Below are positions 1 through 64,000 of a stretch of DNA of 64,000 nt, in pieces; within the stretch, counting starts at the first letter, position 1; each line of letters starts with the position of its first letter. The DNA lies in NCBI RefSeq assembly GCF_051622035.1, contig NC_135355.1, positions 26,081,986 through 26,145,985 of the forward strand. The letters run 5' to 3'. The notes beneath the pieces were generated by a model. It did no database searches. It saw nothing but the letters and a program-made list of their open reading frames with translations, and had not been told where the DNA came from. This stretch comes from Arctopsyche grandis. Lineage: Eukaryota > Arthropoda > Insecta > Trichoptera > Hydropsychidae. The position numbers were made by a program, and so were the translations under genes.

Positions 1-61
1 TAAAAATAATGGATCCGATAATTTTTTTGATCAAAAATGATTATTTGATGTTTGATTTTAG

Positions 62-226
62 GTTCGGCAATCACTTGAGACTTTGTCGACTTTGATTGGA
101 GGTATTACCAACGACAATACGAATTTTCCATCATCGGGATTCAGCGGTAGTGCAATGAATAGTGATAAATTGGAAACTGTACAAACTGTGGGCATGAGCC
201 ATACGATGAACGATGGAGACAGTTAG
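62..226 (+). CDS. Last coding exon of an unidentified gene entering from the left
   Basis: An AG acceptor at 60-61 is followed by 54 sense codons and a TAG at 224-226. The peptide is rich in Ser, Thr, Asn and Gly and ends in MNDGDS; it looks like a disordered C-terminal tail. I do not recognise the protein. The reading frame is open from the acceptor to the stop, and the sequence after the stop turns sharply AT-rich, as expected for a 3' UTR. The rest of the gene lies outside the window. Confidence 0.55.
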   Translation, partial: VRQSLETLSTLIGGITNDNTNFPSSGFSGSAMNSDKLETVQTVGMSHTMNDGDS

Positions 227-3200
227 CGCTCGGGATACAGCCATATTTGTGTGTTAATTTGGAGCTCCTTCGCTCTTTTAGTGTGATCTTCAAATATAAA
301 ATAATTGTACTTGCCAAATTTTAGTTAGTTGAAAATGATTATTAATATATAAAATGTTTGTTGTTTATTTTTTTAACATTCATATTATTTATTTTGATCT
401 GATTCGGTCTAATGGCAGTAGACATGTACTATTTTAGTTGTAAGATTACAATCATACAATTAGTTCAATCTAATGACTATCAATTTTTGTAGAAACAGTT
501 TTTCATGTTATTTTGGATTTCCATTTAATAGAATTTTAGTGCCAATGTTTTTTTGACAAAAAATTTTGCTCATATTTGACATGTAAATATTCCCTCATCG
601 TTTAATGTGTTATACTTAAAATTATTCACATGTTGTTTCAAAGCGATTCTCCACATTATTAAAAAATTCAAAAAAGATTTAAAATTACATACTAGTAGGT
701 ACATATAATTAAAGAGAGTAACAGTTATTGCCTAATTAGTGATATGTTGTAAGTGCGAAAATTTAATGAATCAATCGGAAGGGATTAAAGCCCAAGACCT
801 AGTAATTGAAATTCAATTTGTATATTGACGTATGGGTATTAATATTAATTAACTAATTTGTTCCACTTTTTAATTAATAATTGTTGATGAAGAGTATCAG
901 TTCTGTATATTCTCATCTTAATTTAGATGTGTTATACCATAGTGCACATATGTAGATAATAATTAATAAATAAATGCTGAAAAATTAGGAAAATCATAAA
1001 AATTTTCGAAAACAACAAAATGGAAATTTTGTTTCATGTTATAAAAATTTAAATTTTCAAAATTGAAAATGTTAATAATATTTAGACGAAAATAGAGAAC
1101 GTTACTTACATTCCTTTTATTTATACAATTGTGATAATTTAGTCTTCTATTAATATAAATCTAATTGTTTATTATCATATGAATTTTATTTGAATGTTTT
1201 CAACGCAGCTATATTTATAAAATACTAGAAAGTGCTGTTCAATACCATCGTTGAATTTTTATCTAACAAAAGACAATTAATCAAAACTCATCCAAAAATG
1301 AATTTCTAAACATCTTCCATAAAAAATCATACATAAATGACATGCCACATATTGAAAAAATGTTATATATATTATTATTATGAACATATCATGGTCGTCA
1401 AAACTTCCTACGTAGATACCTCTTAAAATCACCGTTAAAAATTGTTCATTGTTAGTACATGTATAAATAGAAATATTTTTCGAGAAAAAATAATCAATTG
1501 AATATTTGAAATGTTTGTACATAGCGAATAAAAAGAATTCCATAAATATTTAAGCTTTCATTTCAGTATTGTATGTGCAATTGGCAGTATTATCGATGGT
1601 TTGGAATTTGTACTCGCTAAATCCGAAGCTCGGATAGTGTAAATGTACTGTACTACTTAACCTGAACTAACAAATTTATGGACTGACAATGCCCGATATT
1701 TTATATTTGTAAAGAAAACTTATTTATGTACAATGTCTTAAAAACTTTGTATTATGTGCTTTGTCAATTTAGCATCGTTCTAAATTAGTTTCCAAATGCA
1801 CTCGTTTGTTTGTTTGTCTGTCGAACCAAAAATAAATTGTATATTTCAGACCACTTTTGTTCGTTTTTATGTCCTCGTACACGAATCGTTCGCGCGAAAC
1901 AATTTCTGGTCTGAATATACATATATGTAATATGTGCCGACGAAATAAAACCAGAAACCAAATATCTAAATATATTTTTCTAGGAAATCTTACAAGTGAT
2001 AAAATTAAATGACTAAGAATATTGTACGATAGAAAAGTTCATCGACTTGACCAATATTGGATGTTGCCGTGATGCAAGTGCCAAGTTATCAAACTTTTCG
2101 ATCGCGCATAGTATACGAACAATCTTAATATTGAAACGATTCTGTTCCTGGCATCATTCCTTACCATTTTAATTATCCTGTAAGTTTAAATTATTAAAAA
2201 CGAGGTTTTTACATCGTGGAACAAACTAGAAGAATATATTGTTTAATATACATACATACATTTAAGTGTTAGAACGGAGGATTGTTTGTCGTGTGTGCAA
2301 CTGTTATTTATTATAATTTAAGCAATTTAATCTTAATTGAATCACGTGTGGTTGAAGCGCGTTGTTTTTTTTTGTATTAAGGTATGCGTATTGATTTATA
2401 CACTAATGTGATGTACAATTTTATGGAAAGTGTGTAGAAATGTGATCGTATTACGTGTATTTTAAGTTTATCCAAATACTAATCATACTTATAGCAAACC
2501 ATACACCATGTTCCTCTTGTCTGTGCTGATTTACTGTTGATGTTTGTTAATGTTATTAATTGAAATTGTTTTGTATTGTTGGTAATTGGTTTCATTTAAA
2601 TATTTTCAGAAATCCATGTTGTATTTGTATTGTTTTTCTACATTTCGCAATAATGAATTTATGAAATTGCTTCCATAGTTGAAATAATCTTTGTTTTATT
2701 AACATTATGTATCAAAATTTTATTAAATACTGTGTTTCATCATTGGTGTAGAATTCTTTCAATTGGCATTTTATGTATTATATATTTTATACATTCTTTT
2801 CCAAAACACACCATAGATTTACTTTCAATAATACTGTGCCTTAGAAATTAGACATTCACTTTCATTGCTTGCAACATTTTTCTATTGGTTGTTAATATTT
2901 TAGCCTCAAAATTATTTCTCCATACACATTGAGTGTTGCCGTAACTCGTTTCATTTTTATTTTTATTTTATTTAAACCATTAAGATACTTGTCACGAGGA
3001 GAAATAAAGAAACAAATTATTGCAAAGGTTATTTTTAATTGATCATCCATGCTTCTTCCATTTCTTGTTCTGTCGTGTGTAGTTAGATATTACATAAAAA
3101 GATCAAAAACATTAATTCAACAAATTTATTCAAAAGGTCATGGTAACACAAACTTCTCAAATACATTCCATCTCAAATTTCCATATCTTGCTCTTCATAA

Positions 3201-4009
3201 ATAGTAAGACTTTACATTATTAGTGTTGTGCAACTAATTTGTATAATTTCGAATAGTACAAAATTGACAATCCAACTAAAAAATTGTATACATATTTCGC
3301 TAATCTCGTAAACGAAGCACTTAGTGCTAGAACAAAAAAAATATATAACAACACGTTTACGATCGTTTATAACAATTTATAATTAACTACATAAATGAGG
3401 AAAATTTCATCCATAATAATACAAGGTAAGAGATTTCGATTAATTTAAATAATGAATAATGCATTAGTGACAATGCACATTTAATGACTGCGAACTTACT
3501 TATTAATGTTAATTATTAATTGACATCTAATATGTCGTAACTTTGGCATATTTGAACATTACTGCTGAGGAACTTATTAAGTAGTAACTCAATTAAATGA
3601 ATCCATAGCTGTTAAGGCACTCTACGATTATTGTACGGTAAAGTTTAAATTTTTTGTGAAAATTAGTGACAAAATCATATATAAACTAAATTAATGTATG
3701 CCAACGTATGATTAAAATGATTTCAACTATGTATGTATATATGCAATAAATAGTCGATGAATCTACATAAATATCAATTGTCAATCTTAACTTTAATTAA
3801 ATAATAATTAAACCGATCAACGTATATATAATAAATAAATACACATACAATAAATATGGCAACCAATAAATAGTATCGAAATCCTACAAGGTTAGTCATT
3901 ATTAAATACATAATCGAATTATGAATGACAAACGAAAACTTCTAATCAGCATTACAATTATCTAATGATAATTTGTGAAAGTGTGAATAAGTAAGATTTA
4001 TATCACAAC
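227..4009. other. 3' UTR of the first gene, then AT-rich intergenic sequence
   Basis: No convincing coding sequence on either strand. Several AATAAA-type signals occur (for example near 970 and 1846), so the 3' UTR of the upstream gene could be long, but its end cannot be fixed from sequence. The rest is AT-rich spacer with scattered ATGTACATAC-type motifs that recur through the whole window. Confidence 0.5.
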
Positions 4010-7000
4010 CTAATGAGACTGAACTTTCTTAATAATTTCGTTGGTGAATTCAGAACATTTGGCTTTTCCTCCTAAGTCACCGGTTAAATATTTTCCTTCT
4101 TTGATTGTATCAAAGCAGGCTTTTTCAATCTTATCAGCGTGCGAATTCAACTTCATATGTCGCAACATCATTACGGCAGATAGCAGTAAAGCTGTCGGAT
4201 TAGCGAGATCTTTTCCGGCGATATCTGGAGCTGTACCATGGACCTGAAAACGAAATACAAGTCATATTAATTGTTTTGAGTACAATTATAAAAAAATATT
4301 TAACTAGCTTGCAGACTTACAGATTCGAAGAGAGCTCCATTGAGACCAATATTTCCTGATGGTGTTAATCCTAAGCCTCCGACAAGTCCAGCGCACATGT
4401 CAGACATAATATCACCATATAAATTAGGCATCACCAACACATCATACTTGCTAGGATCTTGAACCATATTTAAACAGACGGTATCCAAATATTTTTCTTC
4501 GAATTTCACATCGGGATATTTCTCGGCCATATCTCGACAACACCTCAAAAAGAGTCCATCTGACATTCGCCTAAGAACAGATCGATTACACAACTTCAAT
4601 AAATCATACCGTTTACACATTAACATAATGAGTGAGAAAGACCTTACATGATGTTTGCTTTGTGTACAGCTGTGACCTTAGAGCGGCCAACGGCACGAGT
4701 GTACTCAAAGGCAAATTCGGCTACTCTCTTAGAAGCGTCTTCCGTGATCAACTTGATAGATTGTACAACACCATCTACAATCTCGTGCTCAATACCTGAA
4801 TATTCACCTTCAGTATTTTCACGAATTGTGACCACATCAACATTATCATATAAGGTTTTGTACCTGGAAATACAAGATACATAGAATGAAACATAGATAT
4901 AGAATGATTATGACGCTTTTTCTAATCAAACATGGTAACAAAATAAATAATCAACGCACCCTTCTATACTCCTGCAAGGCCTTACGTTTGCATATAAACT
5001 AAACTCCTTCCTAAGTGCAAGATTCAAAGATCGATGTCCTTTTCCAACCGGTGTCATCAAAGGTCCTTTGAGTCCAATTTTATTTCTATTTACGGAATCA
5101 ATAGCTTCTTGAGGAATTCCAAACTTTCCATCAGGACCCTAAAAATATATACATACATATATATAATATATAATGTATAAGTTGAAAATACGAATGTAAT
5201 TTTCAACCACAGGTAAACGATTTTATATAAATGAACGAAAAAAACATAAACAGCAATAATTTTTTTTTTATTACTGACACTCAAGTGAACAGCTGGTTGC
5301 CAAAATTTAAAAATACCAAAAAATGTAATGATTATAATTTAATCTCAGTAAAAAAACATGCCTTGAATGAATTGAAGCTGTATCCGTACGTTTTGTCTTA
5401 ACAAAAAACATCTCATCTTATCTCACTTTTTATATATTGTATGATACATATTATACATTATATAATATATACAGCTGATTATCAACCATTTCATACTTAT
5501 ATAATAGATTTTAAATAAATTCTGTATGATTTAAAGCCATTCATTTTATTGGAACGATTCGGTAAATTTACAATTATACTGTGAATAATCTAATATGTAT
5601 TAATATCGAGTTTCAAGACTGGCGTCACAATATTATTCTGAATTGGTCCAGAAAATCGGATGGCGTGATTCCACATTGGATAGATATGTATAATAAAACT
5701 AAAACAATATATAAACATATACAGTGTTATGAAGCTATGTAAAAAAATCAAGTGCAAAGAAGCCTCAAAGGGTTGATAGGTCATATCATATAGAAGAGCA
5801 TCATAACCTCTGGATATTCGCAGCACACATTGTTTACGACTCGTAGAGTTTGTTTATAATATACCACTTTTAACTTGGGCAGTATTAGCAATTAACTATG
5901 AGATTTTGGTGTTTTTATTACTAAAAATCTTTAAAAAAAAACCATAAGAATTTGTACTGAGGTATGTGTAGCTCAAAATTTTCTAAATGATATGCGCTAT
6001 CAACTCTTTAAGGCTTTAAAGCTTCATAGCAGCCTGTATATTAAAAGTAAATAACTCAAGAGACGGATATGCTCTTTAGAATGATGTCCAAAATTATGAA
6101 ATTTTGTATTTGGACACCAATAGTGACACTGAAAAAAAAACAACTCATTTTCGCGAGAAATAAGAAATATTCCACAGTGGGATTATTAATCCAAGGGTTA
6201 CAAATTACGGAAATCTCCATTTTCAGAGTAACTTTGGCGTATCATGTGTTTATTGCAACCTGACCAGCAAATGCTTGCAGACCAGCAATTGAAATAGCTT
6301 TTGATAGCCTGATTATATAATTTGTGCTTTCAACTAAATGTAGACGTTACAGTCGAAGTGTATTTTCAGTTGCAACATATTCCAACTGGCGTTTCAGGTC
6401 ATTCATATTCGAATACAATTCAACTAGTACATTATATGTATCTCTAAGCGCATATACACTTTCAACAATGTGCGCCAGTTGTAATATAATAGTCGAGTTT
6501 TGAGTTAAACGGCTAAAAGATGCGAGTTCCGGATCTTTTAGCCGTTGTTAAATTTTCATTATCACTGGACACAACAGTGTGAAAACATTAGTCACTGTAA
6601 ATAATAAGCAACAAATGATCAATATACACGTATACGTAAATTGAACTAAATATGTTGTGTAATTGTTTATTTATATTTAAAAATATGTGTAACCTTGACA
6701 TCAAATAGTATCACCTATATTAAAAAGTGTAGCATAAATCTAAATACAACTCAACATATGTAAGTTACATTTAAACAGCAATTAATCCAACCTTATCTTA
6801 TCTACAACAGAAATACTAGAACAAGTTCAAATTCTTCGGTCTTTGCAATTAAAACACGCTATAATTAGTCATAAAATTTTACCCTGACTGGTGTAACGTC
6901 TACGCTCTCCCATTCGATTGGAACGTCGGCAGACGCAAAGATCTTCTGTACAGCTGCCGATATTTCTGGTCCGATACCGTCTCCAGGGATGAGGGTACAT

Positions 7001-8143
7001 TTGGTGACGCCTGAGCTGTAAGCACGAGCGCCTGCTGCTCGGGAAAGCGACTGAAATATATATTTAAAATAATCATCAAAAAAAAATTAAAGGATCTTTT
7101 CATACAACATTGATTTTTAGCTGTATTAGTACAAGCTATTTCTATATTTTTCATACATTTTCATTTGAATGCATGTTTTTTTTTTTGGTAATATACATAT
7201 GTATATACGCACTGTAACTTACTACCACGTGGAGATGAAAAATAGGCATCTATTATACATGATTATCATATACAGTTCATTCTGGTCGGTATTGATAGTA
7301 TTTTATTATATACTCTGATTTGATTTGCATACTGGAACAATTGGATCAATAAGTCTTGCTATAAAAAATGAGGTAAACGGACTACTAGTCATATGTAAAT
7401 CAGTCACAGGACAACCGGTCGCTCTAGATCGGTCACACATGATCACCCGTCACACTAAAACTGGTCAAGAGAAAACTGGTCACACCCTAAAATCGGTCAA
7501 CCAGTTGTCTTGTGACCGATTAAGGTGTGACCAGTTTTCTCGTGACCAGTTTTAGGGTGTGACCAATTTTCTCGTTTGACTAGTAATCACGGTTCACATT
7601 TGACTAGTAATCACCGAACCAAAAAATGAATAGCTCTCACAGGAAAAAAAATCACGAAATCTTCTCACTTTTGGAATATAGCCACACCTTCTATAACCCA
7701 CCAAATGTTCCGAATATATTAACTGGTTCAATAGCTACGTAGGTTTCTTACCTAACCTAACCTTGAAGTCGATCGGTCGAGTCAAGTGTATAGAATATGT
7801 ATATTGCGGTGAGAAACAATGCGATCACATGATCGGAGTTAAGACCAGATTCGTCCGCTGCATAGAGAGGTAAGTTACGACCTTTTGGCGCTGAAAAGTG
7901 TGATGTAACGAACGATTCCAGCTCTGGCGGGCCAAAAACAAAACAAAGCGGCTGATTTGAGATCGAATTTGAAAATAGAACAGGTGGCGGCTGTTTCATA
8001 AGAGGCGGCCGCTGATGAAGGGTGGGTGGGGTGGGGTGGGGTGGGGTGGGGTGGGGTGGGGAGGCACGAGGGGTCGAACCAACGAACAGCTGTGAGTTGG
8101 CCGGCCATCAACTGACCAGAGTCGCCAGGAGTCGTGAAGCCAT
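4010..8143 (-). CDS. IDH3A: Isocitrate dehydrogenase [NAD] subunit alpha, mitochondrial
   Basis: Catalytic subunit of mitochondrial NAD-dependent isocitrate dehydrogenase, which converts isocitrate to 2-oxoglutarate in the TCA cycle. Exons (minus strand): 8143-8117, 7050-6883, 5138-4960, 4863-4648, 4570-4321, 4243-4010; they sum to 1074 nt, 357 aa plus stop, close to the usual 360-370. Visible signatures are IPGDGIGPE in exon 2, [10 protein letters not shown] in exon 4 and the isocitrate/isopropylmalate dehydrogenase signature [13 protein letters not shown] in exon 5; the C-terminus is KKVQSH. Exon 1 is only nine codons (MASRLLATL), chosen because it ends at a GTCAGT donor in phase 0 and completes an Arg/Ser/Ala-rich mitochondrial presequence continuing [14 protein letters not shown]. 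Exons 2-6 are near certain from homology; exon 1 is inference. Intron 1 contains a hAT MITE and a GGGGT array. Confidence 0.93.
7372..7620. mobile_element. hAT-type palindromic MITE, family A, in IDH3A intron 1
   Basis: The element begins ggtaaacggac and ends gtaatcaccgaacc. Its interior is a partial palindrome built from ggtcacac / gtgtgacc words. Near-identical copies lie at 33446 and 57899; the 57899 copy has a clean 8-bp target duplication, which points to hAT. Flanks here (aaaaatga / aaaaaatga) fit an 8-bp duplication in an A-run but are not decisive. Confidence 0.8.
8020..8062. repeat. (GGGGT)n pentanucleotide array in IDH3A intron 1
   Basis: About eight tandem GGGGT units on the + strand, starting 55 bp from the exon 1 donor. 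On the transcribed sense strand this reads (CCCCA)n. The G-runs on + could form a G-quadruplex. The surrounding 150 bp is unusually GC-rich for the window and contains the inferred IDH3A first exon. Confidence 0.85.
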
Positions 8144-8595
8144 CCTGTTCGAGTTGTCGGTTGACGGACCGAAATGCACACTGCGACTGGACTGCAACTG
8201 CAGCGAAATTCGACGACGCACAACCTCACAGCTCGGCTACACGCCGTTCACTGTCGATCTACTTTTGATACTGGCAATACGCAATGCTACCAGCTACAGC
8301 TGTTAGCTGCAGCTATTGGTACGATTGGAAACTAAACTTGGCCACTCAGATTCAAATAACACACTAAGGCTCACCAAAGAACCGGAGACTATCACCATGA
8401 CGTGAACTTCGACAATTATATGAAATGGTTAATCGAGAAATTGATTCCAAATTTGGAACCGAATTCTGTTGTGGTAATAGATAATGCGTCTTACTAAAAA
8501 AAGATTCTTGACCCAGTGCCGACTTCAAATTCCAAAAAAGACATTATGAAACAGTGGTTGACGAAAAAAATATTTATTTCGACTCGCAAAGTTAA

Positions 8596-9083
8596 TCTAA
8601 TATATAATTTGGAAAGAGACTTTGTATATATATATATGTATGTATCCTTGGTTCGTTCGTTCGTTGGATGGTTGGTTCGTCGTCCGTAGATCGATGACGT
8701 CATCGAACACGTGATTCAAAATTTTTTTTTTTTCGATTCATAGGCGCCGATTTGATTTTTTTCGATTCAATGGATTCACCCCCGTGGGGGCGCGAGGAGT
8801 ATAGTCTCATGGGGCCCCGATGGGAGCGCAGGGGGGCGCAGCCCTAAAAGGCATTAGCTAAGGAGGGCGCAGAGGGGCGAAGCCCTAAACGGCAATAGCT
8901 AAGGGGGCGCAGAGGGGCGAAGCCCTAGAAGGCAAAGGCTCAGGGGGCGCCAAGGGCGAAGCCCTAGAAGGCCCAAAAAAGAATTTGATTTTTTTTTTAA
9001 CAAAATTAATGTTTACTATTAGATTAGTCATGTTTAAGCGGTTTATATTATAAATACTGAGCGAAGCCGGGTAATACAGCTAG
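8596..9083 (+). mobile_element. Non-autonomous Helitron, family 1
   Basis: It starts with TC after a host A and ends in CTAG before a host T, as Helitrons do. The 3' end, gcgaagccgggtaatacag followed by CTAG, resembles known insect Helitron termini. The 5' part carries the gaaagagactttgtat motif seen in the copies near 38050 and 46200. The middle holds a short GC-rich array of gggcgaagccctaga... units (about 8800-8975), related to the large minisatellite at 22178-23250. Confidence 0.75.
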
Positions 9084-10107
9084 TACTTTATAATAACTAA
9101 TTTTTTATATTTTTGCATTTTTATTTGTATTTTTTTGTATTTCGCATTTTTTGGATTTTTAATTGCATTTGTTTTTTATATGTTGTATTTATAAAATGCA
9201 ATAAATCTAGAAAATAAAGTTACTTTCACTAGTTTCATTTTTGAGAAAAACTTTAATTGCATACATATATGCGACGCCATACCTTGCAGTCAACCGGTAG
9301 TTTCCAATACTGAAGAGTGAAGCAATTTTTCTTTCTCGGCGAACGAACTCTACATGGTGCAATATTTGTGAGCTGATTTGAACTAATTTTAATCTTCCGA
9401 CCGCTTTGATATTTTATTTATTTTAACAACATAGGGGGCCAGCTCTAATTAAAGAAAGGAAATGTCTCTGATATATCGCTTCAGGAATTCATCAGAATCG
9501 ACTGTCAGATCGTCACGATGGCAACTGGCTATCAGAAATGCCAGCTAACCTCGCCTCGAATTAACTTCACTGGTTATATATTTATGTAGTTTAACAGCTA
9601 TAACAGTTAGTTTTTTCGCACTATCTCATATTCAATTTTCACAAAATTTCACGAATTCTGACCAAATCCTTATCAGCTCTAAGTTAGTACATAAAGAATA
9701 CAAATATAAATTTTCAGCTTGATACGTTCAGGGGTGTGGGCAGAATAATGGGCACAACATTTTTGACTTTTTTAAGAGGAAAAACTTCCGGTTTATTAAA
9801 TTTAGTGATTTTTTTTTATTTTCATCACATTGATACAAGAATTATACTTGATTTTTTTCGTGAAGAGCACACATGTTTAAGGGTCGAACAAAATAGTCGA
9901 AGAAAAATCGAACAAGAGTAAACTGCCACTTCCGGTTGACGGATGTTTACCAAATTTTATACATAACTTGGTATTAAGGTTTCTGAGAAAAACATAAAAA
10001 TCCTCCATTCTCTAGAGTAAAAATACTATTTCCGATTCAGGTAAAAATATTAGGGTATAAAATTTATAATTTCTATTAAATGTAAAAAGATACACCTATA
10101 AGGGGAG

Positions 10108-10505
10108 TGTCCGAGCCAACAAACCCACATGGCCGTGTTTTGGGCTCTTACGGGCGCGCACTCATTTTTACGAGGCGCGCTCATCTGTCAAACGAGACGC
10201 CCGCCATCCGCCGCCCGAGACGGTACTGGCGTAGCTGGTCTACCTTGCCTGACCAGCTGCAGCCAGCGTACTCATCCACAGCCCCCGCCATAGAGGGGCA
10301 CAGGCGCCGGCAAACTCCCCGGCTCGCCATTCTATGCGTCAATAAACGAGGATAACCCGAGCTGACTTGTCTAATTCCCCACCCCGCCCTGTTCCAGCAC
10401 GTGCTCCAGAGCGAGCTGAACACACATAGAGACGACGACACACACACACAGCCACTGGTCACCCAGCACACACACACACATTACAGCTCCTGAAGCTATC
10501 GTACA
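10108..10505 (+). repeat. 5' LTR of the BEL/Pao element
   Basis: 398 bp, TGT...ACA, base-for-base the same length as the 3' LTR and apparently identical; both encode the same chance reading frames on both strands. A CA-microsatellite lies near its 3' end and aataaa at about 10340. Confidence 0.93.
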
Positions 10506-10533
10506 TGGTCCTTCGAGTCGGGATGATCTACAG
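10506..10533 (+). promoter_or_regulatory. Primer-binding site, tRNA-Tyr type
   Basis: Directly after the LTR, tggtccttcgag is the complement of the 3' acceptor end plus CCA of insect tRNA-Tyr as I know it. A second stretch, gatctacag at 10525-10533, complements the anticodon-loop region of the same tRNA (CTGTAGATC). The acceptor match is strong; the second is inference. Confidence 0.6.
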
Positions 10534-10733
10534 CGCTGGACTCTGTCGTCGGCATACCAGGTTGGTCGTCAGCCATTTTGTCTCTCCCGTTATTCCTTTG
10601 TGTTGGCTGTCCGCCATCTTGTAATCCCGCTTCCCTTTTGTTTAATGGCTTGGGTTTTTCCCCCCCCTTCTGTTTCACGGCGCGGGTTTCCCCCCCCGTG
10701 ATATCGTTTCACCCCTCACAGTTTCTCGAAGTC

Positions 10734-11915
10734 ATGACGACTCAATTGCGACGTCGTCGTGGCGCCCTTCGGGGAAGGCTGACGAAGCTCACGAATCTGG
10801 TCGACCAATTACCGCCGAGCGTGACCCGACTCGAATATAAGCTCGAGGAGGCGCGCCAGCTGCGTCTCGATTTCTTGGACACGCAGTCCGAGTTAGAAGC
10901 GTTAGAGCTCAAAGAGGCGGAGGAGTCCGCGCTGACATGGGACGAATTTGAGGACGCCTATTTGGCATATACAGATGCAGTGCTGGACAAACTAGATGCC
11001 GCAAAGAGCATCACCTTGTCGGGAGGAACCTCCCCCCAAGCGACCTTTTCCCGGTCGATCAAACCGTCCGTCGCACTGTTGACCAACTCGCTACTCCCCC
11101 AGTGGACCAACCCATTCGTCTCCCGGCACTAGAACTGCCAACATTCGATGGGAAGCTCGAAGATTGGCCCCAGTTCTCCCAACGCTTCCAAGCCGCAATA
11201 GACGGCAGTAAAGTGGATTCAGTCCGCTTCCAATATCTTACTGCCAGTCTTACCGGTGAGGCCCGCAACATTCTCCGCGGCCTCGACTGTGCGGAAGGGG
11301 CCTTCACCACCGCTTGGTCCATTCTCGAGGACCGGTACAACAATAAGAGGTTGTTGGTCCAGAGACACGTCCAGGCATTGCTCAACGCTGAGCCTGTGGG
11401 CCATGACGTCGGTCAAGGGTTGCGGCGGCTGTTGGATGACATCACCATGCATACCCGCACCCTCGGGTCCATGGGCGTCCCCGTCGTCACATGGGACGAC
11501 ATCCTCGTATCTTCCTTGTCGTCCAAGCTGGACCGGTACACTGCCCGGCAATGGGACAAGCAATCGGTCAAGTACGAGGACTGGACATTCGACAAATTTC
11601 TCACGTTCCTCCGGTTTCAGTGCCAAGTGCAGATGAACGGCGAGGCCATCGAGAGGATGCACCAGCCGCGTCCGTGCATACAGGCGGTTACCGGGACTTC
11701 CGCTCATCACGAGAGAGTCAAGGCAGTTTCCTGCCCTAAGTGTCGGGGTGAACATGTGCTCCACTCATGCTCCTCGTTCCGGGACCTGGCCCCACCAGAG
11801 CGAATCAGCCTGGTCCGAAGGGCAAACCTCTGCAGGAACTGCCTGCGTCCTGGCCACCAGACGACAGCTTGCAAGAGCCAAACTCGTTGCTCCCACTGTC
11901 GTACCTACACCACAC
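10734..11915 (+). pseudogene. BEL/Pao Gag, frameshifted
   Basis: Starts at the ATG opening MTTQLRRRRGALRGR and carries an N-terminal coiled-coil-like stretch (EEARQLRLDFLDTQSEL). A 1-nt loss in a C-run near 11095-11100 moves the frame just before the DUF1759-type core (LPTFDGKLEDWPQF, FQYLTASLTGEA). Two zinc knuckles follow: CPKCRGEH and CRNCLRPGHQTTAC (CX2CX4HX4C). A second frameshift lies near 11905-11915, between Gag and the protease. Confidence 0.85.
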
Positions 11916-12640
11916 ACTTTTGCACGCCGAGTTTACTCGGACTCCAAAACACTTCAACGCTGCTCCTGTCCCAAGGGCTGCAAGCGTCGCTAACGAAGCG
12001 CCACACGCGCCTAGCCTTCATTCCCTGCATTCAACCGTCAGGGCAGCAACAACCCCTCGCACCATTCTGTTATCCACAGTGGTGTTGTCTGCCCGTGGAG
12101 GCGATGGGCGTTGGCATAAGTGTCGAGCACTGCTCGACAGTGGGTCAGAGATGAACATCATCTCCAATGACCTGCGTCAGCGGTTGAACATCCAACCGCA
12201 TGCATTGAATGCAAGCATGGTCGGGGTAGGCTGTAAGGAAACGCCAATCTCCCAGGGCGTAGTCTTGCACGTTGCTCCTCGGGGGTCGAGGAGCCATGCC
12301 AAAATAAAGGAGATGGAGTTTTTAGTGATCCCTAAGATCACGAACAATGTTCCATCCAGAGACCTGTCGGAATTACGGCTGGGGTTGCCCCAGCGTATTT
12401 ACCTGGCTGACCCCACATTTGATTCGCCGGGGGCAGTCGACATGGTCCTCGGATGCTTGGCATTCCATCAGTCCCTTAAAGACGGTAGGAGGAATATTTC
12501 CATTCCTCCCTCACTCGCCAGCGAACGGGGCTCTACCATTCACCTGTTGAACACTTCGTTCGGCTGGGTTGTTAGTGGGGAGCTGGGCTCAGTCCCAACA
12601 ACCAACCGCTCCGGGAACTGCCATCAAAAAGCTTCTCGTG
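11916..12640 (+). pseudogene. BEL/Pao aspartic protease (DUF1758 type)
   Basis: Reads LLDSGSEMNIIS, the retropepsin D-S-G active-site loop of BEL/Pao elements, followed by DMVLGCLAF and SFGWVVSGEL, which are characteristic of this domain. It lies in a different frame from the Gag core. Coding similarity fades after about 12600, where the pol gene should continue to reverse transcriptase. Confidence 0.8.
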
Positions 12641-12964
12641 ATCCGTCGGCGGACCGAAGAGTTCCGTTGCCAAAGCCTAGGGAACCCGCTTCTAAAAGAA
12701 GCCGCGGTAAACCCGCACCCGTTGTTCCTCATTTCATCCGACCTTCCCAACCCAGCTCCAAAAACTCCTGGTCAATTCCTAGCTGGCGAACCACTGGTTG
12801 CTCAACAGCGGGAGGATCTGCTCAATCAGCCCGCAGCACGGGCGCTACCGCACCAGCATCTGCAGCAGCGGGCAGAGATGGTCGCTGGAGGAGTGCGGCA
12901 CACTCCTTCAACAGCAACACCAGGAAGTCAGCCCAACGAGTAGCTCGACTACCGACCGAGCGGC

Positions 12965-13140
12965 ATGCAGAACATGGGGCGAGTCACGTTGGTGCTTCCT
13001 GGGCACGACGGCGTCGCACGAATTATCACCCTGTGCACTCAGAGGGGCATCACCGACAGGACAGCTGGCGAGACGCTCGTTGGCCCCCTGACCAGCCGAC
13101 TAGGCCTGGGTGCACTCACTGTTCTCCCGCCCCCATATAA
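12965..13140 (+). pseudogene. C-terminal remnant of BEL/Pao Pol
   Basis: The short frame GRVTLVLPGHDGVARIITL matches the conserved C-terminal module after integrase in BEL/Pao polyproteins (pattern GRV-x-PG-x-DG-x-R). It sits only about 350 bp past the protease, so about 3 kb of pol is missing. The sequence after it (13140-13545) is T-rich non-coding DNA with a repeated tgtgccaatgtagt motif. Confidence 0.65.
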
Positions 13141-13545
13141 TTTTGTCTTTTGTGTTTTTTCTTGTTCTGTGTGAAACTTATAACAAAAATGTTTGTGCCA
13201 ATGTAGTAGTGGTTTGCTTGTGGTGCGCTAATTGACGCTTGATCCTTTAAGTTAATTTTGTGTTTGTGCCAGTGTAGTTGGTTTGGTTGTGGTGCGCTAA
13301 TTGACGCTGTATCCATTAAGTTTGTTTTGTTTTCTTTTGGTTGCTAATGACACTTTACCCTTGTAGTAGTTGGTTTGGTTTTTTTTGTCGGTGTGCTATA
13401 ATGTTTTTTTTTGCACTTTTAACCATGGGGGCTGGCTTTAGTTCCTAAGAAGATGTTTGTTACCACTGCTCTGTTTGTTTGTTGTCTGCTTTGTTATTAT
13501 GTTAACTTTCTTGAAATATTGTGAATATTCCAACCCCGGGGAGTA

Positions 13546-13943
13546 TGTCCGAGCCAACAAACCCACATGGCCGTGTTTTGGGCTCTTACGGGCGCGCACT
13601 CATTTTTACGAGGCGCGCTCATCTGTCAAACGAGACGCCCGCCATCCGCCGCCCGAGACGGTACTGGCGTAGCTGGTCTACCTTGCCTGACCAGCTGCAG
13701 CCAGCGTACTCATCCACAGCCCCCGCCATAGAGGGGCACAGGCGCCGGCAAACTCCCCGGCTCGCCATTCTATGCGTCAATAAACGAGGATAACCCGAGC
13801 TGACTTGTCTAATTCCCCACCCCGCCCTGTTCCAGCACGTGCTCCAGAGCGAGCTGAACACACATAGAGACGACGACACACACACACAGCCACTGGTCAC
13901 CCAGCACACACACACACATTACAGCTCCTGAAGCTATCGTACA
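13546..13943 (+). repeat. 3' LTR of the BEL/Pao element
   Basis: 398 bp, the twin of 10108-10505. It is followed at 13944 by the gggag target duplication and then the interrupted repeat R1 resumes. Confidence 0.93.
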
Positions 13944-14356
13944 GGGAGTTACCATTTCCAGTCGACTTAAAAATTTGAAAAAAATAATATTAGTGTCGAT
14001 AAGAATTTCAGTAACCGATACTAAGTTTCAGTTCGATAGGACTAACGGTGTTCAAAAAATCCCCAAAATACAGACACACAGACACAGTTGAGTTGCTTAA
14101 CAATTCATTTGTAAGAAGTCATCTGGAATTTGCTAGTACTGAATACTTTCTAGCGCGTATATGTTAATAATATTTAGACGCGTAAATAAAAAAATCCATT
14201 CCAAATGCAATTCCAGATCATTGTGAAGAACCAGAATGATCATTTCGTTTCCCACTCTAGGAGGAAAATTTATTATTTTTGTTTTATGGATATTAGGATC
14301 CTATTCCAATGTCCAATCCAATCCCTTCGTGATTCATCATTATTTCAAATTAATTC

Positions 14357-14391
14357 TCACTCGTCTCTCGACGCTCCGTGAGAACGGACGT
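14357..14391 (+). promoter_or_regulatory. Internal LINE promoter: initiator plus DPE
   Basis: tcactc at 14357-14362 matches the insect initiator TCAKTY at five of six bases with A+1 at 14359. ggacgt at 14386-14391 lies exactly at +28 to +33 and fits the downstream promoter element RGWYVT. Jockey-group LINEs are known to use this TATA-less arrangement. Confidence 0.65.
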
Positions 14392-14523
14392 GCCGAAGAC
14401 GTACTCTCTGTGCGAGCGCTCATAATACAGCGATACGCCATACCGTCAAAAAACCCACACCTTTTAACATACACCACAAACACCCCCCACAAAACGAACA
14501 CCAAACGAACACATGTTGGCACC

Positions 14524-15732
14524 ATGCGAGGATCCAACCTGAAAAAGCGAATTAAGAAGACACTGATAACTACAACCGAAGCTCCTCAACCAGGCTGCTC
14601 TCAGACCGCTCAGATGGAGACCGAGTGGCAGTTTCCAAAACATACGGCAAAGAACGTGAAAGATGTTGCTCCTGAATTTAAAATTCAGGAGAAAAACAAA
14701 TTTGAAGGGCTCTTGGAAGTTTCCGATGTCCCCAGAAGCGGTGGAAGAATCCCGCCCATCATCATGACAGCTACTGGCACTCACGGCAGCATGATCGAGT
14801 CGATCAAGAAGTTTATAAAAGACTTCACAATGACTTACATTGGTCAAAATAATGTCAAGATACAATGTAAAAGTCTTGAAGACTTTAAAAAACTTCGGGA
14901 TGGATTGACACCAGACCGACAATTCCATACCTTTTCCAGGAAGGAGGAAAAGGAAATAAAAAGTGTCGTACGTGGCTTGCCGAAATTGCCGGAAGCTGAT
15001 ATTAAAGATGACATCATCAGACAGGGATTCCCTGTAACCAAAGTCATACAGATGAAGACGAAGGAGCCTAGGAGCAACGCCACCGAGCTATACTTGGTGT
15101 TCTTCGAGCCATCGGTATCGGCAAAGAAGATTAAAGAAATCCGGTACATCTGTTACACAAAGGTCAGTGTCGTTAAATATACTAGTAAATCACAAAATAT
15201 TACTCAATGTTTCAGATGCCAAGAATATGGACACGCTGCGAAAAACTGCAATCGGCAGGCCAAGTGCGTCAAATGTGCCGGCACTCACCTCACCGCACAA
15301 TGCAATCAAGGAATAGTTACCCCTGCTGTCTGCTCAGGCTGTTCAGGATCTCACCCCGCTAACTTCAAAGACTGTCCAAAAAGACAGAGCTATCTGAAAA
15401 TGCTGGAATCGAGGAAGAATCGAGCATCAATTGTCAAAGCCAACCCTTGGAAACTCCCAGTGGTGCAGCCACAAAATATCCCGGTCGTTAACGATCATAA
15501 CTTCCCAAAGCTACCGACCATTAAAACTCCGTCACCAAATATCCCAAATATCCCTAAAAAACCCCACCAACCAACCAATCCCAACATTCAACCAACAACA
15601 GACCTAACTTCCATGGCGTCTATGACGAAGATGTTGAAGATCCTCCAGGAGATTCGTGCCAAGGCCAGTGGTTGCACCGACAAACTAGAGCTGGCACTCA
15701 TGCTTGTCGAATATCTCGATGTCTTTGATTAA
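14524..15732 (+). CDS. LINE ORF1, nucleic-acid-binding Gag-like protein
   Basis: 402 aa from the ATG opening MRGSNLKKRIKK. The frame is open further upstream (to 14236), but that part lies in the 5' UTR and across the element boundary, so this start is preferred. The middle is a PRE_C2HC-type region, followed by three zinc knuckles: CFRCQEYGHAAKNC, CVKCAGTHLTAQC and CSGCSGSHPANFKDC. The tail is Pro/Asn-rich. The protein is expected to coat LINE RNA and act in ribonucleoprotein formation. The last 14 nt overlap ORF2. Confidence 0.88.
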   Translation: MRGSNLKKRIKKTLITTTEAPQPGCSQTAQMETEWQFPKHTAKNVKDVAPEFKIQEKNKFEGLLEVSDVPRSGGRIPPIIMTATGTHGSMIESIKKFIKDFTMTYIGQNNVKIQCKSLEDFKKLRDGLTPDRQFHTFSRKEEKEIKSVVRGLPKLPEADIKDDIIRQGFPVTKVIQMKTKEPRSNATELYLVFFEPSVSAKKIKEIRYICYTKVSVVKYTSKSQNITQCFRCQEYGHAAKNCNRQAKCVKCAGTHLTAQCNQGIVTPAVCSGCSGSHPANFKDCPKRQSYLKMLESRKNRASIVKANPWKLPVVQPQNIPVVNDHNFPKLPTIKTPSPNIPNIPKKPHQPTNPNIQPTTDLTSMASMTKMLKILQEIRAKASGCTDKLELALMLVEYLDVFD

Positions 15733-18409
15733 CGGGAGGCGACTGAACATTCTAGCTTGGAATGCTCGTGGACTTAAGAATAAGATTGACGAACTAGAGT
15801 CGGCGATCGGTGAGTACTGTGTTGACATAGTTTTAATCTCCGAGACCTTCTTAAAACCTCATATCCGTATTAACCTACCTAACTTTAACTGCTATCGCGA
15901 AGACCGAGAACAGCATGGAGGGGGAGTTGCCATTTTTATAAAATCGTCAATTAAACATTGTCGCGTAATAACCCCGCCACTAAAAAATTTAGAACTAACC
16001 GCCATCGAACTAACAATTAACAACACCCTTCACATAGTAGCATCCGCTTACAATCCTCCCCAAAAACGATTATTGGCATCCGATCTTAACAAAATATTTA
16101 ACATTGGTAGTTCGGTAGTGGTAGCTGGTGACTTTAATGCCAAACATCCGTTATGGAGTTGCGTAAACACTGACCAACAAGGCACAACTCTTTTTAAATA
16201 CATTCAATTAACAGATACAATCTTACTTCATCCGGATACATACACACACTATCCCACAAATAACTCACAACCATCCACACTAGATCTTGTCCTCGTCAAG
16301 AACTGCCCAAAAATATCGACACCAAATGCCCTTCAAACCCTGTCGTCTGATCATCTCCCGATAATCTTCTCAATCGACGGGAAACCCGAGGAAATCATCA
16401 AGCATAGTTGGGATTACGGGAGAGCTAACTGGCGAGAGTTCAAGTCGTACATAAATGACCAAACCATTCTAACTTCTACCACACTCACAAACAAAACCGA
16501 AATCGACAGCTCCATAATACACCTAACGGAATCAATAACTCGATCCAAACACCTTCACATACCTAAGACACAATACATTGAACACAAATTAGAGATAACT
16601 GACTTTGTTGCAAATCTAATTAAAAGTAAAAATAAACTCCGTAAAATTTGGCAAACATCAAAAAATCCAGCATTGAAAACATTAATTAATAAGCTCACAT
16701 ATCAAATTAAAATTAGAATCAAAGAAATCAAAAATGAAGCTTGGTCTAAAAAATTAGAAAAATTGAGCTCAGTTGATGGCTCTCTATGGAAATTAGCTAA
16801 AGCGATTCGCAGGACAAAAAACTCGATTCCTCCATTAGATGATGCAGGAATCTCAGTGACGCGTGATTGCGACAAAGCAGAACTATTATCAAAATCCTTC
16901 CAAAAACATCACACACTCACACAACATTACAATCACATACCAACGCATAATAAAGTCAACCGGTCCATTAAAATCATCACAAAAACTCCCACTAACAGTA
17001 CTAAAAATATAAAATTGGTGCATCCGTGTGAAATCCAAAATATAATACGTAATTTAAAAAATAAAAAGGCACCTGGGCGAGATTCAATAGATAACATCAC
17101 AATCAAACAACTTCCATTTAAAGCTTTAGTCTCACTATCTAAAATATTCAACGCATGTTTACTCACCGGGTATTTCCCAGAATACTGGAAAACAGCCAAC
17201 GTAATTCCCATACTTAAGCCCGATAAAAGCTCAAAAAACCCGGCCAATTATCGACCCATTAGCTTACTTTGCACGCTTTCAAAAATTCTGGAAAAAATAA
17301 TCTACACACGTTTACTTAAAGTCGTAAATAAGAAATTAATAAATGAACAATTTGGATTTCGCACTGGACATTCCACGACCCAACAACTAACAAGACTAAC
17401 TGAACACGTGACGAAGAACTTTAATATGAAGAGAAGTACCGGAATGGTATGTCTCGACATAGAAAAGGCCTTCGACACGGTTTGGCACGATGGACTCATT
17501 CATAAGCTCCTTATTAACAAAATACCAAACTACCTAATTCTCATCATCAAATCGTACTTAACTCGTAGAAAGCTAGTGGTTAGCGTAAATAATGAATTAT
17601 CGTCTCCAAAAATAATCGCAGCTGGCGTTCCGCAGGGGAGCTTGCTTGGCCCACTCTTGTTCTCCATATATATAAATGACATACCTATTCCAAAAAACTG
17701 TCACATAGCCCTATATGCAGATGATACAGCTTGCTTCACAAGTAGCAAAAAACCAGACACTATTCTTAAAAATCTTGAATTTGCAATTAAAACAATGACT
17801 GAACACTTCACTAAGTGGAAAATTCAAATTAATCAAACCAAAACAGACGCCATATTCTTTAGTGTTAGAAAACATAAGCCAAGTTCAGATCTGAAAATCC
17901 CCTCTGGAGAAAGTCTGAAATGGCAGTCAGTAATAAAATATTTAGGAGTAACGTTTGATAAAAGAATGAGATGGGCACCTCACATTGAGGCAGCGAAATG
18001 CAAGGCGATGCGGGGTATATCCTCAATATATCCAATATTTAATCGCCATAGTTCTTTATCAACGCTAAATAAAATAAAATTATATCGCGCGCTCATATTA
18101 CCATTATTAACCTATGCTTCACCTGTATGGAATAACGCCTCGAATACTAACCTTTCCAAGCTCCAAGTAATACAAAATAAATCCCTTAAAATAATTTATA
18201 ATACACCCATATATACTAACCTGAAAAAACTGCATGCTATATATAATATTCCGTTTGTTACAGACATTACTAACAAACTAACCAGTAGATTCTATGAAAG
18301 AATCACTAATAACCATACTAACACACTTGTGAAGAGTCTCGGTGATTACAACAAAATGTCTATACCCTTCAGGTATAAACACAGATTACCTAAACACAAT
18401 CTGCTTTAG
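15719..18409 (+). CDS. LINE ORF2, endonuclease and reverse transcriptase
   Basis: 896 aa. The N-terminal APE-type endonuclease shows NILAWNARGL, the E of ISETF, VVAGDFNAKHPLW and SSDHLPIIF. The reverse transcriptase shows APGRDSIDN, NYRPISLL, GVPQGSLLGPLLF and the catalytic YADD at about residues 666-669. The C-terminus ends RYKHRLPKHNLL. The start at 15719 overlaps the ORF1 stop by 14 nt, suggesting reinitiation or coupled translation; another in-frame ATG lies at 15704. No stops or frameshifts interrupt it. Confidence 0.93.
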   Translation: MSLINGRRLNILAWNARGLKNKIDELESAIGEYCVDIVLISETFLKPHIRINLPNFNCYREDREQHGGGVAIFIKSSIKHCRVITPPLKNLELTAIELTINNTLHIVASAYNPPQKRLLASDLNKIFNIGSSVVVAGDFNAKHPLWSCVNTDQQGTTLFKYIQLTDTILLHPDTYTHYPTNNSQPSTLDLVLVKNCPKISTPNALQTLSSDHLPIIFSIDGKPEEIIKHSWDYGRANWREFKSYINDQTILTSTTLTNKTEIDSSIIHLTESITRSKHLHIPKTQYIEHKLEITDFVANLIKSKNKLRKIWQTSKNPALKTLINKLTYQIKIRIKEIKNEAWSKKLEKLSSVDGSLWKLAKAIRRTKNSIPPLDDAGISVTRDCDKAELLSKSFQKHHTLTQHYNHIPTHNKVNRSIKIITKTPTNSTKNIKLVHPCEIQNIIRNLKNKKAPGRDSIDNITIKQLPFKALVSLSKIFNACLLTGYFPEYWKTANVIPILKPDKSSKNPANYRPISLLCTLSKILEKIIYTRLLKVVNKKLINEQFGFRTGHSTTQQLTRLTEHVTKNFNMKRSTGMVCLDIEKAFDTVWHDGLIHKLLINKIPNYLILIIKSYLTRRKLVVSVNNELSSPKIIAAGVPQGSLLGPLLFSIYINDIPIPKNCHIALYADDTACFTSSKKPDTILKNLEFAIKTMTEHFTKWKIQINQTKTDAIFFSVRKHKPSSDLKIPSGESLKWQSVIKYLGVTFDKRMRWAPHIEAAKCKAMRGISSIYPIFNRHSSLSTLNKIKLYRALILPLLTYASPVWNNASNTNLSKLQVIQNKSLKIIYNTPIYTNLKKLHAIYNIPFVTDITNKLTSRFYERITNNHTNTLVKSLGDYNKMSIPFRYKHRLPKHNLL

Positions 18410-18684
18410 GTCATCGACTTTAGATAGTCTTTAATTAATATTATGTATTAGATGTATTATGAACATTTATAAGGATTGTAAATAGGTTTTTGAGCTCTTT
18501 TTCCTATTATGCTTTAGATTAACATTAGAATAATATAATACTGTGATTACTAACCAAATTAAATTAAAATTGTAAAATAGAAAATGATCAGTAGATCAGT
18601 AGCTATTAAAATAGATATAAGATTTATTGTGAACATAATTTCGTAATAATAAAAAGCATTTAAAAATCAAAAAATCAAATTAAT

Positions 18685-19214
18685 CCCTGTTCTACCTTTA
18701 CCTATCTCTACCAGTAATTACTTTTTATTCCTTCTCGTATTGATTCTTTTTGATGTCACTTTTCTTGTTATAAATTTCTATTGTTTGAACATTTTTGTTA
18801 GTAATACATACATATGTATGTATGTACATTTATCACATATCATTATTCAATGCTTTTCTTTGTTGTTTTTATTTTTTTTCATTATTGTTATTAATTTTTT
18901 AATTGTAAACGATATATACATATGTACGTTGTAATGCTGTTTGTTTTTAAAAGGTTTTTGTATTTCAAACAAATAAATAAATTGGTTTATGGTGGTCTGA
19001 AATTTGAAAAATGCATATCAGTAATGACAAATGTCTTAAGAATATCATAAAACTACGTACATAGATAAAGTAATAATGTTTAAAGGATGATTGAAACACC
19101 AAAATTAATTAAATTGAGAAAAAATCGGAAAATTAACTTAATTTTCCGAATCAAAAATACGCAAATAAAAAATAAAGTAAAAAAAAAGAAAAACGAAAAT
19201 TTCGGTGGACAATG
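18685..19214. other. AT-rich spacer
   Basis: No gene or clear repeat recognised beyond ATGTACATAC-type motifs and T-runs. Confidence 0.4.
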
Positions 19215-19607
19215 TGGCTTATTCGGGATGCGGTGCATCCGCTCTAAAATCGTTAGACAAATTGAACGACAGATTAACGGACGGCTGCTTTAAATGCAAT
19301 TCTCGTCTTCTCGAATGATAGATTGCACATCAGATGACGGGTAACCTTTCGATGTGCACAGATGCAATTATTAAAATTGAGTTGGATCTTTTAGGCGAGT
19401 TTAATAAGGCAAGATTCGATAAGTTCCGAATCTTGCCTTATTAAACTCGCCAGAAAGATCCAACTCAATTTTAATAATTGCATCTGTGCACATTGAAAGG
19501 TTACTCGTCATCTGATGTGCTATCTATAATTCGAGAAAACGAGCATTACGTTTAAAGCTGCCGTTCTGTTAATCTGGCGATTTTAGAGCGGATGCACCAA
19601 ACCCGGC
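19215..19607. mobile_element. Long foldback (palindromic) element
   Basis: Two arms of about 180 bp (19232-19418 and 19428-19598) are inverted copies of each other around a short loop at about 19419-19427. The outer ends read ggtgcatccgctctaaaatcg and its complement. The arms differ at several sites, so it is not new. Its right end abuts the Harbinger derivative. Class unknown; a foldback MITE is most likely. Confidence 0.75.
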
Positions 19608-19610
19608 TTA

Positions 19611-20411
19611 AGGTCTGTTCATACTTAACAGCACTGCACGGCTTCAGCACTGCACGACTCCGTTTAAAATATGTCATTTTATTACATTTCTATCCATATC
19701 TACCTACACGTCGCGGTCACGTCACGCTTACATCACTTTGGCCTAGTACAAGGCAAAATCGGCTTACTTATACATTACAGGCCATGACGATACGGCGCAA
19801 TATTGCTTACGTCGTTTATTGTCGAGTACTTACAATATGAATGCATACACGTGCATTCGTAGCTACAGCAAAAATGTTTCGGCGCTTCGAACGAAAAATT
19901 ATGTATAATCGCGTTTTTGTTGGAAGAAGAAGCTCAAGAAGGCAATAAAAAAGCACGGAGGCGTTTTGATGTGCATCCCATATTCAAAAATAGAAAAACC
20001 GAAGGAGAGTTTTGGACACTGTATAAGGAGCTTGTGGATGATGGACAAATTTTGTTTAAATATTTCCGTAAAAAAATTTTTTTTTTTAAATATTTGCGCC
20101 AAAACCACGTCGAAAGATTGAACAGCTGTCAACTGTCACTATCGATAATTGGTCCAAATCAGCAAAGCGGCAGACTCATGGCACGTAATTCGCGTGTATA
20201 TTTCCACGATGGACAAATAAACGGATACGATACGTTGACGGATGTTGCTGTAAGGTATGAACAGGAAATGTCGGGTACTGCTGTAAGCCTGCCGTGGCGT
20301 AAACGTGACGGTTGGTATGAATATACCCATACAAAATGTAACAAAGAATACTTTTCGTACGGCCGGATACCTGCTGAAGTCGGTACGTGCTGACTAGGTA
20401 TGAACAGACCT
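19611..20411 (+). mobile_element. PIF/Harbinger derivative with partial transposase
   Basis: 801 bp bounded by inverted aggtctgttcatac ends (longer imperfect match to about 45 bp) and a TTA target duplication at 19608-19610 and 20412-20414, as for Harbinger elements. Inside, about 19917-20075 encodes VHPIFKNRKTEGEFWTLYK followed by ELVDDG and FKYFR, which matches the N-terminal region of insect Harbinger transposases. The rest of the transposase, including the DDE core, is absent, so it is a non-autonomous deletion derivative. Confidence 0.8.
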
Positions 20412-20439
20412 TTATTCGACGCGAAATGCGTGCTTTTAT

Positions 20440-20703
20440 ATTCAACACTAATTGAAACGTTGCACACTGCATTCGGATTTAACCCCTAAAAAACATCCCT
20501 GTGTGCATTTTTTTCTGTACCAGCATACTACCTTTTGTGGTTATTTTCCCCGTTGCCGTATATTTTATTATCGGGAATCGAATGGTGGATTTGAACCGGT
20601 ACGTTGTTTGAACACTCATCGCCACATATGGAATATTTGTTCAGTAGGATCCCGCCGAATGCATCCATTCTTTTGCCCTGATTTTAAATCGCATCATGAT
20701 TAA
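20440..20703 (+). other. Unrecognised open stretch
   Basis: A frame reading FFLYQHTTFCGYFPRCRIFY and then CSVGSRRMHPFFCPDF stays open, is Cys/Phe-rich and has no clear start or family match. It lies just right of the Harbinger derivative and may be a relic of another repeat. Confidence 0.2.
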
Positions 20704-21540
20704 TAATAATAATAAAAAAATTGAAAACTTTTTGTACCTGCGATTTTAGCACTATTGCATTTTCTCGCGGATGTCATTTTAAAATTTCGAAATACGAAAT
20801 GTATCACAATTTAAAAATAAATAGAAGTGATAGTATTAAAAGTATATCGTGCTTATTTTGTTTATTTTTAAAATTTTTATTTAAAATAAATACTCGCTCG
20901 TCTTTTATTTTGAAAAAAATCGATATTAACCGTCTAACAAATGGTATGAGTGGTTCATTTAGTTACTTTAAATTAACAATTATAGTGTGAATAGTCGTTT
21001 GAATATAATTGTAAAATACTAATTTAGTTGGCTTACGGACTATTTGTATAAGTGATATTTTTTTAATTTCAATGTCGTATTGTAATAAATTAAAGTAGGT
21101 ATAAATGTAAATTAAAACGGTCAATGAACTTGCTATTGCTTTGCAACCGGATACAAGTATGTATGTGAACTTAATCCATTTATTTTCGGTATTGCACCAC
21201 TTTACATTTTTTGTAAAACTATCATTGTTACCAGAAACGTTTTATAAATATACAGTTTATTCATTCGGTTTATTAAAGAGTAAAAGTGAGTCAGTGACTG
21301 TGAATGAATAAAGAAAATACTCCACGGAGACAACATGAGGTTTGTAAAATGTATTTTACGGTTTCAAATACAAGTATTTACGTGTATGAATTTAATTTAA
21401 TATTTATATCAAATTTACAGAAATAAAAGCTAGTACTTCATTTTAACAGCTTACGTCATAAAAATGTGTGAGTGGTCTTTGCTTTATTTGTATTCATTTG
21501 AGGCGGAAAAATAACGTAACAACCATAATTACGAAAGTTT
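20704..21540. other. AT-rich spacer without recognised feature
   Basis: Poly-A/T-rich sequence; no gene, terminal repeats or family match seen. Confidence 0.4.
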
Positions 21541-21547
21541 GAAATGT

Positions 21548-21722
21548 GCGCGCGCAGAATACGGGAGGAAAAGCCTGTTCCTCTTGTTCCGTTAAGTGAT
21601 TCCGTCCAAATTAAGTGAGTATGTACCGTTTACCATGCACCCTTTTTTTTTTATCTTTGCCTTCCGATATTTGGTTTTTCGTGCATTTCTAATTCGATCC
21701 CGTGAGGTGCACCCGGTCAGAA
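21548..21722. mobile_element. Half copy of the 60728-type palindromic MITE
   Basis: Starts in gcgcgcgcagaatacggga and runs through cctgttcctcttgttcc and ttgccttccgatattt to about cccgtgaggtgcaccc. It matches only the right arm of the complete copies at 46899 and 60728. Confidence 0.7.
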
Positions 21723-21954
21723 TATTTAAAAATAACAAGTAGTCAGTCAGCAGAAAATGAAACTTTATAGACAATATTGCAATTAATTAGGTAGATGATT
21801 TGTTGAAGAGGGTTGTAGATAGTGCGTGAGCACGTGCGAAATGTCGAGATGCGCGCGCATCCGAATGATACTCGTTTGACGTTTGTTTGGCTGTTGTCGT
21901 CTTGACCACTTGTACCAATCTTCAACGTTGCACGCACTAGTAATGGTACTAGTG

Positions 21955-22160
21955 CCAACTGACAAAAATGAATCTGACTATCTGTCAACATAATTCTGAC
22001 TATTTAATACAAATTATGACCAATCCAGTTTAAATTCTGACCATTCAATATAAATTCTGACCAATTATTATAAATTCTGACCATTTAATATTTATTCTAG
22101 TTCTAGTATTCTGACCGTTTAATATTAATTTTGACCAATGTAATATAAATTCTGACCAAA
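21955..22160 (+). repeat. Tandem array of about 23-bp tctgaccattyaatataaat units
   Basis: Seven to eight degenerate units, each with ctgacc followed by an AT-rich stretch. A similar array in the opposite orientation lies at 49915-50025. Confidence 0.7.
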
Positions 22161-22177
22161 AACGCCTTTGCCCCTAC

Positions 22178-23250
22178 GACCATTGTCATAGGGCAAAGGC
22201 TCAGGGGGGCACCGAGGCCGAATCCCTACATGGTAATGGCTCTGGGGGCGCCGAGGGCGAAGCCCTACAGGGTAAAGGCTCAGGGGGTGCCGAAGGCCAA
22301 GCCCTATAGGGAAAAGGCTCAGGGAGGTGCCGAGAGCGAAGCCCTACAAGGCAAAGGCTCAGTGGGCGCCGAGGTTGAAGCCCTACAGGGCAAAGGCTCT
22401 GGGAGGCGCCGAGGGCGAAGCACTACAGGGCAAAGGCTCAGGGGGTGCCGAGGGCGAAGCCCTACAGAGCAAAGGCTCTGGGGGCGCCGAGGGCGAAGCC
22501 CTATAGGGAAAGGCTCAGGGAGGTGCCAAGAGCGAAGCCCTACAGGACAAAGGCTCAGTGGGCGCCGAGGTTGAAGCCCTACAGGGCAAAGGCTCTGGGA
22601 GGCGCCGAGGGCGAAGCACAACAGGGCAAAGGCTCAGGGGGTGCCGAGGGTGAAGCCCTATAGGGCAAAGGCTCTGGGGGCGCCGAGGGCGAAGCCCTAT
22701 AGGGCAAAGGCTCTGGGAGGTGCCAAGAGCGAAGCCCTACAGGACAAAGGCTCAGTGGGCGCCGAGGTTGAAGCCCTACAGGGCAAAGGCTCTGGGAGGC
22801 GCCGAGGGCGAAGCACTACAGGGCAAAGGCTCAGTGGGCGCCGAGGTTGAAGCCCTACAGGGCAAAGGCTCTGGGGGCGCCGAGGATGAAGCCCTACAGG
22901 GCAAAGGCTCTGGCACTTAAAGTTGGTGCGCCTATAATTTTATTAAGAAATTTAGATGCAACGCGGCTTTGTAACGGCACTAGACTTTGTATAAAAAAAA
23001 TTAATGTCGAACGTGATAGAAGCGACCATTGTCATAGGGCAAAGGCTCAGCGGGCGCCGAGGGCGAAGCCCTACAGGGCAAAGGCTCAAGGGGTGCCGAG
23101 GGCGAAGCCCTATAGGGCAAAGGCTCAGGGAGGTGCCGAGGGCGAAGCCCTACACGGCAAAGGCTCAGGGGGCGCCGAGGGCGAAGCCCTACAGGGCAAA
23201 GGCTCTGGGAGGCGCCGAGGGCGAAGACCTACAGGGAAAAGGCTCTGGCG
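22178..23250 (+). repeat. GC-rich minisatellite, about 37-40-bp units
   Basis: Roughly 25 units of the form gggcaaaggctc + gcgccgagggcgaagcc + ctaca, in two blocks (22178-22915 and 23037-23247) separated by a Helitron helicase fragment. Units vary in a few positions and larger multi-unit blocks are themselves repeated. The long open frames across it (AEGEALQGKGSG-type) are a consequence of unit length and are not genes. A related short array sits inside the Helitron at 8596-9083. Confidence 0.9.
22908..23033 (+). pseudogene. Helitron Pif1-type helicase fragment 1
   Basis: Reads LKVGAPIILLRNLDATRLCN then GTRLCIKK, then, after a 1-nt frame change, SNVIEATIV. This is a conserved C-terminal motif of Helitron Rep/helicase proteins. 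It is bounded on both sides by minisatellite units; nothing else of the helicase remains. Confidence 0.75.
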
Positions 23251-23434
23251 CTTAAAGTTGGTCCGGCTATAGTTATATTAAGAAATTTAGATGCACCGCG
23301 GCTCTGTAACGACACTAGACTCTGCATAAAAAAATTAATGTCAAACGTGATAGAAGCGACCGTTGTCACAGGTTGTGCTAAAGGCGAGGATGCTTTTATC
23401 CCGCGAATCCCTTTAATACCTACTGATATGCCTT
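23246..23434 (+). pseudogene. Helitron Pif1-type helicase fragment 2
   Basis: A second copy of the same segment (LRNLDAPRLCN, SNVIEATVVTGCAKGEDAFI, PRIPLIPTDMPF) continuing further than fragment 1. It is cut off by an AT microsatellite at about 23434. Together with fragment 1 it shows that helicase piece plus minisatellite was duplicated as a unit. Confidence 0.8.
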
Positions 23435-23443
23435 TTATATATG

Positions 23444-23526
<83 letters not shown>

Positions 23527-23530
23527 ATGT
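23434..23530. repeat. (TA)n microsatellite with tatgtata interruptions
   Basis: About 95 bp of alternating TA directly abutting the truncated helicase fragment. Confidence 0.95.
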
Positions 23531-24551
23531 GTACTTACTGTGACATTTAGTTTTATATTTTATATATTTATATTATAATAATAGACTTTATTTTTTACAG
23601 CCGTCTAATTATTTTTTTATTATGCATAATCATTTTTCAGTAATATTTTAAACTAGACTACCTATTTTATAATATACATATGTATATAAAAAACAATGAA
23701 AATTTTACATGAAATTGTGAATATGGGAAGAGTATAAGTTCATTTTTATTATTTCAATTAAATACATGCATTTCATATACATATTTTTTGTTTATAGCAC
23801 TTCAATGCCACTGATAAGGAATTATGAAATATTGATTCTCTCTACATTTACGATTGTTATGTGCTTTACATGTGCTAATCCACTTATGTACATACATACA
23901 TATAATATTGCTTCTAACATACTAACCTGACTTCCAAACTCAAGATTACAAAATATATAGGGCGTATTTTTCCTACTATATTATATAATATGTGCACATA
24001 CATATTTTAATTAATCTTTTTTCATTTTTTTCTTTTTAGTATTTAGACTTTCTCCTATCACTATCCCATAAAACCTGTTGTATAAAAACTATTGTCTTCT
24101 GCTATGAACACCCATCTCAACCTTATATTATAAAATTCCTTCTTTTTTCATTTAAAAATAAGGGAAGACTATTAGTTTGTTTGATTTATTTTTTTCTTTG
24201 ATATCACATCTATGTATATATTTTTTTGTTCTTTATAGCAATCGTATATCTACAACACTGAAACTACTTCCACATTTAACTAGAAAATATGTGATAAAAA
24301 GAAAATACAACTTGAACTTGAAATTTACACAAAGGATCAAAAGTTTTGGGAAGTTTTAGTTTTTAATTTAATTTAAAAAATATAAAATATGTTTCAATAT
24401 ATATATATATATATAATATGATCAACGAGCTATTACATCCCGATTAATCTATGCAGCCCCCCCTCTATGAATTCTCACTGGTGACATCACTGGCTATGCA
24501 TAAGGGATTGACGTGATACTGGTGCAGAGACATAATTTCAATTATTTCTAT
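23531..24551. other. AT-rich spacer
   Basis: No gene or family match recognised; short tatata tract near 24400. Confidence 0.4.
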
Positions 24552-24731
24552 GATAAACGGATTATTTCACACATTGCGATCGCGCACACAACAATTGTTG
24601 CCACGAAAATCGCGTATACGGAATATCTGGCACTCGAATTTAGTATGATGGTTTGCATGCGTAGCCCTCGATGGGTGGCGCACGTTACTAATATATGTAG
24701 CTCTTGATTTGTGTGAAATAATCACCAAACC
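24552..24731. mobile_element. hAT-type MITE, family A variant
   Basis: Ends gataaacggattatttcacac and gtgtgaaataatcaccaaacc are inverted copies and resemble family A ends. The interior atatctggcactcgaattt motif recurs at 33340, 48365 and 50260. Confidence 0.7.
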
Positions 24732-25562
24732 ATTTTTAGGGGGAGAGCAGAAGTTATCTTTTTGGAAGAAGCTTCTGATAGACATAATTGAACTTTTAGT
24801 AACGAGTAATCGATATGGTTAAGATTCATAATATATCAAATGACATGCACATTCCTGGCCTGGCCAAATTTAGGAGGGAAATTCCCCCTTGTGAACCCCC
24901 AAATGACGTCATTTATTAGGCAATTTCTCGGAAATTTCCTCTTGGACAGAATAGAAGAATCTGAAACCCACAAATAAATTTTAAGGCGCGATGTATTGGG
25001 TGCGTGTAATCATATTCTTTTCTTGAGCACTGCAAAAAGGACACGAGATTAACATGCTGTTCCACAAACCGTATCGTATCTAGTTCTGACCATTTTTTTC
25101 TATATACATACTTTCAACGCTGAGCTCTTTGCCATCATTTTGGAACGCCACTCTATCGACAACTATCAACAACTATCAAACAATATTTTCACCATTAAAT
25201 GCACAATATTTGTCCCAAAAATGTATAGCTCAATGATTGCTATTGATAGCTCATTCAGTTGCCGTTTTATTATTGTCAAAATTTTGGGCTTACACGGGCT
25301 GTGTCCTCAGGCATTGTGGACGTTACCGAAGCTCTTGTGGCTGCTGTGTGTCATATTAGTAAATGACAAATATAAGAGAAATATGTGGATAAGGCCTTAG
25401 CTATATAAAGACGTCATTTGATGACTCCTCTTAATCACGATTAGTAGGTTTTTTTAATTTCACGACAATGTCCAAGTCTGATTTTGAAGATTTAATTTGG
25501 TGCAATCGGAATATTTTTTATTGGACCAACTATCGTTCATTGTGAAATTAAAATAATGTTAT
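24732..25562. other. Spacer without recognised gene
   Basis: Mixed-composition sequence; no coding exon or terminal repeat supported. Confidence 0.35.
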
Positions 25563-26310
25563 TGTAGGCGGGGTAGGTAAGTGTTGACCGTATCCCGGCC
25601 TAACGAAACACTGTTGTGCTAGTTTTATAAAGTTTTATTGTTTGCCTATGGTTGTACAAAGGTATGGTATTTGTGGGCAAAAGTATGTCGTTCAGCGGTC
25701 TCTGGATATGGTAGAGTGTCGCTGGCTCGGCATTCAGCTATGTTCAGCAAGTCTCTGGATACGGCAGTGTGTTGCTGGCTCGGTGTTCGGCTATGTTCGG
25801 AAGGTCTCTGGATACGGCAGTGTGTTGCTGGCTCGTCCGGCTGGTTGATCTTCCAAGTCCGCGTAGTGTAGTGGTGGCTGGTCAGGAGCTGTATGTCGAC
25901 GCTTGCTGCTGTGGGTCGACTGGGGTTGTTTGGGTTGTACCTCCTTTTATAGTGTTTCTGGAATCGCCTGACCGATGGTGGTGGTTTGTTGATGCGTAAG
26001 AAAGGAATGCACTTTTGTCGAGGCGTAGAATTTTCTGGAACGCTTGATGGAAGTGGTTATTGATGCGTACGAGCATTTAGTTGTTGATGCGTACAAGAGG
26101 AATTTGCTTTCGTCGAGGCGTAGTATTTTCTGGAATGCTTGATGAAAGTGGTCGTACGAGCTTTTAGTTGTTGATGCGTACAAGAGGAATTTGCTTTCGT
26201 CGAGGCGTAGTATTTTCTGGAATGCTTGATGCTGTTCCGCTCGATGTATTTTGTTGTTGCGGAATATTCTCGAAGGTTTCGATGACGATGACGACGACGA
26301 GATTCCTACA
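25563..26310 (-). mobile_element. Solo LTR with internal tandem repeats
   Basis: 748 bp beginning tgtagg and ending cctaca, with a 4-bp duplication ttat on each side (25559-25562, 26311-26314). Minus orientation is suggested by AATAAA in the complement near 25635. It holds two internal arrays: about 55-bp units around 25690-25840 (ggtctctggatacggcagtg) and about 65-110-bp units around 25990-26230 (ttttctggaatgcttgatg). No internal retroelement sequence adjoins it. Confidence 0.7.
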
Positions 26311-26606
26311 TTATTATGAAAAAAAACCACGTTGTATTTGCCGTCTCGTAAAGTTTCAATCCTTAAATATAATCTGTATTATCTCATTATTCAGTTATAT
26401 TATCAAGTATCTTGTTTATACTAACAAATCATTTTAACAGTTAATACATTAACTGACAAAACTAACCGACAAAAATAGTTAATTTTAAGTTTTGTCTAAT
26501 GTCGAAAGATGGCAGCTCATGGTGTACGTACATAGTAATATCAAAAAATACTATCTATAAAAGAAAATGATTCTTTATTATTTTTTACCTCATATTTTCA
26601 TATATG

Positions 26607-27954
26607 CAGGGCTGATGAAAGGGGGGGGGAGTGGGGGTAAAGTTCCAGGGTCCGGACTACTCGAGGGACCCCATGTCAGAAATCATACTTTCATATTCAA
26701 TTATTTAAAAAAAAATTACAACCAACATATAGGTATTTTTCTAGTAGTTCTGATAGATTTTTTGCATAATAATATATGGAGGATGAACGAATGAGACGAC
26801 TGGCATGTTAATGCACGTGTTTATTATATGACAGCTGAAGACAGAGTGAGTAGTAGCTCTCCGAACCCAGCCGAGTTGGTTCCCACTCGCAGGAAGGCAA
26901 CCAAACTCGACCATGTCGTATAAGCGAGCCGCCACATCACTCCCCCCCCAGCATTAGCGATACCAAAATTACAAAGAAACAAATTTTACAAAAGAAAAAA
27001 ATTATTGTTACACAAAGAGAAAAAATTATTACGTGGGGAGAAAAAAAAATTGTTGACGTGGGTCATCCGCTGTGTACATAGGTGTACCGCCCTGAATGGT
27101 CGGTAGATTCGAGGGCGGTGACGTCGCGAGCAGGACGGTGGCTGGTCCGATGGTCGCGCCGATGCGATGCGATGCTGCGGCGGCGCCGCTCTTCCGAGGC
27201 TGATGTCGGTTGGTGGGGCGGCGGGGGCGGCAGGGGCATCGATGTGGTTGATGATACTCCGAGCTGGACTGTGAGTCGTTGTGGCTCGTGGAGGTGTTGT
27301 AGCGCTACCGCCCGTCTCGGCGTGACGACGCTCGTGGGGACGGACGGGGCCTTGATGATGATGATGATGATGATGGTGCTGAGGTGGTGTGTGATGAATC
27401 TTGTGGTGCTGGATGACCGTTCTATGTGTAGTGGATCGCGCATGACTCCACATCCAGCTGTCACGATCGTCGTCTCATTCGCTCCCCCATTTTTGTAAGC
27501 ACCTGTCATCGACGTTGTGGCTGGACGTCGGTAGGTAGGTAGGTAGCCGTGTCTGCTCGTTTATTGTCACCCGCGGGCCGCGACGCGCTCTGTTGATGGC
27601 GATGGGGGCGCGGCGGGTAGCTTCTCCCGTCTGACTCGGCGAGGCAGGGATGAGCGGCATGTTGAAATTGATCGAGGCTGCGTGGCTCGATGTCGGGGGT
27701 CACCAGTATGGAGGATGAACGAATGAGACGACTGGCATGTTAATGCACGTGTTTATTATATGACAGCTGAAGACAGAGTGAGTAGTAGCTCTCCGAACCC
27801 AGCCGAGTTGGTTCCCACTCGCAGGAAGGCAACCAAACTCGACCATGTCGTATAAGCGAGCCGCCACAAATATATCTATGAGATATTTTTTTTTTAGTTT
27901 TTAAGGGCCCGCAAAAATTTTTACCAAGGCCCGGGATTCCTCTCGGCAACCCTG
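26607..27954. mobile_element. hAT MITE (cagggc ends) split by a miniature LTR element
   Basis: Left part 26607-26776 and right part 27869-27954 together match the intact copy at 43210-43504. Ends are cagggc and accctg; flanks catatatg and catatacc agree at six of eight bases. Confidence 0.75.
26777..27868 (-). mobile_element. Miniature LTR retrotransposon (TRIM-like)
   Basis: Two apparently identical 160-bp direct repeats (26777-26936, 27709-27868) read TGTGG...CCTCCA on the minus strand. A primer-site-like tggtgacccccga follows the 5' LTR and a polypurine tract (gggggggag) precedes the 3' LTR, both on the minus strand. A duplication aatata lies on each side (26771-26776, 27869-27874). The 770-bp interior has no recognisable gag or pol; the open frames in it are low-complexity. 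Confidence 0.85.
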
Positions 27955-28173
27955 CATATACCTATAGATTTCCTATTTATTATTTCCTATTTCCTATTTC
28001 CCGGCCCTGCATATAGATTTCATTTCGACGAAATTTCTTCAAATATTCTAGATATTTAATTCACGTGCTTCATTATTTTTGAAGTAGAACTATTTGTTTT
28101 AATGTATGTAATTATCCTCATTGTTCTAAAGAGTCATATGTACGTAGAGTGTAAAAGAATTATACATATGTAC

Positions 28174-28379
28174 TAAGTATTGTAAATAGGTTTTTGAGCT
28201 CTTTTTCTTATTGTGCTGTAGATTGACATTAGAATAATATAATACTATGATTACTAACCAAATTAAATTAAATTGTAAAATAGAAAATGATCAGTAGATC
28301 AGTAGCTATTAAAATAGATATAAGATGTATTGTGAACATAATTTCGTAATAATAAAAAGCATTTAAAAATCAAAATCAA
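28174..28379 (+). mobile_element. 5'-truncated copy of the 14355 LINE
   Basis: About 200 bp of 3' UTR and tail, closely matching 18470-18674 (gtaaataggtttttgagctc, aataataaaaagcattt). It is flanked by a 12-bp duplication atacatatgtac (28162-28173, 28380-28391). Confidence 0.85.
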
Positions 28380-28533
28380 ATACATATGTACGTAGCTCTT
28401 TTTTACCTCAACTCAGACATAAATAAGGTTTGAAACAATTATAGGCAATAAAATTAAGTTTTAAATTATTTTACGTGAAAAAATGAAAAAAGTTTTAAAC
28501 ATCGTTCTATGTAGATATTTTTACGTATACTAA

Positions 28534-28905
28534 AAAGAGCCGCCGAGTAGTTGCAATCGGATTAGCCCGAGTAGCATCCCAGGGACTGTGTGACCGTTAA
28601 TAATTGGTTTCGGGGATTATCGGCAAACTAGGTGCTGTCGCATTCCCATGGAGTTCTCAGAAGTGACCCATACCATGGGTCTCAGTGTCGTGGGATACAT
28701 ATCCGAGTACGTGACATAACAATAGATAAACAAATCGGAAGTCGAAGATGTCCTGAGAGACCTATCCCTTATAAGGCGATACTTAGGCGATATCAAGAGA
28801 TTCTGGACTGAGCACTGCCAGTGTGTGTATCTCCTTAATCATCAATAAATGCTGTGAAACGACTTTGGCCTTTTACTTCGATCCTCCACCCACCCCTACG
28901 TAACA
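28534..28905 (+). mobile_element. Probable solo LTR, family L2
   Basis: Ends cctacgtaaca and contains ttataaggcg and atcaataaatgctgtgaaac, i.e. TATA-like and poly(A)-signal segments in LTR order. A reverse-complement relative lies at 49504-49900. The left boundary is approximate; no target duplication could be fixed. Confidence 0.55.
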
Positions 28906-29950
28906 ATATCAAAAAATTACAATATTTTGACAATGTTTTTGTTTGACATTACTAGTCTTTTAAAATAGTCAACTGTATAAGTAGAACGAAATCATAATAC
29001 ACTCACATAACTTCAATTTAATTTAATTTAAGTGATTTTTAATAACTCTACTCTCGATAAAATATTGTTTTTTCTTAAAAATTATATAAAATTTATTGCA
29101 ACAAAATTCTGGTCCACACTTAAAAATTTTACTGAAAACAAAAAAAATATGAAATATGCATAAAAATTAAAATTTAAATCAAATTATAATGGTATATCAC
29201 ACATACTGATAACACAACTGAAATATTATATAATTCTATGCATATGATAGTCAATCATAATTATTTAGTGATTATGAGATTATTAGTATTGCGTAATAAT
29301 ATTATCTTTTTATTCTTTAATGAATATTTTTTAAGTGATGGCAAATATTACGAAATCAAGAGCTTAGAATGGTGAAAGTTGATAATCGAATATTCGAAAC
29401 GTGGAAGTGAGAGTCGAATTGTAATTTACCAGTACTTCTCAAACATTTGTCGGAAATAAAAGCAGCTTCCATGCAAGCGTAATTAAAAATACAATTTAAA
29501 ACATTATTTTATAAATGAATAAAGTATGGACCTCTTAACTTATTCATTAGTAGATGGCCTCTTTTTGTCAATCACTTAAAGGCATAAGATGAAGCATTTA
29601 TGTCTTAAAAAACTAGTTTCACAATGGCTAAATTACCAGATCCACTGCCAATACCCCCACTCTTATGTGCTCATGCGTGTTGGTGAGGGTAAATGGAAAC
29701 CAGTTCCCCACAATTACCGGTTCAGATTGGTCGCGTACGTATCTTTACAGATTCAAGTAGATTTCCGTTCTAAATGAAAGTATTTTATTTTATTTTTAAA
29801 TACTATACATTGTACACTGTACAATGTTGGTATCAAAAGCAAGTAAATTCCCCCTCGTACCCATTTAAAATGAATTTTACAACATGTGAAATCTAGCATT
29901 TGCGAGAACGTTTGTATTTAATTTTTTTATAAATTATGTGCGTGAAATTA
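28906..29950. other. AT-rich spacer
   Basis: No supported gene. An open stretch at 29589-29777 has no family match. Confidence 0.4.
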
Positions 29951-30368
<418 letters not shown>

Positions 30369-30992
30369 GTACTAAATAATAATAAAAGAGGTTTGAAGAC
30401 AAACATCAACTTCGTTTAAATATACTTGAAAATTAGTAACTATTTTTATTTTATTTTTATATATGTACATATGTTTTCATTATAGAAAAATTTAATATTT
30501 TTATAATTTTATATTCTCATAATCTCTAAATTCTTGTCGAACTGCATGTCTTGATTTGTTTGTAAAATAAATTTATCCATTGAAAAGCCTTCAGTTTTAA
30601 AAAAAATGCCATTACAAGAAGTTTAGTCAATACTCATAAATTAAAGATAAACACAGAAAAAAAATGTTGGTGCCTCCTAAAATATTATTAAAAATCAATA
30701 GCATTTGATTTTAAATTTTCTAGATTTCATTTCTAAAAAAATTCTTACAATATTATTGATAGTAAATTCACGTGCTTTTTAAACTATTTGTGTTAATGTC
30801 TTCATTACATTTGTAAACTAATGGTTTGGTGCATGCAATAAATAACATATCCAATCTCGATGACCAATGATTTGCTGATAATATTTTTAATGTAGTTTTA
30901 AAACCTTCAATTACATCGAATAGCCTTTGAACTATAAGTGACGGTGACAAGCATCGCTAAACATCACTTTCTTATTTTTTTACTATCATTAC
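30369..30992. other. AT-rich spacer
   Basis: Nothing recognised. Confidence 0.4.
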
Positions 30993-31125
30993 TAGAGTAC
31001 GGACCCAAAGCGCGCCGCTCATTGTTCAATTGTTGTAAATGCTTTGTAAAAAAGGTTCGGCAAACCTTTAACAATGCATTTACAACATTTGAACAATGAA
31101 CGGCGGTCTCTGGGTCCGGGCTTTA
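30993..31125. mobile_element. 133-bp hAT-type palindromic MITE
   Basis: Inverted ends tagagtacggaccc / gggtccgggcttta and an 8-bp duplication atcattac (30985-30992, 31126-31133). Almost the whole element is a palindrome around ggttcggcaaacc. A shorter relative lies at 58377-58478. Confidence 0.85.
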
Positions 31126-31324
31126 ATCATTACATACTACTATAGAAAAAATATCTCATACCAAAAGCCCCTCAAAACTTTTGGAATATTACAATTTAAA
31201 ATATAATATGTACACATCAAATAATATTCCATTTTTTAAATTAATAAGTATGCTATATACAAATTTGAGGTCTAATGTGAAATTCAATATAAAAATAAAA
31301 ACATGATTAATTGTCCATTACAGA

Positions 31325-32703
31325 ATGTTTGAAGAAGAACGTAGAGTTCCAACTAAAGAAGAGGTGGAGAATATCAAAGAATGGTTAAAACAGCAGCCTC
31401 ATTTGCCGGATACTATCAGTATTTATACTATCTTATACATACCTACATATATAAAAATAAATATTTGTGCGTTTGTTTGCTTGTCTAGTAAGACCGTGTT
31501 TGGTGTTTTAACATTTTATTTTTCCTCATTCGTGTTGTTTTTTATGACACATGATCTGTGAAAATTTTAATTAAAATATGTAAGATTCAAAACTTTACAA
31601 TAAATTTAAATAATAAAGAAGTATGTATGTAAAATGGTTTTTTAGTTTTAAAATATTTTAAAATTTTAGGTGATAATCTTGCAAGACGATTCATTCATGC
31701 ATGTCTATATGATCTTCCAAAAACAAAAACTACTTTAGATCTATATTACACAATTCGAAATAACGCTCCGTAAATATTTGCTGATAGAGATCCTTTGCTA
31801 CCGGAAATAAGAAATGCTTTTGAAATTGCGTAATTATGTTTTTATTAACATTTCTTATTTATATCTGAAATCTGTTTACTGTTTTGTATATACGTATGTA
31901 TATTTATATCTGACTAACTTTCAGGTATATGTGTCCACTACCACAATCAACCGCTGAAAACTATAAAGTATTCGTTTATAAAATGAAGGAAAGTAATGTC
32001 GATCTATTCGATTTTAATAACTCAACTAAGGCATTTTTGATGTTAGCAGATGCAAGATTGTGTATAGAAAATGAATTATCTTCAGGAGAAGTCCCTATCT
32101 TTGATATGGACGGTGTATCATTGAGATATGTCACTAAATTAGTATATTCTACACTGAAGAAATATATGCAATACACTCAGGTATTTTTTTTATAATTGTT
32201 AGTAGTGGATATAAAACTAAAGTAAAGTTGGATGTGGAATAACAAAGATTATTTAAGGAAGCTCATCCAGTCAGAATGAAACAAATACATGTAATAAATA
32301 CTTTACCATTCGTCGACATGCTATTCAATATAGTAAAGCCGTTGATCAAATCTGAACTTATAAAACTTATTCATTTTCATACACCCAATTCTGATACTTT
32401 GTATAAGTTTGTCCCACAAGAAATACTTCCTGAGGAGTATGGTGGAAAAGCAGGAAAGATGGATGATATTAAACAATACTGGATTAATGAAGTCGAAAAA
32501 TTGAGGTATTCATTAAAAATAAACAATCATTATGATTCTATTGATTATTTTAACATCTCAATAATTTGTATTTATGTTTTAGGGATTTTTACTTAGATGA
32601 ATCTTTATGGAAAGTAGATGAAAGCAAACGATTAAGAAAAGATCTAAAATCACCTGCAGAAAATGAAATAAGTGGCGTCTTCAAGTCATTAGCAATTGAT
32701 TGA
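31325..32703 (+). pseudogene. CRAL-TRIO / alpha-tocopherol-transfer-like protein gene with in-frame stop
   Basis: Lipid-binding SEC14-type carrier family, large in insects. Exons: 31325-31418, 31670-31829, 31925-32180, 32258-32505, 32583-32703; sum 879 nt (292 codons plus stop), normal family length. CRAL-TRIO N region: VPTKEEVENIKEWLKQQPHLP. The lipid-binding domain shows PIFDMDGVSLRYVTK, HPVRMKQIHVINTLPFV and LPEEYGGKAG. All five splice junctions are consistent. However codon 66 is TAA (31771-31773) where the frame continues at once with IFADRDPLLPEI, the expected sequence. So the gene is a fresh pseudogene, a null allele or an assembly base error; everything else looks functional. The first exon may begin further upstream. 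Confidence 0.85.
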
Positions 32704-33445
32704 TTCTTTATATTTTAAATAGAAATTATTATAACTCATGCAATATTATTGGTAAATGTAATGTAATTATAAGAAGGTGGTTTTGGATATATAATATAAT
32801 TTAAAATAATTTGAAAATATTCTGATAAATTCCTTAAAATATTACTTCATCTTTTTGATATCATTGTATTATACATAAATACATAGGTGAATCCAAGGGG
32901 CTGCCATGCCCCCCCCCCCCTTAGATGAGTTTAATTTCACATTTACATACATATATTTTCATTTTTCATATTTAAATATATTTTTCACAACGCATTTTTA
33001 TTTCCTTAAATATATTTTAGTTCCTTCTATTTAATTTTTATATAATTGCACGGTTGCTTTTTGCAAATGAAAGATGAAAGTGACCGTTTGCACTATTATC
33101 TTGAAATTATATATCTTAAGAAATTATAATCGGATTATAAGTTCACACGCATGCGCAGAAGGCTTTGCGCCTGTCGCAGATATAGTACCAGCAAATAGCC
33201 AATAATTCCCAGATATAGTACCTGCAAATAGCCAATCATTTGCAGATATAGTACCTGCAAATAGCCACAACCATATGTAAGAATTGATAAACGGAAAACG
33301 CGCGCATGACAATCGTTGCCACAAAAATCTCGAATACGGAATATCTGGCACTCAAGTTCTCGTTAATACAATATTCCGCGAAAAAATAGTTATTTTTAAG
33401 AAATTAATTAACATTTTAATTTAGATAATCCAATACAACCATAAT

Positions 33446-33684
33446 GGTAAACGGACTACTAGGCATATGTGAACCAGTCACAGGACAACCGGTCGCTCTA
33501 GATCGGTCACACGTGATCACCCGTCACACTAAAACTGGTCACACCCTAAAATCGGTCAACCAGTTTTCTCGTGACCGATTTTAGGGTGTGACCAGTTTTC
33601 GCGTGACCAGTTTTAGTGTGACGGGTGATCACATGTGACCGATCTAGAGCGACCGGTTCACATTTGACTAGTAATCACCGAACC
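33446..33684. mobile_element. hAT-type palindromic MITE, family A, upstream of DOLK
   Basis: 239 bp, ggtaaacggac...gtaatcaccgaacc, strongly palindromic. It ends 95 bp before the DOLK start codon. Flanks accataat / aatataat are a weak 8-bp match. Confidence 0.85.
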
Positions 33685-33779
33685 AATATAATGACACATA
33701 AGTTTATGGCGTGGTATACTATTATCTTACGGCCAATAAAAAAGCATGCATCTGTCAAAGTTCAAATTGACGTGTCGAG

Positions 33780-35826
33780 ATGGAGCGTGTAAGATGCTTC
33801 CTTAACAAATTACATTCAAATATCGATAAACATTTGAAAATTAAAAGTATAAAAAAGAGGTACAGTTGTTAATTCTTATTAAAGATGATTTAAATCGCCT
33901 TTCTTTCAATTTAATTACTTGTTTGCTAACTTTTACAATTAGACCAAACGCAAATCACGGCCTTTGGGTCGGATTTTTACTACCAGCCTGCCTTATAGCC
34001 TGTATTTGTAATAGTACTGTAAGTCACGTTTTCAAGTTAACCTGTGCATGCTCGTGGGGATTGACGCTTGCAACTTTCCTCTTTATAATATTTACCAGTA
34101 TCACTGATAAAAATTTAACAACGTGGAATGATATCCTCGCGCCTGGACTTTCGACGACTATATTATGTTCGACTTTATTGAATCGTGGTATGCCACATTT
34201 ATCTACCAAAGTATAATATATTGAATATTCATTGTAATAATATTGTTTTTTATAGGGATTATTTTCTCGCTGACCAGTGGATTTTCAACAAGCATAGGCT
34301 TCAAATATGGCCTTCTTTTAATATTAAATCATTGTCCTCTAAGTTTCACACTCGGGGAAGCATTTTTAATCACCCAAGCTGTTGTACTATTCTTGTATAG
34401 CTCGATCGTTCATTTGTCCTCGTCTATATACGAGACGCCCATATCAAATCATGAAATTATTACAAACATATTGGAGGCAAGTATAAATGAACCAATTCAT
34501 AAAAAGATGAGTATGATCTTCATCGATGAGCTATACTATGTATGTTTAATTTTAGGTTGGACTGTTAACAGTTTTACTGGTGGTTATCACTTTGTTCAAC
34601 ATGCGTTTGAAAATGAATATCACGAAATTCTTTGTGGTTGTTTTCATGTACATATCCTTAATGCTGGCTACATTGCATTTCACTCTACGTCAAAGTCCCA
34701 TTCTATGGATTATCACATACATTTTCACCGATTTAAAAAAAGTAACTATTCCACTTGTTTTCGTATTTATTATAACAATATCAATTAACTGTGTATAAAT
34801 CCATTTCAGATTCTTATGATTGTCTATTGGGCTGCAGCTTCAGGTTTGGGTACGATTGCAATAGCAACACAAACTTCAATTGGTTCTAAAGCATCGACCG
34901 CAAGACGCAAGATCTTCCATATACTTTCGGTAGCCGTTTATCTTCCCGGTTTTATTTTTGAATGCGATCTTATATACTTGGCCAGCGGCATAGCGTTTGC
35001 TGGACAAATTGCACTCGAAGTATATAATTTTTCTAGAAGTATATAATGTTATTATTAATTATATGTAGGATTATACAAATACTTTATACAATTCTTAGAC
35101 TGTGCGCAAATTGAATTTGGGTTGGTTTTCTGAAATGCTTGACGATGGTTTCTACGTATTTTCCGATGAAAAGGTACATTGTCTTTTTATATTGTACTTA
35201 AATAAATGGACACTGTTCAGAGGTATCTTAAATTAAATTTTACAGGACGTCGGAGGGATTTCGCTTACACCTATGTATCTTTTAATTGGTATTGCAACAC
35301 CGTTGTTTATTCATCCTGCGCCTTGCGATCCTAGTGCAACAGGACTTTTGATATTACTGAGTGGAATTCTATCAGTTGGAATCGGTGATACAGCAGCCAG
35401 CTATTTTGGTAGCAAATATGGCAAACGTAAATGGCCCGGTAATATATTTTTAAAATATCTATACTAAAATGTAAATATGTAGCTGTATTAACTGTTATTT
35501 TTTTTATCCAAAATCAGGTTCTTCTAAATCTTTAGAGGGAACGTTTGCTAGTATTGCTTCGCAAATATTACTAATAACCTGTCTATCAAAATTAGGTATG
35601 ATATATTGGATATATATTTTCTATTATGCACATATGCATCAAATAAGATTTGTTTAAATCGGAATGAATTATATTTGTCTTTTCAGGTTTTATCAGTTTC
35701 AATACGATGACAATGTTTATCAGTTTGATAGCAGTTTTGGTCAATGCAATGGTGGAAGCGCTTACTGATCAAGTGGATAATCTCACACTTCCGTTAATTA
35801 CGTTCTTTATTTTAATTTTTGGATAA
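33780..35826 (+). CDS. DOLK: Dolichol kinase
   Basis: CTP-dependent kinase of the ER membrane making dolichyl phosphate for N-glycosylation and related pathways. Exons: 33780-33788, 33866-34187, 34256-34480, 34572-34741, 34810-35019, 35099-35173, 35246-35438, 35518-35595, 35687-35826; sum 1422 nt, 473 aa, shorter than human DOLK by about 65 aa. Many hydrophobic helices are visible. The conserved C-terminal kinase region shows ARRKIFHILSVAVYLPG, GIGDTAASYFGSKYGKRKWPG, SLEGTFASI and TDQVDNLTLPL. The 9-nt first exon (ATG GAG CGT before GTAAGA) is inferred, since the second exon has no usable ATG. The exon 3/4 junction (34480/34572) is also inferred from phase. Conserved part very sure, 5' end less so. 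Confidence 0.9.
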
Positions 35827-36056
35827 TACCTTTGTCCAATGCCTTGTGAATCAAACCATACGAAGACTGTGCATTAGTAGACTGATAGTTATTAACTAAT
35901 TGTTAAGGTGCACATGTAAATTGTACAAAGGAGTACCAAAGATTAATTAATGTTAATATTATTTTTATACAAAATTTTATCATTCCAATTTGTGAACTAT
36001 TAACATATATGCATATATTTATTGTTAAAACTATTAATTTTTATTATTGTTATAAA

Positions 36057-36779
36057 TCTATGTATATATATACATCAATGTTTGTCTGTCTATCACATAT
36101 GCGTTCCTATACCATTCAACCGATTGCGATGAAACTTACATGAGTTATTGTGTGTATGTCCGCGATGGTTTTTGTAAAAAAAATCGCCCAACAACGAGAA
36201 CGAGAACGGGTAAACAGGATTGATTGGCATTGCAATGCAATAATTTCAAATATGTTGGCGTCGCCACTTGCGTTGTCAGGGTAAAATAAACAAACAATTG
36301 AATAATTTTAGATGTGTTCGCCGCCTGCGTTTTTCCGAAAAATGATTGTACCGTAGAGATTAGGTGAGTGGCGCTCGTGGACCGATGGTTTACTAGCGCA
36401 GATCACCTGATCTCTCGTTCCTGCCAAAATGGCCTCTACGTATAAATGAGCCGTATGCAACAGCCAATGGGATCGTCTGACTCATCGACCAATAGTTGTT
36501 GAGCCCAAATGTGTATAAATATGGGGGGCTCTCGAATTGAAAATCATTCTGACCTGGAGCGCCGACGAGAGCAGACGAATAAACCGCTTCTACAACCTCC
36601 TGCGTCTTTCTCTCCGATCCTGGAAACCCCCTCTTCTCGTCCACGCAACATTATCATTACTGTAATTTAATTTGATTAAGTATTAATTTGAAACTGAAAC
36701 ATTCACTTATCGAAACACATACAGAAACGGGAACAGGAATTGCATGCGTTTTTGTGGCATTGCAACGCAGTTCGGCTAG
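36057..36779 (+). mobile_element. Helitron family 2 copy with inserted LTR-like segment
   Basis: Starts tctatgtata after A, ends ggCTAG before T. It shares cattgcaatgcaataatttcaaat and gaaacgggaacaggaattgcat with the 29951 copy. Between cgaaaaatga and the resumed sequence near 36660 it contains about 305 bp absent from the other copy. Confidence 0.7.
36351..36655 (+). mobile_element. Probable solo LTR inside the Helitron
   Basis: Begins tgtaccgtag, ends cacgcaaca, and has tataaatatgggg (TATA box) and gacgaataaaccgc (poly(A) signal) in the correct order. No clear target duplication was found, so boundaries are approximate. Confidence 0.5.
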
Positions 36780-37022
36780 TTTTCAATAAAATTCGTATTA
36801 GATTTTAATTAAATAAATTTATTATAAAAATACTACAACATAAAAAAATATTTTCTCAAATTTATAATGAAATGATAGATGACTATGCATGCGCATTGCA
36901 CATGAATTACATGCATATGTATATTTGTACGATAATTCTGATACAACGTATATACTTATGTACCGACTTACATATGTACATTTTATAAAATTTTATAAAG
37001 ATCAACATTTTGTGGTTAAAAT

Positions 37023-42915
<5,893 letters not shown>

Positions 42916-43209
42916 TCTCGCTCCGACAGCGGCCAGCCGGCAACTGCTTGATTCTGAAAAATAGCTCGCACTTTTTGTCACCGGCTTAGAATACCGGTAA
43001 ACATAACACTCCATTTCACAGCCATTCTTATTCCTGAAAATGTTTGTTTTCATCTACAATTTCATTTTAAATTCTTCCGATATTTTTTTATAAACGAATA
43101 CGTAAAATATTTAAGTAAATCCCGTATTTATTAATTTTTTCGCTAAAGCTTTATGAAACTATTTAAATACGGTTAAAAGCTTTTCATGTTTAGTTGCTAT
43201 ATGTATAGT
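42916..43209. promoter_or_regulatory. Upstream region of ALDH2
   Basis: Presumed promoter and 5' UTR of ALDH2. No TATA box stands out; the first 60 bp are less AT-rich than the surroundings. Confidence 0.35.
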
Positions 43210-43504
43210 CAGGGCCGACGAGATGGGGGGAGCCGGAGTATTTCCAGGGCCCGGACTACTTGAGGGGCCCTTTGTGAGGAGCCCCCTGGAAATCGTACCT
43301 ATTATATCATACTTTCTTATTCAATTATTTTAAAAGGGAGGTTTGTAAAAAATAGTAACCAACGTATACATATGTAGGTGTTTTTGTAATCGTTTTGTTA
43401 GATTTTTCGCATATTAAAAATATATCTAAAAGATATTTTTTTTAGTTTATCATAGGGCCCGGAATAAATTTTCCCAGGACCCAAGATTCCTTTCGGCGGG
43501 CCTG
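43210..43504. mobile_element. Intact hAT MITE with cagggcc ends
   Basis: 295 bp, CAGGGCC...GGGCCTG, flanked by an exact 8-bp duplication tgtatagt (43202-43209, 43505-43512). It is the uninterrupted counterpart of the copy split by the TRIM at 26607-27954. Confidence 0.88.
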
Positions 43505-43699
43505 TGTATAGTTGAATAGTAATTAGAAACTTTCAAAAAGACCAGAGATCGGCGTGAACAGTTTCTTTTCACTATTGTCAACCTTTCTTTTGCTCTCTTT
43601 CTTTGTACGTTACTGGAGAGGTCTAAATAAGCATCACATACATTAATATATACATGTGTATGTTCTCAATAAAATCTTATTTTTTTATTTAAATTCAAC

Positions 43700-44090
43700 G
43701 CCTCTTAAAAATCTTAATACCAAGTTATGTATTTAATTTGGTAAGCATCCGTCAACCGGAAGTAGCAGTTTACTCTTGTTCGATTTTTCTGCTACTATTT
43801 TTTTCGACCCCTTAAACATGTGTGCTCTTCACGAAAAAATTCCACATATAATTCTTGTATCAATGTGATGAAAATAAAAGAAAATCATTACATTTAATAA
43901 ACCGGAATTGGAATTTTTTCCTATTAGAAATGTCAAAAATGTTGTGACCTCGATTCTTTCCACACCACTGAACGTATCAAGCTGAAAATTTACGTACTAA
44001 CTTAGAGGTGATAAATAAGATTTTGGTCAGAATTCGTAAACCGGAAGTAGTATTTATTTTTTAAACAGTATTTCATTATTTTATTTTGAC
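43700..44090 (-). repeat. Repeat R1, copy B (partial)
   Basis: Reverse-complement match to about 9650-10000 (taccaagttatgta, gaccggaagt-type and cgtaaaccggaa segments). Confidence 0.65.
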
Positions 44091-44654
44091 CTTTTAAATT
44101 TTTTTCTTGATATTTAATGTGTATAATAATTATAGTGATTAAAATCACTAATAAAAAATAAAATAAAATCAGTAATAAAATGCATCAACCGAAAGTAGAA
44201 CTTTTGTTTTGTGTAAGTTTCCTTACATTTGTGCTGAATCTGTAACGAAAATGCCCTCATACCCGTTATGTGTGAACGTGTATGTATGTTTAATTATCGA
44301 ATTTTGTTTTGTGACTTTCTTATATTCCTCAAATACATAGATAAAGTCATGGGTTGGTCACATCCGATTTTTTTTTTTTTATATGATATATGTATGTAAC
44401 TTACATAAGTGGGTAATGCGTAGTATATTAGGGTTAATATTTCAATAGGCTTTTATTACTTTTTTCATACATGAAATCTTTTCATTCTGTTAATATGAAC
44501 TAATATAAAATATAACTTTAATTTTAAGGCATTAGTTTAACTTTGAATTACAATTCTGTTTTTTCTGCATTTACACACTGCACGTGATAAACGAATCCCA
44601 TTTAAATTTATCCTTAAACCAATACATGTGCTTATAAATGAATAATATGAGAAT

Positions 44655-45170
44655 TTTTATTTTATTTATCTTTTAATTTATACCAGGAAGACCAAACAGT
44701 TAACCCCAATGCGTCTTCCTGGCCAGAAGCATTGTACATTTGATACAAATATTATTAGTATTATACAAAGTACATAAATACAGATTTATTAATATCCACA
44801 TAGACATCTATAGTCGAATTTGTAAATTTGCAGCATTTTAAACAATTCACCGAAATTCAGTAAATACATATCAATTAACATCCACAGAAATATTTATGGT
44901 AAAATTTGTAAATTTGCAGCATTTTATACAATTCAGCAAAATCGAGATTGCTGAAAACTCGAGATTTTGCGAGAAAATGAGTAAGGTTGCCAATTTTTTG
45001 GAACCATTTCAATGAAAATCAGATAGATTGGCAAACTCTGATAGGAAACGATCGACCTGGAGTCACAAATCCAAGGTCTGGCCAGCAGAAACCCGTGGGA
45101 TTTGAACCCGTGACCACTCTGTTCAAAGCATTCTATGCTATATACTAGTTTATTCTATGGAAATATTTTA
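44655..45170 (-). mobile_element. tRNA-derived SINE, minus copy
   Basis: On the minus strand a tRNA-like head with B box gggttcaaatccc (about 45090-45105) is followed by a body containing tgactccaggtcgatcg and tatcagagtttgcca, and ends near 44655 in ggtataaatt plus an AT-rich tail. The body matches the + strand copy at 46285-46735. Confidence 0.75.
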
Positions 45171-45795
45171 AGGTGTAGGATATCTATCGAGCAGAATAAG
45201 TCCTCGAATTGAATTTATAATGCATCAGTGTATATATTTAATAGTTATGTCACGTTTTCCGTGGATAAATATGTTTTCTCCTTCAACAATACAAAAACAA
45301 TTTTGTCAAATTAAAAAGACAAACCCTCTGAATTAATTCTTTATAACTACATATGTATAACTTTATACATATGTACATATGTATGTATTTTTATTGCTTA
45401 ATTATATATCTGTAGATTTGGTTGATTTTCAAAAGATAGTATATACATATAATACAAAACATGTTGGAAGCTATAGCTTTAATATTTTATACACATGTAC
45501 AATATGTATGTATGTACATACATATGCAGCAAGTAAGCAGTGGCGTAGCTACCTCATAACATAGTCATGCAAAGCATGAGGCCCCACTTGACAGAAGGCC
45601 CAAATTTGTATACACTCCATGACAATCTATTTTAGACAGTGGCGGATCAAGTAAATGGGGGGGCGCTAAGCACATTTGCAATTTTAGGACCCTACTTCAG
45701 TAAAAAAAATGCTATCATCGTTTTTTTATAATGCTTTTCAGTATATGGTTTTTCATTAGAATTTTACAAAACCATATTTTTTTATTTATTTACTA

Positions 45796-46187
45796 ATAGT
45801 GGTTTTATTCGGATTCACTCGATATGTGAAATATAAACCGCTTAAACATGTCTAATCTAATATTAAAAATTAATTTTGTTTTTTATTAATTTTATTTGAA
45901 TCGAAAAAAAATAATATTCAATGACAGCCAATCAGAAAGGAATGGTTTTTTTTTAAATATACGGGAATCGGAACTGAAACAGGAATCCGGATCCGGAACT
46001 GAAACAGGAATCAAGAACTGGTAATGAAAAAGTAATCCGGATCCGGAACTGAAAAAGGAATCCAAATCGAAAATGAAATTGAAATTGATATCGATGTCGT
46101 CGTCATAGAAAATTTGATTTTTTCGATAACGTGACGGATTCTACGAACCAAAAATTACATACATACATACAAAGTCTCTTTCGAAAT
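45796..46187 (-). mobile_element. Helitron family 1 copy, minus
   Basis: Its 3' end region (tagtggttttattcggattcactcg) is at the left and the tacaaagtctctttcgaaat 5' motif at the right. The interior has a ggaatccggatccggaactg repeat. The terminal CTAG is mutated. Confidence 0.6.
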
Positions 46188-46284
46188 GTAATATAAAATT
46201 TCGAAAGAGACTTTGTATGTAAGTATGTATACATATATGCAAGTATTTTTGGTTAGGAACTTCGTAAACAATACAAAGTTTATA

Positions 46285-46735
46285 TTAGCCAGCAGCATCG
46301 CTCGGTCGCTAAGCTTTTGCCTAACACCGAGAGGCGCCGGGTTCGATCCCATGAGCTGACCTCGATTGAAAAAGAATTTTTCTAGATTATATCTGTAGTG
46401 CTGCTGGTCAGAACTGGATATTTGTGACTCCAGATCGATCGTTACCTATCAGAGTTTGCCAATTTCTCTGATTTCATTGTTGAAACGGTTCCCGGAAAAA
46501 AAAAATTGGCTAAAAATCCTTCCTACCTATTATGTCACCACTATTTGAAGTATGATTGATGTACAAATAAAATGTATGTACAATTCATAGATGTCTCGTT
46601 AATTTGCAAGTTTTCAGTGTCTCATAATTCAGCGACTTGTATAAAAAAAATGCTGTATTGTTTGTAATTGGCCAGGAAGGCGCATTGGGGTTTATCTGTA
46701 AGGTCTTCCTGGTATAAAATGTAATAAAAAATAAA
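46285..46735 (+). mobile_element. tRNA-derived SINE, plus copy
   Basis: tRNA-like head with A-box-like ctcggtcgctaagc and B box gggttcgatccc (about 46339-46350), a body with tgactccagatcgatcg, then an aataaataaataaa tail. Presumed RNA polymerase III promoter. Confidence 0.8.
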
Positions 46736-46858
46736 TAAATAAAAATTACGACAGTTCAATTGCTTAAATATTATATTTTTTTCGCTTCAAATAAATTTAA
46801 TAAAATAACAAATGAATATTTACTATTAGATTAGCAATGTTTAAGCTGTTTATATTAA

Positions 46859-47310
46859 CCGCTTAGACGCCCAGCCGACGCGCTGGGCGTACAATTGAGG
46901 TCTACGTGACGAGACAGAATGTTAAACGACAGAAAACGCAAATATCGGAAGGCAAAGATCGAAAATCGAAAGATCTTAAGTCGAAAGATCAAAAAAAAAT
47001 GGTGCATGGTAAACGGTACATACTCACGTATGTACATACTCACTTAATTTGCACGAGCAGGATACAACAGGAACAAGAGGAACATGCTTTTCCTCCCGTA
47101 TTCTGCGCGTGCACATTAATACGGGAGGAAAAGCCTGTTCCTCTTGTACCTGTTGTATCCTGCTCGCGCAAATTATTTTTGATCTTTCGATTTTCGATCT
47201 TTGCCTTCCGATATTTGCGTTTTCTGTCGTTTAACATTCTGTCTCGTTATAGAGACCAGTACAATTGATACGGCTGTTTGCGCCTTAAGGCGCGTTGGGC
47301 GTTCAAACGG
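46859..47310. mobile_element. TTAA-flanked (piggyBac-type) MITE carrying another MITE
   Basis: Inverted ends ccgcttagacgccca / tgggcgttcaaacgg, flanked by TTAA at 46855-46858 and 47311-47314. Its own sequence is short; most of the span is the palindromic MITE at 46899-47258. Confidence 0.75.
46899..47258. mobile_element. Palindromic MITE, family P, complete copy 1
   Basis: Near-perfect foldback: ggtctacgtgacgagac... mirrored to ...gtctcgttatagagacc, with arms through gcaaatatcggaaggcaaag and centre gcgcgtgcacattaatacgg. Flanked by gtacaattga on both sides (46889-46898, 47259-47268). Confidence 0.85.
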
Positions 47311-47343
47311 TTAAAAATACTGAGCGAAGCCGGGTAAAGCAAC

Positions 47344-47380
<37 letters not shown>

Positions 47381-47937
47381 GACGTGTTCTTGAAACAATA
47401 ACAGTTTTTGGAATAAAATAGATACTATTTTTAAATACTTTGTAAAATAGGTATTAATTTCATTTATTCTCGGCTTAGGAATATATTGTGGACAATGATA
47501 ATAATTTGTAAGTTGTAAATTTTGGTGGCAAATGCCCATTTCGGGGCCCTCAAGATTCGGGGGCCCCAAGGGCGCGATTATTTTCGATGTATGATAAATC
47601 GCCATTGATTATACATATGTACATAGATTAAATAGTCTCGCATTGCTGACCATTGAACAAAAACACGCAACTAAAATGGAGTTCAAATAACTTATTAGTG
47701 ATTTTTCAAATCTGAAATAGAGAAATAAGACTGCGTACGACGAATTTGGCTGCAGTATTTTTTCACATAAAAATACTGCAGCCATATTCGCCATATGTGG
47801 TGCAATATGAGCCGAAACATATCATATCGCATCACATTTTGTAATTTGCTTTGCTAGATTAAGCTGCCGGCGTACATTAGTACACTGACTCGTCATTGTA
47901 TTGGAAATAGCTTTAGCTTTAGCCGAGAACAAATAAA

Positions 47938-48104
47938 ATGATTAATATTATTGAGTCATATCATTTCGATTTTTGCCGATACTCACGAACAGTGAGCACT
48001 CTGAAGGACGCTGTAAAGCCTATGGAATGTTTGTTTAAATTATGTAAATACAATGTACATAGTCCTCATAAATCGGGATTGATCCTGTTTGCTTGGAGCC
48101 TTGT
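47938..48104 (+). other. Possible first exon of a chemoreceptor-like gene
   Basis: ATG MINIIESYHF..., continuing TLKDAVKPMECLFKLCK and SGLILFAWSLV, then a possible GTATAT donor. The pattern weakly resembles the N-terminus of insect gustatory receptors. No further exons were found and it lies inside the composite hAT span, so this is a weak call. Confidence 0.2.
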
Positions 48105-48293
48105 ATATATGTATGTAGGTTGATCGGCAATCAAGACAGTGCTTCTTGAATATGTACTTCCTTTCAGTATAACAAATGACTGCAGAATATCAGACTATTA
48201 ATTGTGTTTGTGAGCGTCGTCACTGACGACTCGTCAGTGTCATCACTTGAAGATTGTCAACAAGTAAATCAGAAGACTAGTCTATGTCTCTAT

Positions 48294-48498
48294 GGTAATT
48301 GGACTATTCGTCACATTGTGGTGGTCACAAAGACAATTTTTGCCATGAAAATCGCGAATACACAATATTTGGCACTCAAGTTCTCGTTGGTATGATAGTT
48401 ATCGTTAGTATGATGGACTTTTCGGCTGCCAGATGTTCCGCTATAGAGATTTTAGTGACTTTGTGACGAGTGCATAGTGACCAGTAATCACCGAACCA
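48294..48498. mobile_element. hAT-type MITE, family A
   Basis: Starts ggtaattggac and ends gtaatcaccgaacca, flanked by an exact 8-bp duplication gtctctat (48286-48293, 48499-48506). The interior has the atatttggcactcaag / gccagatgttcc pair. Confidence 0.85.
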
Positions 48499-48795
48499 GT
48501 CTCTATGACTTCTAGATTATATATTAAAAATTATAAATGTTTACAAACTAAATAATTCCGCATTGCAGGCCATTGAACACTTACAAATGTCGAAAGTAGA
48601 GCTTAAAACACTTATTGGTGATTTTACAAAGCCTTCAATTGAGAAAGAAGAATTTTTAAAGCCATTTAAATATCAACAAATGATTGAAATTATTTCATCT
48701 CATATTTTTAAAAATCACATGAAAGGGGGTGGGTGGGTGCTTCCATAATATTTGCATGAAGGCCCAAAATTCCTAGCTACGCCACTGTGAGTAAG

Positions 48796-49503
48796 CTCAA
48801 TAGCTCAGCATATTAGGAATTGAATCATAATTGCCCAGGGTCTCTGAGCACTCATAAGAGCATACACACATGTGGTTGAAAGTTTATGCACACATAAAAA
48901 GTTCACATAAACTTACGCGTTTTGTGTATTGCTGGATGCATTAATTTCATTTCTAGGATTCTCAATTTGCATTGCACGAAACACTAAATTTTTCATATTA
49001 AGTTCAACCATCATAAACTGATAATAGAATTGCTTATCTCTCCAATGAAATGTTCAAATGTACATACATAACATACATACTTGCCATGTCATATGATTGT
49101 AATTTCATGTTATCTACTATAAATAATTCAATTTAGAAAAAATACTCAATTTTTTTATAAAAATTTATTCGAAAACTGGCATATTAATAGTATGCTTACA
49201 AGCTTTTAAATGCACTTGGCATTCTTAAAGCACTTGAGACTTGTTTCTTTAGAAGTTTAGTTTTACTTTTAACCAAGTGCTAGTGTGAATGATAACCAAT
49301 TTGTTATTTGCGAGGCCTTTATACGTGAAGTAAAATTTAATAAAACCACTGATATTTTCAAATTCCTTAAAATGGCATCGACGCAGACAATATATGTACA
49401 TATATGGCAACAAATTAAATGGCAAATATTTTAATCAATTTCGGTAAGTATATAAATCAGTTATCGGCCAGTATTTTATAAACAAAAATTATCAGTATTA
49501 TAT
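48796..49503. other. AT-rich spacer
   Basis: Nothing recognised. Confidence 0.4.
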
Positions 49504-49900
49504 TGTTGCGTAGGGGTGGGTTAAGGATCCTAATAAAAGGACAAAGTCGCTTCACAGCATTTATTGGGTGATTAAGGAGATACACGCACCGCCAGTGCTT
49601 CGTCCAGAATGCCTTGATATGGCCTAAGTAACTGCTTATAAAAGGCAGGTCGCTCACTGCATCTTCGACGTCCGTTTACTTCCCCATTGTTTAGGCACGT
49701 ACACGGACATGCAGTCCCACGGTCCAAGGCACGCAGTCCCACGCTTTCACGCTGTCAGTTCTGAGAACTCTAATGGGAAGCAACCGAGTGCCGTTAGTAA
49801 CGGCCCGTTACCAACCACTTAGTCAATTCAGGGGTCTCCATTGTTAGCCGAATGCACTTAAGCCTAGAGATAATCCTTGAAACCAATTATGTCAAACGGC
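49504..49900 (-). mobile_element. Probable solo LTR, family L2, minus
   Basis: On the minus strand it contains cttataagcag-type TATA, cccaataaatgctgtgaagc and ends cctacgcaaca, matching the 28534-28905 copy. The LTR start is uncertain. Confidence 0.55.
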
Positions 49901-49914
49901 GCGCCGTTCATAAA

Positions 49915-50025
49915 AATGTTAAACGGTCAGTATGAAACTAATAACTGGTCAGAATAAAAGGTCAGTATAAAACAGCAAAGGATCAGCATAAAATAGTAAA
50001 GGGTCACTATAAAACAATAAACATC
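49915..50025 (-). repeat. Tandem ggtcagtataaaa units
   Basis: Five or so degenerate 20-24-bp units; complement of the tctgacc array at 21955-22160. Confidence 0.6.
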
Positions 50026-50202
50026 ATTTTCCCACTTTTCTGTCGACTGTAAAAACCTCTCCCGAAAGATTTCCTCTTCCAAACGTTTCCAATAAATTAT
50101 TGGTGGAAGGTGGGTGTATTCCTATATACTAATTTGATGTATACTTCATACTAAATTTAATGGGTTGAGAGCCATTGTGAGATCATATAAGTTTTATGCT
50201 TA

Positions 50203-50387
50203 GGTGATTATTGCGCAAAAAGCAATCTCGCGCAAGTCACTGAAATCTCGACCACGGAACATCTGGCACCCAAAAACTCCATCAATCGAAATTCATCCAC
50301 GCGAAATATTTTACTAAAGAAACTCGAGTGCCAGATGTTCCATGATCGTGATTTTAGTGTATGATATTTAGGAATAATCCGTTTACC
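50203..50387. mobile_element. hAT-type MITE, family A variant
   Basis: Ends ggtgattattgcgc / ggaataatccgtttacc. The interior is an inverted pair ggaacatctggcacc / gtgccagatgttcc. No clear target duplication. Confidence 0.65.
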
Positions 50388-51328
50388 AAGTTACATATAC
50401 ATACATATGTATGTATAAACATACACAATTTAAAAATTTTGTATACTCGTGTGCTATCTCTAAAATGAATGAAATTAGCTATTTCTCACATAGTGTTATC
50501 TCTAATGCAATTTAATTTGTGCAAAATAAAATTCAACACATACATATAAGTTTTAATTAAGAAAGAGTCAATAAATTCCACTCTAATCTTTCACAGAATA
50601 TTAAAATGCACACAAATACAATATACGAGTTGTTGGAAAACCATTTATTTACTATTTGTATTAACAAAATGATTATACATTTATATATGTATATATAATT
50701 CAAAACTTTCAAGCTTATCACTAAACTAGTAGCCTGTGCACTCGGTAAAATATCGCAGTTCGGATCAACGGAATTAATAATTTAAAATTAAAAGTTTTTT
50801 TGTCGGCCAATGAGCGAAGTGATATACTACGTCTCTTTCCACGATATACGATTCCAAGGGGAAAAAGAGAGACGGAGCATGGTGTTAACAGCGAGTACTT
50901 CATAAAAACGCACGCACGCACGCATTAGGGCGAAAACGTGGAACGTGATTTTTTTAGATACTTTTAAACATGCGAAAAAAATGGGCCGTGCCTTGCACAT
51001 ATTCATGGAGCGCCCCACTTCAAAATGACCCCCTGGAGTGTTTTTGGTCAAATTGTATCCTTGTATATATCCTTGCTGGACAGTGATCGATAACGGTGTA
51101 TCCCATATTTGAAGAAATGTAGGAGAACTTGTCGACGTTCACGTGCCACGTTCCGTGCTGTGTATTATTATATAATATAAGAAGATTCTCTGAAAATTTC
51201 ACCATCCAGTTGAGTTAAGACTTACCCATTCGTTTTCGATTTCTACAAATGTACATATCTAATTTTAATAAATCATATTCCAAATATTTTCTTAATTCAT
51301 TTTCTTTTTTTTCTTATTTCCTTCTACA
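50388..51328. other. Spacer containing the donor-like segment for the chimeric MITE
   Basis: No gene supported. The 50888-50990 part (agcgagtacttc, cgcacgcacgcacgcatt, acgtggaacgtgattttttt) reappears inverted inside the next element. Confidence 0.5.
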
Positions 51329-51578
51329 GGTTCGGCGATTACTAGTCAAATGTGAACCAGTCACAGGACACCCGGTCGCTCTAGATCGGTCACACGTGAT
51401 CACCCGTCAAACTAAAACTGGTCACGAGAAAACTGGTCACACCCTAAAATCGGTCATTTTTTTTCTCATGTTTAAAAGTATCTAAAAAAATCACGTTCCA
51501 CGTGCATCGCTGTGTGTTTTCGCCCCAATGCGTGCGTGCGTGTGTTTGTACGAAGTACTCGCTGTAGTCCGTTTACCC
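51329..51578. mobile_element. Chimeric family A hAT MITE carrying foreign sequence
   Basis: Reverse orientation: begins ggttcggcgattactag, ends gtagtccgtttaccc, flanked by exact cttctaca duplications (51321-51328, 51579-51586). The first half (to about 51457) is typical family A. The second half is replaced by about 110 bp matching 50888-50990 in inverted orientation. Confidence 0.8.
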
Positions 51579-52132
51579 CTTCTACAATCCATATATGTAC
51601 ATAATCTTTCATTCACATGTTTTGAACTCTCTTGTTTCAACTTTTTTACTCGTTCCACTCTATATATCTCTAAATTAAATAAAGTAAAAAGGTAATTTGG
51701 TAAAAATCTTCAAAAAAGAAAACTTTCAAATGCTAGTAAGAATATAAAGTTTATCAGCTAGTCTGGTAATACAGGACGCGTATTTCAATGGGATAAAGGG
51801 CCACTTGTTTCTCATCCACTCAATGTGCCGAGCATTTGCGCTCAGTGTTAACATAAACAGGGATCTGCAATTAAAACGCTAGTGGGGAAAAAAAACTAAG
51901 GCGCGTCTGTCGCCTCTAATGATGACATGACATCACCAGCTGGCGTCGTGTCCTTAGGCCATTCCAGAACTGAGCCATCGTTTGAACGGATCGGCCGCCT
52001 ATGGTTCCCGAGGGATAGCAGATCCTTGTCTTTGTCTTCGGACCTCCATCTGCCGACTATCACCGTTTGCCCGGAGTAATATCACAATGTAGTGTAGACA
52101 CACGAGTTTTCATTTCGAGTTTCGTTGTTGTC
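51579..52132 (+). promoter_or_regulatory. CCBE1-like gene upstream region
   Basis: From about 51890 the composition becomes less AT-rich (ggcgcgtctgtcgcctc and following), consistent with promoter and 5' UTR of the next gene. An in-frame ATG at 52067 is an alternative start. Confidence 0.4.
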
Positions 52133-55100
52133 ATGGCAAAAGTCTTCCTGTTGATCTGCTCCATCACCTGTGTGGTCAATTCATTATTGACCAATGCCGC
52201 TGAGCAAGAAGTTCCAGTTCCAATCAGCGAAGATGACGATGGCTTTCCAATGAACTCATTGGGAGATTTCGAACCTGCAAATTCGTAAATACAGATTTTT
52301 TTTTATTTTCTCTTCGCTTTTCTTTTCTTACTTTATCTATGTACGTAGTAACAATAGATGGAGTTTTGTGATCATGCGAAAATTCGAACTTGAGATATTG
52401 ACTGTTTCGAACTCAGAATCAGTGAATCTGTGTGTGTTTCTGTGTATTTTGGGGATTTTTTGAACACTGTTAGTCCTATCGAACTGAAACTGAAAATTCT
52501 TATCGACACAACGTAAATTTTTTTCAAATTTTTAAGTTGACCGGAAATGGTACCTCCCCTTATAGGTGTCTTTTTTTTTAAGTTTTTGAATTCAATTATC
52601 TCCCAAACCGCTAACTGAATCGGACTGAAATTTTTTTTTTACATTTTTTTACATAAATTATAAATTTTATAACCTAATATTTTTATTTGAACAGGAAGTA
52701 GTACTTTTACTCTAGATAATCGAGGTTTTTTATGTTTTTCTCAAAAACCTTTTGGTTTATTGAACTGAAATTTCATATCTAAAAGTTTAAGCTTAATACC
52801 AAGTTATGTATATAATTTGGTAAGTATCCGTCGACCGGAAGTGACAGTTTACTCTTGTTCGATTTTTATTCTACTATTTTTTTCGACCCCTTAAACATAT
52901 GTGCTCTTCACGAAAAAATTCAAGTATAATTCTTGTATCAATGTGATGAAAATAAAAGAAAATCATTACATTTAATAAACCGGAATTGGGATTTTTTCCT
53001 CTTAGAAAAGTCAAAAATGTCGTGACCTCGATTCTTTCCACACCCCTGAACGTATCAAAGTGAGGTTTTGGTCATAATTCGTAAACCGGAAATAGTATTT
53101 TATTTTAAAACAATATTTCATTATTTTATTTTAACCTCTTAAATTATTTTTATTTTCTTGATATTTAATTTATATAATAATTCTTATACATATTCCTCAA
53201 ATACATAGGTAAAGTCATGGGTTGGTCACATCCGAATTTTTTTAAACTATGTATGTACATATTTAGAATGGACTATCTTTTGAAATCGTTATTTCTAATT
53301 TTCTTCATTGTTTTAATCTAAATGGAGAAAAAAATCGTAGATAACCACTACTCATCAATTAAATGCAATTTTAGAGTTCTTTGAGAAGTTTGACAATTTT
53401 TTTCAAATGGGCGATTTGCTTTAAAGCAGGGTTTCAAAGTTCAAAATTTCAGGGTTCCAAATTTACCGACTCCGACTCCAACTTTTTGTTATGATTCGAC
53501 TCCAACTTAAACGATTTTAGTGAGATCGACTTTTTTCGCCAACGTATAAAATCATTAGTAATGATAATAATAGCGATTTTTTACGACTCCGACTCCACTT
53601 AAATTGCTCCGACTACAGCCACGCTTTAAAGCGATTTATTTTTGAGGTTCAATAGTTACTCCTTAGTTAGGTACTGGAAAAAATCTTTGAAAATTAAAGT
53701 ACAATCAGACAAGTGTCTTAAGAATCCTGTAGTCAATTCAATTTTAACTTTGTATTAAAATTGACATCTCAAATAAAGAAATTTTGCAGTATTTTAAATA
53801 AAATTTTAGACAAAAAAGTCTATCAATGTAGCCAACTATGTACATACATACGTATGTAGATTATTTTATTATAATAAAAATCAAATATTTTATTATTATA
53901 ATAAAAATCAAACCGTATTTAATTTCATTGGTGTAAGCTCAGTTTTCTTTAATCTTCAATATCGTTTCTTGTGACCCAGTTATTTTTATTGTATGAAATT
54001 TATGTACATATTATAATTATTTACTATCAAAATACAAATACATACATATTTACATATTTCTCTTATAGGTATCGACCAATATATGTACATATGAAAATAA
54101 CTATGTAGTATAAACTGAAATGATATTGTTAATTTACGCTAGTTCATTTTACAGGCCCGAAGTATTGCAATGTCCTTCAGACAATTTAATAACGTCTCGT
54201 CACAAGTGCAAAGTTGGCGATGAATGGGTCGACTGCACCAGAAAACACTGCTGTAAAGACTACACTTATATTGCAGGAAAGTATGTGTAAACTCAATGCA
54301 TCCATATTTAATCCCTATTATTATTTAAATTGATATTTTTAAGTTCTAAATCACACAAACTACATATTCAACAGATGCATATCGAAAGAAACAGATCCGT
54401 GCAGCTTGGATTTGTGCGAACAAAAATGCACAGTGTACCTACAACGAGTCATATGCACATGTCATCATGGTTTTCGCTACAGTTCCTACAATCAACAACA
54501 TGGAATTAAGCCTGTATGCGTAGACATTGATGAATGCATTGATAACAATGGTGACTGTGAGCAACATTGCATTAATGAAGTAGGGGGGTATCGCTGCGCT
54601 TGTAACGAAGGTAACATTATTAACGAAGACAATCACACTTGTGATTCCGAGGATAATATGGTAAAAAAAATTAAGGTGGACTTTATTTATCGATGGAAAT
54701 GTAACATAAAATGGTACTATATTTTAATTTGAAAATTTAGGTAAACATAACTAACCCAGTAGCGGCAGCCATGAAGGAAAGATGCTACGCTAATTGTGAA
54801 ACCGTTTCTCGCCTTCATGAACAAATTAGGACTTTACACGAACATGTTTCTGCTTTAAACACAGCGGTGAGACTTTCGTCGTTTGCCAGTGGACCACCAG
54901 GTCCACCGGGACCACCTGGATCACCTGGTCGTCCGGGTCCAATTGGGGTTAAGGGAAATTCTGGTAACTACTCCCAAAAATTCTTTAATTCTATTTTCAA
55001 ACTAATGTTTGCTATGCGTCAATTCATTTGTTAACAGGTTTCTATGCACCAAAACCAAACAGCGATTCCAGTGATGTTGCACATAATCTTTTGGATACTT

Positions 55101-55846
55101 TTGTATCTACGTCTAATGGTTATTGTAAATGTCAAAGAGGACCCATGGTAAATAATAGAAAAAGTAAGTAAAAGCTAATAAATTATATTAGAGATTGACA
55201 ACAAAAATAATTTCAGGGTCCTCCGGGAGCACCAGGTTCAGAAGGTCCCAAAGGTTCTACTGGCGTAAAGGGATCAAAAGGAGCCCGAGGTCAAAGAGGA
55301 TCTTTCGACTTTATTCTTTTGCTTCTAGCGGATTTGCGTCATGATATTATCAACCTTGAAAATAAAGTTTATGTTACGGGTGAAAGGTAATACACCAATA
55401 TTAAAATTGCACATATACATTAATAAGCTTACATAATTACATTAAAATAAATTTAAAACTCATACAGCCCACCAAAATTTAATCTTCAATACGCATGGAG
55501 GAAACAGAAAATGAAGGGAAAAAATAAAATAGCACATAATGATAAGACATTGGGGGCGTATTCAGCGCCTGTTATTCAACAGTCTGGCGTCACCATTACT
55601 AGCAATGGTGAATTAGGTCAAATAGAGAGAAGTTCTCAAAAATTTCCCAACAAACTTAAAGGCGAAACCGCCCACGAGAATTATATGGAACACTTGGAAA
55701 AAGTGATTAAGCATAACTTTATGGACAGCACAACTGAACTTTCAATGGCAACCATGAGAATCATGGCTTCAACTGATGCAAGTGATGAAGAGGAGAACGA
55801 TGATGATGATGATGATGATGATGGAGATTATGAATATAACAATTAA
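52133..55846 (+). CDS. CCBE1: CCBE1-like collagen and calcium-binding EGF domain protein
   Basis: Secreted extracellular-matrix protein; vertebrate CCBE1 promotes VEGF-C processing, insect role unknown to me. Exons: 52133-52284, 54155-54280, 54375-54660, 54741-54963, 55038-55147, 55217-55386, 55468-55846; sum 1446 nt, 481 aa. The start gives a good signal peptide (MAKVFLLICSITCVVNS). Cys-rich and EGF-like modules follow (about 80-141), then a calcium-binding EGF domain with DIDEC (about 143-181). Two collagen blocks appear, GPPGPPGPPGSPGRPGPIG (about 239) and GPPGAPGSEGPKGSTG (about 300). The tail is basic then very acidic (DEEENDDDDD). Intron 1 hosts repeat R1. All phases agree. Confidence 0.9.
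52425..53240 (-). repeat. Repeat R1, copy C, in CCBE1 intron 1
   Basis: Reverse-complement of copy A and uninterrupted across the BEL insertion point (ggtacctccccttatagg at 52549-52566). About 53160-53240 also resembles 44310-44360. Confidence 0.7.
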
Positions 55847-56356
55847 ATATTTATTGTCATATTCTCTTCAAAATAATACTTCAATGAAATCAATATTATC
55901 ATTATTCTAATTTCATGTTTTTTGTTTGTATTAGGTAAATATGATATAATGTGAGTCTAAATATTTGAAAATGTACATATGTATGTACAAATAATAATAA
56001 TTAAAAGGAACATGGATATTTAAACACAATATTTTCCAAAAAAAAATTAAGATTTCAATTATTATATTAAAACATTTGCAGCTTTGTATTTTATTTATTA
56101 TTATATTTATAACTCATTTTAATGTTACATTGTACTTATTTTCGTGTCAATGAAATTTGTTTTATAAAATATAAATATTATAAAGTATTATGTATGTATA
56201 TTATAACTTATGTAAAATACTTATTGAGGAATGTTAAAAATACAAAATGAGAAAACTTATTCCATGTTTTTGTTTATAACATATAATTCATTAGATACAT
56301 GAATTTAAAAATTTAAGACAAAAAAAGTTTTTAGTAGCAAAAAGCAATATTAAGAA

Positions 56357-57831
56357 TTAATTAATTATAGCTGGTCTATATTGTGAAGTTAATCGCTTGA
56401 ATTCCTCTTCTTTATTTAGATAATCTGCGATGAATGGATGCTTATCTGTCGAGTCTAAAACTTGTGAAATATAACGATTTGTGACCTGGAAAGCCATATT
56501 ATGACGTTAATTGTAATTGATTAATTAGTTAGTTATTATTTTTGAGTTCGAAGAAAAGCAATTGATTCCATTTTAAATACAATCAATCACGATAATCACC
56601 TCAGGGGTTTTTCCGGTCTGCTGAGCTGTAGCAGCAGCGGCGATAAGTAAATCGGCAGATGTTGGGTCTCTAGCTAAAGCATCTAGAGCAGCAGCCTCGG
56701 CTTCAGGCCAACTACCTCGTCCTGCTTGCGCTCCAGCCAGACCACTTCCTAGACAAGCTGACATGGGAAATTTATCGCATAGCTCTTGATAAATGTAATA
56801 AGCGTCTTGAAGTTTAGCACCGCCCTGAAAAAATATTCAATAAATATTCCACTTTAAAAAACAAAAAATATTTTGAATAGAAACCATACTTGAACGAGGA
56901 GTAGCCAAGCTTGAGCTAATTGAGTGAGTGTTGCATCATCATCTTTATCCTGCATCATTTTAAGATGTCTGCGGGCCAAATCAGGTCTATTGAAAGCCAA
57001 AAGTACTTGCAGACCGTATGCAAGAATTTCTAAAGATTCAGTCCCATGAAGAACCCTTTAAAATAAAGAAACACCAAGATAACATTATTAATTCAAATAT
57101 ATTCCAAGAAATTTGATGTTTGATAAAACCTCAAAGCTGCTTCCAAGTTGTTTTCATGACAGTAAATTGTGGCAGCGGTTATCAAAAACAAGTCATTAGA
57201 CAATTCACTTCCCTTAGCCACCTAAAACATGTGTACGTCACAAATCAAATTCACCATTTTTACATGCAACATACTAATAAACTATTTTACTCTACCTTTT
57301 CATCAATCGATGACACAATAGTTTCACCTTTAGATGGGTTAGAAAAATACTCCGCCAATGTCTTCAAAGGAAGTAATTTCGGATTTGATGAATTGTTGAT
57401 TTCGTGTAATACGATTCGGTAATTCTTTTGTGCAATATATGCCCTGTACATATATGCATCTCTTTCAAGAGCAAAATCAGAATTCGATGGCTAAAATGAA
57501 TAGACATGTAAGAATTAAAACATTTACACATCTCGTTTCGATTTCTTTTTTAAAATTTTTAATACATGTGCAGTCAAAATTGCTTTGTAACTAATCTAAT
57601 CTCAATTTTTACAAGGAGATGGCGACAATCAAACTGGTTCAAGTATGACATACGATCATAACCTCAATTGTACAAAATACACCGACGACATTCCAACAGC
57701 TCCATATATGACAAAATAAGATCCATTACCTTGAGATTCAACGCCTCATTGATACAAAGTTGAAAATTTCCGATGTAAAAGGCATTTCTAACTTCGAAAA
57801 CCTCATCTACGTCCTGCTGCTGACGTGCCAT
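56357..57831 (-). CDS. COPE: Coatomer subunit epsilon, exon 1 frameshifted in this sequence
   Basis: Epsilon-COP, a TPR-like subunit of the COPI coat for Golgi-to-ER and intra-Golgi transport. Exons (minus): 57831-57731, 57490-57296, 57221-57130, 57055-56890, 56824-56600, 56485-56357; sum 908 nt, one short of 303 codons. Recognisable parts: [65 protein letters not shown], and C-terminal [10 protein letters not shown]. In exon 1, codons after NAF shift because an expected fourth A (plus strand) is missing at about 57778-57780; exons 2-6 are intact and in phase. A sequencing error in an A-run is the simplest explanation, a real lesion the alternative. Confidence 0.92.
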
Positions 57832-57898
57832 TTTGACAGCTCACGCTCGTGCCTAACAACTGTATCTACGGCCATTCCCCATTACAACAACATCAGAT

Positions 57899-58134
57899 GG
57901 TAAACGGACTACTAGTCATATGTAAATCAGTCACAGGACAACCGGTCGCTCTAGATCGGTCACACGTGATCACCCGTCACACTAAAACTGGTCACACCCT
58001 AAAATCGATCAACCAGTTTTCTCGTGGCCGATTTTAGGGTGTGACCAGTTGGTGTGACGGTGATCCCGTGTGACCGATCTAGAGCGACCGGTTGTCCTGT
58101 GACCGGTTCACATTTGACTAGTAATCACCGAACC
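57899..58134. mobile_element. hAT-type palindromic MITE, family A, upstream of COPE
   Basis: 236 bp with an exact 8-bp duplication catcagat (57891-57898, 58135-58142), which defines the family as hAT-like. It starts 68 bp from the COPE start codon, so it lies in the 5' UTR or core promoter. Confidence 0.92.
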
Positions 58135-58376
58135 CATCAGATATCGTTCAATATGAATCGATTATTTATTAACATTATGTATGTTTTAAAATAGAAACCG
58201 AACCGAAAACTTAAAAAATAAAATATAAATTTCAATTTACGTATTAATTCCAAGTCTGTTTGAGGCAATCAACTAAAAAGTGATGTATGTAACGCGATTC
58301 GGTAGTTATTCCGCACAGGGCGATTTCGGCGAGATCGCTTTGGTATGCCTAAATGCGTTGGATGATAATTGATAAG

Positions 58377-58478
58377 TAGAGGTAGGATAGTCACAGTGCT
58401 ATCCATTGTTCGGCAAACCTTTAACAATGCATTTACAACCTTTGAACAATACACGGCCCCCTCAGGCTCCGGTGACTA
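58377..58478. mobile_element. 102-bp hAT-type MITE related to 30993
   Basis: Flanked by ttgataag (58369-58376, 58479-58486). It contains ttcggcaaacctttaacaat and atttacaacctttgaacaat, as in the right half of the 30993 element, but its left arm is shortened. Confidence 0.75.
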
Positions 58479-58486
58479 TTGATAAG

Positions 58487-59518
58487 TGATGGCTAAATAC
58501 GGTGATAGAACATCAAATTTGGCCCGTATTAATAATGAAAAAATAAAAGCGTTTAAAAACAGTTAATACATACCGAGGATCCAATGTAGATTTTTATTTT
58601 ATTAAAATAAAGTAACATAATCAAAAAAATATATATGTAATGTATTTACAAATAAATGTATGTTTGTTATAAATATTATAACAAACATACAAATTGCGTT
58701 ATGGCATGTATTACGTAATAATTTAAAATACATAATACATACTTTAACCTACATATGTATATATTTTAGATAATGCATTTTGAACACGTATGAATTCGTC
58801 GACGAAACTTTTTTTGAATATGCTCTTACGCACTAATAGTGAATACTGATGTTTTATATTCCGTCAAACTGATTTATGAGGACTTTCTAAATTATTGACA
58901 TATAACAATTGACTTTATGGGCGACAAGAAGATGAAGAATACTTTTCATTTAGAATTCTTAAGCGTAATTTTAAGAAAAGTGCATTTTGACCGTTTGTCG
59001 GCAAATCTCGAGTGCTCATATTCCAGGTAGTTGTCCCTTGCAATAGAACTTTTAAAACTTTTTTTTTAATTACCCATTTTCCGGTCTTGTACTTCTAAGA
59101 AAAATATTATATCTCTATTTAGTTTCTCTCCAATGATATACGATTATTTTGAAGAATAAGTCAGGGATATTTTTATCTTAAGGATACATTATTCATTGAG
59201 TCGATACGTTTATCCGAATAGATATACTTTTTTTTAAATTAAAATTTAGTTAAGGGTTAATAGCTTTTAAAATTTATTAATTTCATTTTTATGTTCAATA
59301 TTTGAAAATTTTGATACAAATTGATGTATGTATATTTAGTGCGAGTACAAATATTATGTATAACGTAAGAAATCATTGCTTTCCATATGTATGTATGTAT
59401 GTACTTATATGTATACATATACATATGCAATTATATTATATACCTCTTAATTTTTTCAATTTTGGAATTTTCATGTTTTATTTTATGCAAATAGAATGTC
59501 TATTCGCTAATTAATTAA
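58487..59518. other. AT-rich spacer
   Basis: No gene or repeat recognised. Confidence 0.4.
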
Positions 59519-59761
59519 TTCTGTGCGCGCACATTAATACGGGAGGAAAAGCCTGTTCTTCTTGTTCCTGTTGTATCCTGCTCACGCAAATTAAGTGAGT
59601 ATGTATCGTTAAGTGCAAATTAAGTGAGTATGTATGTATCGGTGCATGGTAATGCACCATTTTTTTTTTGATCTTTCGACTTAAGATCTTTCGATTTTCG
59701 ATCTTTGCCTTCCGATATTTGCGTTTTCTGTCATTTAACATTCTATCAAGTCACGGAGACC
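59519..59761. mobile_element. Family P MITE, right half
   Basis: Begins at the palindrome centre (gtgcgcgcacattaatacgg) and ends cacggagacc; the left arm is missing. It abuts a LINE 3' fragment. Confidence 0.75.
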
Positions 59762-59815
59762 GTTAAAATAGATATAAGATGTATTGTGAAGATAATTTAG
59801 TAATAATAAAAAGCA

Positions 59816-59826
<11 letters not shown>
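59762..59826 (+). mobile_element. Short LINE 3' fragment
   Basis: Matches 18609-18665 (aaaatagatataaga, aataataaaaagcatt) and runs into an A-run and a (TA)n tract (59826-59894). Confidence 0.75.
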
Positions 59827-59894
<68 letters not shown>

Positions 59895-59900
<6 letters not shown>

Positions 59901-60719
59901 GAGAAAACGCATATGAATGATATAAATAAATGCGAAAATACTTATAATGTACCTAAAGTTGCGATTACCAACAGTTGAGTATGGTTTGACAATAACAATT
60001 GTGTTCGTACTTCGTAGGTATACTTTCATTACAAAACTTTCAACACAATGAAATGGTCAAATGCAGCAAAAAATGGACACCTAAAATAACACAATCGACA
60101 AAAAAACATCTACCTAGAACTGTGAAGCTTTTTCACTACATGTCAGAACGTCGAACAGATTTTCAATGTATTGATTTGTGCGCAATAAAATTTATAAAAG
60201 AAAGAAAAAATATTAATATCTGTACATAGATTACAATTTTGTAATCTTACAAATATCCGAATTTTATATTATATCATTATAATCATTTTATATTGTACGT
60301 CAATTTAAATCTATGTAAATCAAATTATGTGATGAAAAGTCAGCGCTATTCAAACTAAGATCCCGTTTGCATGAACGCGACTGTTAGAATCGTATTCACG
60401 AGAATATCCCTTAATGCTTAATTTAATTTGAAATCTAGAACGGATTATTTAGAATCAATTTAATCTGATGTCAGATTCAACGAGACATCAGATTAAATTG
60501 GTTATAAAGGAGCGAATATCCTATCGACGCTGAATTAAAATTTTTGTAGATCACAAATCGAAATGAACTTGTGAATCGAACAAATATGTATGTACAATTA
60601 GTTGTATCATGCTTTGTCGAAGAATAAATAATATCTCGAATCTTGAGATTTTGTCACGTTTTGTGTTTTAAACGTAAATCCCCATTTCAAATTGAAATCA
60701 GTTTTTTTGTTGTTTCCAT
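59895..60719. other. Spacer without recognised gene
   Basis: An open stretch at 59999-60229 has no family match. A short inverted repeat (tctgatgtcagattcaacg area, 60455-60500) is present. Confidence 0.35.
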
Positions 60720-60727
60720 TCTGTACG

Positions 60728-61110
60728 CCCGGTCTCCGTGACGGGCCGGAATGTGAAATTACCGAAAACGCAAATATCGGAAGGCAAAGATCGAAAATCG
60801 AAAGATCTTAAGTCGAAAGATCAAAAAAAAATGGTGCATGGTACTCACTTAATTTGCGCGAGTAGGATACAACAGGAACAAGAGGAACAGGATTTACCTC
60901 CCGTATTCTGCGCGCGCACAGTAATATGGGAGGAAAAGCCTGTTCCTCTTGTTCCTGTTGTATCTTGTTCGCGCAAATTAAGTGAGTATGTACCGTTTAC
61001 CATGCACCCTTTTTTTTTAATCTTTCGACTTAAGATCTTTCGATTTTTGATCTTTGCCTTCCGATATTTGCGTTTTCGGTCATTTCACATTCCAGCCCGT
61101 GAGGTAGACC
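60728..61110. mobile_element. Palindromic MITE, family P, complete copy 2
   Basis: About 383 bp foldback with 8-bp duplications tctgtacg (60720-60727, 61111-61118). Arms read ggtctccgtgacgggccgga and the complement near 61090, with the same interior as copy 1. Confidence 0.85.
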
Positions 61111-61386
61111 TCTGTACGTCACATGCCAAATACGATAAAACCATTTAAATATATTTAAAAGGTATTTGAAAAAAATTCGACCGGGTGCGGTTCAAACACA
61201 GGACCGACACATTTCTTTTTTATTTTTTTTTATTTAATAAATTAATATGCCAACACCCATGCGATGATATTTCATCGGGTACAACACTAGTACCTACATA
61301 AGTATGTAAGTTAAGGTTTGTCAAAAATTTGATCTGCAAATATATGTATGTATATACATATATATATGCGTGTTTTTTACAATGCA

Positions 61387-61524
61387 GGGTAGCCATATGT
61401 CGTCGGACCTGATCCATGGTCTGCTGGTTCACAGCGGTAAACAAAACAAAGAGAAGGACCCAAAGCAAGAATCGACAGCTGCCGTTAACCACCTAGGCTC
61501 CCTCCATCGAATACCGGACCAACT
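61387..61524 (+). CDS. Possible coding exon of an unknown gene
   Basis: A T-rich acceptor ending atgcag precedes a frame with MSSDLIHGLLVHSGKQNKEK and NHLGSLHRIPDQL, then a GTATGT donor. The composition looks coding and unlike the surroundings. I do not recognise the product. The opposite strand encodes a signal-peptide-like stretch (FLLWVLLFVLFTAV), so strand is uncertain. Confidence 0.3.
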
Positions 61525-61799
61525 GTATGTATTTGAGTACAAGGGCAACCCCCTCCCCCCACCTCCCTTTTCGTAAAACCATTCAAATTGAATTGCGACA
61601 TCCGAATCTTTTGCCGCTATTATAATTTCAGTTGCGAATGTCGTTGCTTACCTTAGACCGGATCAATTCAACCGATGAGAGGTCATGAAGAGTTGCTATT
61701 GCTAACAAAGTGTTTTATATCTAGTTAAGGGTGACGCGACACCATTCTCATTAATAATATGCCATAAGGATCATGCTTCTAGCATATGTATGTATGTAT

Positions 61800-62829
61800 T
61801 AGTGCTTCCAATCCCGGAAGGTTACTTCAGCACCGGGATTGCGGTGCTGGGAATTTTCGATCCCGGGATCCCGGTGCTAGCACCGGGATTTCAAATGTAT
61901 AAGATAAAAAGTTCAATTGCATGTTTTCATATTTCAAAAACGTTCAATTGCATTTTGCAAACTCTCCCGATGTTTCACGCAAAATATATGTACTACCATA
62001 TTGGCATACTAATTTTGAGAGTTTGGCTACATTCTTTAAATTTTCGGTTCGCATCCATAAATTTCTAAGAGTAAATAAAACACATCTGAAAATGTAATTA
62101 AACAAAGTAAAAAACATCGCTTTGATTCATTGATTCGTTTTTTACAAATAGTTTGTACCGTATAGTAATTATTCATCGAAACAATACACCTAATATAAAA
62201 AAAACTCCAATTACATTTACTTTATGTAAAAAATTCGGTTGTGATCAATCTACGACTTTATCTACATATGTATTTGAGGAATATAAGAAGGACAAAAAAC
62301 AAAATTCGATAATCGAACATATGTATGTATATGTACATATACACGTTCACACATACCGGCTATGAGCGTTTTCAATACAAATTGAACACAAATGTATGAA
62401 AACTTACACAAGACTAAAGTTCTATTTCCTGCTTACGAATTCCGACCAAAACCTTGTCAACTCCATGTTAGTACAAAAAGAATACAAATATAAATTTTCA
62501 GCTAAATATTTTCAGGGCGTGGAAAGAATCGTTGTCACGGCATTTTTGACTTTTCTAAGAGAAAAAATCCCACCTGTTTTATTGTATGTAGTATTTTTCG
62601 CTAGCGGGCGTCAAAATGGGTCAGAGAAAACAAATGGACTATGATTGTCATTGCTCATCCCACTATTGTTCATTATATAATGTTGTTTTATGATTTTTCC
62701 TTATTATTTTTGTAAAAATAATATTTTTAAAGAAATTTTTCCAGCACCGTAATCCCGGTATTCAGACTAGTTTCAGCACCGGGATTCGCGGTACCAGAAA
62801 GCACCGGGATCCCGGGATTGGAGGCCTTA
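61800..62829. mobile_element. 1-kb hAT-type element with cccggg-rich ends
   Basis: Ends tagtgcttccaatcccgg and ccgggattggaggcctta are inverted copies, flanked by exact 8-bp gtatgtat (61792-61799, 62830-62837). Subterminal gggatcccggtgc motifs repeat near both ends. No transposase remains. It contains R1 copy D at about 62435-62570. Confidence 0.85.
62435..62570 (+). repeat. Repeat R1, copy D (partial)
   Basis: Matches 9655-9785 (gttagtacataaagaatac-type and aaatataaattttcagct segments) inside the hAT element. Confidence 0.6.
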
Positions 62830-63089
62830 GTATGTATCTACATTAATCCGGAGCGAAAAACAAGAATTTTAGATTTCCGTAGACCTGGTGGAAAACTTGC
62901 GTCCTATCAAGGGAACGTTCAATTAAAAATTTCATCGATTTTTAATTTTAAACATTGTCTAAGCCTCCAACCAATCGATTCATGTCGACAAATTTTTTAT
63001 CGACATGAAACGGCTTAATTTTTTTCATATACATATATCTTTTTTGAGAAAAGTTTTAATTAAAAAAAATCTATTTCAGTTTAAGTGAG

Positions 63090-63620
63090 TCATTTCTGGT
63101 TAGTTTTGGTTGATTAACGACAGTTAAAAGTCGCAGTTTCGCCCGAAAGTCCTCATATAAAGCGCGTCGCGCTCGCAATAGCTGTATGGGGGAAGCGTTA
63201 TTTTCAGAAAATCGTCATTATTTTGAAAATAAAAGTCGTTTAGAGCTTCCTTGGGTATACATATACCTTTTATCAGAATATTTTATGTTACGATATCTTT
63301 CTAGATATATTTTCCTTTTATCGGAAAATTTACGAATTTTATGAAATGTGAAGAGGCTGAAATGATCTCTTTCAACGTAAAACATGACATTTTACGTCAA
63401 AATACATGAAATTTTACGTCATTTTAGCCTGCTTCTAGTTTTGACTGATAACGAAAATTCAAAGTCGATGTTTTACCAGGAACTCCGATACAAAGTGCAC
63501 CACGCTCGTAACGGTCATTTCTATGACGGAGGTGGACTTTTCATAAAATCGTAATTTTTTTCGTAAAAATTCCCGTCATTATTTTGAATAGAAAAGTTGT
63601 CGACAGCTCGCTTAGTTGGT
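63090..63620 (+). repeat. Two diverged tandem copies of a 190-bp segment
   Basis: About 63090-63270 and 63425-63620 share the order: ggttagttttgg/ctagttttgactga, aaagtcg, aaagcgcgtcgcgctcg versus aaagtgcaccacgctcg, tcgt(a)att, and cattattttgaa...aaaagt. Both are non-coding. Confidence 0.55.
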
Positions 63621-64000
63621 TGAATAGAATTAAGTATATGATTGAACAAATCTTTTCTCACAAACATAATAACGTATGTATATATATAATCTTACTTCAA
63701 TGAAATGTACATATATTGATTCTTGATCGACACTTATGTTTTAGTAATTTATATCATCATCCGAAAATAGTAAGGTATCAGCTTCTAGTGTAATCGCGAT
63801 GTGAACGATTTTTATCAAAGTGCTATGCTAATAATAATTGATAGCACTAGTACAAATACTATTCTAATGCTTGAAATATTTATAACTGGATTTAATATTA
63901 AATGATGTAATTACATGCTTATACTAGAATAGAATTAATTATTTTTTTATAATACGTATTATATTTTCCACAGTTTGGAAGTTTGTCTATCTGTGGATAA
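63621..64000. other. AT-rich end of window
   Basis: No feature recognised. Confidence 0.4.

Follow-up and report, generated by a model that had tools for sequence, protein, structure and literature searches.

The locus at 22.2-23.4 kb of the window (the whole stretch of 64,000 nucleotides of Arctopsyche grandis DNA analyzed here) is probably a non-functional relic, which we suggest was formed when a minisatellite became joined to a piece of a helicase gene, after which the resulting module was tandemly duplicated and decayed. The underlying observation of an earlier note on this DNA, namely two helicase pieces that are each preceded by a GC-rich tandem array, is confirmed. The parts follow one another along the locus as segment end, array 1, segment 1, array 2, segment 2 and CAKGED (Table 1), and no sign of function was found there.

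Table 1. Coordinates within the window of the features of the array-helicase locus, its flanks and the related Helitron-like elements.
Feature	Position	Strand	Remarks
AT-rich 20-bp tandem repeat	21992-22158	.	TRF, 8.6 copies; directly upstream
Inverted scrap of array unit, 13 bp (10 bp exact)	22164-22176	-	left of array 1
Truncated leftmost helicase-segment end, 16 bp	22177-22192	+	identical to 23023-23038; last two bases overlap array start
Array 1	22191-22898	+	18 units of 38-40 bp, five-unit higher-order period
Helicase segment 1, preceded by 15-bp partial unit (22899-22913)	22899-23036	+	partial Pif1 2B domain, one frameshift
Array 2	23037-23233	+	5 units of 38-40 bp
Helicase segment 2, preceded by 15-bp partial unit (23234-23248)	23234-23434	+	runs into CAKGEDAFIPRIPLIPTDMPF without array, ends at (TA)n
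(TA)n microsatellite	23436-23528	.	TRF; helicase reading stops here
Helitron-like non-autonomous element, 488 bp	8596-9083	+	A|TCTAATA...CTAG|T; four units at ~8811-8972
Related element B	37866-38093	-	same pattern of TC start, CTAG end, A/T flanks
Related element C	~45796-46185	-	25-bp tandem repeat; 3' end CTAT instead of CTAG
Related element D	46759-46857	+	3' part only

The array units were delimited at GGGCAAAGGCTC, which gave a first cut of 38-41 bp, and once the array-terminal units had each been shortened by one base, all 23 units of the two arrays measured 38-40 bp. The units had previously been described as GC-rich and 37-40 bp long; the GC-rich repeat units stand and the length is now narrowed. 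TRF reported array 1 at 22190-22910 (period 39, 18.3 copies) and array 2 at 23036-23245 (period 39, 5.3 copies), and it also detected a 334-bp period over 22699-23372 that joins both arrays. The core of the unit, GGGCGAAGCCCTA, occurs 27 times in the window when up to two mismatches are allowed, against 0.34 occurrences expected and a maximum of 2 in 100 shuffles; 23 of these lie in arrays 1 and 2, and the other four at 8834-8966. A perfect palindrome is present in 8 of the 23 units, and the hairpin of one unit (23155-23194), folded on both strands, was slightly better than shuffles (z -1.30 and -1.11), whereas two folded units of the 8.8-kb array were no better than shuffles (z +0.45). Exact unit patterns had no match in the viral and prokaryote DNA collections, but these may omit the window's own genome and the result carries little weight; comparison of the window with Rfam returned nothing at gathering score.

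That both helicase fragments carry a Pif1-type motif of the Helitron kind, as had been proposed, was corroborated by domain searches. Piece 1 (22904-22999) matches PF21530 at E=8.2e-13 over profile positions 14-44 of 47 and piece 2 (23239-23436) at E=6.1e-7 over positions 14-47, both above the Pfam cut-off. The Pif1_2B_dom match of both segments begins at profile position 14 (13 for one of them in a second Pfam run), so that the first 12-13 profile positions are absent on the array side in each case. Segment 2 translates from 23242 as ALALKVGPAIVILRNLDAPRLCNDTRLCIKKLMSNVIEATVVTGCAKGEDAFIPRIPLIPTDMPF, and in a comparison with the PDB, which covered piece 2 only, the sole match at E<=1 was the Helraiser Helitron transposase (7lcc; residues 1343-1405, E=3e-13). 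The resemblance to Helraiser extends over 62 residues, covering the 2B domain together with the residues that follow, but unlike Helraiser the locus keeps only the 2B piece: Pfam searches in six frames of 21000-25993 gave nothing at E<=0.05 beyond the two 2B pieces, neither a Rep (HUH) domain nor a helicase motor domain. Given the absence of Rep and motor domains from this interval, the helicase locus is to be regarded as a relic and not as a gene. An alignment of the two segments places one extra A, the frameshift, within an A-run of segment 1, and their first 90 in-frame bases contain 10 differences, six nonsynonymous and four synonymous; on these sequence grounds the helicase pieces look decayed. 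Relatives of the helicase piece were also sought in the viral DNA collection, where 98 pattern matches were obtained and none was confirmed by tblastn.

The claim that array and helicase segment were duplicated together is upheld by junctions that agree between the two arrays on the left as well as on the right. On the left, 28 bp beginning CGACCATTGTCATAGG are identical at both arrays, from 22177 and from 23023, which makes the common context noted earlier before each block an exact one, and leftward of it the identity breaks off at once. Array 2 is preceded by a whole helicase segment and array 1 by only 16 bp of helicase-like sequence. On the right, each array closes with a 15-bp partial unit, GGGCAAAGGCTCTGG at 22899 and GGGAAAAGGCTCTGG at 23234, after which both arrays pass into C(A/G)CTTAAAGTTGG, the LKVG codons, and the array therefore adjoins the LKVG side of the helicase segment. 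Aligned over 341 columns, the modules at 22699-23038 and 23034-23372 show 88.6% identity. At its far end the final copy reads VVTG-CAKGEDAFIPRIPLIPTDMPF, with VVTG running straight into CAKGED without an array.

This last junction bears directly on the origin of the unit. In the history proposed by the earlier note, a minisatellite expanded within the helicase gene, at the place that encodes TGCAKGED, and the module was duplicated afterwards; on this view the unit would have arisen there, and it is true that both left junctions fall at that codon position and that a gapped alignment of the full unit to the helicase DNA at that point exists. Growth at TG^CAKGED followed by duplication predicts, however, that an array precedes CAKGED in the last copy; such an array is absent there and adjoins LKVG instead, so this history is not supported. 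Moreover, the alignment of the unit with the helicase DNA at the CAKGED join is not significant (shuffle fraction 0.056 for 60 bp and 0.21 for 185 bp), on which grounds derivation of the unit from helicase DNA was rejected, and units without helicase occur at 8811-8972. We consider an origin by expansion within the gene improbable. A tandem-duplication junction is the better reading of the join at CAKGED, with a shared ACAGG, 5 bp of exact microhomology common to the helicase DNA and the unit; the likeness at the junction is between ACAGG-ttgt-GC-t-AAAGGC in the helicase and ACAGG-GC-AAAGGC in the unit.

It can alternatively be speculated that the array was inserted when a staggered break in the helicase gene was repaired, so that a segment of about 123 bp came to stand on either side of the array, with segment-array-segment-CAKGED as the initial product. 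The left segment would subsequently have lost all but 16 bp, and the duplication of one module would have led to the same final arrangement. Such a history explains why 16 bp of helicase remain to the left of array 1 and why no array stands at CAKGED, and a fold-back or filler event is hinted at by the inverted scrap of the unit (10 bp) that borders array 1 on the left. The sequence of 22160-22210, folded as single-stranded DNA, reaches -12.7 kcal/mol (z -3.21), and in it the scrap can pair with the start of array 1. Nevertheless, 60 of 3000 random 64-mers of the window match the inverted unit equally well, and derivation of the scrap from the array unit is for this reason only suggestive; an extra truncation is required as well. 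Insertion by staggered-break repair thus appears unlikely, if still worth serious consideration. The DNA upstream of the locus also contains, at 21545-21703, a member of a partly self-complementary repeat family found again at 46899-47257, 59518-59762 and 60731-61110.

Read from this single locus, the history that we favor, a join followed by module duplication and decay, would have begun when a GC-rich minisatellite, probably associated with Helitrons, was joined to a 5'-truncated Helitron helicase just upstream of the LKVG codons. The array together with about 123 bp of helicase would then have been tandemly duplicated, most likely through unequal exchange or replication slippage, with the duplication junction falling where helicase DNA and array unit look alike, and the product would have been array-segment-array-segment-CAKGED. 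Array 1 may also have been enlarged by the copying of five-unit blocks, and the helicase pieces decayed. The anatomy, the common junctions, the order of the parts, the decay and the five-unit period can be read from the sequence itself, whereas the priority of the join to the helicase, the type of exchange, the relative timing and a Helitron origin of the array are inferences. Against this proposal, unit and helicase do not resemble each other significantly beyond the 5 bp of exact microhomology. In the model of Haber and Louis, as outlined in PMC6947457, minisatellites originate when short flanking repeats undergo slippage or unequal exchange. The locus resembles this model in having a 5-bp repeat at the duplication junction and then an expansion, but differs in that the duplicated piece consists of an array plus a gene piece, whereas that of the model is a single motif.

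The five-unit period of array 1 shows in the similarity of its units, which is greatest at a distance of five (mean score 33.2) and was equalled at lags 1-9 in none of 5000 shuffles of unit order; a self-comparison of array 1 at an offset of 197 bp gives 93.4% identity in 528 columns. Evidence on the relative timing of this growth and the module duplication is weak: array 2 is about 91% identical to the best stretches of array 1, which is close to the 93.4% within array 1. We also considered array 2 as a copy of one five-unit block of array 1. Its best registers against array 1 are u2, u7 and u12 (scores of 161, 156 and 161, with all others at 152 or below). The best single register was, however, attained in 25 of the 120 possible unit orders, and for the phase sum the figure is 10 of 120, the natural order counted in both cases; the natural order ranks only 4th among 24 cyclic orders against the five-unit phase of array 1. 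The idea was dropped after these order tests.

The same unit type had been reported inside a non-autonomous Helitron at 8800-8975. Four units indeed lie within the element at 8596-9083, which has a TC start, a CTAG end that fits the CTRR pattern and an insertion between A and T, but a 3' hairpin was not seen: folding of the terminal 55 nt was no better than that of shuffled sequence (z +1.08), and a stem scan found none. A palindrome (hairpin) near the 3' end is listed among the features of Helitron termini (PMC6544945). Given that no such hairpin was seen, we call the element Helitron-like only. The four related elements of the window share conserved ends and differ in their middles. No array was found in the middle of B or of D, the latter being a 3' fragment, and the GC-rich unit is carried by one of the four, a count that includes this fragment. 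The suggestion that the array may travel with Helitrons consequently retains one carrier, at 8596-9083, while the other three related elements are without the unit. The pattern of the element ends had no match in the viral DNA collection.

Two further readings were considered. The locus might be part of a still-mobile non-autonomous Helitron with the arrays as working parts, and the unit type is indeed common to the locus and the element at 8596-9083. Yet the unit is present in only one of the four related elements, and ends of this element family were found at 21.5-25 kb neither by the 3'-end scan nor among the self-BLAST matches listed (at least 40 columns, at most 80% TA/AT). A search of the window for CTAGT with a strict stem before it likewise found none, although ends of another family could have escaped these searches. 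We judge a still-mobile element to be highly improbable. The other reading takes the 39/40-bp unit (a GGGC-GAA-GCCC palindrome, then TACAG) for a multiplied relative of the Helitron 3' end GCGAAGCC...TACAGCTAG, with failed rolling-circle termination having made the arrays, which would then serve as exchange sites that splice pieces of Helitron coding sequence. The match of the unit to the 3' end amounts to 8 bp (GCGAAGCC), with shuffle fractions of 0.065, 0.37 and 0.12; the idea that the unit was copied from a Helitron 3' end is not supported, and we consider this scenario highly improbable as well.

Tandem repeats are known from relatives of Helitrons. DINE-TR1 is described as carrying central tandem repeats (PMC9957191), Cg_HINE of the Pacific oyster as elements that each combine flanks and tandem array in a way of their own (PMC7492417), and DINE-1, DINE-TR1 and HINE as Helentrons with sub-terminal inverted repeats (PMC4067079). 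The element at 8596-9083 is similar to DINE-1, DINE-TR1 and HINE, Cg_HINE included, in having a tandem array mid-element between Helitron-like ends; this array and the differing middles of the related elements in the window have parallels in the literature (PMC7492417, PMC9957191). The element differs from Helentrons and their sub-terminal inverted repeats in having TC/CTAG ends between A and T. Unlike DINE-1, DINE-TR1 and HINE, the array at 22.2-23.4 kb adjoins a helicase relic, and in its surroundings no recognised ends were detected. A module of array and helicase such as that at 22191-23434 is not described in the title of any paper among the literature matches listed.

In our analysis the locus is best read as a neutral relic of the kind known from tandem repeats in Helitron relatives. 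As it stands it is an ordinary relic and a small addition, yet we contend that it illustrates clearly, at a single locus, how a minisatellite can be copied as one module with a piece of a transposon gene, and its window also exemplifies short Helitron-like elements with differing internal arrays. If the array should prove to occur mainly in such elements genome-wide, this would extend what is known of Helentrons to elements with TC/CTAG ends.

The window has a GC content of 34.9%, and its further content (an exon of isocitrate dehydrogenase, a non-LTR reverse transcriptase and an LTR element with DUF1759) suggests the genome of an arthropod or a similar animal. The LTR retrotransposon, at 10102-13946, has repeats of about 409 bp and encodes DUF1759 above the cut-off and an aspartyl protease just below it; given that its LTRs are 99.3% identical, it was probably inserted recently. 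A (TA) tract at 39910-40462 is uninterrupted for 553 bp (100% matches by TRF), and its purity may mark either a young expansion or an assembly artefact. Finally, a 162-bp direct repeat (26775-26936 and 27707-27868) is 100% identical between its two copies, the starts of which lie 932 bp apart.
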